Shown here in pieces: positions 1 to 64,000 of a DNA stretch of 64,000 nt; within the stretch, counting starts at the first letter, position 1; the number at the start of each line of letters is the position of its first letter. Below the pieces are notes generated by a model, which ran no database searches, had not been told where the DNA came from, and worked only from the letters and a program-made list of their open reading frames with translations. This DNA is from Methanomassiliicoccales archaeon PtaU1.Bin124. GTDB lineage: Archaea > Thermoplasmatota > Thermoplasmata > Methanomassiliicoccales > UBA472. The stretch lies in assembly GCA_002067865.1 (NCBI GenBank), contig MVRC01000013.1, positions 248,001 to 312,000 of the forward strand, given 5' to 3'. The translations under genes were made by a program, and so were the position numbers.

Positions 1-549
1 TCCATCTTCGGCGAGCTGCTCCTGACCGACATGCTGATAGAGGAAGCGAAGAGCGACAAGGAGAAGGCCGCGGCCCTGGCGAGTGTCCTGGACACCTTCA
101 CCTACATCCTGTTCCACGCAGGCGCAAGGTACCGCTTCGAAGAGTCTGTCTACGAGTCCATCAGCGCCGGGGAGAGCCTGGACGCGAAGAAAGTATGCAA
201 CCTCTGGACCACCGCCCGCACCCGCATGATGGGGGACGCCATGATCTGGCCGCCTGAGTCCGACTGGACCTGGGCCAGGGTGCCGCATTACTTCATGGCC
301 GGGCTGAGATATTACAACTACCCCTACATCTTCGCCCAGCTGTTCGTCTTCTCGCTGTACCGCCTGTACAAGGAGCAGGGCAAGGACTTCGTGCCGAAGA
401 TGAACGCACTGCTAAGCGCCGGCTCAAGCCTTTCCGCATCGGACCTGGCCAAGCAGCTCGGCTTCGAGCTCGACCAGGAGGAGTTCTGGGTGAAGGGCAT
501 CGAGCAGGCCGAGGAGATGGTGAGGTCCCTCAGACAGACCATGCAGTGA
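1..549 (+). CDS. pepF: Oligoendopeptidase F-like M3 peptidase, C-terminal part
   Basis: Partial gene cut by the left edge; the frame is open from base 1. The visible 182 residues are helical and begin with SIFGELLLTD, which matches the segment downstream of the zinc site in PepF-type M3 oligopeptidases, and include the typical AGLRYYNYPYIFAQLF stretch near the substrate cavity. The HExxH zinc motif would lie upstream of the window, so catalysis cannot be judged here. The family cleaves short oligopeptides in the cytoplasm. The gene ends with TGA and is followed by convergent small minus-strand genes. Confidence 0.85.
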   Translation, partial: SIFGELLLTDMLIEEAKSDKEKAAALASVLDTFTYILFHAGARYRFEESVYESISAGESLDAKKVCNLWTTARTRMMGDAMIWPPESDWTWARVPHYFMAGLRYYNYPYIFAQLFVFSLYRLYKEQGKDFVPKMNALLSAGSSLSASDLAKQLGFELDQEEFWVKGIEQAEEMVRSLRQTMQ

Positions 550-573
550 TGGCCATCGGTCCAAAACACCTTC

Positions 574-681
574 CTAATTTTCATATTTCTTCCCCTTGCT
601 CACGGCGATGATGAACCCGCCCATCACGTCTTGGCTGTCCTCGAGGCCCAGATGGAACGTGCGAAGGGAGATCCTCGCTAA
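574..681 (-). pseudogene. Coding remnant, possibly a methyltransferase C-terminus
   Basis: The minus strand reads ISLRTFHLGLEDSQD, then VMGGFIIAVSKGKKYEN and a stop. Codons end mostly in G or C as in real genes of this window. No ATG, GTG or TTG start lies in frame before the reading runs into the zinc-ribbon gene immediately upstream, so this looks like the 3' end of a lost gene. The ending (beta-hairpin, then a short basic tail) resembles the C-terminus of class I SAM methyltransferases, but that is only an impression. It could also be a very short gene with an unusual start. Confidence 0.35.
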
Positions 682-685
682 GCCC

Positions 686-847
686 TCACTCCTTCCAGTC
701 CCACAATGTCTTGCAGTGGCCGCACCACATCCAGTCCTTATGATACAGCATCTGGCCGCGCTTGCCGCAATCGGGACAGACCTGCTCGGGGACCGAAGGG
801 TCCGGGCGTCCGTAAATGATATCCTTGACCTTCCCGACCTTCTTCAT
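686..847 (-). CDS. Small zinc-ribbon protein (53 aa)
   Basis: A 53-codon gene starting ATG at 847. It contains CPDC (residues 24-27) and CGHC (42-45), a four-cysteine zinc ribbon, followed by a Trp-rich end (W39, W41, W49, W51). Such mini-ribbons commonly serve as nucleic-acid- or protein-binding modules; the specific role is unknown. A weak AGAGG lies directly before the ATG. The preceding stem-loop at 898-940 lies in its upstream region. No neighbour is obviously co-transcribed except the remnant downstream. Confidence 0.6.
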   Translation of the reverse strand: MKKVGKVKDIIYGRPDPSVPEQVCPDCGKRGQMLYHKDWMWCGHCKTLWDWKE

Positions 848-897
848 CCTCTGATGCCTCGTTCTTCGACCTCGGAACGGTGGGCGGGAATATGAAT

Positions 898-954
898 TGG
901 CGCATCGACATCTGTGACGAACATGCCATTCGATGCGCCATGACCTAGTTTTTT
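898..954. other. Perfect 11-bp inverted repeat followed by a T-run
   Basis: TGGCGCATCGA at 898-908 is repeated as its exact reverse complement at 930-940, with a 21-nt spacer, and six T follow at 949-954. On the plus strand this is a terminator-like hairpin, 26 nt before the start of the DUF4129 operon; the T-run and following ATGATA could also be that operon's TATA region. On the minus strand it sits about 50-90 nt before the zinc-ribbon start, so an operator role is equally possible. Confidence 0.45.
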
Positions 955-979
955 ATGATACCACGGTCCTCTACACCTC

Positions 980-1828
980 ATGCGGAAAGGGGGGAGGTCC
1001 GTCGCTGCAGCCATCATGCTCCTAGCCCTGGCGAGCCTCCTTCTCCTGGCGGCCAACATCGGCCTCACCGAGCTGGGAGGGACAGGCGACGGCATCGATT
1101 ACGCTCATCTGCGGAACCTTCTCCTGCCCATCGTGATGGGCGTGCTGCTCGTCGTCTTCGTCCTGGTGATCGTGAAATATCTGTTCCGCGGAAAGGTGCG
1201 GCGTTCGAGGAGCGGCGCCCCTGAACGGGCCCCCTCCCCCTGGGCGTTCCTGGTGCTGATCCTGTTCATCAGCATCCTGGCCGTGCTGGCCGGGGGTCAG
1301 GACCCCAATGATACGGGCGGGGGTGGCGTGGACGAGCCTGGTCAGGAGCAGCCGATAGATATCGGCACCCCCGACAGTGCGGCCTCATCGACCAATCTGT
1401 TCGTGGTCGGAATCCTGCTCGCCCTGGCCGTCGTTCTCCTGCCATTCATCATCAGAAATGCCAGAAGGCATTCCGTGACGATTTCGGCCCGCCCGACCCA
1501 GGGTATCGAGGTCGTGGCCGATAAAGCGGTCAAGGAGATCAACATCAGCACGGGCAATGAGCTGCGCGACGCCATCGCCCGATCGTACCTGGCATTGCTG
1601 GAACTGGTGAGACGCCGCATGGATGGGGAAGAAGTGCTGACGCCCCGGGAGCTGGCGGAGCTGAGCGTGTCCCGGTTCGGATGGCCCCAGAAGGATGTGG
1701 ACGACCTGACCATGCTCTTCGAGCTGGCCAGATACAGCGATCATCAGATGGGGGAGGAGGAAAAGGAAAGGGCCGTAAGATGCATCGGCAGCATCAAGCA
1801 GGCCGCCTTAGGTGAGGCTCATGTCTGA
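980..1828 (+). CDS. DUF4129-type membrane protein
   Basis: 282 residues. Three hydrophobic segments (about residues 9-30, 48-65 and 83-100) precede a Gly/Asp-rich linker; a fourth lies near 137-157. The C-terminal 110 residues form a soluble domain with ARSYLALLELVRRR and LTPRELAEL, the hallmark of DUF4129 domains found beside MoxR/DUF58 genes. First gene of a five-gene operon: the next gene overlaps its end by 8 nt. By analogy the operon acts in envelope or secreted-protein handling, but no activity is established. The stem-loop/T-run just upstream probably carries the promoter. Confidence 0.75.
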   Translation: MRKGGRSVAAAIMLLALASLLLLAANIGLTELGGTGDGIDYAHLRNLLLPIVMGVLLVVFVLVIVKYLFRGKVRRSRSGAPERAPSPWAFLVLILFISILAVLAGGQDPNDTGGGGVDEPGQEQPIDIGTPDSAASSTNLFVVGILLALAVVLLPFIIRNARRHSVTISARPTQGIEVVADKAVKEINISTGNELRDAIARSYLALLELVRRRMDGEEVLTPRELAELSVSRFGWPQKDVDDLTMLFELARYSDHQMGEEEKERAVRCIGSIKQAALGEAHV

Positions 1829-2378
1829 ACTGAAGGAAAAGGTAGAAAGGTTCCTGGACAGCTGGGAAGGGATGTACATGATACTAATGGCAGTGGCCAT
1901 GCTGATCATGCTGTCCCTGTTCATCCCTCCGTTCAGCGACGTCTTTTCCGATGACAGGTCTCGGTTCATCCCCTTCATCATCGCGCTGTTCCTCCTGGCC
2001 ATCGCCTGCATCGGACTTACCTTTCCGCACACGGACGAACAGTTCATCATCGATGACTACAGGAAGGAATTGGAGCCCCGCAGGTACCGAGAGGACCTGG
2101 ACGATGACAAGGTCCAACTGGATCTTTACCGTGAACTCCGCCAGACGCTGGTTCTCAGGATCAGGATGAAGAGGAAGATCGACAAGAACGCCTGGACGGC
2201 ATTATCGAGGGATGACGAGGCGTTGCGATCGATGGTCGACGACGAGGACCTCCGGGCGTTCTTGCGTGTCGGTCTGGATGATAGGATAATGGAGAGAGAA
2301 CAGAGCGTGGTCATCTTCGGTGAAGGTTTCCGTCGCCGTTTTGATTCTTTATTGCTGAAAGTGGAGGAGTGGGCATGA
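1821..2378 (+). CDS. Two-helix membrane protein of the MoxR operon
   Basis: 185 residues from ATG 1821, chosen over an in-frame GTG at 1812 because GGTGA at 1811-1815 is well spaced from the ATG. Residues about 17-37 and 48-68 are hydrophobic helices. The remainder is a charged, helical cytoplasmic region rich in Asp, Glu and Arg with no motif I recognise. It lies between the DUF4129 gene (overlap) and the MoxR ATPase (4-nt overlap), so it is probably a subunit or adaptor of the same complex. Confidence 0.7.
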   Translation: MSELKEKVERFLDSWEGMYMILMAVAMLIMLSLFIPPFSDVFSDDRSRFIPFIIALFLLAIACIGLTFPHTDEQFIIDDYRKELEPRRYREDLDDDKVQLDLYRELRQTLVLRIRMKRKIDKNAWTALSRDDEALRSMVDDEDLRAFLRVGLDDRIMEREQSVVIFGEGFRRRFDSLLLKVEEWA

Positions 2379-3325
2379 GACTGGATGATGTGAGGGGGAC
2401 GTGCAACAGGATAATGGAAGAGGTGGGCGGGGTCATAATCGGCAAGCAGGACGTGCTCGAAAAGGTAATGCTCTGCATACTGGCCGATGGCCACCTTCTC
2501 TTCGAGGACTATCCCGGCCTGGCCAAGACGCTCATGGCCAAATCGTTCGCCCAGGCGCTGGGACTGGATTTCAAGAGGGTGCAGTTCACCCCGGACCTGC
2601 TGCCGGCCGACATCAGCGGAAGCTACATGCTCGACCGCAACACCGGCCATTTCAACCTCAACCCCGGCCCGGTCTTCTGCAACATCCTGCTGGCCGACGA
2701 GATCAACCGTGCCCCGCCCAGGACCCAGGCGGCATTGTTGGAGGCCATGCAGGAGAGGCAGGTGACGCTGGAAGGTGTTACGCACCCCCTGCCGAGGCCG
2801 TTCCTGGTCATGGCCACCCAGAACCCGATCGAATATGAGGGCACATACCCCCTGCCCGAGGCCCAGGTCGACCGGTTCATCATGCGCACATCCGTCGGGT
2901 ATCCCGGCAAGATGGACGAGGTGCTCATGCTGGTGAAGAGGAAGAACCGGGGCACCGATGACACGTCCATCAAGGCTGTCTGTGACCCATCGACCGTGAA
3001 GGATATGCAGGCCGCGGTCGAGAAGGTGCATGTGGAGGATGTCATCCATGAGTACATCGTGTCCCTGGTCGCCGCCACCCGCAAGCATACCCAGGTGGAG
3101 GTCGGCGCCAGTCCGCGGGGTTCGCTCGCCCTCATGAAGCTGTCATCGGCCCGGGCCGCACTTCAGGGACGTGATTTCGTCCTCCCGGACGATGTGAAGT
3201 CCTTGGCGTCCGCCGCATTGGCCCACCGCCTGATATTGGGTGCGGACCCATGGGTCCGCGGCGTTAGGCCGAAGAGCGTGATCGAATCGGTCCTGCGCGA
3301 TATCCCGGTACCGAAGGTAGAGTGA
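2375..3325 (+). CDS. moxR: MoxR-family AAA+ ATPase
   Basis: 316 residues from ATG 2375; GGAGGAG at 2363-2369 supports this start over GTG 2369. Walker A variant DYPGLAKT (45-52), Walker B LLADEIN (105-111), the following RAPPRTQAALLEAMQE helix and the sensor ATQNP are classic MoxR features. MoxR ATPases act as chaperone-like remodelers with DUF58/VWA partners, and a DUF58 gene follows with overlapping stop/start (TGATG). Identification is firm; the client protein is unknown. Confidence 0.93.
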   Translation: MRLDDVRGTCNRIMEEVGGVIIGKQDVLEKVMLCILADGHLLFEDYPGLAKTLMAKSFAQALGLDFKRVQFTPDLLPADISGSYMLDRNTGHFNLNPGPVFCNILLADEINRAPPRTQAALLEAMQERQVTLEGVTHPLPRPFLVMATQNPIEYEGTYPLPEAQVDRFIMRTSVGYPGKMDEVLMLVKRKNRGTDDTSIKAVCDPSTVKDMQAAVEKVHVEDVIHEYIVSLVAATRKHTQVEVGASPRGSLALMKLSSARAALQGRDFVLPDDVKSLASAALAHRLILGADPWVRGVRPKSVIESVLRDIPVPKVE

Positions 3326-4566
3326 TGCGCTCCATTGGAAGGGCGGGCCTGATGGCCCTGGGCCTGGTGTTCCTCATGGCCGGAATCATCCTGCGGTCGA
3401 TGGCGCTGATCGGGATGGTCCTGCCGATAGCGCTCCTGCTGATGGCAGGGATGCTGTTCAAGGAAAGGGACCCGGATGTGAGGGCATCTTGGCTGGTCCC
3501 TGAGGAGGACATCATGGAGGGGGAGGAGCTAGAGGCCGTTCTGGTCCTTTCTAATCCCGGGACCCGTTCCGTCTCAGCGCTCGTCGAACTGACCCTTCCA
3601 GAGGGAACGACGCTCATCAAGGGGAGGACGAGATTCCCGCTGCTGCTCCGCCCAGGTGAGGAGATCGACCTGAACTATCGACTCGGTTTCCCCCGCAGAG
3701 GGAGGTATGACCTAGGGGATGTGAGGCTGTCTTGGGATGACATGACCTCGTTCCAGAGATGGGAGAAGACCATTAACACGCCAGCCTCGGTCCGAGTGCT
3801 GCCGTACATCTATCCACTGGACCGCGGCCCGTTCCATCTGGACCAGGTAAGGAATCCCGCAGGAGACCTTCGTTCCCGCCTCATCGGGCAGGGGTTGGAG
3901 TTCCATTCCCTGCGGGACTATTCCCCTGGGGATGAGCGGAGGAGGATAAACTGGAAGGCGACGGCCCGTTCGGAGAACGTCATCGTCAACCAGCAGCACA
4001 CCGAGCGTTGTGGGGACATCGTGCTGGTCGTAGATGTGAGAGGCATCACAAAGAGCGGGGAACGGTCGAAGAGGCTGGTCGACGCCGAGGTGAACGCGGC
4101 CTGCAGCATCTCGTCCAAGTTCCTCCGGCAGAGGGACCGGGTCGGGATGCTGGTTATGCGGGATGTGATGGACGTCGTCCCCTCGAGGTATGGAAAGAAG
4201 CAGTTCCATGTCATCGTGGACCGGCTGCTGGAGGTGCAGCAGGGCGGATCGATGTCATCCTCCGGCCTGAACCGCATGCTGATGAGATACTTCCCCGGCA
4301 ACTCGTTCGTCCTGGTGATCAGTCCTCTCGACGATGCAAGCATGGTCCAGAGCATCAAGGAGCTTTCTGTGAAGGGACGGAGCGTAGGCGTGCTGGCTGT
4401 GAGGTCCGGGAAGGTTCCCGGCGAGGATGAGGCGCTCAGATACCGGGACCGGATGGACAGGGTCCGTTGGAAGGATGATGTGGACGATATCCGTTCTTAC
4501 TGCCAGGTCCTGGAATGGGATGCGGACATGGACCTCAACACCTGCGTGAGGAGGATGCGGCGATGA
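3325..4566 (+). CDS. DUF58 domain protein
   Basis: 413 residues from ATG 3325, which overlaps the MoxR stop. Two hydrophobic helices near the N-terminus (about 8-45) anchor it. An Ig-like/beta region follows, then the DUF58 signature RDYSPGDERRRINWKATAR and a VWA-like segment beginning IVLVVDVRG, where the Asp-x-Arg pattern departs from the DxSxS metal site. DUF58 proteins pair with MoxR ATPases; their exact function is not settled. The next gene overlaps by 4 nt (ATGA). Confidence 0.88.
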   Translation: MRSIGRAGLMALGLVFLMAGIILRSMALIGMVLPIALLLMAGMLFKERDPDVRASWLVPEEDIMEGEELEAVLVLSNPGTRSVSALVELTLPEGTTLIKGRTRFPLLLRPGEEIDLNYRLGFPRRGRYDLGDVRLSWDDMTSFQRWEKTINTPASVRVLPYIYPLDRGPFHLDQVRNPAGDLRSRLIGQGLEFHSLRDYSPGDERRRINWKATARSENVIVNQQHTERCGDIVLVVDVRGITKSGERSKRLVDAEVNAACSISSKFLRQRDRVGMLVMRDVMDVVPSRYGKKQFHVIVDRLLEVQQGGSMSSSGLNRMLMRYFPGNSFVLVISPLDDASMVQSIKELSVKGRSVGVLAVRSGKVPGEDEALRYRDRMDRVRWKDDVDDIRSYCQVLEWDADMDLNTCVRRMRR

Positions 4567-5126
4567 GGAAGGTCGGGACCTTTTCCCTGGTATTGATGAC
4601 GTTGGCGATACTGCTCGTCCTGATACCTGCGGCGATAGCGGGCCTCACTCTGGCCGAACCTTGGCAATCATATCCGGGCATACTGGCGATCACGACCATC
4701 GCCACGGCACTGTCACTCCCGACCCGGCTGATCTGGCCTAGCACCGACGTGCCCTACTATGCCATAGGCCTGGCGATGGCGATCAACGTGGTTCTCTATG
4801 CCATGCAGAACGGTTCTCCCTGGGGCGTATGGAGCATGGGCATGTCCTACCTGATCGCAGGATTCCTGCTGCAAAAGACCGATTGGACGTTTCGCCCGAA
4901 GAAGGAGCCTGGATTCGAGGCGGAGGATGAGAGATGGATCATGCTCTCGGCCATACGTTCGGCCGTCGGGGGCGCCGCACGCTTCGCCGCCATCTTCATC
5001 GTTTCGATCGCATTGCTCCTCGTACTACCGTGGCTGGCGCTTCCATCGGTGGAGCTGTGGACAATCGCCGTTCTGGCGATAGTCGTGCTCTTCACCCTGA
5101 CATGGCTGTCTGCCGCAGAAGCATGA
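4563..5126 (+). CDS. Polytopic membrane protein ending the MoxR operon
   Basis: 187 residues from ATG 4563, sharing ATGA with the DUF58 stop. About six hydrophobic segments (near 8-28, 38-55, 65-80, 85-102, 140-160 and 163-183) separated by short loops, with one charged loop near 105-125. No family recognised. Translational coupling places it in the MoxR-DUF58-DUF4129 unit, where a small multi-span protein often occurs as last gene. Confidence 0.65.
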   Translation: MRKVGTFSLVLMTLAILLVLIPAAIAGLTLAEPWQSYPGILAITTIATALSLPTRLIWPSTDVPYYAIGLAMAINVVLYAMQNGSPWGVWSMGMSYLIAGFLLQKTDWTFRPKKEPGFEAEDERWIMLSAIRSAVGGAARFAAIFIVSIALLLVLPWLALPSVELWTIAVLAIVVLFTLTWLSAAEA

Positions 5127-5167
5127 GGACGGCGGCGCACATCGAGCCATAGTGTTTCGATGGACGT

Positions 5168-6826
5168 TCAGAGGAGCTTGTCCGCCTTGTCCTTCACCAG
5201 GCGGTCGAGGTCCAGCTCGAAGCCGACTATCGGGTAGCCAAGCTCGAAGTTGATGATGACCTCGGGATGCAGTTCGCCGAATGTGCCGATGGCCTCGTTC
5301 TCGAAGACGACCTGCGCCCCGCGTCCGGGAAGATAGGTCCCGTCCTGCGTGGGGATGAGGTCGAACGGCGCAGAGATGTCGCGCATGAATCCCTCCAGCA
5401 CCGACTTGATCTCGGTGAACGACGCCTTGGAATGTATGCTTAGGACGCAGATGTGCTTGTGCCTCTTGGCTTCCAGCACCACATCGCCGACCTCGAAGAT
5501 CCTCTGCGGAAGGTCGCGGTGTTTGCTCTTCCGGAGCACCGCCAGCAATGACGGCATGAGCGAAGTGCGGAGGCAGTTGTGGTCCTCTGTGACCGGGTTC
5601 AGCACCTCGACCACGTTCTCCCCCTGCGGCAGGAGCATCTTGTCGAACAGGTCCTCCCTGTTCGTCAGGGTCAGGGTGGTGACTTCCCAGAAGCCATAGC
5701 CGACCATCAGCTGGCGCACCAGGTCGGCCGCCCTTTCCTGCGGCCTCTCCTTCGCCACGGTATGGCAGCGGGGAGGGACCTTGCCAAACTTCTCGTAACC
5801 ATATCCGATGGCCAGGTCCTCGACGATGTCCGCCTGATGCAGAATGTCCATCCTCCAGGGCGGAAGCTGCACGTGCAGGTTCTTCCCCTTCGCTTCGGAG
5901 TCATAACCCATGCGGGCCAGCCAGGAGCACATCTCGCTGCCGTCCATGTGCAGGCCCAGCCAGCTGTTGGCGTAGGCGATGTCCACCTGCTTGACCTTGG
6001 ACTTCAGGTCCGGGGTCGTCTTGAGCGCCCCGCCCTTCAGCTTCACCGTCTGGATCCTTCCCCCTCGTTCAGCGATGCTGGTGGACACGATGTTCAGCAC
6101 GCCGGAGACGGCATGAAGGTCAGTGCCAGTAACATCGATGAATATGTTCTTCGTTTCATCGGTGACGGTCGTAAGCGCGCCGTTGATGATGGGCGGGAAA
6201 GAAAGCAGTTCCCCGTCCTTGTCCAGGATGACCGGGAAGAGCGGCTTCCCCTCCACCAGGTGCTTGTAGTCCACGCCCTTCTCGTGCTTGTCCAGCACCT
6301 CGCGCAGGGTCATGGGCTCGGTCTTCGCCAATGGAACGAACGAAATGGAATCGGGCTCGGCCCCCTTGTAGACGAAGGGGCCTTTCACCTTGTCGAGGTC
6401 GTGCACGCCGATGGCCACCTTGGACCTCTTCCTCCCCACTGTCAGGTGCAGCTTCTCCTGCAGCTCCATGAGCGAACGGATCAGCGCATCGTCCATGGTG
6501 ACGTCCTTCACCGCGCCAGCGACGATGTAGGGACGGATTTCGGCCACGCTCGGGTCGACCGTGAGGGTCAGGCCGGAATCGGTCACATCATAGTGCCTCA
6601 TGCCAGTCTTGATGTCCAGGAAGGCCCGCATGGCCCTGGCCACGCCCTCCACAGAATAGAGGTCCGGCCGGTTGGGGAAGAACTCCACCGAGGCCTCGCC
6701 GGTCGATGGGTCGTACTTGTCGAGGCTGGCGCCGATCATGGGGATGCGGTCCAGTACCTCTTCCACCTTCCTCTCCTCTCCCAGCTGGGAGAGCAGGTCG
6801 TTGACGTTGAAATTGATTACTGGCAT
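5168..6826 (-). CDS. pheT: Phenylalanine--tRNA ligase beta subunit, archaeal type
   Basis: 552 residues, the length usual for archaeal/eukaryotic-type PheT and much shorter than the bacterial form. It begins MPVINFNVNDLL, contains the B3/B4-like region with EVNPNRPD-like FFPNRPDLYSVEG, the B5 region, and the catalytic-like C-terminal domain with LRTSLMPSLL and GELHPEV. It charges tRNA-Phe together with PheS, which is not in the window. Stands convergent to the MoxR operon and is followed upstream by hmgA on the same strand, 39 nt away. Confidence 0.95.
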   Translation of the reverse strand: MPVINFNVNDLLSQLGEERKVEEVLDRIPMIGASLDKYDPSTGEASVEFFPNRPDLYSVEGVARAMRAFLDIKTGMRHYDVTDSGLTLTVDPSVAEIRPYIVAGAVKDVTMDDALIRSLMELQEKLHLTVGRKRSKVAIGVHDLDKVKGPFVYKGAEPDSISFVPLAKTEPMTLREVLDKHEKGVDYKHLVEGKPLFPVILDKDGELLSFPPIINGALTTVTDETKNIFIDVTGTDLHAVSGVLNIVSTSIAERGGRIQTVKLKGGALKTTPDLKSKVKQVDIAYANSWLGLHMDGSEMCSWLARMGYDSEAKGKNLHVQLPPWRMDILHQADIVEDLAIGYGYEKFGKVPPRCHTVAKERPQERAADLVRQLMVGYGFWEVTTLTLTNREDLFDKMLLPQGENVVEVLNPVTEDHNCLRTSLMPSLLAVLRKSKHRDLPQRIFEVGDVVLEAKRHKHICVLSIHSKASFTEIKSVLEGFMRDISAPFDLIPTQDGTYLPGRGAQVVFENEAIGTFGELHPEVIINFELGYPIVGFELDLDRLVKDKADKLL

Positions 6827-6865
6827 GCGGGTTCGCCATTCTTTTTACGATATATGAGCCTTGCT

Positions 6866-8014
6866 TCACCGCCCCAGCGACTGGTGGGCCTTGCCCAGCT
6901 CGCCGGCCGATTGCGCCGCCAGGGTGGAAAGCTCCCCTGCCAACGCCAGCGCGGCCACGATCTCGGCCAGTCTCTTCACCTTCCCCGCTCCGACGCAATC
7001 TATCATCGACAGAGCTTCCTTCTGGCAGGGCAGCCTCGTACCTCCGCCGACCGTTCCCAGCTCGAGGCAGGGCAGCCTGACCGAAACGTACAGGTCGCCG
7101 TCCGCGTCCTCGCAGTTCGTCATGGCCATGCTGGCCTCCGCCACCTGGGCGGGGTCCTGACCGGTCGCCAGATAGACGGCGGCGATGATGTTCGCCACGT
7201 GGGCGTTGAATCCCAACGAGGAGGCGAGGGCGGAACCCACCAGGTTCTTGCGGTAGTTCGTCTCCACGGCCTTCGCCACGGTGGTCTTGAGCCTCTCCTC
7301 CACCACCGCCCTCGGGACCGTTACATCGGCCAGCACCAGCTTTCCCCGGCCCAGTATGGAATCGATCGCGGCCGGTTTCTTGTCGATGCACATGTTGCCG
7401 GAGACGGAGATGAGGACGGCGCCCGTCTCCTTCTCGATCAGACGGGATGCCGCTTCCGTCGCTATGGTCGCCATGTTCATGCCCATGGCATCTCCAGTGT
7501 CGTAGGAGAATCGGAGGAACAGACTTCTGCCGGAGGCGAAGGGCTTGATGCTCAGCAGCTTGCCGTGGGACGTGGTCGCCTCGGCCGTTCGCTTGACCAC
7601 ATCGTAGTTGTCATCCACCCACTTGGCCACCCTCTGCCCGTCCCTCACACCCTTGGTGCGGAACACTGGGGCCCTGGTCATTTCGTCCTTGATGATGACC
7701 ACGTTCGCCCCTCCGGCGGCTGTGATCGCGGAGCACCCCCGGTTGACGGATGCTAGCAGCGCCCCTTCCGTGGTGGCCATGGGGACGAGGAACTCACCCT
7801 TGGCATGGTCTCCCTTGACCGCCAGCGGACCGGCGAACCCGAGCGGCACCTGAAGGCAGCCGATCATGTTCTCGACGTTCTTCTCCGCCAGCAGGGGATC
7901 GAAGCTGTAGCTGCCGATATGAGGCAGCTTCGTCGCGGCGTACTCCTCCACGGCCATGCGCCGCTCGTCCACGTCCGCCTTGCTCTTCCCCCGGTTCTTC
8001 AGGCCTCCGGTCAT
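6866..8014 (-). CDS. hmgA: Hydroxymethylglutaryl-CoA reductase (NADPH), class I
   Basis: 382 residues. Makes mevalonate from HMG-CoA for archaeal isoprenoid lipids. Visible hallmarks: ATTEGALLASVNRG with the catalytic Glu, CIDKKPAAID with the catalytic Lys, GDAMGMNM for NADP(H), TGQDPAQ with the catalytic Asp, GTVGGGTRLP, and a near-terminal His in GKAHQSL. There is no N-terminal membrane domain, as in other archaeal enzymes. The MFS gene lies upstream on the same strand with a short gap. Confidence 0.97.
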   Translation of the reverse strand: MTGGLKNRGKSKADVDERRMAVEEYAATKLPHIGSYSFDPLLAEKNVENMIGCLQVPLGFAGPLAVKGDHAKGEFLVPMATTEGALLASVNRGCSAITAAGGANVVIIKDEMTRAPVFRTKGVRDGQRVAKWVDDNYDVVKRTAEATTSHGKLLSIKPFASGRSLFLRFSYDTGDAMGMNMATIATEAASRLIEKETGAVLISVSGNMCIDKKPAAIDSILGRGKLVLADVTVPRAVVEERLKTTVAKAVETNYRKNLVGSALASSLGFNAHVANIIAAVYLATGQDPAQVAEASMAMTNCEDADGDLYVSVRLPCLELGTVGGGTRLPCQKEALSMIDCVGAGKVKRLAEIVAALALAGELSTLAAQSAGELGKAHQSLGR

Positions 8015-8050
8015 CTTATCGGTTCAGGTATTGGCTGCACGATAATAATC

Positions 8051-9322
8051 CTAGCCCTCCGCCTTGGAGGGCAGCTTCTCGATGCGGCGGTCCTCCACGG
8101 TCATGATGTTGGGCACGAGAAGGGAGGCGACCGCCATGACGGCCATCGCTCCACCGGCCAATAGGAACCAGGGCTGGATGCCGAACACCTCCGCCATCGG
8201 TCCGCCGATCGCCAGGCCGACCGGTGACATGGACATCGCCAGGGCCGCGACCAGTGCGAAGATCCTGCCCTGCATGGCCGGGGGGATGCAGCATTGCAGC
8301 ATGGCGTTGATGCTTCCGTTCAGTATGGAGAACATCGAACCCACCAACAAGGCCAATGCCAGCAGGATGAGGAAGCCGGTGGAGGGCACCAGCCCGATCG
8401 CTAGTACGCTGAACCCGCCGAGCAGCAGGCTTGCCATGACGGTGGTCATCTTGCGCTTGGTCCCTCCCCAGACCCCCAGAGCAACGCCGCCGACCAGCGT
8501 TCCGACACCTGCTAGCGCCTCGACCGAGGCGTAGTCGATGGCGGTTCCGCCGAAGTGATCGACCACGAGCAGGGGGAGCAGGGAGAACGCCGGGGCCGCC
8601 AGCATGTTCGCCACCATGAAGATGGCCACCACGCCGATCATCCCTTTCCAGCTCCTCATGAAGGCCAGTGATTCCTTCATCTCCGCCATGACGCTCTTCC
8701 TCTCGTCAGAGCGGACGGGCTCGGGGATCTTAATCATAGCAAGCGGGATTATCGCCGCCAGCGCTGTGACCACATCGATCGCCAATATGAACTCCATGCT
8801 GACGAAGGCGAACAGGACGGCCGCGATGGGAGGGGCCATGATGCTCGACAGGCCCATGACGGCCTGGGTCAGACCGCCCACCCTGGCCAGGTGCTGCTCC
8901 GGCACGAGCAGGGTGGTGGCCGCCTGGGCCGCAGGCCAATGGAACGAAGAGAATGAGGAGCGGACAGCCAGGAGGACGAGTATCTCCCAGAACTGCACCA
9001 CGCCGAAGGCGAACAGGGCGATCAGCACCACCGTGCTGAGGGCGATCAGACCGTCGGCCGCTATCATCACATAGCGTCTCTTCCAACGGTCCACATAGGT
9101 CCCGGCGATCGGGGTCAGGATCACCTGGGGCAGGAAGCCGCAGATGCCTGCGATGGCCAGGACCGTGGCCGAACCGGTGGTTATGGTCAGGTACCATATG
9201 ACGGCGAACTGGACGATGGCGCTTCCCACGATGGAGAGGGCCTGTCCGCTGAAGATGAACAGGAATCGTTTTAGCCAGGCCTCGTTCCCCGTGACCGGCT
9301 GAGGCAATGCCGCTTCGTTCAT
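8051..9322 (-). CDS. Major facilitator superfamily transporter
   Basis: 423 residues with about twelve hydrophobic segments, opening with FSGQALSIVGSAIVQFAVIWYL and ending in a charged cytoplasmic tail. The loop after helix 2 reads AGTYVDRWKRRYVM, the MFS motif A (GxxxDRxxRR). The layout resembles MFS drug exporters of the MefA/SalY type. The substrate cannot be inferred. The gene is followed by hmgA on the same strand. Confidence 0.88.
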   Translation of the reverse strand: MNEAALPQPVTGNEAWLKRFLFIFSGQALSIVGSAIVQFAVIWYLTITTGSATVLAIAGICGFLPQVILTPIAGTYVDRWKRRYVMIAADGLIALSTVVLIALFAFGVVQFWEILVLLAVRSSFSSFHWPAAQAATTLLVPEQHLARVGGLTQAVMGLSSIMAPPIAAVLFAFVSMEFILAIDVVTALAAIIPLAMIKIPEPVRSDERKSVMAEMKESLAFMRSWKGMIGVVAIFMVANMLAAPAFSLLPLLVVDHFGGTAIDYASVEALAGVGTLVGGVALGVWGGTKRKMTTVMASLLLGGFSVLAIGLVPSTGFLILLALALLVGSMFSILNGSINAMLQCCIPPAMQGRIFALVAALAMSMSPVGLAIGGPMAEVFGIQPWFLLAGGAMAVMAVASLLVPNIMTVEDRRIEKLPSKAEG

Positions 9323-9390
9323 GATATCCTTGAGCAGCGGTCACTCGACATAACGAGAGTGGCCACTTGTGGTCAGGAACCCGCGGAAGC

Positions 9391-9400
9391 GATAAATACC
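9391..9400 (+). promoter_or_regulatory. TATA box of msrB
   Basis: GATAAATACC lies 22-31 nt before the msrB ATG, the spacing expected if transcription starts at or next to the start codon. No Shine-Dalgarno sequence is present between box and ATG, so the mRNA is probably leaderless. Confidence 0.6.
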
Positions 9401-9421
9401 TGGTGTTCCGAGGTCGTTTAT

Positions 9422-9817
9422 ATGGAGAAGATCGTGAAGAGCGATGAGGAATGGCGGAAGGAGCTGACCCCGGACCAATACCGCCTGTTGCGTCAGAAGG
9501 GCACGGAGCCGGCGTTCCACAATGAATATTGGGATAACAAGCACGATGGGACCTATCTTTGCGCAGGATGCGGCAGCGCCTTGTTCTCCTCCGACAAGAA
9601 GTTCGATTCGGGAACGGGATGGCCTAGCTTTTGGGATCCGGTATCGCCCGATGCCGTCGAGACGGAGACGGACCGGAGCTTCGGGATGGTGAGGACCGAA
9701 GTAAAATGCGCCCGATGCGGAGGTCATCTAGGTCATCTTTTCAAGGACAGCCCTACCCCGAACGGAATGAGGTATTGCATGAACTCCGGAGCCTTGAAGT
9801 TCCGTCAGAAAAAGTGA
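9422..9817 (+). CDS. msrB: Peptide-methionine (R)-S-oxide reductase
   Basis: 131 residues from ATG 9422; an in-frame ATG at 9359 is rejected because it lies upstream of the TATA box. Zinc cysteines CAGC and CARC, the core GTGWPSFWDPV and the active-site region RYCMNSGALKF with the catalytic Cys identify MsrB. It repairs R-methionine sulfoxide using thioredoxin-like reductants. The gene stands alone, with a terminator-like hairpin 23 nt after the stop. Confidence 0.96.
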   Translation: MEKIVKSDEEWRKELTPDQYRLLRQKGTEPAFHNEYWDNKHDGTYLCAGCGSALFSSDKKFDSGTGWPSFWDPVSPDAVETETDRSFGMVRTEVKCARCGGHLGHLFKDSPTPNGMRYCMNSGALKFRQKK

Positions 9818-9840
9818 CGAAAATGGCGTCCGAAAGGGCA

Positions 9841-9870
9841 AAATCGTGCTACACTGTGGCACGATTTTTT
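9841..9870 (+). terminator. Hairpin with T-tract after msrB
   Basis: AAATCGTGC (9841-9849) pairs perfectly with GCACGATTT (9859-9867) across a 9-nt loop, and six T cover 9865-9870. This looks like a bacterial-style intrinsic terminator. Archaeal termination relies mainly on the U-tract, so the hairpin may instead protect the 3' end. Confidence 0.65.
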
Positions 9871-9992
9871 CCTCTAGGGGCCATCATAGGTATAATTCTC
9901 GCCCCTTTTGAGTTAAACATTCAAATATTAGTATAATCCATCGGGGAAGTTCAAGGTGTGGCATAGACCACTCCAGAAGGCGATAACCCTAC

Positions 9993-10415
9993 ATGTATAG
10001 TATGAGTCCAAATTCGGGCAAACTCATGAGCGATGAACAGGTGATCGAGAGGTACAAGAGGGACGGAGAATGGGGCCTATTGGTATCCGTCGATTGCCAC
10101 GACTGTGACCCAAAGAAGATCCGCAGCAAGGAGGTCATTAGCCAGTTCGTCATAGATCTGTGCGAGGAGATCGATATGAACAGGTTCGGCGACCCTATCG
10201 TCGTCCGCTTTGGCAAGGACCCAAAGGTGCAGGGCTACTCCCTGGTCCAGCTCATCGAGACCTCGTGCATATCCGGTCACTTCGCAGAGGACACCGACCG
10301 TGCATACATCGATGTCTTCAGCTGCAAGGAATTTGGCCCAAAGAAGGTAGCGGAGTATGTGGCCAAGTACTTCGGCGCGAAGAAATATGAGTACTCGATC
10401 GCCTTCCGTAACTAA
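9993..10415 (+). CDS. S-adenosylmethionine decarboxylase family protein
   Basis: 140 residues; starts at 10002 or 10026 are also possible. The stretch VVRFGKDPKVQGYSLVQL, then ETSCISGHF and AYIDVFSCKEF matches the SpeD fold. Aligned on bacterial AdoMetDC, the serine that becomes the pyruvoyl group (S91), the later His (H96) and the proton-donating Cys (C111) are kept, but the usual Glu-Ser-His is Thr-Ser-Cys. It may decarboxylate AdoMet for polyamines, or belong to the SpeD homologues that act on arginine or ornithine. No spermidine synthase is nearby. Confidence 0.72.
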   Translation: MYSMSPNSGKLMSDEQVIERYKRDGEWGLLVSVDCHDCDPKKIRSKEVISQFVIDLCEEIDMNRFGDPIVVRFGKDPKVQGYSLVQLIETSCISGHFAEDTDRAYIDVFSCKEFGPKKVAEYVAKYFGAKKYEYSIAFRN

Positions 10416-10564
10416 GACGGACTCAGAAGGACTCTGAACCTAATCAAACCACTTCAACGATATTATTTGTTTTTCTATCCTCAACTCCCTTGGCATACAT
10501 GCTGCCGACCCGAAGCGTCGATCCGCTTCTCGTTGGCCAATGATCTGTCCTCGTTCGAGAGGGG

Positions 10565-10574
10565 TTATATATAC
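10565..10574 (+). promoter_or_regulatory. TATA box of cheR
   Basis: TTATATATAC is the strongest TATA match locally. It falls downstream of the first in-frame ATG (10540) and about 30 nt before ATG 10603, so it decides the cheR start in favour of 10603. Confidence 0.6.
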
Positions 10575-10602
10575 CGGCCAAGACAGATTTTTTCATGAGA
10601 AG

Positions 10603-11547
10603 ATGCAAGGTACTCTGCCAACGGGTCGTTCCTTCGTTCACACCATCCTGGAGCCGAAGGAGGAGGAGATGGTGGACATCGTCCGGCAGCTGAACGGTCG
10701 TTTCGGCCTGGACTTCTCAAAATACAGACCGAGCACCATCAGCAGAAGGGTGGGGAGGAGGATGATGAACCATTCCCTCACCGACACCAAGGAATACTCT
10801 GCTCTGTTGGAGAGGGACCCGAGGGAGCAGGAGGCTTTGTTCCATGACCTGTTGATCAGCGTCACGGAGTTCTTCAGGGACCCAGAGTCGTTCTGTTTCC
10901 TCAATGACGAGGTCATCCCGAAGCTGTTGGAAGAGAAGGGCTCTGGACCGGTCCGGGTATGGTCCGCAGGCTGCGCCACAGGGGAGGAGGCATACTCCTT
11001 GGCGATACTCCTAAAGGAGGCGGCGGGGAGGGTTGGATTCGATGGCGACATCTCCATCTTCGCCACGGACGTTCGTGGATGTTCCCTGGAGAAGGCCTCG
11101 AAGGGAACGTACGATGGTGACCACCTCAAGAACATCGCACCAGAACGTCTGGAACGTTGGTTCAAACAAAATGGGCGGTCCTATCGCATATCGGACGAAC
11201 TAAGAGAGGCGGTGGTGTTCGCCCCCCAGAATCTCATTGCCGACCTTCCCTTGTTCAAGATGGACCTCGTCAGCTGCAGGAACGTGCTGATCTACCTGAA
11301 GCCGGAGGTGCAGGCGAGAGTCATCTCCTCCCTCCATCTGGGCATGACAGAGAGGGGTTATCTGTTCCTGGGGAGCAGCGAAGGCATAGGTCAACATTGC
11401 AAAGGTCTGGAAATGAGGAACAGCAGGCACAAGGTCTTCCGCAAGAGCGCGCCAGAGGGAGAGTTGGACATAGATGGGAGGATATGCCCCAACAAGACCT
11501 TCCTAGCGAACGACGGAATGGACGCCCTCAGACATGCAACATCCTAG
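10603..11547 (+). CDS. cheR: CheR-type protein-glutamate methyltransferase
   Basis: 314 residues from ATG 10603. The N-terminal alpha domain has DFSKYRPSTISRRVGRRM, the substrate-recognition helix of CheR; the catalytic domain has WSAGCATGEEAYSLAI for S-adenosylmethionine, FATDVRG, and LVSCRNVLIYL. CheR methylates glutamates on chemoreceptors. No receptor, CheB, CheA or CheW lies nearby, so it is an orphan that may serve another signalling protein, as CheR/PAS systems do. A 30-residue tail follows the usual end of the domain. Confidence 0.9.
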   Translation: MQGTLPTGRSFVHTILEPKEEEMVDIVRQLNGRFGLDFSKYRPSTISRRVGRRMMNHSLTDTKEYSALLERDPREQEALFHDLLISVTEFFRDPESFCFLNDEVIPKLLEEKGSGPVRVWSAGCATGEEAYSLAILLKEAAGRVGFDGDISIFATDVRGCSLEKASKGTYDGDHLKNIAPERLERWFKQNGRSYRISDELREAVVFAPQNLIADLPLFKMDLVSCRNVLIYLKPEVQARVISSLHLGMTERGYLFLGSSEGIGQHCKGLEMRNSRHKVFRKSAPEGELDIDGRICPNKTFLANDGMDALRHATS

Positions 11548-11590
11548 GTTGTCCAGCCTCAAGGGCCTTAATGCATCTGGTCATAGAAAG

Positions 11591-11598
11591 CCTTAAAA
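11591..11598 (+). promoter_or_regulatory. TATA box of tRNA-Ile copy 1
   Basis: CCTTAAAA lies 35 nt before the tRNA 5' end. The same box at the same distance precedes the second copy at 18490, and the bases between (ATTCGGTG) are partly conserved, so promoter and gene were duplicated together. Confidence 0.55.
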
Positions 11599-11625
11599 TG
11601 GATTGCGGTATTCGGTGGTTCCATT

Positions 11626-11703
11626 GGGCCCATAGCTTAGCCTGGTTGGAGCGCCCGGCTGATAACCGGGAGGTCAAGAGTCCAAATCTCTTTGGGCCCA
11701 CCA
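11626..11703 (+). tRNA. tRNA-Ile (GAU), copy 1
   Basis: Full cloverleaf. Acceptor GGGCCCA pairs with TGGGCCC; anticodon stem CCCGG/CCGGG encloses CTGATAA with anticodon GAT; T-arm AGAGTCCAAATCTCT. The discriminator is A and CCA is encoded at 11701-11703. No intron. The body is identical to the copy at 18525. Confidence 0.97.
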
Positions 11704-11756
11704 TTTCCCCCTTACTTCTTTGATAAAACAATAATTTGTGAAACGGCTTATTGAAT

Positions 11757-12680
11757 TCACAATTCTAAATAATAATACTGGATGTTCTCGATTGGTTCGA
11801 ACCCCATCTTTTCATAGAGATGTTTTGCGGCCAGGTTCGTACTGGTCACCGCCAGAACGATGTCGACGTTCGAACCTTTCGAATTGGCGACGATCATTCT
11901 ATCGATCAATACAGTAGCGATGCCCCGGCCCCTTTCCGCGCTGTCCACTGCAAGATCCACCATGTTGATCCCGACCTTGGGAATTTTCGCCACCAGGACG
12001 ACTCCGACCTCCCGACCGTCCCTCAGCGCAAGAAAACTGTGATCCGGTAAGAACTCTCCATACCGGCCTCCAATTATGGCCGCGAGATAGGCTTGGCATC
12101 CTTGTAGGGTCCGATACGGTCGGTGGAATGACCTGTCCTTGGAACTTGAGTTCTTGAAAAGCATGTGTGCTGCTGCCTGAGCCATACAATTCGACCAAGG
12201 CATGATGGTAATTCCCTCGGGGACCCCTTTATGGACGAAGCTGACACCTGGTCTTCGCACCATGTTCATGCGGTCTATCTGGATGAAGCCAAGGGCCATC
12301 GCCTCATCGACAAAGGACCTGCGCTGCGGCCAGTTGAAGAGGCCCATCACCGACCTTAGGCCTAGGGCCTTAAGGGATCCGATGGACGATGCCAGGACCG
12401 CCTGGAAATATCGTTCATATTGGGGCAGGACATGACCGAAACGAAGGGAGGCGTCATCGTCTATCGTCTGATAGGCCAGGAATCCCACCGGTCTATCCAT
12501 GTCCTTGATGATGGCCAGGTCGAACTTGCCCGACCTGATCTGTTCGAGCCGGTCCAATTTTAAAATCCTGTCGTGAACATCAGGAATCTGCCTGACTGCC
12601 TTACCCGCATCGTCAAGGACCTCGTCGAGATCGGGCGGGCAGATGTTCCCTTTCTCAAAATGTTCGACACGGAGTTCCAT
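11757..12680 (-). CDS. GNAT-family acetyltransferase, two-domain
   Basis: 307 residues. The C-terminal third is a standard GNAT domain: VDLAVDSAERGRGIATVLID is the acetyl-CoA P-loop motif (Q/RxxGxA form) and AAKHLYEKMGFEPI the closing helix-strand. The N-terminal half looks like a degenerate second GNAT-type domain (GFLAYQTIDDD, ALGLRSVMGLFN). Substrate unknown. It lies convergent to the tRNA-Ile gene, only 54 nt from its end. Confidence 0.75.
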   Translation of the reverse strand: MELRVEHFEKGNICPPDLDEVLDDAGKAVRQIPDVHDRILKLDRLEQIRSGKFDLAIIKDMDRPVGFLAYQTIDDDASLRFGHVLPQYERYFQAVLASSIGSLKALGLRSVMGLFNWPQRRSFVDEAMALGFIQIDRMNMVRRPGVSFVHKGVPEGITIMPWSNCMAQAAAHMLFKNSSSKDRSFHRPYRTLQGCQAYLAAIIGGRYGEFLPDHSFLALRDGREVGVVLVAKIPKVGINMVDLAVDSAERGRGIATVLIDRMIVANSKGSNVDIVLAVTSTNLAAKHLYEKMGFEPIENIQYYYLEL

Positions 12681-12776
12681 CTGTCCCTGAATGATGTCAG
12701 CGAATTCAAATTACCTTTGGAACATCGGTCTGTCGTTCGAGCGGACCATAGTTCGAACCAGATATTGCCGAAAACA

Positions 12777-13127
12777 TCATGGCCTTGGCTGACGAGGAGG
12801 TGGTGCCCTGATCACCTGGACCGTCAATTGAAATGTCGCGATGATGGATGAGTTGCCCTCCCAATCACGCCATTTCTTCATTTTTAGGACATTGATCCCT
12901 GCCCTCGTTCCCTTGAAGTCAAAGATGCGATGACCCCCCACCCCCATTTCATCTGGGGCATGCTGATCCTCGACATACTCATCCTTCACGATCTCCAACC
13001 AGCCCTTCCTTTCGATGAACCAACGGTATCCGGTGCTGGGGTTCTCCACCAGGCGGACTGTGAACCCATCGCCAACCCTGATATTGATGGTCCTATGGTC
13101 ATCCATCTCTGTGTAGATCATTTTCAT
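12777..13127 (-). CDS. Chagasin-family cysteine protease inhibitor (I42)
   Basis: 116 residues; ATG 13121, six nt beyond AAGGA, may be the true start. The three inhibitory loops of the chagasin fold are present: NPSTGYRW (29-36), MGVGGHR (61-67) and KKWRDW (84-89), matching NPTTGY, GxGGxR and RPW. These small beta-sandwich proteins block papain-like proteases. No signal peptide is visible, so it would act in the cytoplasm unless the N-terminus is misplaced. No papain-like protease gene is seen in the window. Confidence 0.82.
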   Translation of the reverse strand: MKMIYTEMDDHRTINIRVGDGFTVRLVENPSTGYRWFIERKGWLEIVKDEYVEDQHAPDEMGVGGHRIFDFKGTRAGINVLKMKKWRDWEGNSSIIATFQLTVQVIRAPPPRQPRP

Positions 13128-13427
13128 TCCTTTCCAGGATGTAAATAGCTCGTTCCAGTGTTGTTACTAGGTTTTCTGTCCTTCCTCAGCCGATTTACAC
13201 GAAATTTCTCCTACTTCCTAATGGTAAATTTCATTACAGCATATTTTATAATTGTTAATTATTAGATATTATATTGCACATATAAAATAAATTGATAATC
13301 GCTGCCAGTGGAAACTGCCTACGATCCTCTGAGAACCGAATTATCGTTTTCGATAAAAATTATCAAGCCTGATAATCTGTTCGCCTGTATTAATATCGTT
13401 ATCATCGTTAAATGGCCGGAAGTTGAG
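13128..13427. other. AT-rich intergenic region
   Basis: About 300 bp without a gene. The 13220-13300 part is strongly AT-rich (ATATTTTATAATTG, AATTATTAGATATTATA), with several TATA-like boxes on both strands, and probably serves the divergent chagasin and receiver/PAS genes. Apparent reading frames before 13428 are in AT-rich sequence and are not supported. Confidence 0.5.
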
Positions 13428-14621
13428 ATGGCCAATATTCTTTTGGTCGATGATGACGAGGGCCTCCTAGAGATAGGTAAGGAATTCCTGGAGAATGAGG
13501 GACAGCACCATGTCACCATATCCAGTTCGGTGAGCGAAGCCCTCACTCACATCGGCGTAAGCCCTATTGATATCATCGTCTCTGATTACCAGATGCCTGT
13601 GACCGACGGGATCGAGTTCCTCATGCTCATGCGATCGAGGAAGGACAAGATCCCTTTCATCCTCTTCACCGGGAGGGGCAGAGAGGAGGTCGTAATCGAG
13701 GCGATCAACCACGGCGCCGATTTCTACATCAAGAAGGGGACGGACGTCCGCTCTCAATACGCACAGTTGCTACATACCATCGACCAGGCCTTGGCCCGGA
13801 AGCAAGCCGAGGATGCGGTGGAATACAACCTGAATCTGTTCAAGCAGCTGCTGGAGAACAACATGGACATGATCCTGGTCGTTAATAGGGACATTAAGAT
13901 AGAGTATGTCAGCCCATCCATTACGAAGATCCTTGGCTATACCGAGGACGAGGTCATCGGCAGACAGGGCTTGGAGTTCTTAAACCCGGACGGCTTAGCA
14001 AAAGTGGAGCATGTGGATGTCAACAACCCCCAGACATTCAGTTCCAAATGGATCATCATAGATATCCAGCGAAAGGACGGAACATGGGCGACCATCGAGG
14101 CCATCGCCAAGCTCTTCGAGCGTAATGGAAGCAAGAAGATCATCATCAATGCCAGGGATGTGAGCGCCCGGGTCGAGAAGGACCGCCATCTCCAATTGCT
14201 CATGAGCGAGATCGGCATGCAGCGGGGCGAGGTAGAGCGAAGGAACAGGCCTGGATGTATTGGCGGGATCAGGTACAGCTATCAGTTTGGGACGTTCGCC
14301 TTGACCCCTGTTGCCGCAACGATCTTCGGAATCGATGTGAACGGAGAGGGCCTGAGCTATGCTGATTTCTTGAACCGGGTTCATCCGGAGGACCGGCGGA
14401 TATTTTCTGACATGGAAGCGTATTCCGCCCCGACGGTGGAACCGCGCGAGTTCAGGTTCCGCATCTTGCTGAACGGCGGGGTTCGGTACTTGAGCTCGGT
14501 CGTCTGCTCTTTCCTGGACGAGGCGGGCATGCCAAAATACCTTCAGGGCATGGTCTCGGACCAGACCGAAATGGTCGGCCTGCAGGAGAAGATCATGATG
14601 CTGGACAAGGCCAGAGATTGA
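13428..14621 (+). CDS. Response-regulator receiver protein with PAS domains
   Basis: 397 residues from ATG 13428, chosen because the receiver domain begins directly with ANILLVDDDEG. Receiver domain 1-115 has the acidic pair DDD, phospho-acceptor Asp in IIVSDYQMP, Thr in FILFTG and Lys in YIKKG. A PAS domain follows (about 140-265: NMDMILVVNRDI to ARDVSAR), then a second PAS/PAC-like domain (about 275-390). No kinase or DNA-binding domain follows, so it is a sensor-receiver adaptor. Its receiver closely resembles that of the hybrid kinase at 39425. Confidence 0.88.
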   Translation: MANILLVDDDEGLLEIGKEFLENEGQHHVTISSSVSEALTHIGVSPIDIIVSDYQMPVTDGIEFLMLMRSRKDKIPFILFTGRGREEVVIEAINHGADFYIKKGTDVRSQYAQLLHTIDQALARKQAEDAVEYNLNLFKQLLENNMDMILVVNRDIKIEYVSPSITKILGYTEDEVIGRQGLEFLNPDGLAKVEHVDVNNPQTFSSKWIIIDIQRKDGTWATIEAIAKLFERNGSKKIIINARDVSARVEKDRHLQLLMSEIGMQRGEVERRNRPGCIGGIRYSYQFGTFALTPVAATIFGIDVNGEGLSYADFLNRVHPEDRRIFSDMEAYSAPTVEPREFRFRILLNGGVRYLSSVVCSFLDEAGMPKYLQGMVSDQTEMVGLQEKIMMLDKARD

Positions 14622-14686
14622 AGCTGTCCCTACTAATGAAGAATGGAAGGGATTAAACCTTAGGATGGGCATCGATCGCACCTGCC

Positions 14687-15043
14687 ATGCCCAGCAATGA
14701 CCCTTTTGACATCTTGGCCAGGTCCATCTACCGCGACACGAAGGAGCTGGCGGTGCGATATGCCCGCGTGCCTGGAATTCACATCATGGTCGTCCAGGAC
14801 CGTTGCATCGGATGCGGAAAATGTGTGCGGGAAGGCTTTTGCCGCTTCGGTTCGATATCCATCGTGGAGAAGAAGGCGGTCGTGAACGCTCGCCGCTGCC
14901 GAGGCTGTATGCGCTGCACCCATCTCTGTCCCAAAGGTGCGTTCATCATCGAGCTGCGACCGCCCCAGGCCGTGAACGACACCCTTCGCGCGATCGACAA
15001 CCAGATAGACCGACGCCTCAGAGAGCTGGATGGCAAGGTCTGA
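14687..15043 (+). CDS. 2[4Fe-4S] ferredoxin-like protein
   Basis: 118 residues. Two cluster motifs: C40-x2-C43-x2-C46-x5-C52 (CIGCGKCVREGFC) and C71-x2-C74-x2-C77-x3-C81 (CRGCMRCTHLCPKGAF). The five-residue gap before C52 departs from the usual three. A 33-residue N-terminal and a 30-residue helical C-terminal extension flank the core. It likely carries electrons between enzymes in the cytoplasm; the partner is not evident. ATTAAACC at about 14651 may be its TATA box. Confidence 0.82.
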   Translation: MPSNDPFDILARSIYRDTKELAVRYARVPGIHIMVVQDRCIGCGKCVREGFCRFGSISIVEKKAVVNARRCRGCMRCTHLCPKGAFIIELRPPQAVNDTLRAIDNQIDRRLRELDGKV

Positions 15044-15050
15044 TCCGTGC

Positions 15051-15944
15051 TCAGATGATCATCGCTGCTGCAAATCCGATGACGAACAGGACCTGGGTCA
15101 GGAGAACTACCTGAATGTTTGCCCTCTGGGCGTTGAAGAAATGCCCCAGCGGCTCATCACCTTTGAAGGCGCCGCTGACGGCCTTATATGCCAACGGCAA
15201 GGTCAATAGGCCGACCACGGTCAATGCGGGGAACATGCCCAGGACGATACCTCCCAGGAGGATGGCGTAGACCATCAGTGTGTTCACCCCGTAGATCCAT
15301 GCCGAACGCCGCTTTCCGAATCGAAGGATCAGATTTCTCCTGCCCCCGAGCCTATCGGCGCTCTCGTCGGGGAACTCGTTCAACAGGAGGAGATCGAACG
15401 TCAACAAGCTCGATGAGACGGCAAGCAGGACCAGCGGTAAGGGGATCGCCTGGATCTGCACCAGATATGCACCCAGGACAGGGAGGCCCCCCAGTCCCAG
15501 TCCCGCAGCGATCTCCCCCAGCATGTTGCGCACGAAGAACTGTGTGTAGAACAGAGCAAAGAGCATGCCAGGGATGACTATCAACAGTAGCGACCAGGAG
15601 ACCGTTATCACCAGGTAGGCGCTCAAGAGCGCGGCGATGACGAAACACAGCAGGGCCGTTCGCATGACCTCCCCCGGCCTGAGAAGCCCCTCCTGCAGGA
15701 TGCCGGTGCCGCCGTTGAAAGCGGTCCTGTTCGTATTGTGATCGATCTTGGTCCTGTCGTCATAATAATCATTGAGGGTGTTGACGCTGATGTGCAGCAG
15801 CACCAGGACCGCCGTGAAGACCAGGCAGGGGAGAAGGGAGAAATGGCCATCGTAAAATGCCAAGATGCTACCGACCGCGGTCAGAACGATCGGCAGATAG
15901 AGGTACGGGACCCTGATCTCGACCATCCAGGTCTTGAAACGCAT
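15051..15944 (-). CDS. UbiA-family prenyltransferase (MenA-like)
   Basis: 297 residues from ATG 15944; the TATA-like GATAAATA at 15967-15974 lies within the longer reading, so upstream starts are rejected. About eight or nine hydrophobic helices. Asp-rich motif 1, LNDYYDDRTKID, and motif 2, LNEFPDESADRLGGRRN, bind prenyl diphosphate via Mg2+. Order and spacing resemble 1,4-dihydroxy-2-naphthoate prenyltransferases, so a quinone or another lipid acceptor is likely. A second UbiA paralogue lies at 44793. Confidence 0.85.
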   Translation of the reverse strand: MRFKTWMVEIRVPYLYLPIVLTAVGSILAFYDGHFSLLPCLVFTAVLVLLHISVNTLNDYYDDRTKIDHNTNRTAFNGGTGILQEGLLRPGEVMRTALLCFVIAALLSAYLVITVSWSLLLIVIPGMLFALFYTQFFVRNMLGEIAAGLGLGGLPVLGAYLVQIQAIPLPLVLLAVSSSLLTFDLLLLNEFPDESADRLGGRRNLILRFGKRRSAWIYGVNTLMVYAILLGGIVLGMFPALTVVGLLTLPLAYKAVSGAFKGDEPLGHFFNAQRANIQVVLLTQVLFVIGFAAAMII

Positions 15945-15966
15945 GGCCAGTGAAAATTCATCAATG

Positions 15967-15974
15967 TATTTATC
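15967..15974 (-). promoter_or_regulatory. TATA box of the UbiA gene
   Basis: GATAAATA on the minus strand, 23-30 nt before ATG 15944, implies a leaderless mRNA and fixes the start. Confidence 0.55.
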
Positions 15975-16023
15975 GCTGTCCGCTGAAAAAAGGTTCGATG
16001 GGTGTTGAGCACCCATGCGATTT

Positions 16024-16332
16024 TCATTTGTTTATCATGGCCAAGGTCGTCTTGTGATCAAAGACCGGGAAGATGCGCCCTCTGCAGAATTCCATGGGGG
16101 CCATCATCTCAGGCTCCATCATGAACTTCATGAGGATGTCCATGCTCGGCGTGTCGTAGAGCGCAAAGACCTTGTGCGCCATATGGTCATCCCATGAGCC
16201 CATGAACTTGATGCCGTATTTGGCGGCCGTCGGCTCCACCTTCTCATACCAATTGACCGTCGCCGCTCGATACTTGGGGTTGTAAGCGGGACAGTTCTCT
16301 GGTGAATGCTTCGTTACCTGCATGACCAACAT
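16024..16332 (-). CDS. Small DUF3303-like protein, paralogue 1
   Basis: 102 residues from the ATG preceded by AGGAGAGG. Begins MLVMQVTKHSPENCPAYN and contains KFMGSWDDHMAHKVFALYDTPSMD. It is clearly homologous to the 103-residue protein at 27194 (MLVLQVSKHDYSSCPMFN; KLIGSWTDFTSHEIFNIFESPSME). A small ferredoxin-like alpha/beta fold of the DUF3303/dimeric alpha-beta barrel kind is likely. Function unknown. The TATA-like GCTTATAAATG (16421-16431) gives a leader of roughly 65 nt. Confidence 0.75.
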   Translation of the reverse strand: MLVMQVTKHSPENCPAYNPKYRAATVNWYEKVEPTAAKYGIKFMGSWDDHMAHKVFALYDTPSMDILMKFMMEPEMMAPMEFCRGRIFPVFDHKTTLAMINK

Positions 16333-16420
16333 TTTCTGTCCTCTCCTTTTGGTCTGAAGTTCCCGCGCCTGACGCTCCCCGCGCGCGGTCCTCAAACCAT
16401 ACCTATCCTAGGATTTTTAA

Positions 16421-16431
16421 CATTTATAAGC
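16421..16431 (-). promoter_or_regulatory. TATA box of the DUF3303-like gene
   Basis: GCTTATAAATG on the minus strand. About 25 nt further lies the expected transcription start, leaving a roughly 65-nt leader with the AGGAGAGG ribosome site, unlike the leaderless neighbours. The rest of 16432-16622 is AT-rich and without a gene. Confidence 0.5.
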
Positions 16432-16622
16432 ATTGGAAGGGTTCATTATTAACATTCATAATCAATTATTCAACATATGAAAATTCCAAAATGTTCGATT
16501 TTTGCTCTGAGCATTTTTTCATGACCTTGTCATGCCAGTGATCCATAGATTTGTAGGTATGGGCTCCACCTGAAAGCAACCTTTTTGAATCATGCCCTCA
16601 TATTGTTGAAAAACGGAATTAC

Positions 16623-18395
16623 ATGGAAGAAACGAGAGTCGTAATCGACATGGCCCTGTTGCTCTTGATCTCCGGGGTCTTTTCCATCATATTCGTGAAG
16701 ATCAAAATGCCCCCTATCCTGGGATATCTGGGGGCGGGCATAATACTTGGTCCCACGATGCTGCCCGAGCTTTGGGTCGAAGGTACCACGGTCAGTCTGC
16801 TTTCGGACATCGGTATCGTCCTTCTGCTGTTCTACATAGGCCTAGAGACGGACATGGCCAAGCTAAGGACGACGGGCATGAAGCTGATCTTCGTGGTCGG
16901 GCTGCAGATGCCCATCGTCCTGGCCTGCGGTTATGTGACCGGCATCATGCTGGGATTGGACTTCACCCAATCGATCTTCCTCGGCGCCATCATATCCGGC
17001 ACCAGCACGGCGGTGGTCGTAGGTGTCCTCAAGACCAATGACCATATCAACGAGGACCTGGCCAAGACCATCATAACGATCACCATCTTCGAGGATGTGG
17101 GCCAGGTCATCATACTCACGATGGCGGCGCCGTTGCTGGCGGGCAGCACGCCGGCGCTCGGCTCGACATTGATGATGGTCGTGGCCATGGTCATATTCAT
17201 CGGTCTAACTCTCCTCCTCGGCATCGCCTTGGTGCCGAGGGTGCTGAACTATATCGGCGACAAGTACTCCGCGGAAATCCTGCTGATCATATCCTGCGGC
17301 CTCTGCTTCGGCATCGCCAGCATCTCGATGGAGATCGGCCTCTCGATCGCCATCGGAGCGTTCATCATCGGCATGATAATGTCGCTGTCGAAACACAACC
17401 ACAGCATCGCGGCCAAGGTGGAGCCCGTGAAGGACCTGTTCATGGCGGTGTTCTTCATCTCCATCGGTATGCTGATCAGCCCGACGCTGTTCTTCCAGAA
17501 CATCGGACTGGCGCTGATCATCGCCTTGGTCTTCGTCGTCAGCAAGATCGGTAGTGTGGCTTTCGGTTGCTATGTTGCCAACATGAAGGCCAGGGAGAGC
17601 CTGGTCATCGGTATGAGCCTGGTGGCGATGGGTGAGTTCGCCTTCATCATCGCCAAACAGGCATTGGACGCCGGAATATTGACGCTGGACCTCTACTCGG
17701 CCGTCATCGGTGCAGCGCTCATCACCATGATCATCATGCCGGTCATGACCAAATCACAGCCGGCCATCTTGGACTGGTTGTGGAGGATCACGCCGTCCAG
17801 GGTACGGGATTCGATAGCAAGGATAGATCACACCAGAACGAGGGTCGTGAGGAACAAGAACATTCAGGAAAGGTCGAAGAGGGCGGTCAGGAACGGACTC
17901 CTATTGATAACGGTGGACTGCCTAGTGATGATATCCATCATGATCGTGTTCAGCCTGATCAGCATCACCACCAACTTCGAGAACATCGCCCTGAGCATCC
18001 ACATCCTGTCGAGGGAGCTGTTGCTGATAGGCCTGGTGGTGGTGCTGTTCCCTTCGATCTACAACATCCGCTACAACATCAGGAACATCTCGAAGGAGAT
18101 GACGGACATGGCGGTGCAATCGGACCATTGCCATCCTGAGAACGCCAAGTACCTCTATCGGGTATATCTCAACCTGGGCACGATCGCCATGCTCCTGCTG
18201 GTACTGGTGATAATCATCCCGTTCGTTCCAGAGAGCATCATAATCAGCCCGACGGGAGCGATTGTCATACTCATCCTCGCCATGTTCCTGCTATATCTGG
18301 CCTGGGACGTGGTGAAGCGGGGGTACAACAAGTTCTTTGGAAAGCTCATGAAGCTGGACATGGACGAAAGTTGTGAGGACGATGATGAGGCCTGA
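16623..18395 (+). CDS. Cation:proton antiporter, CPA2/KefB type
   Basis: 590 residues. Residues 1-385 form the Na+/H+ exchanger domain with about twelve helices: MPPILGYLGAGIILGP, the broken-helix region GTSTAVVVGVL, TIFEDVGQVIIL in the ion-binding area, and IGMSLVAMGEFAFI. Residues after about 425 add further hydrophobic helices (about 430-460, 465-490, 520-545, 550-570) instead of the RCK/TrkA-N domain of KefB, so cytosolic gating differs. It exchanges Na+ or K+ for protons at the membrane. Stands alone upstream of tRNA-Ile copy 2. Confidence 0.9.
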   Translation: MEETRVVIDMALLLLISGVFSIIFVKIKMPPILGYLGAGIILGPTMLPELWVEGTTVSLLSDIGIVLLLFYIGLETDMAKLRTTGMKLIFVVGLQMPIVLACGYVTGIMLGLDFTQSIFLGAIISGTSTAVVVGVLKTNDHINEDLAKTIITITIFEDVGQVIILTMAAPLLAGSTPALGSTLMMVVAMVIFIGLTLLLGIALVPRVLNYIGDKYSAEILLIISCGLCFGIASISMEIGLSIAIGAFIIGMIMSLSKHNHSIAAKVEPVKDLFMAVFFISIGMLISPTLFFQNIGLALIIALVFVVSKIGSVAFGCYVANMKARESLVIGMSLVAMGEFAFIIAKQALDAGILTLDLYSAVIGAALITMIIMPVMTKSQPAILDWLWRITPSRVRDSIARIDHTRTRVVRNKNIQERSKRAVRNGLLLITVDCLVMISIMIVFSLISITTNFENIALSIHILSRELLLIGLVVVLFPSIYNIRYNIRNISKEMTDMAVQSDHCHPENAKYLYRVYLNLGTIAMLLLVLVIIIPFVPESIIISPTGAIVILILAMFLLYLAWDVVKRGYNKFFGKLMKLDMDESCEDDDEA

Positions 18396-18489
18396 ACGCT
18401 GGATGAACGTCGAATTGTCCATTCGGCTTTTGATGGGCATCTGGGCAAGGCCATGCCATGCTGGATTCCAAGAAAATCTCCATGGCAAG

Positions 18490-18497
18490 CCTTAAAA
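18490..18497 (+). promoter_or_regulatory. TATA box of tRNA-Ile copy 2
   Basis: CCTTAAAA, 35 nt before the tRNA 5' end, as in copy 1. Confidence 0.55.
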
Positions 18498-18524
18498 AGG
18501 ATAGAGCCATTCGGTGAATTCAAC

Positions 18525-18602
18525 GGGCCCATAGCTTAGCCTGGTTGGAGCGCCCGGCTGATAACCGGGAGGTCAAGAGTCCAAATCTCTTTGGGCCCAC
18601 CA
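18525..18602 (+). tRNA. tRNA-Ile (GAU), copy 2
   Basis: The 75-nt body is identical to copy 1 at 11626, again with encoded CCA (18600-18602) and no intron. The sequence downstream differs from copy 1 after CCA. It marks the left border of an AT-richer segment that ends at a 3'-half copy of this tRNA (21639-21693). Confidence 0.97.
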
Positions 18603-18856
18603 CTCTCATTTTTAATTAATTTGCGAAAAAATGAAGAAATTTCGCAGCTGATGATGCGGTGAGATCATCGAAAAGACAGTCATTGTCATGACTGTGTTTG
18701 AGGGTTCAATTCGTCAGAGTTCCCTATCCACTGGATGTCTTTGACAATGACGGCCGGACATTTTCCAATTTAAAAAATATAATGTCATTTTTTATAGTTT
18801 GGTCAATCCTACAATAATGGGGGAAGGAGGGGGTAGTCATTCGCCTTAAACGCAAT

Positions 18857-19735
18857 ATGTTGATAGCCATTGTGATAATTATCATGATCTTTTTTTCTTC
18901 ATTGAGCATTTTCTTCTATCAGAGCATACAAAGTAAGAAAATTCTCATCGCACGGGCGACTGCTGACAAGGACACATACTCTCCAGATGACAATGTTACC
19001 TTCAAGGTTCAGCTGGAAACGTTAGGGAAGGATTTCTATTACAAAAATGAATATTCGGGGCCAGAAGGGCCTTATGTCGATTGCTATGGAGTTAATATCG
19101 CCAGAATAACTTCCTCGCTGTCCCCTTCCGAATTGATCGATAGAGAACCGAACAGTTGGATAGATTATTCCAAATCATCGAGCTATGTGAAAATTGATGC
19201 CATATCGAGCGAAAAACTGACGATGACGCTTGAATGGAATAGGACGATAAAGGACACGTGGGTCGGAAAATACTATGACGCCCCGGCGGGGGTATATTGC
19301 CTGATCCCTTGTGTGGACATCAACAACGAATATTCTTACAAGGCTTTATTGACCGAGGATAATTTCTTCACCCTCGAAGGACCGACACTGGATGCTATTG
19401 TGACATTTGGACAGGAGGAAAGAAAGCTCCTTGGTACGATAACGGTGGGGAATCCCGGATATGCCGGCCATATGTCGGCGATGAACGGAACCCTGACCGG
19501 AACTGCATACCTCGGACTTGACGGCTCATCCTTCGAGTTGAATGAAAGTATCAATTTGAACGTGAATGAAACAAAGGACGTGGTAGTCAAGGCCAACTGT
19601 ACTCTGGACGACTGGCGCTACGGTTATTTCTGGGTTAACGTGAAATGTATATATTCTACTGACCAGGGCAGCTATCTTTTGCTGTTCAATATGTTAGTGT
19701 ATTCGGGGGAGGTGAAAATTTGGTACAGGCAGTAG
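18857..19735 (+). CDS. Membrane-anchored extracytoplasmic protein of the ABC cluster
   Basis: 292 residues from ATG 18857. However, GGAGGGGG (18826-18833) is too far from this ATG and perfectly spaced for ATT 18839, which would add the residues IRLKRN and give the positive end expected before the helix. One N-terminal helix (1-22), then a beta-rich outside region with many N-x-S/T sequons (NVT, NRT, NGT, NES, NET, NCT). No family recognised. The following ATPase gene overlaps it by 16 nt, so it is probably the extracytoplasmic part of that exporter. Codon use is more AT-rich than flanking genes. Confidence 0.6.
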   Translation: MLIAIVIIIMIFFSSLSIFFYQSIQSKKILIARATADKDTYSPDDNVTFKVQLETLGKDFYYKNEYSGPEGPYVDCYGVNIARITSSLSPSELIDREPNSWIDYSKSSSYVKIDAISSEKLTMTLEWNRTIKDTWVGKYYDAPAGVYCLIPCVDINNEYSYKALLTEDNFFTLEGPTLDAIVTFGQEERKLLGTITVGNPGYAGHMSAMNGTLTGTAYLGLDGSSFELNESINLNVNETKDVVVKANCTLDDWRYGYFWVNVKCIYSTDQGSYLLLFNMLVYSGEVKIWYRQ

Positions 19736-20649
19736 ATCCTTCGGCCCCCAAGACGATGATCGAATGCAGAGGGATCTCAAAGGTATACCGCAACGTACTG
19801 TTCAAGGACGAGATCACGGCACTTGACAAGGTCAGTTTCTCCTTGGAGGATGGTGAGATATGCGGACTTGTCGGCCCTAACGGTGCAGGCAAGAGCACTC
19901 TCATCAAAGTCATCCTTGGCATTGAGCCGAGAATGCAGGGCGAGATCATCGTTTCCAGTGAGAGCAAGAACATCGGCTATGTTCCGGAAAAGCCCATTTT
20001 CTTCGAGGATGAGGATGCTTTCCACAATCTGCTTTATTTTGCCCGCTTGGCCGGTTTGAGCGATCCTGAGATGAAATGTCAGGAAAGCCTGATCGAATTT
20101 GGGCTTGCGGGCAGGGAAAAATCGTTGGTCTCCACATTCTCCAAGGGCATGAAGCAACGATTGGCGATCGCGAGATGCATGCTCAGCGAACCGGACATCA
20201 TCATGATGGATGAGCCGTTCTCCGGTCTGGACCCGACCGCTGTTATCGAGATCCGGGGTCACCTCCAGGAGCTCAGCGGACATGGCTTGACCGTCCTTTT
20301 GTCCTCGCACGAATTGGGGGAGATCGATAAGGTCTGTGAAACAATAATCTTCATTGACAAGGGGAAGGTGATCAAGAAGGTGGCACTTCACTCCACCTCA
20401 CCGCGGATACGAGTGAAAATCAGCTATCTGAACATGAACGGCAGGGAACTGGATATCGTAAAAGGGTTGGGCGCTGCCGTTCTTTCGAATAACGATCTTG
20501 AGATGATGATCGAGATCGAGAAGGAAAAAATGCCAGCACTCTTCAGGGCACTCGTCTCTGCTGATGCGAACATCCTGGAATCGAGAATCATGACCAAGAC
20601 GACCGAGGACATCTATACTGAGGTTTTCATGGGAGGTGGGGCGCGATGA
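19720..20649 (+). CDS. ABC transporter ATP-binding protein
   Basis: 309 residues from TTG 19720, fixed by GGAGGTGA at 19708-19715 inside the preceding gene. Walker A GPNGAGKST, signature FSKGMKQRL, Walker B IIMMDEPF, and switch His in SSHELGEID. The C-terminal 80 residues form the accessory domain of CcmA/DrrA-type exporters. It powers the permease that follows (4-nt overlap). Part of the AT-richer island between tRNA-Ile copies. Confidence 0.93.
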   Translation: MVQAVDPSAPKTMIECRGISKVYRNVLFKDEITALDKVSFSLEDGEICGLVGPNGAGKSTLIKVILGIEPRMQGEIIVSSESKNIGYVPEKPIFFEDEDAFHNLLYFARLAGLSDPEMKCQESLIEFGLAGREKSLVSTFSKGMKQRLAIARCMLSEPDIIMMDEPFSGLDPTAVIEIRGHLQELSGHGLTVLLSSHELGEIDKVCETIIFIDKGKVIKKVALHSTSPRIRVKISYLNMNGRELDIVKGLGAAVLSNNDLEMMIEIEKEKMPALFRALVSADANILESRIMTKTTEDIYTEVFMGGGAR

Positions 20650-21608
20650 GCGAACTAATGGTCCATCTCAAAAAGGACATCAGAGGGGTGAGAATGGAGT
20701 CATCCCTCCTCATATTGCTCGCGATAATTCTCATGGGCAGCGTATTCCTCGCATATAACAGCGTCCTTCAGTATCTATCCAGCTCATACGGTCTTGTCAT
20801 AACAACTCGCCTTATGCAGACCAGTCTCAATTATGCATTGACCTCATACTGGAACGAGGTCATCACATTTCAAGCACTGCTCCTCCTCATATTCTCATCA
20901 TGCGCTTTTGGAAATGAGAAAGAATCTGGCATGCTTAAGTTCACACTTGCTTTCGGAGCGGACAAGAGGAGAGTTTACCTTAGCAAATTCCTTTTGCTGG
21001 TCATCATTTCAGCCATTGCATTGATCGGTGATATGCTTGTTTTTGTGATCATGATCACCGCCACTGGATCTTTGCCATTGGATGTGGGCGTGTTCTTCAC
21101 CTCGTCATTTTTTGTGCTGAACCAATTCATCGTGGTCATCTCACTCGGCATATTGATCTCATCATTGACAAAGAAGAAAACGACCGCCATAGTGCTGGCC
21201 ATCGCGTTCATGATCGGTAGCATGGCAGCATCGTCGTTCTTAATGAACGCGGGGCTTTCAGATTCATGGGCCGATTTCAATCAAGAAAAAAGTGTTGATC
21301 CATCAGTGGTCTACAATAGCGAATACATCATCGCCCATTTCCCCATCAAATATTCAATACCCCTGTTCATGCTCCCATGGCGAGCGCCATCGGATGGAAT
21401 GCATCAAAGCATTAACATCGAGTCAGACCCTTACAATTCGTCTGGGACGTACTTGCTTTCCATGGAGGGGAACCTGCTCGTATGCCTCGGACTGATCGTT
21501 ATGTATCTGGGGATTGGATATCTTTTGTTCTCGAGGGAGCGGAAAACATATGGCAGCTTGCTCGCTTCTTTCAGTGGCAAGAGGGGACCAAGCGAAGGGA
21601 AGAGGTGA
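20646..21608 (+). CDS. ABC-2 type transporter permease
   Basis: 320 residues; about six hydrophobic helices (near 19-38, 68-90, 110-133, 143-165, 175-200 and 280-300). The FGNEKESGMLKFTLAFGADKRRVYLSKFL coupling region is typical for ABC-2 permeases paired with CcmA-like ATPases. A long outside loop (about 205-275) precedes the last helix. The substrate is unknown. Last gene of the three-gene exporter. Confidence 0.85.
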   Translation: MSELMVHLKKDIRGVRMESSLLILLAIILMGSVFLAYNSVLQYLSSSYGLVITTRLMQTSLNYALTSYWNEVITFQALLLLIFSSCAFGNEKESGMLKFTLAFGADKRRVYLSKFLLLVIISAIALIGDMLVFVIMITATGSLPLDVGVFFTSSFFVLNQFIVVISLGILISSLTKKKTTAIVLAIAFMIGSMAASSFLMNAGLSDSWADFNQEKSVDPSVVYNSEYIIAHFPIKYSIPLFMLPWRAPSDGMHQSINIESDPYNSSGTYLLSMEGNLLVCLGLIVMYLGIGYLLFSRERKTYGSLLASFSGKRGPSEGKR

Positions 21609-21638
21609 TGAGTCAGCAATTACCCCTTCGTAATGTTC

Positions 21639-21693
21639 GAGCGCCCGGCTGATAACCGGAAAGACATGGGCCCAAATCTCTTTGGGCCCACCA
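21639..21693 (+). repeat. 3'-half tRNA-Ile fragment, candidate attachment-site remnant
   Basis: GAGCGCCCGGCTGATAACCGG and the block AAATCTCTTTGGGCCCACCA match the tRNA-Ile(GAU) copies, while the middle of the variable/T region differs (GAAAGACATGGGCC). The 5' acceptor strand and D-arm are missing, so it cannot be a working tRNA. Direct orientation relative to the complete tRNA at 18525 gives the attL/attR arrangement of an element integrated into a tRNA 3' end. Confidence 0.8.
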
Positions 21694-21780
21694 TTTCACT
21701 GGCATCATTTGGTTTGTACCGGTGGCGGGTACAGGCTAATCCAACTGTTTTCCCCGCGATTTCCGGCAGTTTGGTGTTTT

Positions 21781-21836
21781 CGTCAACTTGTTGACGAGTT
21801 CTGTCCAGGTGGTTCTGTTTTGTCAACTCCGTCAAC
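21781..21836. repeat. Cluster of GTCAAC motifs including a 16-bp palindrome
   Basis: CGTCAACTTGTTGACG (21781-21796) is a palindrome with 7-bp arms, and GTCAAC recurs at 21822-21827 and 21831-21836; another copy is at 23809-23814 just before the phosphoesterase start. The cluster covers the stop codon and last codons of that gene and is 90 bp from the tRNA fragment. It could be a recombinase or regulator site, or chance repetition of Val-Asp codons. Confidence 0.4.
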
Positions 21837-23795
21837 CCCTCCCCACCAGAGTTGATAACACAGGGGGTTCCCGTGAGAGAGTATTGCATCTCGATTTTCC
21901 GCCGATGGCCTATGTCCCCTCATTGAAAATAGATTGGAAAATCTGGTTTCATTGATATTAGGCATATCATGGGATGCGGTGCCCAAACTCAAAAATGAAC
22001 TGACAGCACAGGGATAGCAATATGTGCCGTCCGCAGGTTTGCTTTGCATCTGGGAAAAGATGGAGATGACCCCTTCGCCATTCGATACCCCGGTTCGCTC
22101 GCTCGAACCTGAGGATACCGCTCTGAGCTTCTCCTGCATCACCGGAGTCAGCTGCTTTTTAAGTTCCGCATTGTAGGAAACCGAACCGGTGGGTTGGTCC
22201 GGAATTACGGTTTTGAAGATCTGGTACGCTGCGATGGCATAGGAACGCGACCTCTCCGCAAGCATATTGCCTTCCACGATCGGATCGACGTCTGTGACGA
22301 AGAGCGAGACCGTATTGTCGCTGTTGAGGGCCACCTCAAAGGTACGGAACTGCTGCGGGAATTCCCTTAGCGAGGGCGTTTCGACGACCCAGAATCCAAG
22401 CTCTGGATGCTCAGGATCGGGAGAATACTGCGCCGTAACATCGTTCAGATGGCGATGTCCAGAGGTCCACATGAGAAGATTTGGATAGGTATGAAGCTTA
22501 GCGAGCAGGGCCTCTTCTGAGACCGCAGCCTGGGTGCTCCAGCCCATGAAGGCTCCGAGCACGCCGCTCATCTGGACACCGATGGGTATGTGTGCAGCAA
22601 CGATCATCAGTTTGTCCTCTGCCTGGCCTTTGTCGAGCTCGCTTATGAGCCAGTCATAGCGTTTCTGGTCCAGGGTACCGTGTCCGTAACCATGGATATC
22701 TAGGTCATCCTCTGATTGTGTGTCATCAAGGACGATGACCCGTATGGGTACATTCGGGTTCGGATCGAAGGAATAGCAAGCGAATCCCGGTTCAGCGCCG
22801 CTGAATCCATGCCCAGAGGGCGAAGAGGTTGTGTTAGAGAATTCGTTCATCCATTCCTCTATGGAAATGAAACGCCTGTTTGGATCCGAGGCTACTGTGA
22901 TCGGGGACGTGGAGTTAACCGGCCCAGCCCCTATCGGAGTGCCATCGGGCGTGGAGCCGTCGACCGTTCCCACGTAGAAATCTGAGCGGTACAAGCCGCC
23001 CGGCGCGAAGATGTCGCCGACCTTGAGGATATCGGAACCGGTGTACGATCCCTCGATGTATTCTGTCGGAGGGTTCGTCCCCATCCAGAAATGATCATGG
23101 TTGCCGATGGCAGTGTACCAGGGAATGGAACTGTCAAGCCCGGCCGCCTTGAATTCATCCTGATAGTCGTTGTTCGGTCCCGGGACCGGATCGTCTTTGA
23201 TGCCTGAGTCCGGGTTTATTGTCTTGCCATCAAGGGTGTCAATGAACCATCGGAGTTCGTCATATTGCCCGCTGTTACCGACATCTCCCAAGAAAATGCC
23301 GAAATCGAGGCTGTCCTTCTTGTTGATCTCGTTCACTGTCTGCACGGCAGCATCCAGCATTTGAGTTGAATAAAGCATGGCTGGCGAATATCCTGAGATG
23401 ATCCCATTTTCCCTGATGCCGAAATAGACCCCTTGCGCTGGTGACTCCTCATCTGTGATGTGTACGTCGGTCATGGCGAAGAATCTCAGCAAACTGGAAA
23501 CCTTGGTGATGTTTGCGGATGAATAATCGGCGGACATGAGGTCCAGTCTTAAATCATACCCTAGCCCCGCCCCATATTTGTATTGGCCATAGCCATATTC
23601 GGAAAATTTTGAAACGTCAAAAGGATGGATCGTCGATGGGATCGGAGTAGTTGGAACAATCATCCGGTCAAGGGTCGTATAGGCAGTTGCGGTTTTATCT
23701 CCCCTCTGTCCGATGGCGACGCTATAGCATACCACTACAAGCAGAACAGCGAGCGCCAGGGCAACCATTTGACGGATCCGGATATTGTTCTTCAT
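21783..23795 (-). CDS. Exported metallophosphoesterase
   Basis: 670 residues. An N-terminal hydrophobic segment (about 8-27) after a basic start acts as signal or anchor. Calcineurin-like metal-site motifs are visible: FFAMTDVHITDEES (DxH), FGIFLGDVGNSG (GDxxxxG form), TAIGNHDHFW (GNHD) and MIVAAHIPIG, then WTSGHRHLN (GHxH). The layout resembles large secreted phosphoesterases of the RPA4764 type. The last ~55 codons lie in the rearranged zone next to the tRNA fragment and may be non-native. Substrate unknown; action outside the membrane. Confidence 0.82.
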   Translation of the reverse strand: MKNNIRIRQMVALALAVLLVVVCYSVAIGQRGDKTATAYTTLDRMIVPTTPIPSTIHPFDVSKFSEYGYGQYKYGAGLGYDLRLDLMSADYSSANITKVSSLLRFFAMTDVHITDEESPAQGVYFGIRENGIISGYSPAMLYSTQMLDAAVQTVNEINKKDSLDFGIFLGDVGNSGQYDELRWFIDTLDGKTINPDSGIKDDPVPGPNNDYQDEFKAAGLDSSIPWYTAIGNHDHFWMGTNPPTEYIEGSYTGSDILKVGDIFAPGGLYRSDFYVGTVDGSTPDGTPIGAGPVNSTSPITVASDPNRRFISIEEWMNEFSNTTSSPSGHGFSGAEPGFACYSFDPNPNVPIRVIVLDDTQSEDDLDIHGYGHGTLDQKRYDWLISELDKGQAEDKLMIVAAHIPIGVQMSGVLGAFMGWSTQAAVSEEALLAKLHTYPNLLMWTSGHRHLNDVTAQYSPDPEHPELGFWVVETPSLREFPQQFRTFEVALNSDNTVSLFVTDVDPIVEGNMLAERSRSYAIAAYQIFKTVIPDQPTGSVSYNAELKKQLTPVMQEKLRAVSSGSSERTGVSNGEGVISIFSQMQSKPADGTYCYPCAVSSFLSLGTASHDMPNINETRFSNLFSMRGHRPSAENRDAILSHGNPLCYQLWWGGVDGVDKTEPPGQNSSTS

Positions 23796-24106
23796 TGGAT
23801 CAACTTAGGTCAACACCAACATCTTGAACTTAATTCTTATTAGCAAAAAATCACCTTTAAAAAAAAGTGGTTGATCCGAGATGTTGGGAACTTAATTAAA
23901 ATGCCTGGTCGTAATTCGCACATCGTTTTATATCGAAAGCCTCGACGCCGACGGGTGTCTTATAATTCGACTGCTTTCATGATGCCAAAAAAATATCTTT
24001 GTGCGTCAATACCAGCAGATCGAAGGGATCGAAGGCATTTAGGCCCACCATTCTTTTTCAGTAAATCCAAATGATCTGTTTCAACGACCTTCTGTGAGAG
24101 TAGGGA
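23796..24106. other. AT-rich intergenic region after the island
   Basis: No gene supported. GAACTTAATT occurs twice (23826-23835 and 23888-23897), poly-A/T stretches flank both. The minus-strand part near 23830 presumably holds the phosphoesterase promoter. AGGCCCACCA at 24041-24050 echoes the tRNA-Ile 3' end by ten bases only. Confidence 0.4.
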
Positions 24107-24286
24107 TCATTCATCCGTTCTGGGCTTTTCCTCTATGTAAAGGCCTGGAGGGCAATCCTTGTTTTCTACGATTTCTCGGAACTCAAGCGTGCCGTCGAGC
24201 CTCATTTTACAAATGGGGCAGTATAAGCTTTCCGTGTATGACTCCCTGTCACAAAATTTGCATTTCTTCCATAGATTCGGTGGCAC
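24107..24286 (-). CDS. Small zinc-ribbon protein (59 aa)
   Basis: 59 codons from GTG 24286. KCKFC (C9, C12) and YCPIC (C23, C26) form a zinc ribbon; the tail CPPGLYIEEKPRTDE is acidic. An upstream AAAATTAATATC on the minus strand, about 25-35 nt before the GTG, could be its TATA box, implying a leaderless mRNA. Alternative starts are lacking because a stop lies in frame 54 nt upstream. Role unknown; ribbons of this size often bind nucleic acids or other proteins. Confidence 0.6.
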   Translation of the reverse strand: MPPNLWKKCKFCDRESYTESLYCPICKMRLDGTLEFREIVENKDCPPGLYIEEKPRTDE

Positions 24287-24351
24287 ATCTGCTCTGAGAT
24301 ATTTCCTCGATATTAATTTTGAGCTCGTCTTTTCTCAAAGAAACGAGCCGG

Positions 24352-24930
24352 TCAGGATCGCTTATGGACAGGACGATAACATAGGAGGACGTTCCCAGAC
24401 GAGAAGTTCCTGGTTCGGATGAGTTCGAGGTCTAGCCGTCCTTCCAATCCTTTCAGGAGCGGGGTCCCTTTCCCGAGGATGATCGGATTCACCATCAATC
24501 TCAACTCGTCCAGAAGGCCGTGCATTACAAAGGAGGTGGCGAGCTCGGAACCGCCGACACCTATGTTCCGGTCCGTCTCGTTCTTCATCAGCCTGATCAG
24601 ATCTGGATCGATCTCGTGATGCAATGTCACGTCCTTCCAGTTCTTGCGTTCGTTGACGGTCTGAAGTGTTCTGGAGAAAACGATCTTCCTCCCCTCGTTT
24701 ATCAACCTGGCGATCTCCCTGTCCTGTTCTGAGGTCGAGGGATCCTCGGCAGCCTTGGGCCAATAGCTCTCCATCAGCTCGTAGGTCCTTCTCCCATAAC
24801 ATGTGATGGCAGTTTCACGTAGCTGGGAAATGGCGAAATCATTGAACTCGTCGTCGACATGATGCCAAGAGATATCGTGGTCCGGTCCCTCGAAATACCC
24901 GTCCAGGCTGATCGACATGAACAACACTGC
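24352..24930 (-). CDS. RibD C-terminal/dihydrofolate-reductase-like protein
   Basis: About 192 residues from GTG 24930 (TTG 24927 also possible). LFMSISLDGYFEGPD at the N-terminus, CYGRRTYELMESYWP, IVFSRTL, and NIGVGGSELATSF with LMVNPIILGKGTPLL are the strands and NADPH-binding loops of the RibD-C/YyaP family. These are putative NADPH reductases of uncertain substrate. A second, more divergent member lies at 25709, beyond the SGNH gene. Confidence 0.85.
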   Translation of the reverse strand, partial: AVLFMSISLDGYFEGPDHDISWHHVDDEFNDFAISQLRETAITCYGRRTYELMESYWPKAAEDPSTSEQDREIARLINEGRKIVFSRTLQTVNERKNWKDVTLHHEIDPDLIRLMKNETDRNIGVGGSELATSFVMHGLLDELRLMVNPIILGKGTPLLKGLEGRLDLELIRTRNFSSGNVLLCYRPVHKRS

Positions 24931-24969
24931 CTTAGCGATAGTATCACCGCGATTCTATTCGACCCTGGA

Positions 24970-25587
24970 TTATTTAGCCTGAATGGCAGAAGATATGGAC
25001 TTTGCTATGCGTTTCATTCCTTCCAGGTTGGGATGGGCGTGGTCGCCTGAATCATACATGTACGATAATTGGTCGCTCTGGATCGAATCCCTCAATTCGA
25101 TGTCGATGTCCACCAAGATCCTTTCCTTGTCGCTCAGCCGCCTGATCCACACATTCACCTCCACGCGGGATTCGTCCGATCCTGCATCGAGCGACGCCGG
25201 CAGAAGCGTACAGACCGCGATGGGTATCTTCTTCTGGTGCGCCTTCCTTAAGATCGAGGCAAGGTCTCCGATGACCTCTTCCGAACTCCTTCCGTATTCG
25301 ATGTCGTTGATCCCGCCTTCGATGATGACCAAAGAAGGGTCATGCTCCTCGACGTTGGCATCAAAACCCATCTCCATCTCTGCCAATGTCAAGCCGCCCA
25401 CTCCGATGTTGATGACCTCTTTGCCGGTCATGTCCTGCAGGAAGGCGGGGAAAGTGGCATCTGGTGGGACGTAAGGGACCCCAAGGGTTATGGAATCCCC
25501 GATGGCGAGGATCCTGTCACCACGTGGATGGCCAGAGGCCGAGGTTCGTTCGATGGAGTTCATCAGATCTTCGTAATAGCATACCAT
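24970..25587 (-). CDS. SGNH/GDSL-type hydrolase
   Basis: 205 residues from ATG 25587, which removes an unlikely 56-residue extension overlapping the divergent gene's promoter. Block I ILAIGDSITLGV (nucleophile Ser), block II INIGVGG, block III EGGINDIEYG and block V DHAHPNLEG (Asp-x-x-His style) identify the SGNH fold. No signal peptide, so a cytoplasmic esterase or thioesterase acting on small acyl esters is likely. Confidence 0.85.
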   Translation of the reverse strand: MVCYYEDLMNSIERTSASGHPRGDRILAIGDSITLGVPYVPPDATFPAFLQDMTGKEVINIGVGGLTLAEMEMGFDANVEEHDPSLVIIEGGINDIEYGRSSEEVIGDLASILRKAHQKKIPIAVCTLLPASLDAGSDESRVEVNVWIRRLSDKERILVDIDIELRDSIQSDQLSYMYDSGDHAHPNLEGMKRIAKSISSAIQAK

Positions 25588-25708
25588 CTTGCTGTTTATT
25601 AATCCCGACAGTGGACTAGAACGCATGTCCTTGACCAAGGACATATGGGCGGCGAAGGAGGGCGGTGATGCAACCATATTAGTATCACCTCCTGACAAGA
25701 ACGCCTTC

Positions 25709-26305
25709 ATGAGGAAACTGATAGTTCTTTCATTCATCACGTTGGACGGGGTCATGCAAGCACCAGGGGGGCCAGATGAGGACGTTTCCGGCGGTTTCAG
25801 GCATGGTGGTTGGACCGTCCCCTATCTCGATGAGTTCGCAAACAATGTCATGATGGAGCAGATGGGAAGACCATACGACCTTCTTTTGGGCCGGAGGACC
25901 TATGACATCTTCGCTTCCTATTGGCCATACCATAGGGACATGGACATGGGCATCAACAAGGCCACCAAATACGTGGTCTCACGAAGCCCGATGACATTTA
26001 CCTGGGAAGGGTCGGTCCAGCTCCAGGGAGATGTGGCCGAGGCCGTCAGGAAGCTCAAGGACGACGATGGCCCAGACATTCAGGTCCACGGCAGCGGAGA
26101 TCTGATCCAGACATTATTCAAGCATGATCTTGTCGATGAGCTCTGGCTTAAGACGTTCCCTCTCACTCTCGGCCCGGGGAAACGGCTTTTCGCGGATGGC
26201 GTCATCCCGGCAGCTTTCAAGCTGATGCATTGCGCAACTTCGCCCAAGGGCGTCATCATCGCAGAGTATGGACGTTCGGGCGATGTTGTGACGGGGTCCT
26301 TCTGA
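25709..26305 (+). CDS. Dihydrofolate-reductase-like family protein
   Basis: 198 residues from ATG 25709, where the conserved MRKLIVLSFITLDGVMQAPGG begins. GRRTYDIFASYWP, KYVVSRSP, IQVHGSGDLIQTLF and LWLKTFPLTLGPGKRLF match the RibD-C reductase fold. CCATATTAGT about 25-34 nt upstream may be the TATA box. Paralogue of the gene at 24352 in the opposite orientation. Confidence 0.87.
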   Translation: MRKLIVLSFITLDGVMQAPGGPDEDVSGGFRHGGWTVPYLDEFANNVMMEQMGRPYDLLLGRRTYDIFASYWPYHRDMDMGINKATKYVVSRSPMTFTWEGSVQLQGDVAEAVRKLKDDDGPDIQVHGSGDLIQTLFKHDLVDELWLKTFPLTLGPGKRLFADGVIPAAFKLMHCATSPKGVIIAEYGRSGDVVTGSF

Positions 26306-26321
26306 ACGATTCGGAGGACGT

Positions 26322-26639
26322 TCATTTGGGAAGCTGCCTCAGACCAACGACGTTTCCGTTGTCATCCTTGACCTTCGCGATCATCATTCCGCCACAGACG
26401 TCCATGGCATCCTGCATGACATTTCCACCAGTCTTTACCAGATCTTCTAAGCTGGCCTTTATGTCAATCACATCGACATATGCGATCGGTCCAACATCGG
26501 AGTTCGGGTCCAGACCGATCTCCATATTGTCGGCTTTGAATCCAACGTAGTATGGACCGTCGACGTATGGTTCGACGCCAAGAAATCTCTTAAAGAAAGC
26601 TTTGGCCTTCTCAACGTCCTTTACTGGGAACACCAGCAC
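26322..26639 (-). CDS. VOC/glyoxalase-like protein
   Basis: 105 residues from GTG 26639. LVFPVKDVEKAKAFFKRFLGVEPYVDGPYYVGF and the closing GGMMIAKVKDDNGNVVGLRQ form a betaalphabetabetabeta VOC unit. The frame stays open upstream with plausible residues (AQNVSV), so a non-ATG start slightly upstream is possible. Substrate unknown. Convergent with the reductase at 25709. Confidence 0.82.
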   Translation of the reverse strand: MLVFPVKDVEKAKAFFKRFLGVEPYVDGPYYVGFKADNMEIGLDPNSDVGPIAYVDVIDIKASLEDLVKTGGNVMQDAMDVCGGMMIAKVKDDNGNVVGLRQLPK

Positions 26640-26704
26640 GCTTACATTTTGCGCCGTATCGATTGGTTTTTGAGGCTTACGTATTTACCGATTTCGATTG
26701 GTGG

Positions 26705-27022
26705 TCATTGATTCCTTCTGCCGATGAAGAATATGGCCACTCCGATCCCGATCATGATCAGGCCCATGAGGATAGGTATCGCCCGGAAATCGTCGAAGAA
26801 AGGGACGTTCGGCACGAACATGCTGAAGAGCATCATCATCAGGCCCATGCCGATGAAGATCACGGACAGCACCAGCAAACTCTGGCTCACATATATCTTG
26901 GTCGAACGGACCATCTCCCCCGTTACTATCACGCCCTGGTGATCGATTCTCTTCGCCCCGCAATGATCGCAGTAGATGGCGTTCTCGTTCATCACGTTCC
27001 CGCAGCGCGAGCACGATTGAAT
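26705..27022 (-). CDS. Zinc-ribbon membrane protein with probable ATT start
   Basis: The nearest standard start (GTG 26995) would lose the first zinc knuckle. Reading on upstream gives IQSCSRCGNVMNENAIYCDHCGAK, a full CxxC...CxxC ribbon, beginning at ATT 27022 right after GGGGGAAGG. I therefore extend to 27022 (105 aa). Two hydrophobic helices follow (about residues 48-70 and 79-99). Function unknown; zinc-ribbon/2TM proteins of this size are common in archaea. TTAAATAC further upstream may be its TATA box. Confidence 0.65.
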   Translation of the reverse strand: MQSCSRCGNVMNENAIYCDHCGAKRIDHQGVIVTGEMVRSTKIYVSQSLLVLSVIFIGMGLMMMLFSMFVPNVPFFDDFRAIPILMGLIMIGIGVAIFFIGRRNQ

Positions 27023-27193
27023 TTTCCTTCCCCCAGGAAAGATTTGCAGGGCTAGTATTTAATGTGAATCGGAAGAGCGGGCCGGTCGAAAACGATCGAT
27101 GTCATGTTCGCTCGTGGCAATAGTACAATTACTTCCTGCTCACACGTTTTGAACGGCCATGATTTGGTCATCCAAGCAAGGAGGTGAAAAAGC

Positions 27194-27505
27194 ATGTTGG
27201 TTCTACAGGTCAGCAAGCATGACTATAGTTCGTGCCCTATGTTCAATGAGAGATCGTTGAAGGCTTCCAAGAAGTACATGGCGGGAGAGGAGGCTGCCTT
27301 GGCCCGGCACAAGATCAAATTGATCGGGAGCTGGACCGATTTCACATCCCATGAGATCTTCAATATCTTTGAATCGCCGAGCATGGAGGAGTTCATGAAG
27401 ATGTGCATGGAGCCTGAGTTCATGGAATGGCTCTCGTTCAACGATGTCCAGACAAAGGCGGTCATCGGCCGCAAGGATGTCATGGAACTGCTGAGCTCGA
27501 AGTGA
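27194..27505 (+). CDS. Small DUF3303-like protein, paralogue 2
   Basis: 103 residues, homologous to the protein at 16024 along its whole length, with shared LVxQVxKH, GSW, and ESPSMEEFMKMCMEPEFM-like blocks. An excellent ribosome site, AAGGAGGTGA, lies 6 nt before the ATG, so it is not leaderless and may be well expressed. Function unknown; it may sense or bind a small ligand as a dimeric alpha/beta barrel. Confidence 0.75.
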   Translation: MLVLQVSKHDYSSCPMFNERSLKASKKYMAGEEAALARHKIKLIGSWTDFTSHEIFNIFESPSMEEFMKMCMEPEFMEWLSFNDVQTKAVIGRKDVMELLSSK

Positions 27506-27575
27506 ATGGCCGAACGGCCATTCCATCTTTTTCGTTCTCAAAAATCAAATATGTCGCCGCGGCATCTCATCTCGT

Positions 27576-28340
27576 ATGGAGACCTGGGAATTGGACGATG
27601 ACCGCTGGCCTTGGTTCGAAGAGCAGATCCAAGGCAAGGAACTGGACTACCATTGGTTCATCGTCGATTGGCACACCTGCCGGAATGATACCAGGATCAG
27701 TATCGCTCAGGAAGGAGGACGGCTGGCGGGCGCGCTGTTGATATTCAGGGGCCGGATATGCCAGATGAGAGGGGAGAGCCAGGCAGCGGAGGCATTATTG
27801 GCCATGGTAGGGGAGGGCGTGACCGAGATGGTGATGCCACTCGAATGGGTCGATCTCATGCCAGCTCGGTTGAAGGTGAAGAGGATGGAGGAGATCCTCC
27901 TCATGAGCCTGGAGAAGGGCAGCGAGAGGCTCATCTTCGTGAGGGAACCGGAAAGACTCGGCCCATGGGACCTGAACGATTTAGTGGCATTGCTGCATGA
28001 GGCGGACAGGATTACGTGGGGTGAAGTGACGGCTGCGAGCCTGGCCGATTCGGTCGCCACCGGGGCATGGTATGGGATCAGGCAGAACGGCCGCGTCGTG
28101 GCCGTTGCAGGCTCCTGGATGAAGGGCGACCCGAAGCACGTCAACATCGTAGCGGTATCGAAACAGTTCCGCGGGCATGGATATGCCCGGTCCGTCCTCT
28201 CCCGTTTGCTGGAGGACATTTTCCAGGAATCGGACAAGGCCCTTATCAACGTGAGGGCGGACAATATGCCGGCATTGCGGGCGTACAAAGCGTTGGGATT
28301 CGTTCCACGGCTGACTTATTGCCGCGCGATCATGGTTTAA
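27576..28340 (+). CDS. GNAT-family acetyltransferase
   Basis: 254 residues. The C-terminal half is a GNAT domain with VNIVAVSKQFRGHGYARSVLSRLLE (acetyl-CoA loop RGHGYA) and NVRADNMPALRAYKALGFVP. The N-terminal half resembles the accessory domain of FR47/DUF-type GNATs. Substrate unknown. No operon partner; the ncRNA follows. Confidence 0.8.
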   Translation: METWELDDDRWPWFEEQIQGKELDYHWFIVDWHTCRNDTRISIAQEGGRLAGALLIFRGRICQMRGESQAAEALLAMVGEGVTEMVMPLEWVDLMPARLKVKRMEEILLMSLEKGSERLIFVREPERLGPWDLNDLVALLHEADRITWGEVTAASLADSVATGAWYGIRQNGRVVAVAGSWMKGDPKHVNIVAVSKQFRGHGYARSVLSRLLEDIFQESDKALINVRADNMPALRAYKALGFVPRLTYCRAIMV

Positions 28341-28387
28341 GTATCATTATCAAAAGAGGTTATCTCGTCTGATTCCCGACCCGTCAT

Positions 28388-28397
28388 GCTTATATCC
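28388..28397 (+). promoter_or_regulatory. TATA box of the 28.4-kb RNA
   Basis: GCTTATATCC lies about 25 nt before the inferred RNA 5' end near 28415. No coding start follows at a suitable distance on this strand. Confidence 0.55.
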
Positions 28398-28414
28398 TCG
28401 AAAGTCCAAATTAA

Positions 28415-28618
28415 TCATCATAGAATATGACTGGATGATGCTAACATCCGGCGATCTATCCGGGTTGCCGTCCGCACGTTATGGCGGATTGAACGGCACC
28501 GGAGGTCGCCGGGGCCTCCTCCAACTGCCGTTCCTATCCGGTCCGGCAGCAGGCCCCGAGGGTCCGTCCGCACGTTAAGGCGGAAAGAACGGCGACGAGG
28601 TGCTGCTGGACCGTTTTT
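28415..28618 (+). ncRNA. Putative structured RNA with tandem hairpins
   Basis: About 200 nt between a TATA box and a T5 tract. Predicted elements: hairpin GGATG/CATCC (28433-28449); hairpin A (28467-28497) with GCCGT/ACGGC, inner CCGC/GCGG, loop ACGTTATG and 3' bulge ATTGA; a long central stem GGGGCCT/AGGCCCC (28511-28517 with 28551-28557) extended by CTGCCG/CGGCAG; hairpin B (28564-28592) with the same plan, loop ACGTTAAG and bulge AAAGA. It is not SRP RNA, which is at 52230, and I see no RNase P core motifs. Class unknown. Confidence 0.6.
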
Positions 28619-28938
28619 CACATCACCGATTCCAGCTGGACCTTCTTCTCGAACCCCCATTGCTTGATCGTGCTGCGGGCGTTCTCCATGAGGTCATATG
28701 AGGTCACCAGGAAGGTCATGCACCCCTCCTTGACCGCATCCTCCAGCCCCTGGCGCAGCTTGAGGTCGAGGTCCAACGGTTCGAATGCCGCAAAGCCCCG
28801 GAAACGTCGTCCATCCGGACGAAGTGCCGAGATGAACGTGAGCTGCCCCTGAGCGATCTCCACTTGGGTGAAGCCCTTACGGCGCAGGTCCTCCCTCCAC
28901 AGCCCGATATACTCCTCTGCCAAAGTGGAAGTGGTCAT
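28618..28938 (-). CDS. Conserved-looking hypothetical protein
   Basis: 106 residues of mixed alpha/beta pattern: helix (STLAEEYIGLWREDLRRKGF), strand (EIAQGQLTFISALR), then DLKLRQGLEDAVKEGCMTFLVTSYDLMENARSTIKQWGFEKK. No motif recognised, no membrane segment. Its stop codon overlaps the T-tract of the converging RNA. Third-position G/C preference supports it as a real gene. Confidence 0.6.
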   Translation of the reverse strand: MTTSTLAEEYIGLWREDLRRKGFTQVEIAQGQLTFISALRPDGRRFRGFAAFEPLDLDLKLRQGLEDAVKEGCMTFLVTSYDLMENARSTIKQWGFEKKVQLESVM

Positions 28939-29026
28939 CGATGATAGCTAGGCAGCAGCCGCTATTTATCGTCCACTCGGCATCGATTTATAGGCGCGGC
29001 TCCCCTGGTCGGACACAGGGAAGGTC

Positions 29027-29839
29027 ATGGAGGGCAGGTCGTTGGCGAACGGGGTGACGATGCCGCCGATGGGGTTCGGCACCTACAGGCTGAGGGAGGG
29101 AGAGGAATGCAGGAAGGCGGTGCTACATGCCCTGCAGGTCGGCTATCGCCTGATCGACACCGCCGCCATGTACGGCAACGAGGAGGATGTGGGCTGGGCC
29201 ATCAGGGAGAGCGGCATCCCCAGGAAGGAGATCTTCGTCACCACCAAGCTGTGGAACGACGACCATGGCTACGAGCAGGCGCTACGGGCGTTCGAACGTT
29301 CCGAGCACCGGCTGAACGTGGAGTACATCGATCTTTATCTCATCCATTGGCCGGTGATGAGGGCCAGGGACCGGTCGTGGGTGGCGCTGGAGCGCATCTA
29401 TAGGGACGGAAGATGCCGCGCCATCGGGGTCAGCAATTACACCATAAAGCATCTGGAGCAGCTTTCATCGCTGGCAGAGGTGATGCCGATGGTGGAGCAG
29501 ATCGAGCTGACCCCGTTCCTGCAGCAGCGGGACCTGGTCGACCATTGCCGCCAGCTCGGAATGGTGCTCCAGGCATACTCCCCCCTGACCAGGGCGAAGA
29601 TGTTCGGCGACAAGTTCCTCGTCGAGATGTCCCAAAGACTGGAACGGACCCCGGCGCAGATCTTGCTGCGCTGGTCCATGCAGAAGGGCTTCGTCCCATT
29701 GCCCCGGTCATCACGACCGGAGAGGATCGAAGAGAACTTCCGCATCTTCGATTTCCAGCTTGAGAGAGATGATATGGACAGGCTCGATTCCCTTGAGTCC
29801 AACTCCCGGGTCTCGTGGGACCCGAGCGGTGTGCCTTGA
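29027..29839 (+). CDS. Aldo/keto reductase
   Basis: 270 residues, the usual AKR length. Starts MEGRSLANGVTMPPMGFGTYRL. The catalytic tetrad is visible: Asp and Tyr in DTAAMYGNEEDVG, Lys in FVTTKLWNDD, His in YLIHWPV. GVSNYTIKHLEQL and LPRSSRPERIEENFRIFDF complete the NADPH site. It reduces aldehydes or ketones in the cytoplasm; the physiological substrate is unknown. Confidence 0.94.
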   Translation: MEGRSLANGVTMPPMGFGTYRLREGEECRKAVLHALQVGYRLIDTAAMYGNEEDVGWAIRESGIPRKEIFVTTKLWNDDHGYEQALRAFERSEHRLNVEYIDLYLIHWPVMRARDRSWVALERIYRDGRCRAIGVSNYTIKHLEQLSSLAEVMPMVEQIELTPFLQQRDLVDHCRQLGMVLQAYSPLTRAKMFGDKFLVEMSQRLERTPAQILLRWSMQKGFVPLPRSSRPERIEENFRIFDFQLERDDMDRLDSLESNSRVSWDPSGVP

Positions 29840-29942
29840 CCTTTTTATTCCTATGTGATGCATATTAATATAAGGCAGTGCCGGGCATGTTATACACAGG
29901 AGAGGGGGATTCGGCCTGTGCGCCCACTATGAGGATGTCGAT

Positions 29943-30584
29943 GTGCAGATGCAGGTGCTGAAGAGCCTGCGCGAGTTCTATCCCATAAAAGTGGACGAGA
30001 TCGTGCTAATCTCCTCGGTGCAGAAGGTGCTGAAGGACGTCATCATCGATCAGGTGACGCAGGCCATCAAGGTGCTGAAGGAGAACGCCTGGATCGAAGA
30101 GGCGGTCATAAAGGCCCCGTTCGGCAAGACCGAGACCTATCGCTTCAAGATCACCTCGGACGGCATCGATCACCTCCAATCTCTGGAAGAATCGACCACG
30201 AAGAAGACCATCGTCTCGGCCAAGGAGGTGGAGTCGAGACTGGTCGAGACCTACGACCGCATCAAGAACGACATGGAGGAGATGCGCACCGGCATCGAGA
30301 CGGGGCAGAGATCGCTGGAGGGGGAGATGGAGGAGATGCGGAAGCGCATAGCCGACCATGACCAGGTGATCAGGACGTACTTCCTCCGCGTCATCGAGAC
30401 CTTCGGGGTGTTCGTCAGCATATTCGCGGTCGTGGTGGTCCTCATTCTTACGTTGGGCCTAGGGGCCAAGGAGGCCGGGACGTCCACCTACCTCTACCTT
30501 ATGGTGAGCGTGCCGATCTGCGTGGTCGTCTACGTGGTGGTCATGCTGTGGGGCATCAAGCGGTTCATCCTCATAGGGAAGTGA
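29943..30584 (+). CDS. Membrane-anchored winged-helix/coiled-coil protein 1
   Basis: 213 residues from GTG 29943; by comparison with the next gene about ten more residues may lie upstream at a non-ATG start. N-terminal ~75 residues look like a winged helix (VLKSLREFYPIKVDE ... YRFKITSDGIDHL). A coiled coil follows (about 85-140), then HDQVIRTYFLRVIE and two hydrophobic helices (about 150-172 and 182-204). It is paralogous to the following gene, 4 nt away. It may sense or signal at the membrane; no known family recognised. Confidence 0.65.
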   Translation: MQMQVLKSLREFYPIKVDEIVLISSVQKVLKDVIIDQVTQAIKVLKENAWIEEAVIKAPFGKTETYRFKITSDGIDHLQSLEESTTKKTIVSAKEVESRLVETYDRIKNDMEEMRTGIETGQRSLEGEMEEMRKRIADHDQVIRTYFLRVIETFGVFVSIFAVVVVLILTLGLGAKEAGTSTYLYLMVSVPICVVVYVVVMLWGIKRFILIGK

Positions 30585-30588
30585 GCGG

Positions 30589-31254
30589 ATGGCGGAGGAG
30601 AGGAAGGACGCGAAGGACCTGGTGCTCTGCCTCCTGGCCAGATTCCATCCGATCAAGGCCAGCGAGAAGGAAGTGGCAGATGAGCTGCATGCGGAGAACG
30701 GCCTGAACCAGGAGGAGGTCCACACGGCGCTGGAATCGCTGCGCATCGCCGGATCGGTGGAGATGACCACCGTTCAGCTGGCGCATCTTTCGGCAACGGA
30801 GGACCGCTATTCCATCACCGACAAAGGCCGGGAGGCCCTCCGGGCCAAGGGCATGGACCCGGCACAGGAATGCATCACGCCGCGCGAGATCGAATCCCGG
30901 CTGATCTCCAATTACGACCGGATCAAGGCGGAGATGGAGCAGGTGCGGCAGAACCTGGAGAGGAACCAGAAGACGCTGGAGACGGAGATGACCGGCATAC
31001 GGAAGAGCATGGGGGAGCACGATCAGTTCGTCCGCACCTACATGGTCCGCATCGTCGAATCGATCTCGATGTTCATCGGCATCTTCGCCATCACGGTGGT
31101 CATGATGGTCAATGTGCTGAAGGACCTCTCCCTCATCCCTGACAAGACCATGCTCGTCATATTCGTGGCCACATTGCCGACGCTGCTCATCATCACCATA
31201 ATCCCTGGGCTGTGGTTGATCAGAAGGATGATATTGGAACCGAGGCCTCATTGA
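30589..31254 (+). CDS. Membrane-anchored winged-helix/coiled-coil protein 2
   Basis: 221 residues, same plan as the upstream paralogue: winged helix (LLARFHPIKASEKEVADEL ... YSITDKGREAL), shared CITPREIESRLISNYDRIKAEMEQ against SAKEVESRLVETYDRIKNDMEE, coiled coil, HDQFVRTYMVRIVES, and two C-terminal helices. Tandem duplication with divergence suggests hetero-oligomers. Convergent with the DUF1638 gene, whose stop abuts. Confidence 0.65.
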   Translation: MAEERKDAKDLVLCLLARFHPIKASEKEVADELHAENGLNQEEVHTALESLRIAGSVEMTTVQLAHLSATEDRYSITDKGREALRAKGMDPAQECITPREIESRLISNYDRIKAEMEQVRQNLERNQKTLETEMTGIRKSMGEHDQFVRTYMVRIVESISMFIGIFAITVVMMVNVLKDLSLIPDKTMLVIFVATLPTLLIITIIPGLWLIRRMILEPRPH

Positions 31255-32040
31255 TCATTTTCCGGCCATCAGTTCCTTTGCCCTGAGATAGGAGCGCTCC
31301 GCCACTGTCGTGGTGCAGTTGATCTCCCCGACCCTGAGATCGAAGCAGGAACCGAACTCCAGCACGTTCCTATCGAACGATTCCCCATCGCCCAGTCCGG
31401 TCTTCAGTTTGAAGGTGTCCTTGTAGCCCATGAACTGGAACACGTACTTGGCCCCGTCCAGGTTCTTCTCGTCCTCGATCACGCGGATGTCGTGGAAGAA
31501 GCGACGCCAGTTGGAGGCCCACATGGGGGTCAGGTAGAACGACCCAGGATGGGAGCGCAGCAGGTGCAGGTATTCCTCGGTCCCGCCCATGGCGGTCCCG
31601 ATGCAGTCGTCCACCATCTCCCCCCGATGATCGGTGAGCGAACAGACCGGCACATGCACGCACTGCACCACCGTCTCGAAGTTGCGGAAGGCGTTGCCGC
31701 AGAGCCCGTAGAAGACCATGATGGCGCCGCACAACGGCTCGATCAGGCGGAGGGAGGAGACCACATCGTCCCTCAGCTCCTGCGGCAGCAGATGCAGCTC
31801 GATCGGTTTCTGCCACAGGATGACCGTTCCCTCCTGGTCGATGATAAGGTCGGCCACGTTCTCCTCGCTCACCAGATGCAGGTCCCGCTCGGGCTGCAGC
31901 GAACGCAGCTTGTGCTCGATGGTGTCCGAGACACCGTTGCTGACCAGGAAGATGACCCTGGCATCCTTGTCGTGGTCCAGCACATGGACCATCTCGTCCT
32001 CCAGCAGGTGGCATCCCACCATCCCCAGCGCCTTCGGCAT
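31255..32040 (-). CDS. DUF1638 protein
   Basis: 261 residues. CHLLEDEMVHVL, FYGLCGNAFRNFE and DDCIGTAMGGTEEYL with a later Cys-containing GSCFDL match DUF1638, a corrinoid/methyltransferase-associated family of unknown activity. It starts one base after the stop of the methyltransferase-like gene, so they are co-transcribed and likely work together in C1 or corrinoid metabolism. Confidence 0.8.
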   Translation of the reverse strand: MPKALGMVGCHLLEDEMVHVLDHDKDARVIFLVSNGVSDTIEHKLRSLQPERDLHLVSEENVADLIIDQEGTVILWQKPIELHLLPQELRDDVVSSLRLIEPLCGAIMVFYGLCGNAFRNFETVVQCVHVPVCSLTDHRGEMVDDCIGTAMGGTEEYLHLLRSHPGSFYLTPMWASNWRRFFHDIRVIEDEKNLDGAKYVFQFMGYKDTFKLKTGLGDGESFDRNVLEFGSCFDLRVGEINCTTTVAERSYLRAKELMAGK

Positions 32041-32041
32041 T

Positions 32042-33079
32042 TCAGGGGCACCTCCCCTTTGCGACCCTTCCGTAGGTCTTGGTGGTCTGGGCCATGGTGC
32101 GCATGTTGTCCAATGGCGTCTCGGGCAGGAAGCCGCATCCCGGGGCGATTACGTCGGTGCCGCAGTCGATGCACTTCTTCGTCTCCATCGACACCTCCAG
32201 CTCCGTGCCCATCATCAGCGTGCTGCCCGGGGAGATGTTCCCGATGATGGCCACCCTCCCTTCCAGCACCTGTTTGACCCGGTCTATCTGCATGCAATGG
32301 TCCACGCTTATGCCGTTCACGCCGGTCTGGGCCATGTACCGCAGGTTGCGGTTGATGTTGCCGCAGATGTGCAGGATGGTCGTTCCGCCATGCTTGGCCA
32401 CGGCCTCGGCCAGGCGGCGCTGGTAGGGCAGGGAGAACATCTCGTACTGATTCGCCTCCAGCACATCCCCGGAGCTGGTCCCGTCCACCAGACAGATCAC
32501 GTCCGCCCCCTCCTCCAGTGCGGCCTGGGCATAGGCGATGCCCCATTCCGTCGTCACCTCCAATATCTGCTTCATGAAGGAGGGCCGCAGCACCAGGTCG
32601 ATGATGGCCTCCTGCTCCCCGCGCAGCTGGCAGGCCAGCATGAACGGGGCCACGACCCCGCAGATGACTGGGATGTTGGGACAATGCTGCGACAGCTTGG
32701 ATATCGACTCCAGCACGACCGGGGCCCGTCCCGCCCTGGTCGGGTCCGGCACTTGAAGGGTCAGAAGGTCATCGGGAGTGCGGATCGCCCTGTCCAGGAT
32801 GGCCGGCTGACGGATGAGGCGGCGCTGATCCGTCCTTGCGCCGAAGGCCGACGCGTCCACGCCCACGTCGAACGGGACGCGCACGCTCTCCAGCCCGCCG
32901 ATGTCGTGGGCGGCCCGGGCCAGCTTGGACATGAGCTCCGAGTTGACATGCGCCTCGGGCCAGTATGCCCCGGACGCCTTCATCAGGTCGATGGTGCCGG
33001 TCTGCAGCGGACAGGCGCACGGCACCCGGTCCACGGGGTCGAGCCTGAGCGTGGCAAGCAATCTTTCCTTCTCGTTCAC
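32042..33079 (-). CDS. Methylcobamide:CoM methyltransferase-like (UroD family)
   Basis: 345 residues from GTG 33079, with GAGGAGGT ideally upstream. UroD-fold protein with the zinc triad of MtaA/MtbA-type enzymes: His and Cys in TILHICGN and Cys in APGCGFLPETP. Also NEKERLLATLRLDPVDRVP at the N-terminus. The family moves methyl groups from methyl-corrinoid proteins to thiols such as coenzyme M. No corrinoid protein or substrate-specific methyltransferase is nearby, so the acceptor is open. Operon with DUF1638. Confidence 0.85.
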   Translation of the reverse strand: MNEKERLLATLRLDPVDRVPCACPLQTGTIDLMKASGAYWPEAHVNSELMSKLARAAHDIGGLESVRVPFDVGVDASAFGARTDQRRLIRQPAILDRAIRTPDDLLTLQVPDPTRAGRAPVVLESISKLSQHCPNIPVICGVVAPFMLACQLRGEQEAIIDLVLRPSFMKQILEVTTEWGIAYAQAALEEGADVICLVDGTSSGDVLEANQYEMFSLPYQRRLAEAVAKHGGTTILHICGNINRNLRYMAQTGVNGISVDHCMQIDRVKQVLEGRVAIIGNISPGSTLMMGTELEVSMETKKCIDCGTDVIAPGCGFLPETPLDNMRTMAQTTKTYGRVAKGRCP

Positions 33080-33127
33080 CGGAAATACCTCCTCAGAACT
33101 CCCCTCGTCGTAAATATTCTCGACATT

Positions 33128-33137
33128 GATATTTAAG
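33128..33137 (-). promoter_or_regulatory. TATA box of the methyltransferase-DUF1638 operon
   Basis: CTTAAATATC on the minus strand, about 50-58 nt before GTG 33079, leaves room for a leader holding GAGGAGGT. Further upstream, TGACGACGTCA at 33185-33195 is an 11-bp palindrome that could serve this or the divergent operon. Confidence 0.5.
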
Positions 33138-33224
33138 GCAAACTAGGACCCAAATGCAAAAAAACTGCCAAAACTAGAATTACGTGACGACGTCATATTT
33201 GGGGAAGGGAACAGGGAAGGTCTC

Positions 33225-35318
33225 ATGGCGGAGTTCGAGATCGGTAGTGTGGTAGTGGATGAGAATGGGGCGAGGAAAGATATTGAAAGCTTCGCTGTTT
33301 GCTACGATTATCTCACCAAGGTCGATCCCAGGTTCGTCCGTTCGCAGCGCGGACTGTTCTTCGCCTCCATCATCGCCATCGGTGCAGGCGCTGGACTGGC
33401 CGCGTCAACGTTCGTCGTGAATTCTCCATTGTTGATCCCAGGCATCGCCCTGGCAGGGGTCGGTGCGGCCGGCCTGGCGGGCTTCCTTTTCAGACGCCCC
33501 AAGGGACTGACCGGCCTGAAGAAGGTCTATCGGCCGCTGGCCCTCGTGCCGTTGAACGCGGACGGGAGCGCCAAGGCGGCGCTGGATTGCACAGGGATGA
33601 TGTGGCAGAAGGAGTACGGCACGGAACTGCTCATGCGCACTGCGGTGGACGACACCCTCTCTAGACTCCCGGCGACCCTATCGGACAATCGTGACGAAAA
33701 GGAGGCTCTGGACGACCTCCGCTCACTGGACGCGTTCAGGACCAGGGCCGCCATTACCGCCTCGGCCACCAAGGAGGGGGATTGGCTTGCGCTCTCGTCA
33801 TTGGCCACCCCGGCCCAGTCGGTACCGGCCAGGAGCATGGCGGGCCTGGAGTGGCCCGAGGCCGAGAGGACCGGGAAGGAGCTGACCGGGCTGGTGGAGA
33901 GCTGCCGTTCCGAGGTGCACTATATCGAGGAGACCACGGCCCGCCTGAACGAACAGATAGAGGCCTATCTTCAGACCCTCGATGTCCTCTATAAGGACCA
34001 GGTGGACCGTTCCTGCAATTCCATTGCGAAGATATCGTCCGAGACCGAACGCTCCCCCCGTTTCTTCGATCCGCTCATCAATTCCTTCCTGGAGGACGTC
34101 AGGGAGGGGCTGACCATGGTGGAGAAGGCCAGCCAGAGGGAGCTGGACCTGATCGACGGAAGATTGCAGCTGGATCAAAGCTACATCGACCTCCTATTGG
34201 ACCGGATGTCCCTCAACGTCAGGCTGGAACGGGACCGGCTTCGCCGGGACGGAGGGCTGCGGGATTCCCGCCTGGCCGGTATCGATCATCTGGCCGAGAC
34301 GATCGCCAAGGCCAAGGGGGAGAACCTGAAGCCGGTGCAGCCGGGGCTGGCCGAGGCGATGAGGACGTCACGGCCCGACGAGGATGTGAGACAGGACCCC
34401 ACCCAGGCGTTGCTGGACAAGGCCCAGGACGGCGCAGGAATCGGGGTGTTCATCTCCTCCTCCACATCTCAAAGACTGATCGCACCTGACGAGCTGGCGT
34501 ACATGCCCGCCCCGCCATCCGAGCAGTTCCTGCCCAGCCAGCACCGCATGGCCGACCCCTTGACGGAGAGCCAGTTGAAGCGTTACGATACCATCGCTGC
34601 CCGCACCAGGAAGTTGCTGGACGACATCATGAAGGACCTGATCGTCTGCTCCGGAGAGCTGGGCGACCTGGCCGAGGACCTCAAGGCCAAGGTCACAGGC
34701 GATGTGAAGAGGGTGGAGATGCAGCTTCTGGCCGGCAAGCGGGCCATAAGCTCCGCGGACATTTCCAAGGAGGAGGACCATCAGCGCATCCGCAAGGATG
34801 TGGACCAGCTGGAGGACCTCCGCGCATTCGTGGTGGACATGATGGTCCAGGCGGAAGGCATGATGGTGGAGGGAGCGGTCAGGCATCTCCGGCCCTATGC
34901 CGAGCGCGCGGCCGCCCTTGAGGCGGAGAGGGTGAGGCTGGTGAAGGCCTTCAACGAGGTATCGGAATCATGTATCGCCTGTGAGCGGTCCATCACCGAT
35001 ATCATGGTCAGAGGAAAACAGGACGGGAGATACCACGTCCCTTACTGGATCGTGGCGAGCCGGTCGGACGGTGAGGCGCATGCCCACATCTATCCCGTAT
35101 GCGGGCTCGACGCCAAAGGCCTCACGCCCAAATTCCCCCAGCTGGCCATCGACTTGGAGACCATGGCCAAGATGTGGCCGGAGAAGGAGGGCGTGGACCT
35201 GGGGCTGGTATCCGACATATCCAAGGGGCGGACCACCTACCGGCAGAGGACCGGGGCGCCCTGGCTTGACACGCTCATCGTCGATCGGGGGGTGAGGCGG
35301 CTTGGCAAAGGCGCCTGA
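33225..35318 (+). CDS. Large membrane coiled-coil protein
   Basis: 697 residues. Two adjacent hydrophobic helices (about 43-64 and 68-88), then a long cytoplasmic part. Residues about 200-330 and 440-580 are highly helical with heptad-like patterns, separated by a Pro-rich linker (near 395-440). The last ~110 residues are a separate globular domain starting at a Cys pair (ESCIACERS) with YHVPYWIVASRSDGEAHAHIYPV. No family recognised. First of four coupled genes with a beta-helix protein and an ABC exporter. Confidence 0.7.
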   Translation: MAEFEIGSVVVDENGARKDIESFAVCYDYLTKVDPRFVRSQRGLFFASIIAIGAGAGLAASTFVVNSPLLIPGIALAGVGAAGLAGFLFRRPKGLTGLKKVYRPLALVPLNADGSAKAALDCTGMMWQKEYGTELLMRTAVDDTLSRLPATLSDNRDEKEALDDLRSLDAFRTRAAITASATKEGDWLALSSLATPAQSVPARSMAGLEWPEAERTGKELTGLVESCRSEVHYIEETTARLNEQIEAYLQTLDVLYKDQVDRSCNSIAKISSETERSPRFFDPLINSFLEDVREGLTMVEKASQRELDLIDGRLQLDQSYIDLLLDRMSLNVRLERDRLRRDGGLRDSRLAGIDHLAETIAKAKGENLKPVQPGLAEAMRTSRPDEDVRQDPTQALLDKAQDGAGIGVFISSSTSQRLIAPDELAYMPAPPSEQFLPSQHRMADPLTESQLKRYDTIAARTRKLLDDIMKDLIVCSGELGDLAEDLKAKVTGDVKRVEMQLLAGKRAISSADISKEEDHQRIRKDVDQLEDLRAFVVDMMVQAEGMMVEGAVRHLRPYAERAAALEAERVRLVKAFNEVSESCIACERSITDIMVRGKQDGRYHVPYWIVASRSDGEAHAHIYPVCGLDAKGLTPKFPQLAIDLETMAKMWPEKEGVDLGLVSDISKGRTTYRQRTGAPWLDTLIVDRGVRRLGKGA

Positions 35319-36054
35319 GGAAAGAAGGGCCGCGTCCGAGTTCGGCCGGGAGAAGGCCATCGTGCACGACGGGGTGAGATACGCCACCTCCATCCTGCCC
35401 TATTCCTCGCACCACCTGGTCAGAGTGGTGGAGCTGGGCGACAACTCCCTGGTGGAAGGTGACGTCTTCGGCCGCAAGGTGGAGATGGGAGTAGAGGCGG
35501 TCATCACCGGCCGCATGTTCGCCCAGGACTGGGCCACCGTAGGGATGCGGTCCAAGGTGTGCGGGGACCTCATCAGCCATGGCTCCGTGGTGCTGGAGGA
35601 GGAGACGAAGGTGGGAGATGAGACGGTCTCCAACATCATCGCCACCGACATCAAGCTGGGCCGCAAATGCGTCGTCACCGGCAACCTGATCGCCCGCCGC
35701 TCCATCGAGATCGGGGAGGATTCCATCATACGGGGCGCGGTCATTTGTCTGGCCGGTCCGATCGTCCTCGGTGCGCGATGCTCAGTGCACGCCGCCATGA
35801 GCCACGGCCCCCTGACCATCGGGGCCGGGGCAAGGGTCCATGACCAGATGATATGGAGCCACCAGAAGATCGACGGCGGAGATGTCAGGCTGGACAACAT
35901 CACGCCCGACAAGCAGCACATCCGCACCTGGGAAGGGATGGAGCTGAACCTCAATGCGGACCGGATGTCCCCGCCCAAGGAGGCGGAATCGAAGGCGGAT
36001 GACCGCTGGTATAAATCCATGAGGGAGATATTCACCCACAGGCCGCTGGAATGA
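35302..36054 (+). CDS. Bactofilin-like beta-helix protein
   Basis: 250 residues from TTG 35302, overlapping the upstream gene by 17 nt. Residues about 40-195 show strand-turn repeats with Gly at regular intervals (DNSLVEGDVFGRKVEMG, TKVGDETVSNIIATDIKLGRK, GARCSVHAAMSHGPLTIGAGA), the pattern of bactofilin-type right-handed beta-helices that self-assemble into filaments. No membrane segment. The C-terminal 50 residues are charged. Likely a scaffold with the preceding coiled-coil protein; a DapH/gamma-class hexapeptide enzyme is less likely because no catalytic motif is seen. Confidence 0.65.
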   Translation: MAKAPEERRAASEFGREKAIVHDGVRYATSILPYSSHHLVRVVELGDNSLVEGDVFGRKVEMGVEAVITGRMFAQDWATVGMRSKVCGDLISHGSVVLEEETKVGDETVSNIIATDIKLGRKCVVTGNLIARRSIEIGEDSIIRGAVICLAGPIVLGARCSVHAAMSHGPLTIGAGARVHDQMIWSHQKIDGGDVRLDNITPDKQHIRTWEGMELNLNADRMSPPKEAESKADDRWYKSMREIFTHRPLE

Positions 36055-36076
36055 TCCGCATGAAGGATGGTAACTG

Positions 36077-36994
36077 ATGATCGAGACGATTGGCCTAGGC
36101 AGGAACTTCGACGGCCTGGTGGCGGTGGACGATCTGAACCTCACCGTCAAGAACGGAGAGGTGTTCGGGTTCCTCGGGCCGAACGGGGCTGGCAAGACCA
36201 CCACCGTGCGCATGCTCTGCGCCCTCATCGCCCCTAGCCGGGGCAGGGCGTTCATGAACGGCATCGATGTGGCGGACCGTTCGCAGCAGATCAAGATCAG
36301 ACAGATGGTCGGCCTGCTGCCCGAATCGCCCGGCCATTATGAAACGCTGTCCGCCTATCAGAACCTGGACTTCTACGCGCATATGCACGGGGTCCCCGAA
36401 CCGCAACGGAAGCAGCGGATCGACCGATTGCTGGAACGCCTGGACCTGAAGGACAGGAAGGACGACAGGATCGCCACCTACTCCAAGGGCATGAAACAGA
36501 AGGTGGCCATCGCCCGCGCGCTGGTGCATGATCCGGAATATGTGTTCTTGGACGAGCCGACCTCGGGACTGGACCCGGTGGCCGCTCTGACCGTACGGGA
36601 GTTCATCTCCGAGCTGAAGAAGGATGGGAGGACCATCTTCCTCAACACGCATCACCTCGAAGATGCGGAGAAGCTGTGCGACCGCATCGGCGTAATGAGC
36701 ACCAGGATGCTGGCGCTGGGCCATCCCCAGGAGCTGGCCGATTCGTTCTTCGGCAGAGGGACGGTGGTGGAGCTGGACATGCCCCGCCCGGACCTTCTGG
36801 CGGAGGTGCAGGCCATGCGAGGCGTCGTCGCGGTCAGGATGGAAGATGCCAAGTTCATCATCACGGTGGACGACCCCGTACTGCGAAATCCGGCCATCGT
36901 CGCCGACCTGGTCAGGCTGGGCGCCAAGATCCGTTACATCGAGCCGCAGAAGCGCAGCCTGGAGGACGTGTACCTCAAGGTGGTGGGCAGATGA
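36077..36994 (+). CDS. ABC transporter ATP-binding protein
   Basis: 305 residues. Walker [10 protein letters not shown], signature YSKGMKQKV, Walker [13 protein letters not shown], switch His in [10 protein letters not shown]-terminal regulatory domain as in CcmA/NatA ATPases. Follows the bactofilin-like gene by 22 nt and overlaps the permease gene by 4 nt (ATGA). Confidence 0.94.
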
Positions 36995-38022
36995 TCCAGT
37001 GGGAAAAGGTGTGGACCATCGCCACCAAGGAGTTCAAGGAGTTCCGGCGGAACAAGTACATCCTCTACTCCATCATCCTCATGCCGTTGCTGCTGGCCAC
37101 CGTGCTGCCGGCCATCTACGTCATTCCCGTGTCGATGTTCGCGGCGGATGAGAGCAAGACCCCCATGGACCTCCATCTGAACATCAATCTGAACAATTCC
37201 TACATCGAGGTGAGGGAGGTATATGCGGCGAACATCGAGTTCACCTCGTGCAACCTGACCAACACGGTGGCGACCGGCTGCATCTTCTACAACTGCACAC
37301 TGACCAATTGCGTGGTGGAGGGCTCCCAGCTCAATGACTCTATCGTCCTGGGGAGCACCATCACCAAATGTAATCTGAACAATGTCACGAGGATCAACAG
37401 CACTGTGCTCGGTTCGGTACTGGTCGGTGAGATGACCACCGCAGAGACCACTCTTCTCCTTCTCATCAACACCATGCTGCTCTTCTTCCTGATCATGCCG
37501 ACCATCGTTCCGGCGGTCGTTGCCTCGTACACCATCGTCGGGGAGAAGCTGAACCGCAGCCTGGAACCGCTCCTGATGACGCCCACGACCGATCTCGAGC
37601 TGATGCTGGGAAAATCCACCTCCATCTTCGTGCCGACGGTCCTGATGACCTATCTGGCGTTCGTACCGTTCGTCCTCATCGTGGACTTCTTCACATATCC
37701 GGTGCTTGGCTATGCCCCCCTTCCCAGCGATGTGTTCGTCATCGCCGTGTACCTCATCTCTCCGCTGACCTGTGCGCTGAGCATCCTGGCCAACATCATC
37801 ATCTCCTCCAGGGTGAACGATGTCCGCTCCGCTCAGCAGTTGGGTTCTCTGGTGGTGCTGCCGATGGTCATCCTGTTCATCGCCGCGCTGGCCGGCGTCG
37901 CTTCGTTGAACGCCTGGTTGATGCTGGGGTTCGGCGGATTGATCCTGGCGGCGGATGTCGTGATGCTGCTTATCTCGCTCCGCCTGTTCAAGCGGGAAGA
38001 GATACTGGTCAACTGGAAGTGA
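36991..38022 (+). CDS. ABC-2 permease with pentapeptide-like ectodomain
   Basis: 343 residues from ATG 36991. Helix 1 (about 23-48) is followed by an outside domain (about 55-147) built of five-residue units such as NCTLT-NCVVE-GSQLN-DSIVL-GSTIT-KCNLN, typical of pentapeptide beta-helices, with about ten N-x-S/T sequons. Then five further helices (150-175, 210-235, 245-270, 285-305, 310-333) with GEKLNRSLEPLLMTPTTDLELMLGK, the ABC-2 coupling region. An ectodomain of this kind in an ABC-2 permease is unusual to my knowledge. Confidence 0.8.
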   Translation: MIQWEKVWTIATKEFKEFRRNKYILYSIILMPLLLATVLPAIYVIPVSMFAADESKTPMDLHLNINLNNSYIEVREVYAANIEFTSCNLTNTVATGCIFYNCTLTNCVVEGSQLNDSIVLGSTITKCNLNNVTRINSTVLGSVLVGEMTTAETTLLLLINTMLLFFLIMPTIVPAVVASYTIVGEKLNRSLEPLLMTPTTDLELMLGKSTSIFVPTVLMTYLAFVPFVLIVDFFTYPVLGYAPLPSDVFVIAVYLISPLTCALSILANIIISSRVNDVRSAQQLGSLVVLPMVILFIAALAGVASLNAWLMLGFGGLILAADVVMLLISLRLFKREEILVNWK

Positions 38023-39270
38023 TCATTCCATGCGCAGGCGCACGGAACGGGCGTGGGCCTCCAATCCCTCCGCATCGGCCAGGCGGGACACGGTCCCTCC
38101 GATGCTCTCCAGCCCGGTGCGGTCGATCATCTGTAACGATGAGCGCTTGCAGAAGTGGTGCACGTCCAGTCCCGAGAACATCCTGGCGAAGCCAGCGGTC
38201 GGAAGGATGTGGTTCGTGCCTGATGCATAATCTCCGCATGCCACCGCCGCATAGCGGCCGATGAAGATGGAACCGGCGTTGTGCACGGCGTTCAAGGCGC
38301 GCAGCTCGTTGCTCACCTGCAATGACAGGTGCTCAGGCGCCAGCCGGTCCGATATCATGGCCGCCTCGTCGATGTCATTGGCCAGGATGTAACCGGTGTT
38401 GCTCAGGGACTTTTCCAGGATGGCCTTGCGATTGGACATCTGCAGCTGCCTGTCGATCTCCTTCCCAACCTTGTCCGGCAGGGATGGATCGGCGGATATC
38501 AGGACGCAGGCCGAGTTCGGGTCGTGCTCCGCCTGGGCCAATATGTCAGCGGCGATGTAGACGGGATCGGCGGAGGAGTCCGCGATGACTGCGATCTCGC
38601 TCGGACCGGCGGGGAAATCGATGTCGACCACGTCCCGTAGCAGCATCTTCGCCATGGTGACGAATACATTGCCCGGCCCCACGATCTTGTGCACCGGACG
38701 GATGGTCTCTGTGCCAAGGGCCATGGCGGCGATGGCCTGGGCCCCTCCCACCATATAGGCCTCGTCCACCCCGGCCACGTCCATCGCGACGAGCGTCAGC
38801 GGGTTCACCGGCGGAGGGGTGCACAGGACCACCTGCCTGACCCCGGCCACCTTGGCCGGCACGGCGCACATGATGACGGTGGATGGATAGGACGCCCTTC
38901 CACCAGGCACGTAACAGCCGACCCTTTCCAGCGGGGTGGTCTTGACCCCGAGGATGATGCCCGGTTCGACCTCCTTGAACCATACGTCGCCCTGCCTCTG
39001 CAGCTGGTGGAAGCGGCGCACGTTCGCGGCGGCCTTCTCCAGGTCGGCAATCAGCTGGGGCGACACCTTTTCGCGGGCGGCACGCATCTGCTCCTTGGTG
39101 ATGCGCAGATCGTCCAGCTGCACCTTGTCGAACTTGGCCGTCAGGTCCTTGAGGGCGGCATCGCCATGGCCGCGCACCTGGGAGATGATGTCCTCCACCG
39201 GTGCCTTGACGTCCGCCAGGCTGGCCTTCCTACCCTTTACCCAATCCTCGATCTGCAGCTGCCGCCACAT
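38023..39270 (-). CDS. hisD: Histidinol dehydrogenase
   Basis: 415 residues. YVPGGRASYPSTVIMC, VGGAQAIAAMALGTETI, GPGNVFVTMAK, DFPAGPSEIAVIAD, LAQAEHDPNS (Zn ligands), RLAPEHLSLQV (catalytic Glu-His) and GTNHILPT are all present. Oxidises L-histidinol to L-histidine with two NAD+. No other his gene lies nearby. Convergent with the ABC permease, the genes abutting without a gap. Confidence 0.97.
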   Translation of the reverse strand: MWRQLQIEDWVKGRKASLADVKAPVEDIISQVRGHGDAALKDLTAKFDKVQLDDLRITKEQMRAAREKVSPQLIADLEKAAANVRRFHQLQRQGDVWFKEVEPGIILGVKTTPLERVGCYVPGGRASYPSTVIMCAVPAKVAGVRQVVLCTPPPVNPLTLVAMDVAGVDEAYMVGGAQAIAAMALGTETIRPVHKIVGPGNVFVTMAKMLLRDVVDIDFPAGPSEIAVIADSSADPVYIAADILAQAEHDPNSACVLISADPSLPDKVGKEIDRQLQMSNRKAILEKSLSNTGYILANDIDEAAMISDRLAPEHLSLQVSNELRALNAVHNAGSIFIGRYAAVACGDYASGTNHILPTAGFARMFSGLDVHHFCKRSSLQMIDRTGLESIGGTVSRLADAEGLEAHARSVRLRME

Positions 39271-39402
39271 GGACCTGGCATCGTTGGGGTATTAAATCTA
39301 TATTGCGGGACCTAGCCCGATCATCAGGCCCGCTCCGAACAAAATTCCTTCCCAATGCCATTCTGGTGACGGAGGGACGGATTTTCTGCATGTTAGGACG
39401 AT

Positions 39403-39413
39403 AAAAATATATC
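39403..39413 (+). promoter_or_regulatory. TATA box of the hybrid kinase gene
   Basis: AAAAATATATC, with expected transcription start around 39430. This is just past ATG 39425 and favours TTG 39446, in frame and preceded by GGAGAAGGTGGCGGA, as the real start. Confidence 0.5.
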
Positions 39414-39424
39414 AAGTAAGAGAA

Positions 39425-42154
39425 ATGGTTGGAGAAGGTGGCGGATTGAACCTCAAGTCTATCCGGGTCTTGATCGTCGATGACGAGGTGCTCCTCCTGG
39501 AGCTTTCTAAGATATTCCTGGAGAAGACCGGGGGCATCATCGCGGACACTGCTCCCTCGGGCAACGAGGCGTTGTCTATGCTGGCCACCAAACAATATGA
39601 TGTCATCGTTTCTGATTATCAGATGCCTGGCAAGGACGGCCTCCAGCTCCTTCGGGAGATCAAGGAGCGCGGTTCCGATGTCCCGTTCATCCTCTTCACT
39701 GGGAAGAGCCGGGAGGACATCGCCGTCGCCGCGCTGAACATGGGAGCGGCGTTCTACCTGCAAAAGGGCGGTGACCCGAAGGCCCAGTTCGCCGAGCTGT
39801 CCAACATGATATTCCGCGCTGCCGCCAACCAGGAGGCGGAGCGCAGGCTGATCACCAGCGAGGAGAAGTTCCGCACCATGTTCATGGACTCCGCTGAAGC
39901 GTACCTGCTGTTGAGCGGGAAGGAGTTCATCGACTGCAACAAAGCGGCCCTGAAGATGTACCGCACCACTCTGGAAGGCATTCTGGGTAGGTCCCCTGCA
40001 GACCTTTCCCCGCCCTTCCAGCCGGACGGAAGGTCCTCGGAGGAGAAGATGCTGGAGGTCCTCCAGAATGCGAACGCGCCAATGAAGTTCGAGTGGCTCC
40101 ATCAAACGGCGGACGGCACCGAGTTCTACGCCCTGATCGCGCTCACGCCGCTGAACCCGGCAGGGGATGGGTACATCTTCTGCGCCGTCACCGACATCAC
40201 GGACCGCAAGAAGGCGGAACAGGCCCTCAAGGCCAGCGAAGGGAGGTTCCGTTCCGTGGTGGCGAACGCCGAGGCCCTTTCCTTCGTCATCGACCGCAAC
40301 GGCATCATCACACTTTCTGAGGGCAAGGGGCTGGCCAACCTGGGCCGGAGGCCCGGGGAGCTGGTGGGGAAGTCGATCAACGAACTGCTCTCGAACGACC
40401 CGCATCTCATCAGGTCCGTGGAGAGGGCATCGAAGGGGGAGTCCCTGCACGACATCTTCAATTATCGCGGCAGGAAGTACGATACGGTCTTCACGCCCGT
40501 CAAGGGAGAGGAGGGCCAGAGCAGCGATGTCATCGCCATCGCGAACGACATAACCGAGAAGGCCCTCATAGACCAGGAAAGGCAGCAGAACGCCATGCGC
40601 ATGCAGGCGCTCCTCGAACTGAACCAGATGTCCGACCGACCGCTGAGCGAGCTGACCGCCTTCGCCATGGAGGAGGGGGTCAGGCTGACGAACAGCTCGA
40701 TCGGCTACCTGGCCTTCATGAACGAGGACGAGACAGTGCTCACCATGCACGCCTGGTCCAGGGAGGCCATGAAACAGTGCGCCATCACGGAGAAGCCCTT
40801 CGAGTACAAGGTGTCCGAGACGGGGCTGTGGGGAGAGGCCGTGCGCTTGAGGAAGGCGGTCATCACCAACGATTACTCTGCACCCAGCGTCATGAAGAGG
40901 GGGACCCCGACCGGGCATGTGAGGCTGACCAAGCACATGAACGTGCCCGTCTTCGACTCCGGCCGGATCGTCCTGGTGGCCGGCGTGGGGAACAAGAAGG
41001 AGGACTACGACCTCGGCGACGTGAGGGAGCTCACATTGCTGATGGAGGGCATGTGGAGGCTCATCCGCAAGAAGAGGATGGAGGAGGCCTTACGGGAGAG
41101 CGAGAAGCGCATGGCCGACATCATCGACCTTCTGCCCGACCCCACCATGGTGATCAGCGTGGACGGGATCGTGGTGGCATGGAACAAGGCCATGGAGTCG
41201 CTCACCAACACCAAGGCGCTGGACATCGTGGGCAAGGGCGAACATGAATATGCCATGCCATTCTACGGGCAGCGCAGGCCGCTGCTCATCGATTACGCCC
41301 TGAACAAGAACCACGACGTGCTGTCGAAGTACAACTCCATCCGCCTGGATGGCAACGTGATCACCGCCGAGACCATCCCCTTGCGGCTCAAGGGGAAGGA
41401 CGTCATCCTGTGGGCCCGGGCCTCGCCCTTCTATGACGACAACGGTGAGATCATCGGGGGCATCGAGACCGTCCGTGACGTGACCGAATGGAAGAGGTCG
41501 GAATCGACCCTCATGCAGATGAACAAGCAGCTGAACACTCTGTCCGACATCACCCGGCACGACCTGCTGAACACCCTGACGGTGCTGCGGGGGCATGTGG
41601 CACTGGCCCGCACGCGCACGCAGGACGAGCAGTTCCTCAAGCATCTGAAGGTGGAGGACCGGCTGCTGCAGAAGGTGGAAGACCAGATCATGTTCACCAA
41701 GGAGTATCAGAACCTCGGCCTGGCCGCCCCCATATGGCAGAACCTGGCAGAGCTGGTGAAGAAAATGGACATGCCTCCGGGGGTCGCGTTGATGAACGAA
41801 TGCGATGGGATAGAGATCTACGCCGACCCCATGCTGCCGAGGGTGTTCGACAACCTGTTGGACAATTCCATCCGCCACGGGGAGAAGGTGACCGCTATCA
41901 GGGTCAAGCCCAAGCGCGGGACCGATGGTCTCCGCATCATCTTCGAGGACAACGGCAACGGCATCCCCCGCGGGAACAAGGAGATCATCTTCCAGAGGGG
42001 GTATGGCAAGAACACAGGCCTGGGCCTATTCCTGGTGCGCGAGATCCTGGAGATCACTGGCATGAAGATCGAGGAGACCGGGGTGGAGGGGCAGGGGGCC
42101 CGGTTCGAGGTATTGGTGCCGAGGGGATTCTACCGCAGGCAGAACGAGCAATGA
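39425..42154 (+). CDS. Hybrid sensor histidine kinase (REC-PAS-PAS-GAF-PAS-HATPase)
   Basis: 909 residues from ATG 39425; TTG 39446 may be the true start. Receiver (about 8-130: VLIVDDE, IVSDYQMPG, FILFTGKS, YLQKGG), PAS (about 140-265), PAS (270-385), GAF (395-555, with TNSSIGYLAFMNEDE), PAS (565-690), a His box (ITRHDLLNTLTVLRGH) and HATPase with N-box DNLLDNSIRHGEK and GYGKNTGLGLFLVREI. No membrane segment, so a cytoplasmic sensor. An output regulator is not adjacent; the receiver-PAS protein at 13428 has the closest receiver. Confidence 0.92.
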   Translation: MVGEGGGLNLKSIRVLIVDDEVLLLELSKIFLEKTGGIIADTAPSGNEALSMLATKQYDVIVSDYQMPGKDGLQLLREIKERGSDVPFILFTGKSREDIAVAALNMGAAFYLQKGGDPKAQFAELSNMIFRAAANQEAERRLITSEEKFRTMFMDSAEAYLLLSGKEFIDCNKAALKMYRTTLEGILGRSPADLSPPFQPDGRSSEEKMLEVLQNANAPMKFEWLHQTADGTEFYALIALTPLNPAGDGYIFCAVTDITDRKKAEQALKASEGRFRSVVANAEALSFVIDRNGIITLSEGKGLANLGRRPGELVGKSINELLSNDPHLIRSVERASKGESLHDIFNYRGRKYDTVFTPVKGEEGQSSDVIAIANDITEKALIDQERQQNAMRMQALLELNQMSDRPLSELTAFAMEEGVRLTNSSIGYLAFMNEDETVLTMHAWSREAMKQCAITEKPFEYKVSETGLWGEAVRLRKAVITNDYSAPSVMKRGTPTGHVRLTKHMNVPVFDSGRIVLVAGVGNKKEDYDLGDVRELTLLMEGMWRLIRKKRMEEALRESEKRMADIIDLLPDPTMVISVDGIVVAWNKAMESLTNTKALDIVGKGEHEYAMPFYGQRRPLLIDYALNKNHDVLSKYNSIRLDGNVITAETIPLRLKGKDVILWARASPFYDDNGEIIGGIETVRDVTEWKRSESTLMQMNKQLNTLSDITRHDLLNTLTVLRGHVALARTRTQDEQFLKHLKVEDRLLQKVEDQIMFTKEYQNLGLAAPIWQNLAELVKKMDMPPGVALMNECDGIEIYADPMLPRVFDNLLDNSIRHGEKVTAIRVKPKRGTDGLRIIFEDNGNGIPRGNKEIIFQRGYGKNTGLGLFLVREILEITGMKIEETGVEGQGARFEVLVPRGFYRRQNEQ

Positions 42155-42155
42155 T

Positions 42156-42539
42156 TCAACCGTACCCGTCCATCTCGTAGTTCATCTTCGTGCGGGGGCA
42201 GCCCACCTGGTACTTGATGAGGTCCCTGATGGTGTTCCTGAGCATCGTGGCAGATGTCAGGCCGATGATCTCCCCCACCTTTCCCTCCTTGCAGAAGATC
42301 ATGAAGGTGGGCGTCCCGGTCACGCCGCTCCGCACCGCCATCTGGGTGTTGGCGTCGGTGTTGACCCGCACGAACTGCGCCTCCGCCTGCATCTCCTCGG
42401 CCACCTGCTCATAGGTAGGGGCCATCATCTGGCATACGGAACATCCAGGCGACCAGAACTCCACCACTACCACCTTGTCGGTGCGTTTCATCATGTCGTT
42501 GAACAGCGCTTCAGTGACATCGCGTATCGTCTCGCTCAC
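42156..42539 (-). CDS. Thioredoxin-like protein
   Basis: 127 residues. VVVVEFWSPGCSVCQMMAPTYE places CxxC (C-S-V-C) at the classical site, and GVTGTPTFMIF contains the cis-Pro. The C-terminal extension (residues ~108-127) carries one more Cys (VGCPRTK). It reduces protein disulfides in the cytoplasm. The stop lies one base from the end of the kinase gene on the other strand. Confidence 0.92.
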   Translation of the reverse strand: MSETIRDVTEALFNDMMKRTDKVVVVEFWSPGCSVCQMMAPTYEQVAEEMQAEAQFVRVNTDANTQMAVRSGVTGTPTFMIFCKEGKVGEIIGLTSATMLRNTIRDLIKYQVGCPRTKMNYEMDGYG

Positions 42540-42613
42540 CCCGGTCAGGCCGGCGGGCCTTATTGGTTCGGACCGCCTAGCGAACTATTCCAACGCCCTA
42601 GACAAATACTTTC

Positions 42614-42967
42614 TCAATGGTGGTGCCCGCATTCCCCGTGGCACTCGTGGCGGGGCAGGTCGATGATCCTCTTCAGAACGGATTCGATGTCGTCCCAGGT
42701 GTCCGCCTCGTACGTATCGTCGGTGATCGGAGTGTCAGTGGCGATCTCCCAGCAATGGTCCGGCGGGGGCGATTCGAACCGCAGCACGTACATCCGGTAC
42801 GACCCCATCCTTCCGTCCAGCTCCTTCCTGCCCGATACCACCGACGCCCCGTAATCGTTCGGGAAGCGGTATATCTTATGGATGCGGTCGCCCTCCATGC
42901 AGCCGCAGACGCACTTGGCGTTCAGGTCGATCTCGTACTGAGCATATCGGGAGAAGTCCGTCCTCAC
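42614..42967 (-). CDS. Small metal-ligand-rich protein next to the HEPN gene
   Basis: 117 residues from GTG 42967 (GTG 42970 also possible), with GAGGTG directly upstream and the stop of the HEPN-like gene 4 nt away. An N-terminal CVCGC motif and a C-terminal HECHGECGHHH cluster could bind metal; the middle has several aromatic strands (YRMYVLRFESPPPDHCWEI). No family recognised. Tight coupling suggests it partners the HEPN-like protein. Confidence 0.6.
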   Translation of the reverse strand: MRTDFSRYAQYEIDLNAKCVCGCMEGDRIHKIYRFPNDYGASVVSGRKELDGRMGSYRMYVLRFESPPPDHCWEIATDTPITDDTYEADTWDDIESVLKRIIDLPRHECHGECGHHH

Positions 42968-42971
42968 CACC

Positions 42972-43646
42972 TCAGAAGTTCCGCTGGGTCTTAGGCATGG
43001 CCACCGCTGTCCATAGCTTTACCTCTGCCGGTTCCGCCTTGATCGCCTTGAGCCTTATATCCAGGTCCAGCTCCTTCGCCCTGGCCCATTCGAATATGAA
43101 CTCCCGCGCCGCCTCGGCGTTCATGGCGACGGCCTCGAAGTACATGTCCATGACCGCCTCCTCCGGAACGTCGTCCTCGTGGGCGGTCCTCTCCCGGATG
43201 TCGTACAGGAGGGCGTGGCGCAACATCGTGTCCAGCTCCTCCCCGCTCTTCTGGAACTGCTTCTTGAACGAATCGAAGTCTGTGTTCGAAGGCGCCTTCC
43301 CGATCACCTTCTTGAACAGGATGGACAGCGTCTCCGACTTGCCCAGTTCCCTCAGGATGTTGTCCATCGCATTCTGGCTGCGGACGTCCCGGCCGAAGAA
43401 TCCCTCCACCGTCACGTAAGGGTCCTTCTGGGTCACGGCCCGCTCGCAGTCCTTCATAATCTCCATGAGCTTACCCAGCTCATCGAACATGAGCAGGAGG
43501 TTGACATAGCGCAGCCTCTGCCTCCCCAGGCACTTCGGTTGTGCGGAGATCAGGCGGTATGCGTTGGCGTACTCCAAGATGTGGGTGGACAGACCCAGCG
43601 CGGTCAGATGCGCCTCGTCCACCGGAAGAACCAGGTCGTCGGTCAT
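42972..43646 (-). CDS. HEPN/AbiV-like protein
   Basis: 224 residues, all helical. ANAYRLISAQPKCLGRQRLRYVN followed by MFDELGKLMEI matches the AbiV pattern (NAxRL ... EExGK), and RERTAHEDD gives an Rx4H motif used by HEPN RNases as catalytic centre. AbiV-family proteins act in phage abortive infection and many HEPN proteins are toxins. Remote similarity, so the defence role is an inference. Followed within 4 nt by a small metal-ligand-rich gene. Confidence 0.55.
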   Translation of the reverse strand: MTDDLVLPVDEAHLTALGLSTHILEYANAYRLISAQPKCLGRQRLRYVNLLLMFDELGKLMEIMKDCERAVTQKDPYVTVEGFFGRDVRSQNAMDNILRELGKSETLSILFKKVIGKAPSNTDFDSFKKQFQKSGEELDTMLRHALLYDIRERTAHEDDVPEEAVMDMYFEAVAMNAEAAREFIFEWARAKELDLDIRLKAIKAEPAEVKLWTAVAMPKTQRNF

Positions 43647-43703
43647 CGCCGGGATTGATGGTAGGTACTGGTCAATAAAGCTTCTGGCAGGACTGGAACG
43701 TTC

Positions 43704-43964
43704 CTACAGACGATTCTTGTATTCCTCGAGCAGGGCCTGCTGGTATTCCTTCTCCACGCTGGAGGGGACGAAATCGCTCTCCTTGACCAGCCTCAGAAGG
43801 TGGCGGCCGATCTCCCCGTCGTCGGTAAGGTTCATCCCGGACACCTTGACCATTATGTCGTCCAGGTCGTTAATCCCGACGTCCTTGCCGTTCACCTTGA
43901 TCTTGGGCGTCTCGTCGATCACGAGCTCTTCGCCGCACTTGCGGCATTCCTTGTCCTTCTTCAT
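43704..43964 (-). CDS. Small CxxC protein of unknown function
   Basis: 86 residues. A single CRKC knuckle at 7-10 (MKKDKECRKCGEELV), then strand-rich KIKVNGKDVGINDLDDIM and a helical C-terminal half. A lone CxxC could complete a zinc site as a dimer. Starts ATG 43964; 57 nt before the next minus gene begins downstream. No family recognised. Confidence 0.6.
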   Translation of the reverse strand: MKKDKECRKCGEELVIDETPKIKVNGKDVGINDLDDIMVKVSGMNLTDDGEIGRHLLRLVKESDFVPSSVEKEYQQALLEEYKNRL

Positions 43965-44048
43965 GGATGACCCTGCTCCTTGGCGGAACCTTTGATGGCG
44001 AACGCTAATAATGATTTCGATTCACCCCGTGACGGCCATCGAAATTGT

Positions 44049-44669
44049 TCAGATCAAGGATGGCAGATGGATGGCGACGGCAGGGATGTAGGTGTTGATG
44101 TAGTCGATCGCCCCGGACATGATGTACTCCACGCCCACCGCCGCGATCAGCAGACCCATGACCTTGGAGAAGATGTCGATGGTGTTCGTGCCCAGGCGCC
44201 TGACCACCCAGACCGCGTTGCGCAGCAATATCCAAGTGATCATCAGGGCGAAGAAACCAGCTATGAGCACGGTGAAGATGTCATACCTTCCCACCAGCAG
44301 GATGGCGGTGGTGATGACACCGGGCCCCGTCAGTATCGGGGTGGCCACGATGACCCAGGCCACGTTGCTGTCCCCCTGCTTGGAGAAGCTCACTCCGAAC
44401 ACCACCTCGATGGCCATCATCAACAGGACGATGCCGCCGGCGATGCGGAACCCGTCGCCCGTGATCCCGAACAGGTCCAGGATGGGCTGCCCTATGATGG
44501 CGAATATCAGGAATAGAAGGGAGGCAACGAGTATGGCGCGGTTGGCGCTGGCGACCTTCTGCTGCTCGTTCTGTTCCTTGGTAAGGGTGAGGAACATGGG
44601 CAAGCTGGCGAACGGGTCGAAGATGAAGAACAGCAATGTCGCCGCAGCCAAAAGTCCCTCGAGGTCCAT
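44049..44669 (-). CDS. MarC-family integral membrane protein
   Basis: 206 residues with six hydrophobic helices. LLFFIFDPFASLPMFLTLT at the N-terminus, ILDLFGITGDGFRIAGGIVLL and VATPILTGPGVITTAILL are typical for MarC/YhgN. Transport function is unproven for the family. Stands alone; a plus-strand prenyltransferase gene diverges upstream. Confidence 0.88.
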   Translation of the reverse strand: MDLEGLLAAATLLFFIFDPFASLPMFLTLTKEQNEQQKVASANRAILVASLLFLIFAIIGQPILDLFGITGDGFRIAGGIVLLMMAIEVVFGVSFSKQGDSNVAWVIVATPILTGPGVITTAILLVGRYDIFTVLIAGFFALMITWILLRNAVWVVRRLGTNTIDIFSKVMGLLIAAVGVEYIMSGAIDYINTYIPAVAIHLPSLI

Positions 44670-44792
44670 GATGCCTGGAACGAAAGAAGTGCATATAACG
44701 CTTTTCGATGCCCATACCTGCCGAGTCGAAAACCGGATTTACCGGTTCCTGCATGCGTAAGGCTAAGTCCGATAGGATATGTTGTGAGGGCC

Positions 44793-45707
44793 ATGGTGAC
44801 CTGGGGATATTTGGGATGGCAGCTAAGGGGCTACGTCCAGCTGATGCGGCCGAAGTTCGCCATAGCGTCACTGCTCATCTACCTGGCCGCGCTCCTGACG
44901 GTCGATAAGAGCCCCGATTGGTCCTCTTATGCCCTATGGGCGGGCGTGGCATCGGTCATGCTGGTGCAACTTTCCGGGCAGCTGGCGAACGAATATTCGG
45001 ATTGGAAGGGTGACATATTCTCCCGGAGAACGTTCTTCGCCGGGGGCAGCGGCATCATACCGACGGGAAGGGCATCTCCCGGTTCCGCCTTGGCCCTGGG
45101 CATCGTAACGGCCGCTCTGGCATTGTGGAGCGCCTATTACGTCACCATCGCGGTTGACGGGCGGGGGCTGTTCCTGCCCATCATAGCGATCGGGCTCGTG
45201 CTCTCCTGGTCCTACTCCATCAGACCGGTCCGTCTGGCCAACACTGGTATCGGGGAGCCTGTGGTCGCCGTTCTGACCGCCTTCATCCTGCCGACCATGG
45301 CCATCTACTATGCCACGAGCCTGATGCAAGTACAATGGGAGCTTTCCCTCCCGTTGTTCTTCTTCTCCATGGCCATGCTCATCAGCGTGGAGTATCCGGA
45401 CCGCCATGCGGACATCCGTGCAGGTAAGAGGAACATCCTCTACCGCTTGGGCATCCGCCGGGCGGCAGGGCTGCAGGCCCTGTGCTCTTTCATCGGCTTC
45501 GCCCTTGTGGTCTATTTCATCCTGACCGGCTCGCTTGGATGGCTGGTCGGACTGGTCTTCATCACCCTGCCGTTCGTCTGGGCCGCGGCGACGGTCATGG
45601 GCATGTCGAAATACTATGAGCATGAGCAGGCGGCGATCGCCTCGGCCGCCGTCTCGTTCGCCCTGGTGGTGCTGATATTGCTGCTGCTGGTCGATGCGGC
45701 GTTATAA
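44793..45707 (+). CDS. UbiA-family prenyltransferase, second paralogue
   Basis: 304 residues from ATG 44793 (GTG 44784 also in frame). Eight to nine helices. Motif 1 LANEYSDWKGD and RRTFFAGGSGIIPTGR, motif 2 SVEYPDRHADIRAGKRN bind the prenyl diphosphate. The order is close to MenA-type enzymes, as with the gene at 15051; the two differ in both motifs and probably use different acceptors. Confidence 0.85.
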   Translation: MVTWGYLGWQLRGYVQLMRPKFAIASLLIYLAALLTVDKSPDWSSYALWAGVASVMLVQLSGQLANEYSDWKGDIFSRRTFFAGGSGIIPTGRASPGSALALGIVTAALALWSAYYVTIAVDGRGLFLPIIAIGLVLSWSYSIRPVRLANTGIGEPVVAVLTAFILPTMAIYYATSLMQVQWELSLPLFFFSMAMLISVEYPDRHADIRAGKRNILYRLGIRRAAGLQALCSFIGFALVVYFILTGSLGWLVGLVFITLPFVWAAATVMGMSKYYEHEQAAIASAAVSFALVVLILLLLVDAAL

Positions 45708-45759
45708 AAATGAGATGAACGGGCGCTGAGGCCCGAGGTTTGCTCGAGAAACGGGAATT

Positions 45760-45987
45760 TCACTCCAACGTGGTCTTGACCAGATAATAGGTGACCGCGT
45801 TATTGTTCTTCTTGGCCTTCACGTAGCCCTTCTTCTCCAGGTCCTGGAGGGAGTTCATGCAGCGTGCCTTCGGCAATCCGCTCTCGGACGTGGCCTTCTC
45901 CGCCTTGATCGCCTTGTCGTCCGAGACCGCTCCGGCCTTCTTCATCGCCTTAAAGAGTTTCTCTGAATCGGGTGATAGGTCTGCCAT
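45760..45987 (-). CDS. Small winged-helix protein
   Basis: 75 residues. Helix-turn-helix pattern (SGLPKARCMNSLQDLEKKGYVKAKK) then a wing (NNAVTYYLVKTTLE). The N-terminal half SPDSEKLFKAMKKAGAV is also helical. Likely a DNA-binding regulator of unknown target. CGATAAATATAT at 46014-46025 on the minus strand is its probable TATA box and implies a short or absent leader. Confidence 0.72.
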   Translation of the reverse strand: MADLSPDSEKLFKAMKKAGAVSDDKAIKAEKATSESGLPKARCMNSLQDLEKKGYVKAKKNNNAVTYYLVKTTLE

Positions 45988-46013
45988 GACCTCCGGGCAT
46001 GCCCGAGGGGGAC

Positions 46014-46025
46014 ATATATTTATCG
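46014..46025 (-). promoter_or_regulatory. TATA box of the winged-helix gene
   Basis: CGATAAATATAT on the minus strand, 27-38 nt before ATG 45987, with no good ribosome site in between. Confidence 0.55.
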
Positions 46026-46141
46026 GTTTACCTGCACATTTTCGATGCTGGCCATGACATCGTGTGACGCGGTCTGTCCACCTACGACCAGGCCAATACC
46101 TTCATAACCTGTACGCTCTCATATCAACGGGGAGGTGTATC

Positions 46142-46570
46142 ATGCAGAAGACATTTTGGCGCTGCCACGTGTGCAACGACATCCATTACGGTCTGAGGCC
46201 GCCTGAGGTCTGTCCCACCTGCGGCGCGAAGAACGCCTTTGCCCGATGCGACCCCGCAGAGGTGGGGAAGGTGCAGCAGCCTACCGAGGCCATCGATACC
46301 GAGGAGAAGGTCATCCAGGTCTGGAAGGAGTTTGCCGCCAGCAACCCCATATGTCGGCTGGCGGAGGATGAGAACGAGGTCCGCATGCTTGCCGGCGGGG
46401 TGCTGGAGAACATGCGTAACCGGGGTCTGAAATACTGCCCCTGCCGCATCACCAGCGGCAACCTCGAGAAGGACCTGCTGCTCATATGCCCCTGCAATTT
46501 CGTTCGGCAGAAGAACTGGACCGAACTGGGGGAATGCTGGTGCGGACTGTTCAAGAAGAAGGAGGATTGA
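46142..46570 (+). CDS. Rubredoxin-fused ferredoxin:disulfide (thioredoxin) reductase
   Basis: 142 residues from ATG 46142, with GGGGAGGTG upstream. N-terminal rubredoxin-type iron site CHVC (8-11) and CPTC (24-27). C-terminal FTR catalytic domain: C99-P-C101, C116-P-C118 and C132-W-C134 in GECWCGLF. The last motif is CHC in plant FTR; Trp replaces His here. The enzyme passes ferredoxin electrons through a [4Fe-4S] cluster to a disulfide. First of four tightly spaced genes with a thioredoxin-fold protein and lplB-lplA. Confidence 0.85.
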   Translation: MQKTFWRCHVCNDIHYGLRPPEVCPTCGAKNAFARCDPAEVGKVQQPTEAIDTEEKVIQVWKEFAASNPICRLAEDENEVRMLAGGVLENMRNRGLKYCPCRITSGNLEKDLLLICPCNFVRQKNWTELGECWCGLFKKKED

Positions 46571-46573
46571 AAC

Positions 46574-46870
46574 ATGGCTGAGAAGGGAGATAGACTGATC
46601 TGGTTCTGGGGAAGGGAATGCCCACACTGCAAGCAGATCCGGCCCACCGTGGAGCGGCTGGAATCTGAGATGAACATCAAGCTGGACCATCTGGAGGTTT
46701 GGCACGACATGAACAACCAGAAGCTCATGCAGGAGTACGGTGACAAGATCTCGGAGGCTTGCGGAGGAGAGCTGGGGGTGCCAGCGTTCTACAACGAGAG
46801 GACGGGGAAGGCGCTGTGCGGATACCGCATCCCGCTGGAGAAGTTCAAGGAATGGGCCTCCGGGAAGTGA
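46574..46870 (+). CDS. Thioredoxin/glutaredoxin-fold protein with CPHC
   Basis: 98 residues, 3 nt after the reductase gene. LIWFWGRECPHCKQIRP gives the active site C-P-H-C, as in DsbA or archaeal glutaredoxin-like proteins, and LGVPAFYNERTGKALCGYR holds the cis-Pro. No signal peptide, so cytoplasmic. It is the obvious redox partner of the upstream ferredoxin:disulfide reductase. Confidence 0.85.
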   Translation: MAEKGDRLIWFWGRECPHCKQIRPTVERLESEMNIKLDHLEVWHDMNNQKLMQEYGDKISEACGGELGVPAFYNERTGKALCGYRIPLEKFKEWASGK

Positions 46871-46877
46871 TCGAACC

Positions 46878-47180
46878 GTGAGCTGGGCGGCAGCGGAGAG
46901 GAAGGTACCGGGCGGCAAGCTGATCCGATTGAAGGTCGAATGTAAGGATGGATCGGTGGCGCAGGCCATGATTGAGGGCGACTTCTTCCTTTATCCAGAG
47001 GAGGGACTGGCATCACTGGAGAGGGCCTTGGTCAACGTCAGGCCGTCAGATGTCCAGGAGGTCACCGCCAGACTGGAAAGGACGGTCCAGGCCGGCCGGA
47101 TGGAGCTGATCGGATTTGCAGTGAAGGACGTGGTGGAGCTGCTGGAGGAGATCGGATGTTCAAGGACAGATGGCGTTTGA
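46878..47180 (+). CDS. lplB: Lipoate-protein ligase accessory subunit LplB
   Basis: 100 residues from GTG 46878, 7 nt after the previous stop. AERKVPGGKLIRLKVECKDG, then IEGDFFLYPEEGLASLE, matches the C-terminal domain of LplA, which in Thermoplasma-type archaea is a separate small protein required for lipoate adenylation. Overlaps lplA by 25 nt. Confidence 0.85.
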   Translation: MSWAAAERKVPGGKLIRLKVECKDGSVAQAMIEGDFFLYPEEGLASLERALVNVRPSDVQEVTARLERTVQAGRMELIGFAVKDVVELLEEIGCSRTDGV

Positions 47181-47911
47181 TACCGTTCCACGATGCCCCC
47201 GCCGCAGAGAACATGGCGATCGATGAGGCGGTGGCCGAGGCGGTCTCATTCAACGAGGCCAATCCCACCATACGTTTCTATGGCTGGAAGCCTTCGGCGG
47301 TCAGCATCGGCTGCTTCCAGTCGATGAAGGATGAGGTGGACATCGATGCCTGCAGGGAGCTGGGCATAGACAGAGTGAGGAGGCGCACCGGGGGTGGGGC
47401 GGTCTTCCATGACCATGACGGGGAGATCACCTACAGCGTCATCTGCCCGGAGAGACTGGTCGAAAAGGACATCACCGCATCGTACAAGCAGGTGTGCGGA
47501 TGGGCCGTGGCCGCCCTCAGATCGCTGGACCTGGATGCGGAGTTCAGCCCCATCAATGACATCCTGGTGAATGGCAAGAAGGTATCGGGAAGCGCACAGA
47601 CCCGGAGACAGGGCATCTTCACCATGCACGGCACCATCCTGTACAAGGTCGACAGGGAGACGATGTTCCGGGTGTTGAAGGTCGGCAGGACGAAGACATC
47701 CGATAAGCCCTCGGCCCTGCCATCGGACAGGGTGGCGGGTGTGGGCGAGATCTCTACGATACGCAAGGAAGAGCTGCTGCTGGCCCTCGTAGGCGCGTTC
47801 ATCGACGGCAAGGAATGGTACCTGGGCGAGCTGGGCCGGGACGAGGAGGCTCGGGCGGACGTCATCGCCTCCATGCGCTATGCCAACAACGATTGGAACC
47901 TCAGTCGCTAG
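47156..47911 (+). CDS. lplA: Lipoate-protein ligase catalytic subunit
   Basis: 251 residues, the catalytic domain only. RRRTGGGAVFHDHDGEITYS binds the lipoyl-adenylate, and NDILVNGKKVSGSAQTRRQG carries the catalytic Lys; MHGTIL follows. With LplB it attaches lipoate to the lipoyl domain of the E2 encoded on the opposite strand, whose 3' end it overlaps by 11 nt. Confidence 0.93.
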   Translation: MFKDRWRLIPFHDAPAAENMAIDEAVAEAVSFNEANPTIRFYGWKPSAVSIGCFQSMKDEVDIDACRELGIDRVRRRTGGGAVFHDHDGEITYSVICPERLVEKDITASYKQVCGWAVAALRSLDLDAEFSPINDILVNGKKVSGSAQTRRQGIFTMHGTILYKVDRETMFRVLKVGRTKTSDKPSALPSDRVAGVGEISTIRKEELLLALVGAFIDGKEWYLGELGRDEEARADVIASMRYANNDWNLSR

Positions 47912-49160
47912 ACGTCGTCAGCAAAAGAAGTTCTGGACTCTCCAGCTGCTTCTTCAGGTCGGTCATGAACCTTCCCGCCTCGGCGCCGTCGAACGCCCTG
48001 TGGTCAAACGTCAATGACAGCGGCAGTATCTTCCTGATCCTTATCTCCCCATCGATGACGACCGGTGTGTCCATGATCTTCCCGGTCCCCAGGATGGCCA
48101 CCTCCGGATAGTTGATGATCGGAGTGCCATAGGTCGAGCCGAAGATGCCATAGTTGGTGATGGTGAACGTCCCGCCCTTGAGGTCCGCCAGGTCCAGCTT
48201 CCTGTCCTTCGCCAGGTTGGCCAGGTTGGTGACCTCCTCGGCCAGGGCGAATATGTCCTTCTGGTCTGCCGCCTTGATCACCGGCACGATGAGCCCTTCA
48301 TCGATGGCCACGGCCATGCCGATGTTGTAGTACTTCTTCATGACGATCTGCTCCGCCTCATCATCGATGACGCTGTTCAGCAGAGGGTGGAGCTTCAATG
48401 CCTCGGCCACGCCCTTGATGATGAACGGCATGTAGGTCAGTTTGACCTTCTTGTCGGTCAGCGCCTTCTCCTTAAGCTTCTCCCTCAGCGCCACCAGGTC
48501 CGTGACGTCGGCTGAGTCCATGGCGGTGACCGCGGCCACCTTCATCTGGGACTCCATCATGTGCTTGGCCGTGACCTTCCTTACCCCTTTGATGGGGAGG
48601 CGTTCCACCCAGCCGTACAGGTCGAACTTCGGAACTCCCTTCCTGACCTCGCCCGCTGGCTTCGCCGCAGGCTTGGAGGCCGCCCTCACATCCTCCTCCG
48701 TGATGCGCCCTTCCGCCCCGCTCCCCTTGACGGTGCCAAGATCGACGCCCAGGTCCTTGGCCAGCTTGCGCACGGCCGGGACCGCCTTGACCTCCGTTGG
48801 CGTATAGACAACGGACGGGGCGGGCCGGGACGAGACCATCACCTCCTCCGTGGGCAGCTCCCCCACCACGCTGATGGACGGCCTCCTGCCCTCGGCCGCC
48901 GGAGCGGCCGGAGCCGCCTCGCCCGCCTCACCGATGACCGCCAGCACCTCGCCCACCTTGACCGTTTCCCCCTCCTTGAAGGAGAGGCTGAGGACCGTTC
49001 CGGCCGCGGGGGAGGGCATCTCCACCACGGCCTTGTCGGTCTCCACCTCGGCCAACGATTGGTCCTGCGCCACCTTCTCCCCTACCTTGACAAGCCACTT
49101 CTTGATCTCTCCCTCGGTGATCCCTTCCCCCAGGTCGGGGAACTTGAACTCTTTGGCCAT
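47901..49160 (-). CDS. Dihydrolipoamide acyltransferase E2 of a 2-oxoacid dehydrogenase
   Basis: 419 residues from ATG 49160, where the lipoyl domain starts (MAKEFKFPDLGEGITEGEI). Lipoyl Lys in ETDKAVVE (about 1-80); E3/E1-binding domain about 120-160 (AVRKLAKDLGVDLGTVKGSGAEGRI); catalytic domain to the end with LTFDHRAFDGAEAG (DHRxxDG His). Fourth gene of lipA-E1alpha-E1beta-E2. The peripheral binding domain is retained although no E3 gene is present. Confidence 0.95.
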   Translation of the reverse strand: MAKEFKFPDLGEGITEGEIKKWLVKVGEKVAQDQSLAEVETDKAVVEMPSPAAGTVLSLSFKEGETVKVGEVLAVIGEAGEAAPAAPAAEGRRPSISVVGELPTEEVMVSSRPAPSVVYTPTEVKAVPAVRKLAKDLGVDLGTVKGSGAEGRITEEDVRAASKPAAKPAGEVRKGVPKFDLYGWVERLPIKGVRKVTAKHMMESQMKVAAVTAMDSADVTDLVALREKLKEKALTDKKVKLTYMPFIIKGVAEALKLHPLLNSVIDDEAEQIVMKKYYNIGMAVAIDEGLIVPVIKAADQKDIFALAEEVTNLANLAKDRKLDLADLKGGTFTITNYGIFGSTYGTPIINYPEVAILGTGKIMDTPVVIDGEIRIRKILPLSLTFDHRAFDGAEAGRFMTDLKKQLESPELLLLTTSSD

Positions 49161-49169
49161 TTGCACACC

Positions 49170-50144
49170 TCAATAGCTCGCTGTCCTCATGATCGCCTTG
49201 ATGATCCTGTCCGGTGAAATGTAGTAATAATCCTCTCCCTTCGGCAGGGGAACGGTCACATCCGGTGCCGTGACCCGCTCCACCGGCGCCTCCAGAGATA
49301 GGAGGGCCTTCTCATTGATGCGGGCCACGATCTCGGCGCCCACCCCGAACGAGCGGGGCGCTTCCTGCACCACCACCGCCCTGCCCGTGTCCTTGACCGA
49401 CGCGATGACGGCCTTCCAGTCGGCGGGGCTTAGCGTCCTCAGGTCCAGCACGTCGCAGCTCACCTTCCCCCTCAACGAATCGACCGCCTTCTGGATGAGC
49501 GGCATCATCGCCCCCCATCCTATGACCGTGACGTCCTTGCCGTCCTGCACCTTCCTGGCCTGGGAGAGGGGAATGAGATATTCCCCTTCCGGCACCTCCT
49601 CCTTCAGCATGCGGTAGGAACGGGTCGGCTCGAGGAAAACGACCGGGTCCGGGTCCCTGATGGCCGAGGTCAGCAAGCCCTTCGCTTCCAGCGGAGTGGA
49701 AGGGACGACCACCTTCAGCCCAGGGATCTGGCAGTACAGCGCCTCGGTGCTCTCCGAGTGATGCTCCAGCGCCTTCACCCCTGCACCGTAGGGCATGCGC
49801 AGCACCATCGGCACCGACAATCGGCCCCGGGTCCGGTTGCGCATGCGGGCCGCGTGGCAGATCATCTGATTGAGCGCCAGGTAGGAGAATCCCATGAACT
49901 GCACCTCGGCGATGGGGCGGAGCCCGTTCATGGCCATGCCGATGCTCGTTCCCACGATGCCGGCCTCGGCCAGCGGAGTATCTATGACCCGTTCGGGGCC
50001 GAACTTGGCCAGCAATCCCTCGGTGAGTCGGAACACGCCACCGTCCGTGCCGACGTCCTCGCCGAGGATGACCACGCTCTCATCCCTCTCCATCTCCTCC
50101 TTCAGGGTGGTGTTGATGGCCTGGACCATGTTCATCAAAGCCAT
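49170..50144 (-). CDS. pdhB: 2-oxoacid (pyruvate) dehydrogenase E1 beta subunit
   Basis: 324 residues from ATG 50144, which is 6 nt after GGAGGG; the ATG at 50150 directly abuts that site. MVQAINTTLKEEMERDESVVILGEDVG, GVFRLTEGLLAKFGPERVIDTPLAE and EGEYLIPLSQAR are typical E1beta. Forms the alpha2beta2 ThDP enzyme with the upstream gene. Substrate is pyruvate or a branched-chain 2-oxoacid; sequence alone does not decide. Confidence 0.94.
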   Translation of the reverse strand: MALMNMVQAINTTLKEEMERDESVVILGEDVGTDGGVFRLTEGLLAKFGPERVIDTPLAEAGIVGTSIGMAMNGLRPIAEVQFMGFSYLALNQMICHAARMRNRTRGRLSVPMVLRMPYGAGVKALEHHSESTEALYCQIPGLKVVVPSTPLEAKGLLTSAIRDPDPVVFLEPTRSYRMLKEEVPEGEYLIPLSQARKVQDGKDVTVIGWGAMMPLIQKAVDSLRGKVSCDVLDLRTLSPADWKAVIASVKDTGRAVVVQEAPRSFGVGAEIVARINEKALLSLEAPVERVTAPDVTVPLPKGEDYYYISPDRIIKAIMRTASY

Positions 50145-50146
50145 CT

Positions 50147-51226
50147 TCATCCCTCCTTTCCCAGATCGTCGCGAAGGGCAGCGAGCTGCTCCTCCAATTC
50201 CTCCGGCATCTTCTCATAGGTGAACTTGAAGGTGTCCTCCAGCGTGGGCCGGGGATAGGCCTCCGCCTTCTTCACGGCCTCCTCCACGAAGGCCGCGAGC
50301 TCCTCGTTCAAAGCGGTCTCCTTGGCATCGTCCCACAGCCCCCTATTGACCAGGTAGGTGCGGAAGCGCTTGATGGGGTCCTTTTGCGCCCACTCCTCCA
50401 GCTCCTTCTCCAGACGGTAGCGGGTGGCGTCGTCTGAGGTGGTGTGGTCTCCCATCCTGTAAGTGTAAGATTCGATCAGGGTCGGGCCTTCCCCGTTCCT
50501 CGCCCTTTCCAGCGCCTCATTGGTGGCGATGTACATGGCCAGCACATCGTTCCCATCAACCTGGATGCCTGGGAACCCATACGCGATGGCCTTCTGTGCG
50601 ATGGTATCTGCGGCGGTCTGCCTGGATCGGGGCACGGATATAGCCCATTGGTTGTTCTGGCAGATAAAGACGTTGGGGGTCTTCCAGACGCCGGCGAAGT
50701 TCAGTCCCTCATGGAACTCCCCCTCCGACGTGCCGCCGTCCCCGAAGTAACAGACCACGGCGGTCCTCTCCTTCCTGGACCTGGCGGCATAGGCGATGCC
50801 CACGGAATGAGGGATCTGGGAACCGACCGGCACGGCCGAGGGCGTGATCCTCTGCCCCTCAACGTAGTTGGAACCTTCCTCGTTCCCCATCCAGTAAAGG
50901 TAGAGGCGCCACAATGGTACTCCCCTGTGGATGAGATTTCCCAGCTCGCGGAAGGCCCAGACGGTCCAGTCGTCCTTCTCCATGGCCACGGCCGGGCCTA
51001 TCTGAGACGCCTCCTGCCCCTTGGTGGGAGGATATGCCCCCAATCGGCCCTGCCGCTGCAGCTTCACCGCCTTATCGTCCGCCAGGCGGGTCAGCACCAT
51101 GGTGCGGTAGATGGATAGTAGGGTGGCATCGTCCAGTTTGGGATCGAGCTCCTTCACAACGCTTCCATCCGCCTTCAGCACCTCGAGCCTCTTCCCCTTC
51201 AAAGGGTGGTAATCATCTGTCAGCAT
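50147..51226 (-). CDS. pdhA: 2-oxoacid (pyruvate) dehydrogenase E1 alpha subunit
   Basis: 359 residues. ThDP motif YFGDGGTSEGEFHEGLNFAG, ending in ICQNNQWAIS, and the phosphorylation-loop region SYTYRMGDHTTSDDATRYR. AGGGAGAGG upstream of ATG 51226, within the end of lipA (14-nt overlap). Decarboxylates a 2-oxoacid and hands the acyl group to E2 lipoate. Confidence 0.94.
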   Translation of the reverse strand: MLTDDYHPLKGKRLEVLKADGSVVKELDPKLDDATLLSIYRTMVLTRLADDKAVKLQRQGRLGAYPPTKGQEASQIGPAVAMEKDDWTVWAFRELGNLIHRGVPLWRLYLYWMGNEEGSNYVEGQRITPSAVPVGSQIPHSVGIAYAARSRKERTAVVCYFGDGGTSEGEFHEGLNFAGVWKTPNVFICQNNQWAISVPRSRQTAADTIAQKAIAYGFPGIQVDGNDVLAMYIATNEALERARNGEGPTLIESYTYRMGDHTTSDDATRYRLEKELEEWAQKDPIKRFRTYLVNRGLWDDAKETALNEELAAFVEEAVKKAEAYPRPTLEDTFKFTYEKMPEELEEQLAALRDDLGKEG

Positions 51227-52103
51227 CTGTTCCTCTCCCTAATGTGTCAAAGGCCTCCCTGGCCTGATAAGATGAACGCACGAAAGGCCCCGCCATGACG
51301 GCACCGAAGCCCATGGCGATGGCCTCGTCCTTCCAACGCTCGAACTCCTTTGGTGGAACGTATCGAACGACCGGTAGCTGAGCCGGACCGGGACGGAGGT
51401 ATTGGCCCAGGGTCACGATGTCCACCCCTGCCTCGTGAAGAAGTTCCAAAGACTCCCGCACCTCGTCATCGCTCTCTCCCAGACCAAGCATGAGCGAGCT
51501 CTTCGTCACCTGCCTGGGGTCGATCTCCTTTGCCATGCGAAGCACGGCCAAGGAGGTGGAGAGGGAGGCCATCGGGTCTCTGGCCCAACCCTGCAGACGT
51601 GGCACGACTTCGATGTTGTGGCCCAGGACCGATGGCGATGTGCAAACGATCTCCTCCAATGCCGTCTTGTTCCCTTGAAGGTCCGGGATCAGCAGTTCGA
51701 CGCCGCACCCCGGAGCCAGTTCGTGGAGCTTCTCGACCACCGACCGGTAGGCGGCCGCCCCGCCATCGGGCAGGTCGTCCCTCGTAACCGATGTCACCAC
51801 GACATAGTCGAGCCCCAGCTCCGCGACCGCCCGCGCCAATCGCTCCGGCTCGTCCCGTTCCCAGGTGCCGTCCGGAGGGGAATGGTCCACCGCGCAGAAG
51901 CGGCAGCTCCTGCTGCACCTTGAGCCCAGTATGAGGAACGTCGCGCTCTTCCTGGACCAGCAATCGCAGAGGTTGGGGCAATGGGAGGAATCACAGACCG
52001 TGCGTAGCCGCTTTGAATGAAGAACCTCCCTGACGACCGCGATCTCCGGGCGGTATGACGCCCTGACCCGCAGCCAATCCGGTTTCGGCAGCACCTCGTC
52101 CAT
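51213..52103 (-). CDS. lipA: Lipoyl synthase
   Basis: 296 residues from ATG 52103, supported by GGGGGAGATC just upstream. Auxiliary cluster Cys in CDSSHCPNLCDC (Cx4Cx5C), radical-SAM CxxxCxxC in SRCSRSCRFC, and C-terminal RSSY in FVRSSYQA. It inserts two sulfurs into octanoyl-E2. Together with lplA/lplB the cell can both make and salvage lipoate; no LipB octanoyltransferase is seen, so LplA may load octanoate as well. Confidence 0.95.
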   Translation of the reverse strand: MDEVLPKPDWLRVRASYRPEIAVVREVLHSKRLRTVCDSSHCPNLCDCWSRKSATFLILGSRCSRSCRFCAVDHSPPDGTWERDEPERLARAVAELGLDYVVVTSVTRDDLPDGGAAAYRSVVEKLHELAPGCGVELLIPDLQGNKTALEEIVCTSPSVLGHNIEVVPRLQGWARDPMASLSTSLAVLRMAKEIDPRQVTKSSLMLGLGESDDEVRESLELLHEAGVDIVTLGQYLRPGPAQLPVVRYVPPKEFERWKDEAIAMGFGAVMAGPFVRSSYQAREAFDTLGRGTDADR

Positions 52104-52200
52104 TTGATCTCCCCCGTTCATATTGGAATCAAGGGGTTATTGTTGATTTCGCCCCCGACGGGGATGTATGGATGGCCCTTCGCCCTAGCCAGGCAATCAT

Positions 52201-52208
52201 CTATAAAT
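52201..52208 (+). promoter_or_regulatory. TATA box of the SRP RNA
   Basis: CTATAAAT, about 25-30 nt before the SRP RNA 5' helix. A strong box, as expected for a highly expressed stable RNA. Confidence 0.6.
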
Positions 52209-52229
52209 AGCACGAAATCGTAAAGGCAG

Positions 52230-52550
52230 CCCGCTAGGCTAGACCGGGACGCTCGGCGTGCCCTTATACACCGAAATCGTCGATACGCGGGGGTGACAGC
52301 GGAGGACGTCGTATCCGGAGAGCCTTGAGCCCATGCGACGGTGCTGATGTCCTGTCCTACGGGGTCGGTGGCGGTATCGTGGCACAGCTGGAGGGCTGTG
52401 CCCCTTGCCCTAATCACGGAGACCGGGTCAGGCCCTGACGGGAGCAGCCTTACTGTGGACTACTTACGCTCGAAGGGGAGCGGGGCGGAGCCGCTGCATG
52501 GTTCACTCATGGTGATCCGAGCGGCAACCTTCGTGGCCTAGCACTCCTCA
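52230..52550 (+). ncRNA. Signal recognition particle RNA (archaeal 7S RNA)
   Basis: The 5' GCTAGGC (52233-52239) pairs with GCCTAGC (52536-52542) near the 3' end as helix 1. The Alu-domain core (CTCGGCGTGCCC, ACCGAAATCG, GATACGCGGGGG) and the SRP54-binding helix 8 motifs GTCAGG (52427-52432) and GGAGCAGCC (52441-52449) are in the right order. T-rich TTTTCTT follows. About 315 nt, normal for archaea. 52104-52200 between lipA and this RNA holds only promoters. Confidence 0.93.
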
Positions 52551-52631
52551 CTTTTCTTCCTGAATCAATAAAAAGAAATTTCCTGAATCCATTTACCGCC
52601 TGTTCTTGGTGATAGCATAAAGAAAGCAACC

Positions 52632-53327
52632 ATGGCGAAGGAGAACCTCGGTAACGACCTGGAGAGCTATTTCCACCTGGTGGTGGCAGGCGGCCCTCCC
52701 CTGTCCATACCGAAGTCATGGGTCCCTTCCCTGGGCGAAGGATGGGTTAAGCAGGAGTCGTGGCAGGCCGTTCCGGTCGAGGGAAGCCAGGCGAACTACC
52801 GCCATGGCACCTATCACGTGCATGAGATGGAGGACCACTTCGAGCTGCACGAGGACTTCTTCGACCCGAAGGAGCATGCGGTCAGGCATCTCTTCGCCGA
52901 CACCCAGGGAATGATGGCCAAGATGATCATCACCGCGAACGTCTCCATCAATCTCTTCCTGATCATGAGGCTGAGGAAGAGGTCGAAGATGAGGGACGGA
53001 CGGTGCATCAGGCGCTATGTTTTGATGAAATCCGTACTGGACCTGGTCTCATTCCTTCTCATCGCCTATATCATCTGGGTGAGGATCATCCGGTCGAACG
53101 GAAAAAGACCATCGAACGAAGTGTCCGAAAGAATCTTCGAAATCGGCAGGTCCATGCTCTTTGCCGGACTGAGGGAAGGATTGCCGGAGCTGGAAGAAAT
53201 GGTACGGGAGATGAACGGCACCAGCAGATGGGAGAGCACCGGGCTGTCGATCTTGGCCGACGTCCTCAGAGAGATCGATTGGGAGATCGGCAGGTGGCTG
53301 GGCGATCAACGGCCGATGGCCGGCTGA
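52632..53327 (+). CDS. Hypothetical protein with one or two hydrophobic helices
   Basis: 231 residues. The N-terminal 75 residues are acidic and His-rich (GTYHVHEMEDHFELHEDFFDPKEH). A helix near 90-110 (MIITANVSINLFLIM) and a clear hydrophobic helix at about 134-156 (LVSFLLIAYIIWVRII) separated by a very basic loop (RLRKRSKMRDGRCIRR). The C-terminal 75 residues are helical. No family recognised. Stands between the SRP RNA and a convergent gene. Confidence 0.6.
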   Translation: MAKENLGNDLESYFHLVVAGGPPLSIPKSWVPSLGEGWVKQESWQAVPVEGSQANYRHGTYHVHEMEDHFELHEDFFDPKEHAVRHLFADTQGMMAKMIITANVSINLFLIMRLRKRSKMRDGRCIRRYVLMKSVLDLVSFLLIAYIIWVRIIRSNGKRPSNEVSERIFEIGRSMLFAGLREGLPELEEMVREMNGTSRWESTGLSILADVLREIDWEIGRWLGDQRPMAG

Positions 53328-54344
53328 TCACCAGTTGGCGTCCTTGTCCAGCGTGTTCCAGCCATGCGTGCTGCCGGGCTTGCACCCGGTGATGATCTCG
53401 TTGTTGAAGTCGAACAGGACCTCCGTCTCGTCCCCGTCCGTGATGCTGAGGACGCGGGAGTCGTCGACCTTTCCCACCACCGCCCCGGTCACACCGGAAG
53501 ATGCGAACAGGTCGATGATGGCCTGTGAGTTCTCAGGATCGCAGGCGATGACATACCCACACCCCTGGTATGATTTCACCCATTGGGCGAATTCGATGTG
53601 CTTCGGGGCCGGTATCTTCGTAACATCGACCAAGGCGCCCTTACCGCTGGTCTCCAACATCATGCCCAGTGTCCCCAAGCAACCAGGGTTGCTGATGTCC
53701 TTGCCGGAGTGGGCCAGATGCTTCCTGGCCACCTTGTTCATGGTCGATATCTGCTTCCTCACGGTGTGCGCATCCTTCTTGCTGGTCGTGTCCCAGGCCA
53801 GGCTGAGGCCTTCAGGGTAGTAGCCGTCAAGGTCCATGACCATGATGACGTCATCCCCGGTCTGGGCCGTGTGGCTGAAGATGACCGAATCCTTGTCCTC
53901 GCAGAAGCCGACGATGGCCACATCGATGGCGTTGTATGTGCAATCAGGATGGGTATGCCCGCCCACGATGGGCACGCCGAACTTGTTGATGGCGGCCTCC
54001 ATTCCCTTCATGACCTGGGCGCAGACCTTCTCCTCCTTGACCGAGAGCACATCGAGCATGGCGATAGGGGTGCCGCCCATGGCGGCGATATCGTGGAGGT
54101 TGACCAATATCGAATAGTAACCGGCGAAGAACGGGTTGGCCTTCATCAGGGGCTGCATGATGCCATCTGCGGCAAGCAGGAGGATATGGTCATCCCATTC
54201 CACCACCGCGGCATCCTCGCCGTATGATGCAAGGATCTTCAATGAAGAGAACTTCGGAAAGAAGTTGATGACCTCAGAGATGGTGTGCTTCCTTGTCACG
54301 CCAGGAAAATTTCTGATCTCCTCGGCCAGTGCTTTCAAGCTCAT
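53328..54344 (-). CDS. AIR-synthase-like protein (methanogenesis marker 2 type)
   Basis: 338 residues from ATG 54344, with GGGAGA directly upstream. PurM-like fold: SYGEDAAVVEWDDHILLLAADGI (ATP/metal Asp), LVNLHDIAAMGGTPIAMLDVL, VGGHTHPDC and TGDDVIMVMDLDG. Full-length similarity to the AIR-synthase-like methanogenesis marker protein 2 and to HypE/ThiL-type enzymes. It probably catalyses an ATP-dependent activation step of an unknown substrate. GATATATGC about 30 nt upstream may be the TATA box. Confidence 0.82.
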   Translation of the reverse strand: MSLKALAEEIRNFPGVTRKHTISEVINFFPKFSSLKILASYGEDAAVVEWDDHILLLAADGIMQPLMKANPFFAGYYSILVNLHDIAAMGGTPIAMLDVLSVKEEKVCAQVMKGMEAAINKFGVPIVGGHTHPDCTYNAIDVAIVGFCEDKDSVIFSHTAQTGDDVIMVMDLDGYYPEGLSLAWDTTSKKDAHTVRKQISTMNKVARKHLAHSGKDISNPGCLGTLGMMLETSGKGALVDVTKIPAPKHIEFAQWVKSYQGCGYVIACDPENSQAIIDLFASSGVTGAVVGKVDDSRVLSITDGDETEVLFDFNNEIITGCKPGSTHGWNTLDKDANW

Positions 54345-54392
54345 GTCTCCCTGAATGTGATGGCCGTGCATATATCTTTCCCGACCTAGATT

Positions 54393-54974
54393 TCATAAGG
54401 TAAGTTTGGTCTGCTTCGTCTCCTTGACCAAGTACCCGATATCATAGTTCTCGACGATGAGCGATTCGACGAGGATCGTGAACTCCTTTTCCAAGCCCGG
54501 ACCTTCATGAAGGAAGGCCTTCGAACTGTCAGGGACCTTGAACCCCGATTTGATCAAGACCTTCCTAGCATCGGCCCTTTCCTCGGGCGTAGCGGGCCTT
54601 CCGGGCGCGTTGCCCTCGACCCCTGCGCGGGCTAGTTCCTCTGCGAATATCGCCCTTTTCATGATGCGGTTGAGAGCGAATAGAGTCACTTCGTCCGCTA
54701 GTTTCGACTCGAACAACTGCCTCGATTTATCACCGACGATGATGAAGAAATCGCGCTCCTTCCCCTTCATGGGAATGTATATCTTGGCGGGTGGAACGGT
54801 CTTCTCTTTCACGATTTTAAGGTCCGTTAAGGCACGAAGGTAGCCTGTAAGTAGCAGACGGTTGATTTTGACCCCCTTGCCGTTCAGGTCCTTTGCCAAG
54901 GAGCTGATAGATTTACCTTCATCGGTCAATGTCTCAAGCACAATGAAGCGAAAATCCTTGTCTGGATGGAACAT
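54393..54974 (-). CDS. Winged-helix regulator divergent from nrdD
   Basis: 193 residues from ATG 54974; in a longer reading from 55025 the tandem repeats would be translated as repeated YHIC, so I prefer the shorter start. N-terminal winged helix (FIVLETLTDEGKSISSLAKDL ... LTGYLRALTDLKIVKE with a KIYIPMKGKER wing). The C-terminal domain is helical with a possible ligand site. Position and repeats suggest control of itself and of the divergent nrdD. Confidence 0.7.
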   Translation of the reverse strand: MFHPDKDFRFIVLETLTDEGKSISSLAKDLNGKGVKINRLLLTGYLRALTDLKIVKEKTVPPAKIYIPMKGKERDFFIIVGDKSRQLFESKLADEVTLFALNRIMKRAIFAEELARAGVEGNAPGRPATPEERADARKVLIKSGFKVPDSSKAFLHEGPGLEKEFTILVESLIVENYDIGYLVKETKQTKLTL

Positions 54975-55009
54975 ATGATAACAGATATGGTAACAGATAT
55001 GGTAACTAA
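54974..55009. promoter_or_regulatory. Three tandem 12-bp operator-like repeats
   Basis: TATGATAACAGA (54974-54985), TATGGTAACAGA (54986-54997) and TATGGTAACTAA (54998-55009) lie head to tail between the regulator's TATA box (CTTTATTAG, minus strand, 55006-55014) and its ATG. A related inverted half-site, TATGTTACCAGA, is at 55031-55042, some 16 bp before the nrdD TATA-like GCTTTAAATCC (55058-55068). The spacing of about one helical turn fits a regulator binding several times on the same face. Confidence 0.6.
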
Positions 55010-55167
55010 TAAAGATTTTGCACAAAAATGTATGTTACCAGATCGAGTTCAGAAAGGGCTTTAAATCCCCGTGTGTAATGCGATAAGCTGCAGAAAAACA
55101 AAGGATGGGATCGTTCTCTTGTTTGGGGATAAGAGCGCGGTCTTTTTGTTTAACAGGGTGAATGTGA

Positions 55168-57291
55168 ATGAAGGCAACCGCACATGCTCGAGAGATGGGG
55201 GACTCCGCTGAACCGGGGGTCGTCTATAGTGACGATAAGGAATCAACCGAACTATCATTGTTCGTTAGAACGTCTGATGAAGAGATCAGGAAATGGGACA
55301 AGTCGAAGATATTTGAAGCCTTGATGAGGGAGACGACCATAAGCGAGGATGCGGCAGCGATCGTCGCACGAGAGGTCGAGAAGATGATCTCCGAGCTCGA
55401 AATCGAGGTCATCACCGCCCCGCTCATCCGTGAGCTCACGAACGCCAAGCTAGTAGAGTACGGTCTGTCTAAGATCAGGCGGCAGCACACTCGCCTTGGC
55501 GTCCCTCTCTACGACGCACGACAGATCATCATGAGCCCGAACAAGGAGAACGCGAACGTGCCGCACGGGCCCGAGGCGACCAACCTCACCCTTGCCGAGC
55601 GCATCAAGAAGGAGTTCGCGCTGCTCGAGATATTCTCACAGGAGATGTCCGATGCGCACATGCGCGGGGACATCCATCTCCATGACCTGGGCATGATTGA
55701 CCGCCCCTATTGCAGCGGGCAGTCCATAGAATATGTCAAGAAGTTCGGCCTGAACCTCCCGAACGCGATCTCGATCGCGAAGCCTGCCAAGCACCCCGAG
55801 GTGCTGATCGAGCAGGTGGTCAAGTTCTCGGCCGCCCTGCAGGGCAACTTCGCAGGCGCCATCGGCTGGGACGCGTTCAACCTGTTCCTGGCACCGTACC
55901 TCACCAATGTCGACGACGAGCGCATGAAGCAGCTCGCCCAGATCCTGGTGTTCGAGTTCGCCCAGCAGGCGGTGGCCCGCGGCGGCCAGTCCATCTTCAG
56001 CGACCTGAACCTGTACTGGGAATGCCCCAAGCATTTCGAGGAGGTCCCGGCCATCGGGCCCAAGGGTGAGTTCACCGGACACACCTACAAGGATTACGTT
56101 CCTGAGGCGCAGCGCTTCATCAACGCGCTCTTCGACGTGTACCTGGAGGGCGATGCGATGGGAAGGCCGTTCTTCTTCCCCAAGCCCAACGTCCACATGA
56201 CGGACAAGTTCTTCCGCACCGAAGGCCACGAGGAGTTCCTCAACAAGATCTCCCGCTGCGCCACCGAGAAGGGGAACACCTACTTCGTGTTCGACCGGGG
56301 CGACACCGCCAAGATCTCTGAGTGCTGCAGGCTTACATTCAAGCTCGACAAGAGCGACCTAGACGACGCCAAGACCCCGTGGAAGATGAGGTACTCCGCC
56401 ATGCAGAACGTGACGATCAACCTGCCGCGCATCGCCTACGAGGCGCATCAGGACGACGAGACGCTGTTCCGCCTGCTGCGGGAGAAGATCGAGCTCGTGG
56501 CCCAGGCGCACATGCAGAAGCGCGAGTTCATCGGCAAGCTTCTCGCCATGGGCAAGCACAGCCCGCTGGCGCTACTGACCATGGAGATGGACGGCGAGCC
56601 CTACTACCGCTTCAAGAAGGCCTCGTTCCTCATCGGCATGGTCGGCCTGAACGAGATGGTGCAGTACCACACCGGGCAGCAGATGCACGAGTCCAAGGAC
56701 GCCACCAAGTTCGGCCTGAAGGTCATCGCCACCATGAAGAAGGACGCGGAGGAGATCGGCGAGAAGTACGGCATCCGCATGCCGCTGGAGCAGACCCCGG
56801 CCGAATCGACCGCCTACCGCTTCGCCAAGCTGGACAAGAAGTACTACCCGCTGCAGACAGCGACCGTGGTCAGGGGCAACAAGAGCAAGGGCGAGGTGTA
56901 CTACACCAACTCCACCTACCTGAACGTCGGCGCCCCTATGAGCGCCATCGAGAGGGTGAAGGCGGAGGGCATGTTCCACCCGCTCATCGAGGCCGGCTCA
57001 CTGACGCATGTCTGGCTGGGAGAGCACAAGCCCCCAGCCGAGAGCATCGCCGCCTTCGTGAAGAAGACCTTCGAGAACACGCAGAACGCGCAGATCGCAT
57101 TCAGCCCGGAGTTCACCTCCTGCCTGGACTGCGGCAAGACCACCCGCGGCCTGAAGGAGAGCTGCCCCTACTGCAACAGCGTCAACATCGAAGGGATCAC
57201 CCGCGTCACCGGGTTCTTCTCGAAGATCAACTCTTGGAACAAGGGCAAGATCGGCGAGCTGCACGAGAGGGTAAAGAACAACATCTCATGA
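55168..57291 (+). CDS. nrdD: Anaerobic ribonucleoside-triphosphate reductase
   Basis: 707 residues. ATP-cone about 29-115, then the 10-stranded barrel with CCRLTF (active-site Cys) and the C-terminal part with Zn cysteines C652, C655, C666, C669 and the glycyl-radical Gly682 in RVTGFFSKINSW. Reduces NTPs to dNTPs under anoxia. The activase NrdG, needed to form the radical, is not adjacent. The ~80-nt leader follows a TATA-like box at 55058. Terminator-like TTTTTTT occurs at about 57311. Confidence 0.96.
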   Translation: MKATAHAREMGDSAEPGVVYSDDKESTELSLFVRTSDEEIRKWDKSKIFEALMRETTISEDAAAIVAREVEKMISELEIEVITAPLIRELTNAKLVEYGLSKIRRQHTRLGVPLYDARQIIMSPNKENANVPHGPEATNLTLAERIKKEFALLEIFSQEMSDAHMRGDIHLHDLGMIDRPYCSGQSIEYVKKFGLNLPNAISIAKPAKHPEVLIEQVVKFSAALQGNFAGAIGWDAFNLFLAPYLTNVDDERMKQLAQILVFEFAQQAVARGGQSIFSDLNLYWECPKHFEEVPAIGPKGEFTGHTYKDYVPEAQRFINALFDVYLEGDAMGRPFFFPKPNVHMTDKFFRTEGHEEFLNKISRCATEKGNTYFVFDRGDTAKISECCRLTFKLDKSDLDDAKTPWKMRYSAMQNVTINLPRIAYEAHQDDETLFRLLREKIELVAQAHMQKREFIGKLLAMGKHSPLALLTMEMDGEPYYRFKKASFLIGMVGLNEMVQYHTGQQMHESKDATKFGLKVIATMKKDAEEIGEKYGIRMPLEQTPAESTAYRFAKLDKKYYPLQTATVVRGNKSKGEVYYTNSTYLNVGAPMSAIERVKAEGMFHPLIEAGSLTHVWLGEHKPPAESIAAFVKKTFENTQNAQIAFSPEFTSCLDCGKTTRGLKESCPYCNSVNIEGITRVTGFFSKINSWNKGKIGELHERVKNNIS

Positions 57292-57310
57292 GACAAACCC
57301 CTTCCTCCCC

Positions 57311-57318
57311 TCTTTTTT
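57311..57318 (+). terminator. T-tract after nrdD
   Basis: A run of seven T follows CCTTCCTCCCCTC just after the nrdD stop, without a clear hairpin; archaeal RNA polymerase terminates at such U-tracts. The remaining stretch to 57518 has no gene that I can support. Confidence 0.5.
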
Positions 57319-57531
57319 TGGGAAATCAACGAGAATCGACCAAATATGTGCGAAAGCGTAGCAAGGTGGAATATCTTTTACGATAATTCAGTAAATTCGC
57401 ACGGAATAATCATTCAAAATCCATATGGCCCGCGTAAAACACGGTCATTATTCCGAGAATTGATAATAGAGCGGACAACGCTTAATATGCTCGATCGAGT
57501 AGAGATGTATCAAGAATCGGAGGTGACGTGA

Positions 57532-57810
57532 CTGACCAAGGTAAAGATCGGTGAGCACAGATATGTGAACATAAGCAGACGGAGCCTGTGCGACAATTGC
57601 GTCGCAGATGTCTGCTTCAAGCGCAGCGCTGCCGCCGATGAGAGGATCTCCCATTGCGAGATATTCAGGTCACCGTTCGTCGCATTCAAGAAGTGTTCCG
57701 ATTGCGGAAGCATCTATGAGCTGTTCTCCAACATCAGCTCCCTGGACTTCGACAAGTGTCCCAAGTGCAACGACCACGAGCAGTTGTTCGCCGAAGAGTT
57801 CGGGCAGTAA
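57532..57810 (+). CDS. Cys-rich zinc protein with probable CTG start
   Basis: 92 residues if started at CTG 57532. GGAGGTGA (57519-57526) is ideally spaced for that codon, and the frame is blocked by TGA just before it, while TKVKIGEHRYVNISRRSLCDNC reads as real protein before the first standard start (GTG 57565). Three cysteine clusters: CDNCVADVC, CSDC and CPKC. Likely a zinc-ribbon regulator or adaptor; no family recognised. Confidence 0.65.
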   Translation: MTKVKIGEHRYVNISRRSLCDNCVADVCFKRSAAADERISHCEIFRSPFVAFKKCSDCGSIYELFSNISSLDFDKCPKCNDHEQLFAEEFGQ

Positions 57811-57869
57811 CCAACCTCTTTCATCATTTTTCCGAAATCTCATTATCGTCATAGCGCCATGCGGCGAGA

Positions 57870-58262
57870 GTGAAGCTTCGCCCTCATCATCTTATCTGCC
57901 TTCGCATGTTCACCGGGAGCGGATACGACGAGCGGTTCGTCGACAACATGTACGATATCCTCGACCGCATGGAGGAACGAGGCAATGTCATCAATATCGT
58001 CACTGGCTGCGACGACGTCTGTTCTGCCTGCCCTCACATGATCGATGGTGTGTGCGAATGGAAGGGCTCGGTCGCCGGAAAGGACGCTTCCGTGCTCAGA
58101 TTTCTTGGGCTGGAGGAATGGTCTGTCCTCAGCACCAGGGAGATGAACTTGTTGTTGGACGAGAGATTGGCTGGACTGGAGGACATTCGTTCAGTATGCG
58201 GCGAGTGCGATTGGTCCGGCCTATGCAGTGCGAAACTGGCAGAAAAAGAAGGAAGGATGTGA
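57870..58262 (+). CDS. DUF1284 protein
   Basis: 130 residues from GTG 57870. LRPHHLICLRMFTGSGY at the start, then CDDVCSACPHMIDGVCEWKG and CGECDWSGLC: the cysteine-rich pattern of DUF1284, which probably binds an Fe-S cluster or metal. Function unknown. Its 3' end converges on the transglutaminase-like gene. Confidence 0.85.
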   Translation: MKLRPHHLICLRMFTGSGYDERFVDNMYDILDRMEERGNVINIVTGCDDVCSACPHMIDGVCEWKGSVAGKDASVLRFLGLEEWSVLSTREMNLLLDERLAGLEDIRSVCGECDWSGLCSAKLAEKEGRM

Positions 58263-58285
58263 GGGCAGCGGCCCCCACATTTTGA

Positions 58286-59785
58286 TCATACCTGAGCTAC
58301 CTTCAGCGACCAGTAGAAGAACGAAAGGACGGAGAGGTCCTGATCGGAGGTCGTGCACACGATCAGTGGGTACTGTACCACCGTCTTGAACAGTGCACGT
58401 TCGGTATCGCCTGGAACCAGTGGCAGGTCCGTCTCGTTCTGCAGGACCATGCGGTACATGTCCAGGTTCCCGAAGAAATAGTCCTTGAACAGTCTCACAT
58501 CCTCGGGCGTGGCGTTGTATGACCAGTCCGCGGTCTCGGCCGCGGTCACGTCGACGGGGACCCAACCGTAGTTCGGCAGGTAGTACTCCGCCCAGATGTG
58601 CGTACCGCTGCCAGGCGGGAACGACTGGTAGCCGCCGCAGGTCCTGGCCGGGACCCCCAACGAGCGCAGAAGGGCGCTGAAGTAACTGGACTGTCCACCG
58701 CAGTCCCCGCACTCGTGTATGCGGACATACTCCGACTCGGGGATGTGGAGGGCGTCGATGGCAATGTGCGGCATGTGGCTGTATGAGATGTTTCCAATGA
58801 CATATTCGTAGATCAATTTCGCCTGGATGTACGGGTTGGTCTCCTCCCCTACGACTGCCTTGGCGATTTCCGCCGTATCATCGCTGATCACGATGTTCCT
58901 GTCGGATGAGGTGTAGTGAGTGTACAGCTCCCCGGCCTTATCGTATGAACCGATGTTCGAAGGATCGATCTCGAAGTGTTGCTGGTATTCGGAGAAGGTC
59001 GTGGCAGCGCGGATCGTGACATCGGTGGTGCGTCCTTCCAGCGGTATCTCCAGGTAGGCCATGCCGATCCCGGTCTCGGTTCCGATCGATATCAGGTATT
59101 CGGACGGGAAGATGCTGTCAGTTATGTTCGTCTGGTATTCGGTGGAGATCGGGACCGGTATCCACACCTGCAGTACGCCGGTCTCGGGCAGTTCGGAACG
59201 GGGGATGGTCATCTCCCCGGTCATCAGGAAGTTGGTCTGGTTGAAGAACGTCCGTTCCTCGCCCTGACTTGCTTTTATCATCGGCAAGAGGGTGTCATAG
59301 ATCGGAGTGCTACCCATCCGCTGGGTGAAATCCTTCATGAGGACGGGGTCACGGTAGGCGAAGTTCATCACCACGTCCGTGAAGTAGCGGGTCACGCCAT
59401 CCGAGACCACCTTCTCGGTCGAGGGGTCATCGATCATCTGAGAGATGGTCGAGGGGGAGAGGGAGGGGAACCCGACCTTCATGGCCTCCACCACCTCCTC
59501 CCTGGTGAGCGAGTATTCCAGCAGCGCCCGGTCTGCCCGGAACTTCATGATCAGGGCGGCCTCCGCGGCAACGGTATCGCCCTTCTGATCAAACAGGACA
59601 TATGCCTTCTGGTAGAGCGAGGACGCCGTCCGATAATTGCCCCTTCCGAGCTCATACGCGGCCTGGTCGACCACGTCCTTGGCGGAAGTGCCCCTCTCCA
59701 ATGTGAACAGAGCAAGGCTAGAAATGACCACGATGGCCGCAGCGAATATCGCCAAGGCCGTGTCCTTCGAACTGCGCGAGACCAT
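58286..59785 (-). CDS. Exported transglutaminase-like protein
   Basis: 499 residues. N-terminal hydrophobic helix (about 10-28) as signal or anchor. The middle is beta-rich with repeated NxS/T sequons. The papain-like transglutaminase core lies at about 340-425: catalytic Cys in ECGDCGGQSSYF, His in SGTHIWAEYYL, Asp in WVPVDVTAAE. Acts outside the membrane, as a peptidase or crosslinker of unknown substrate. Confidence 0.87.
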   Translation of the reverse strand: MVSRSSKDTALAIFAAAIVVISSLALFTLERGTSAKDVVDQAAYELGRGNYRTASSLYQKAYVLFDQKGDTVAAEAALIMKFRADRALLEYSLTREEVVEAMKVGFPSLSPSTISQMIDDPSTEKVVSDGVTRYFTDVVMNFAYRDPVLMKDFTQRMGSTPIYDTLLPMIKASQGEERTFFNQTNFLMTGEMTIPRSELPETGVLQVWIPVPISTEYQTNITDSIFPSEYLISIGTETGIGMAYLEIPLEGRTTDVTIRAATTFSEYQQHFEIDPSNIGSYDKAGELYTHYTSSDRNIVISDDTAEIAKAVVGEETNPYIQAKLIYEYVIGNISYSHMPHIAIDALHIPESEYVRIHECGDCGGQSSYFSALLRSLGVPARTCGGYQSFPPGSGTHIWAEYYLPNYGWVPVDVTAAETADWSYNATPEDVRLFKDYFFGNLDMYRMVLQNETDLPLVPGDTERALFKTVVQYPLIVCTTSDQDLSVLSFFYWSLKVAQV

Positions 59786-59860
59786 GGTAGAAAATGTTAC
59801 GACGGTTAATTAATCGTTGAGATGAGATTTTAAAAAGTGAAAAAGGAGGGCGGACCCTCA

Positions 59861-61471
59861 TTAGGTGCCGAACAACCTAGGCCCTACCAGCTGCCAGATT
59901 ATCAGGAACAGGATGAAGAACGCCAGGGTCATAGTGATCTGCGACACCAGCCTCGCGCGCTGCTCCGGGGAGGCGTTCTTCCTCACCCTCTCCACGATGC
60001 CGTCGAGCCCGTCCCTGAAGATATACCCTCCGTCCAGGGGCACGGCCGGCAGGGCGTTCGTAAGGCCGACCATCAGGTTCAGCCAGAATATCCAGTACAG
60101 GCAGTTGGCGAATATCCAGAAGCCGTCTGAGCCCATCCAGGCGAATACGCCGGTCGGCACGAACAACTGGGTCAGCGGGGACTGCACCGGCGCCAGTCCG
60201 TAGAACGGCAGGGCGATGTAGTACAGCGTGGCCCTGACGAACGAGCTGGCATCGTTCACACCATGGTACGGATGGGAGAGCGTGGTCAGGATCGCGTTCG
60301 GATCGCTGTACTTCACTCCCAAGTAGGCGGAGTTGATGCCCATGAACCCGACGTCCTTGAAGTCGCTGGGAACGGCGATGCCGTTGTCCTGATAGTACTT
60401 CAGTTTGCTGGACAGGGTGATGTTTGTGACGTCCGTCGCCACGACGTACATATGACTGGAGGAGTCGTACTTCAGAGCGGTGACGTTGACCTTCTCGTTA
60501 GGATAGGTGTTGGCCAGTGCGTCCTGCAGGTCCTTCTCGTTGTGTATGACCGTGCCGTTCAGCTCAGCGATGATCATGCCGGCCTTCAGCCCGGCGTTCG
60601 CCGCCGGCAATCCGCTTGAGACGGCCACCAATGCGACCCCGGAGACGACCTGAACGCTTCCGGTGTTGCCGTTGTAATAATAGGTCACTGTGACCGTCGT
60701 GTTAGGAGAGGGAGCATCGAACGTCTCCCAGGCAGTGAGGTTGTTTATCGCCACCCCATCGATCGCCAGTATCTGGTACCCATATCCGATGCCGACCACC
60801 TGGGCCGGGGCGTTGTTCACCGTGCCCATCACGACCGGTCCGTCATGCAGGGCCGTGGCCGATGCTACGGTAACGCTGCTGAACAGTACCGCCACGATCA
60901 ATGCCAGCATGATGTTCGTCGCCGGACCGACGGCGAACACGTTCATGCGCCTCTTGCGGTCGCACTTCGATATCGCCTCCTCGTCCGGCTCCACGAACGC
61001 GCCCATGGGGAAGATCAGGAACACCAGGCCGAGCGACTTCACCGCCATCTGCCCCACGCGAGTGAGGATGCCATGAGCGAACTCATGCACCACGATGGCC
61101 ACGACCAGACCAAGGATACCGTACCAGATGGGAATGAGCGGGTTCAGACCGGGTATGCCGAGCACCATCTCCGGGGACGGGGCCGAGCTGGCCGGGACCT
61201 TGCTGACCAGGAACGCCTCCCAGACCAGCAGGGCCAGCATGGAGAACATGGCCACGACCACGACCCACTTGGAAACCGCCGCGTACCAGCGCCAGAACCG
61301 CTGCCACCGGGAAAGCCTCTCGATGACGTTCTTGCCGCCCTGGGTCTTCCACATCAGGAAGGGGCCCCAGTTGGAGAAGCTGTGCCGCTCCAGCCAGCCG
61401 ATGCGCTTCAGATAGTACACCATCGCGGTCCACAGGACCACCAGAATCAACGCTATGAGATACCCGTCCAT
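59861..61471 (-). CDS. M50-family (site-2-protease-like) membrane metalloprotease with PDZ
   Basis: 536 residues. Helices near 5-20, 70-90 and 115-135 lead to the zinc motif HEFAHGILTR (HExxH), with the third ligand Asp in ALPAVPLDGGYIFRD near residue 487. A PDZ-like domain (about 270-350: GLPAANAGLKAGMIIAELNGTVI) lies between, facing the outside. Such proteases cut membrane regulators or process proteins in the bilayer. Confidence 0.9.
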   Translation of the reverse strand: MDGYLIALILVVLWTAMVYYLKRIGWLERHSFSNWGPFLMWKTQGGKNVIERLSRWQRFWRWYAAVSKWVVVVAMFSMLALLVWEAFLVSKVPASSAPSPEMVLGIPGLNPLIPIWYGILGLVVAIVVHEFAHGILTRVGQMAVKSLGLVFLIFPMGAFVEPDEEAISKCDRKRRMNVFAVGPATNIMLALIVAVLFSSVTVASATALHDGPVVMGTVNNAPAQVVGIGYGYQILAIDGVAINNLTAWETFDAPSPNTTVTVTYYYNGNTGSVQVVSGVALVAVSSGLPAANAGLKAGMIIAELNGTVIHNEKDLQDALANTYPNEKVNVTALKYDSSSHMYVVATDVTNITLSSKLKYYQDNGIAVPSDFKDVGFMGINSAYLGVKYSDPNAILTTLSHPYHGVNDASSFVRATLYYIALPFYGLAPVQSPLTQLFVPTGVFAWMGSDGFWIFANCLYWIFWLNLMVGLTNALPAVPLDGGYIFRDGLDGIVERVRKNASPEQRARLVSQITMTLAFFILFLIIWQLVGPRLFGT

Positions 61472-61531
61472 GGTCTACGTTGGCAAAAACGACCAGGGTG
61501 TATATCAATGCTGCCCGAACGAACGCGGAGA

Positions 61532-61924
61532 TCAGGTGACGTTCCGGCCCTTCCAGACGTCATCGTCCATCTGGTCGTATACGGCGGACTCCTCGTTCGC
61601 CCCGACCTTTCCTTCCTTCGCCTGGCGGGCCATGCGCTGGATCTGGTCCTTCTTCAGGATCCAGTAATGGATGCGCCAAAGCTTGCCCTTCTTGAGGTGC
61701 ACCTCTTCCTGGGTGGTGGTGAGGAAGCCCTCCTCCTCCAGCATGTAGAAGACGTCGCGGTCCTCGGAAGTGAGGCGATTGTCGATGACCTCCCCGTCGA
61801 AGCCGAAGAACGACATGATGTACTCGGCCAGCTTCTTGATGTCCTCTTCGGACATACCTTTCTTGCCGAGGGTGTTGCTCAACGCCAGCACCACGTCCTC
61901 CATGCTTACGACAGTCACTTCCAT
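61532..61924 (-). CDS. DUF6015-like helical protein
   Basis: 130 residues. VSMEDVVLALSNTLGKKGMSEEDIKKLAEYIMSFFGFDGEVIDNRLTSEDRDVFYMLEEEGFL, then a strand pair with HLKKGKLWRIHYWILKK. The layout is a winged-helix-like unit common in Thermoplasmata, annotated as DUF6015. Function unknown. 60 nt from the M50 gene on the same strand. Confidence 0.65.
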   Translation of the reverse strand: MEVTVVSMEDVVLALSNTLGKKGMSEEDIKKLAEYIMSFFGFDGEVIDNRLTSEDRDVFYMLEEEGFLTTTQEEVHLKKGKLWRIHYWILKKDQIQRMARQAKEGKVGANEESAVYDQMDDDVWKGRNVT

Positions 61925-61975
61925 CCTCCTGACAACCCCATCGATATTCCCTGGATATAATGGTTCTTTGAACGT

Positions 61976-62284
61976 TCAGCCATCCTCTAGCGGATCGTCA
62001 TCGTTGAACGCCCAGCGGCCGTCCGGCCCCCATGTGCGCCAATAGACGAATCCCTCGATCAGGACCAGGACCAAGAGCAAGATGAGCGCCAGCCCAATGG
62101 CGAACGGCCATTCCTTGTGTCCAGACACCTCCAGACAGAGGAAGCTGTCGAGGAAGGCGCAGCCCAGCAGGTACCAGTACTTGGCCAGCACCCTCCTGGA
62201 CCAATCGCCGAGGCTCTCTTCCTGCGGCTCCTCGGATTTGGTTTCCGGCCGGTTCACGGCCTTGAGCTGCCTCTTGGTCGCCAT
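61976..62284 (-). CDS. Small two-helix membrane protein
   Basis: 102 residues. Two hydrophobic helices (about 33-50 and 58-80) preceded by a basic, acidic-mixed N-terminus (MATKRQLKAVNRPETKSEEPQEES) and followed by the Trp-rich VYWRTWGPDGRWAFNDDD. No family recognised. Only 4 nt after it (in its reading direction, upstream) lies the oppF stop, so they may share a transcript. Confidence 0.6.
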   Translation of the reverse strand: MATKRQLKAVNRPETKSEEPQEESLGDWSRRVLAKYWYLLGCAFLDSFLCLEVSGHKEWPFAIGLALILLLVLVLIEGFVYWRTWGPDGRWAFNDDDPLEDG

Positions 62285-62288
62285 CGTC

Positions 62289-63401
62289 TCAACGGAAATG
62301 ACAGGCCACTAGATGACCGTTGCCTTTGTCCTCCAGGGGCGGGTCCTCGATCTCACAGATCTCCTGGCGGAAGCGGCAGCGGGTGTGGAACCTGCAGCCC
62401 GAGGGCGGGTTGGCCGGCGACGGCACATCTCCAGCCAGCACGACCCTCTCCCTCTTCAGCTCCGGGTCCGGGACCGGGATGACCGATATCAGGGCGGTGG
62501 TGTATGGGTGCAGCGGGTTCTCGAACACGTGCTCCTTCGTACCAGATTCGACGATCTTGCCCAGGTACATGACGTTAACGCGGTCGCACATGTGCCTGAT
62601 GGTCGACAGGTCGTGCGAGATGAACAAGTACGTCAGTCCAAGCTCGTTCTGCAGGTCATTGAGCATGTTCAGGATCTGCGCCTGAACGGACACGTCCAGA
62701 GCGGAGGTGGGCTCGTCCAGCACGATGAAGTTCGGGTTGAGGGACAATGCTCGGGCCACGCCGATGCGCTGCCTCTGCCCCCCGCTGAACTCATGCGGAT
62801 AACGGTACAGGTGGTCCGGGTTCAGGCCGACTCGCTCCATCAACAGCTTGACCCTTTCCGTGATCTGGTCCCCTTCCAGGACGCCATGCACCTTCAACGG
62901 TTCGCCTATGATGTCCTTGACCAGCATCCTGGGGTTGAGCGAGGAGAACGGGTCCTGGAACACGATCTGCATCTCCCTGCGCAGGCGGCGGAGGGTCTCT
63001 GGGTCCTTGCGGTTGAGGGCGTACTTCTGCCTGATCTCCCAAAGCTCCAGCATATCCGGGTCCTCGGGCTTGGGCACCTTCTTGGACTTCTTACGCTTCT
63101 TCGGCTGGGGCAGGGAGGCTTCCTTCTCCTCCAGCTCCACCATCCTCTTGCGCACATCGCCTGGCATCTTGTAGTAGATGTCACCCTCGGTCAGAGGGGA
63201 GAGCATCAGCATGCAGCGACCGGTGGTGGTCTTGCCGCACCCGCTCTCTCCCACCAGGCCGAGCGTCTCGCCCTGGCGGATGAAGAAGCTGATGTCATCG
63301 ACCGCACGGACCGCGCCGAACTCCTTCTTCAGCAGCCCTCCGCGCAGCGGGAAGTACTTCTTCATGCTCCTTGCCTCTATGAGGAACTCTTCGTCGCTCA
63401 C
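62289..63401 (-). CDS. Oligopeptide/dipeptide ABC transporter ATP-binding protein OppF-like
   Basis: 370 residues from GTG 63401, which overlaps the oppD stop by 4 nt and has GGGGAGGTG upstream. Walker [10 protein letters not shown], signature [10 protein letters not shown], Walker [13 protein letters not shown], and the C-terminal Cys-rich [17 protein letters not shown]-type Fe-S/oligopeptide signature. A Lys-rich insertion of about 55 residues ([16 protein letters not shown] inside) sits between Walker A and the Q-loop. Powers peptide or solute uptake with permeases not in the window. Confidence 0.93.
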
Positions 63402-64000
63402 AGTTTCACCTCCCCGTATAGATGGCAGGCCACACGATGGCCCGGCTCGACCTCTTGCAGCTCCGGCTTGATGGCCTTGCACCTGTCCATGACATACGGG
63501 CAGCGGGTATGGAACCTGCAGCCGGTCGGAGGTTTGATCAGGTTAGGCACATTGCCTTCGATGGTCATCAGGCGAGGCATGTCCTTGGTCACCTTGGGGA
63601 TGGAGTTGATCAATCCCTGGGTGTACGGATGCAGCGGCTCCTTGAACACTGAGAACGTGGAGCCGACCTCGGCCATGGTGCCGGCGTACATGACGCCGAC
63701 GTTGTCGCAGATCTCCGCCACGACGCCCAGGTTGTGGGTGATCATGAGGATGGCGGTGCCGGTCTCGTGCTGCAGTTCGTGCATGAGCTTCAATATCTGC
63801 GCCTGGATGGTCACGTCCAGAGCGGTGGTCGGCTCGTCCGCGATGAGCAGTTGGGGCTTGCAAGCCAGTGCGATGGCGATCATCACACGCTGCTGCATGC
63901 CACCGCTTAGCTCGTGCGGGTAGGAACGAACGACGCTCTGCGGGTCCGGGATACGGACCAGGCGGAGCATGCGCTGCGCCCTGTCCATCGCCTCCCGGTT
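63398..64000 (-). CDS. Oligopeptide/dipeptide ABC transporter ATP-binding protein OppD-like, 3' part
   Basis: Cut by the right edge; about 200 C-terminal residues are visible. Signature [12 protein letters not shown], Walker [13 protein letters not shown], switch His in MITHNLG, and the C-terminal [16 protein letters not shown] region. The Walker A lies outside the window. Followed by oppF with ATGA-type coupling (GTGA). Confidence 0.93.

Follow-up and report, generated by a model that had tools for sequence, protein, structure and literature searches.

Twin hairpin heads in an intergenic region of a Methanomassiliicoccales archaeon: a candidate lineage-specific small RNA gene

The intergenic locus and its bounding signals

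The 64-kb window analysed here, that is, the whole stretch of 64,000 nucleotides from Methanomassiliicoccales archaeon PtaU1.Bin124, harbours an intergenic spacer of 277 bp between the gene of a GNAT-family acetyltransferase and a convergent gene encoding a 106-residue protein (Table 1). Within this spacer lies a candidate RNA region of raised G+C content (65% vs. 57.5%), in which two long hairpins, HP1 and HP2, carry near-identical heads at their tips.

In a genome from another genus of the same family (G004), the genes for the acetyltransferase, the homologue of the 106-residue protein and an aldo/keto reductase are found in identical order and orientation, but the stop codons of the convergent pair are separated by 21 bp, compared with 277 bp here, and the RNA is absent. 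The two other genomes of the genus exhibit different neighbours on that side of the gene for the 106-residue protein. This is most simply read as a gain of the RNA in the lineage of the present genome; its loss or fast divergence in the other genomes is an alternative to be borne in mind. At least three genomes (those of the window, G001 and G004) have an aldo/keto reductase gene next to that for the 106-residue protein. Farther along the window, positions 29943-30584 and 30589-31254 encode two adjacent apparent paralogues, by eye a coiled coil followed by two membrane helices, with no Pfam family for either.

Table 1. Coordinates of the features in and around the candidate RNA region (positions refer to the window)
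Feature	Coordinates	Strand	Remarks
GNAT-family acetyltransferase gene, upstream neighbour	27576..28340	+	same strand as candidate RNA; Pfam PF00583, E 6.1e-14
TATA-like box CTTATATC	28389..28396	+	weak, consensus match only; expected transcription start ~28415-28420
Possible small 5′ hairpin GGATG-ATGCTAA-CATCC	28433..28449	+	in minimum-energy fold; shares first 2 nt of HP1
HP1, long hairpin tipped by head 1	28448..28512	+	outer stem CCGGCGATC/GGTCGCCGG, then TCCGG/CCGGA and TG/CA; -39.0 kcal/mol
Head 1, CCGT CCGC-ACGTTATG-GCGG ATTGA ACGG	28468..28496	+	loop 28476-28483, bulge 28488-28492; inner-stem (CCGC/GCGG) pair probability 0.99 in all contexts tested
Competing middle stem GAACGGCA (28491-28498) / TGCCGTTC (28526-28533)	28491..28533	+	inverted repeat; in minimum-energy fold of full RNA; excludes lower HP1
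HP2, long hairpin tipped by head 2	28539..28613	+	outer stem CGGTCCGGCAGCA/TGCTGCTGGACCG; inverted repeat of 13 nt, 92%
Head 2, CCGT CCGC-ACGTTAAG-GCGG AAAGA ACGG	28564..28592	+	loop 28572-28579, bulge 28584-28588; inner-stem probability ~0.68 in full RNA
T5 tract, putative terminator	28614..28618	+	directly after HP2; touches stop codon of convergent gene
Gene for 106-residue protein, downstream convergent neighbour	28618..28938	-	without Pfam family; kept in 12/22 genomes of the family

An earlier note on this DNA had placed the RNA between a TATA box and a T-tract, and both signals are indeed present. The + strand of the 64-kb window contains the motif YTTAWAW at 16 sites, and comparable boxes are located at a similar distance from the SRP RNA (TATAAATA), the two tRNA-Ile genes (CTTAAAA) and the RNase P RNA (GATAAAT). 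The two tRNA-Ile(GAT) genes, at 11626-11703 and 18525-18602, are themselves near-identical and lie ~6.9 kb apart on the same strand, with similar boxes upstream. Apart from the T5 tract, the intergenic region contains no run of at least four T, and four to seven consecutive U constitute the usual archaeal termination signal (PMC8716108).

In agreement with the note, the region exhibits no coding signal. A small protein-coding ORF was rejected on codon usage unlike that of the genome's genes: the 47-residue ORF at 28435-28578 scores -0.24 bits/codon, compared with +0.17 to +0.70 for ten neighbouring genes, and an 80-residue ORF on the opposite strand scores -0.37 bits/codon. The 47-residue ORF passes through both heads in the same reading frame (PSARYGGLNG ... 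PSAR-stop), a T-to-A difference in the second loop providing its stop codon.

Near-identical heads on unrelated stalks

Head 1 (CCGTCCGCACGTTATGGCGGATTGAACGGC, 28468-28497) and head 2 (CCGTCCGCACGTTAAGGCGGAAAGAACGGC, 28564-28593) are identical at 27 of 30 positions, lie 96 nt apart from start to start, and share the consensus CCGTCCGCACGTTAwGGCGGAwwGAACGGC. Direct reading and computational tools alike bear out the plan first described in the earlier note (CCGT-CCGC, loop ACGTTAwG, GCGG, bulge AwwGA, ACGG). In the 64-kb window, the heads constitute the sole pair of 30-mers with at least 27/30 identity within 300 nt; the genome contains no additional copy of the head repeat, and head-to-head identity ends at the edges of the hairpin heads (plus one base).

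The three differences are all T to A and each, as the note had stated, falls at an unpaired position of loop or bulge. With 13 of the 29 head positions being unpaired, however, all three would fall there by chance with p ~0.08, and this confinement is thus weak evidence. Moreover, since the stems are identical in both heads, the two copies exhibit neither covariation nor compensatory change. The note had also regarded the unpaired bases as conserved, a view that the searches described below do not support and that is based on two copies in a single genome: a recent duplication of 30 nt may adequately explain the identity of the heads. Each octaloop contains a palindromic ACGU, for which a loop-loop kissing duplex of -1.9 kcal/mol is calculated; such kissing is conceivable, but palindromes of 4 nt often arise by chance in loops of 8 nt.

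The outer-stem sequences of HP1 and HP2 are unrelated, yet both pair, and each head is centred within ~2 nt on its own outer inverted repeat. When the heads were fixed and flanks of 20, 25 or 30 nt were shuffled (n = 2000), the HP1 stalk was matched by 5-8 of 2000 shuffles overall (5/2000 for flanks of 25 nt, 6/2000 for 30 nt), and the HP2 stalk by 10/2000 (25 nt) and 2/2000 (30 nt); HP2 was not significant with flanks of 20 nt (440/2000 shuffles as good), which are too short for its stem. Since the outer stems differ in sequence but pair and surpass shuffles, it appears that the head was kept constant while the stalk was only kept paired. G-U wobbles occur in the stems.

For the region 28415-28618 as a whole, the minimum free energy is -91.0 kcal/mol, compared with -76.9 ± 4.9 kcal/mol for shuffled sequences (z -2.9; 0/200 as good), and the opposite strand folds nearly equally well (-86.2 kcal/mol, z -2.8). 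The long GC stem that the hairpins had been thought to flank does exist, namely as the middle stem of a competing fold that consumes the lower stem of head 1; the flanking arrangement itself has to be revised in that each head tips its own long hairpin. The lowered probability of the inner stem of head 2 in the full RNA arises from a competing fold. HP1 forms with a probability of ~1 when the transcript stops at 28520 and of ~0.45 in the full RNA. Hence, with HP1 being complete before the competing strand is made, co-transcriptional folding would favour the two stalked hairpins.

Known RNA classes and the search for homologues

Rfam 15 provides nothing in 28300-28700 at the gathering score, and a search at E ≤ 10 adds meaningless sub-threshold matches only (e.g., mir-Ro6-3, 19.8 bits vs. 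79); a match to a known family, which would have spoken against the earlier note, is thus lacking even at that threshold. The note's view that the RNA is neither SRP RNA nor RNase P RNA is likewise supported. Both are located elsewhere in the genome, the former at 52232-52543 (RF01857) and the latter on the same contig (RF00373; 195.6 bits, above cut-off), and the candidate region matches neither model. These archaeal RNAs are also stand-alone structured RNAs with TATA boxes but, unlike the candidate, fit RF01857 and RF00373.

Further classes were rejected on the features that define them. (i) An archaeal box C/D sRNA contains box C (RUGAUGA) and box D (CUGA) within the RNA; RTGATGA does not occur in 28341-28640, and the sole CTGA there, at 28369, precedes the TATA-like box. 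(ii) An archaeal H/ACA sRNA exhibits an ACA box immediately downstream of each hairpin, a two-sided guide pocket and a K-turn or K-loop; here, ACA is confined to 28444 and 28620 (the latter past T5), with none 3′ of HP1, and HP1 exhibits one-sided bulges. (iii) A CRISPR array requires at least three repeats with spacers of ~30-40 nt; only two repeats are present, and the 66 nt between them are mostly outer-stem sequence. (iv) For a riboswitch, no + strand gene is located downstream within reach. (v) Template and variable repeats of a DGR would be consistent with all three differences being T to A, but the copies comprise only 30 nt. Integron attC sites and retrons were considered and dropped.

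Homologues were sought with several probes. BLASTN of the region against 60 relatives returned nothing beyond the short matches that G+C-rich sequence yields by chance. Across 147 genomes of the order, the head pattern with one mismatch allowed gave scattered single matches at a rate close to that of a reversed control, and the loop-plus-bulge pattern gave six other matches, in which the stem positions are unpaired. The covariance search in the phylum called for by the earlier note found the heads in the present genome only, as did the searches in the order and the class (147, 400 and 390 genomes for order, class and phylum, respectively, the latter two sets being samples of larger groups). 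The best other match of the head model attains 25 bits (E 0.003 per genome), as is expected by chance across hundreds of genomes, and five class-level matches from one G+C-rich genus look on side-by-side reading like unrelated G+C-rich stretches. A covariance model of the full RNA retrieved only itself in the 147 genomes of the order, and itself plus three marginal matches (E 0.014-0.08 per genome), all from that same genus, in the 400 genomes of the class. In whole-genome searches of more than 40 genomes, stricter filters applied, so that a very divergent homologue may be missed.

Beyond cellular relatives, the exact inner-hairpin pattern has 12 single matches in viral contigs, which are coding-like or devoid of the flanking plan. 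The tandem pattern is absent from viral contigs and yields 18 unrelated tandem repeats in GTDB contigs (Bacteroidales, Nostoc and others; 0-5 of 8 stem pairs), and distant BLASTN against plasmids and phages returned chance matches only. Since no homologue was found in these searches, there is no covariation and hence no demonstrable selection on pairing or loops.

Possible readings of the twin heads

The locus represents a real sequence feature and plausibly a candidate orphan sRNA gene, albeit without comparative support. We tentatively suggest that the region 28415-28618 constitutes an intergenic RNA gene on the + strand that stands alone and is specific to this lineage, and that its heads dock the same RNA-binding protein, a reading that we regard as possible rather than probable. 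Transcribed from the + strand, the two stalked hairpins would display one 30-nt head twice, formed by the octaloop ACGUUAwG and the 5-nt bulge AwwGA on its 3′ side. The same RNA-binding protein would most likely dock on each head, and a single RNA could then bind two protein copies, or a dimer, and thus sequester or scaffold the protein. Transcription, its strand, protein binding and sequestration are inferred. The unit shared by the two hairpins comprises an entire head, including a defined loop and a bulge on one side, and this would suit a protein-recognition element that is presented twice. Against this reading stand the convergent-gene setting, in which hairpins may merely end transcripts, the nearly equal fold of the other strand, the weak TATA consensus, the lack of homologues, and the possibility that the heads are identical through a recent duplication.

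The first of these points leads to the alternative that the hairpins end or protect the mRNA of the acetyltransferase (+ strand) and/or of the 106-residue protein (- strand), with no independent RNA being made. We consider this a serious competitor, albeit somewhat less likely than the stand-alone RNA. In its favour are the convergent arrangement of the genes, hairpins that are stable on both strands, and the T runs on either side (T5 after HP2 on the + strand; AAAA at 28352, which reads TTTT on the - strand). However, the same convergent pair manages with 21 bp in G004, that is, within the same family, and a structured spacer of 277 bp thus appears unnecessary; terminators do not require two identical 30-nt heads; and a TATA-like box lies between the acetyltransferase stop codon and HP1.

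A further reasonable competitor, though less likely still, is that the RNA acts as an antisense-type sRNA, its identical octaloops being the seeds that pair with target mRNAs. Such pairing is a known mode of archaeal intergenic sRNAs, and the precedent is sRNA154 of Methanosarcina mazei, an intergenic RNA of stable structure that is conserved in Methanosarcina and for which two loops are proposed to pair with the nif, nrpA and gln mRNAs (PMC5867862). Like sRNA154, the candidate would be a stably folded, stand-alone archaeal intergenic RNA whose activity would reside in two loops, and the inner stem and octaloop of head 1 are exposed in all folds. In contrast to sRNA154, it is not conserved at all, and the near-identity of its heads extends to stems and bulges, that is, the kept element goes beyond the loop; we claim no homology between the two. 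Furthermore, the loop complement CWTAACGT occurs nowhere else in the 64-kb window.

About as unlikely is chance followed by neutral drift, in which 30 nt of a G+C-rich spacer would have been duplicated recently and would have no function. While the lack of homologues, the identity of the head stems and a whole-fold z of only ~-2.9 are consistent with this explanation, the outer stems, centred on the heads, separately beat flank shuffles (roughly 0.003 and 0.001-0.005), and the promoter-like box and T5 are found at matching places.

The ends of IS608 are same-orientation imperfect hairpins with bulges. That the locus is the remnant of a mobile element, be it a non-autonomous derivative of the IS200/IS605 type, in which a Y1 transposase recognises two bulged hairpins about 100-200 bp apart in their single-stranded DNA form, or some other insertion, is decidedly unlikely: the ~256 bp of extra sequence between genes that are 21 bp apart in another genus, the raised G+C content and the resemblance of the hairpins to the IS608 ends are outweighed in that neither hairpin has a second copy in the genome or the order, as membership would require in the form of further copies and/or an autonomous partner, that no transposase gene is found among ten neighbouring proteins, that viral, phage and plasmid collections hold no related copy, and that the G-U wobbles of the stems would be mismatches in DNA.

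Returning to the reading of a stand-alone RNA that docks a protein twice, the closest functional analogy is provided by the bacterial Csr/Rsm RNAs (CsrB, RsmZ), in which repeated hairpins with GGA motifs bind CsrA/RsmE (PMC4005645). Repeated hairpins, a recurring loop motif and a single RNA ending in a terminator (putative here) are common to both, whereas the candidate has ACGUUAwG loops and an archaeal host, and the analogy would thus concern only how the RNA works. Of the traits that mark this type (several hairpins, one loop motif, one protein), the shared loop and bulge are seen, and the protein is putative. It is tempting to speculate that the candidate constitutes a new archaeal RNA in which one protein-recognition hairpin occurs twice and titrates or scaffolds a regulator, i.e., a recent single-lineage counterpart of CsrB/RsmZ-type RNAs; we regard this extended proposal as a long shot.

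Our literature search yielded no relevant small-RNA study for thermoplasmatotal archaea. If transcribed, the RNA described here would be an orphan structured sRNA in such an archaeon, and its duplicated head would then represent a ready bait for an RNA-binding regulator.
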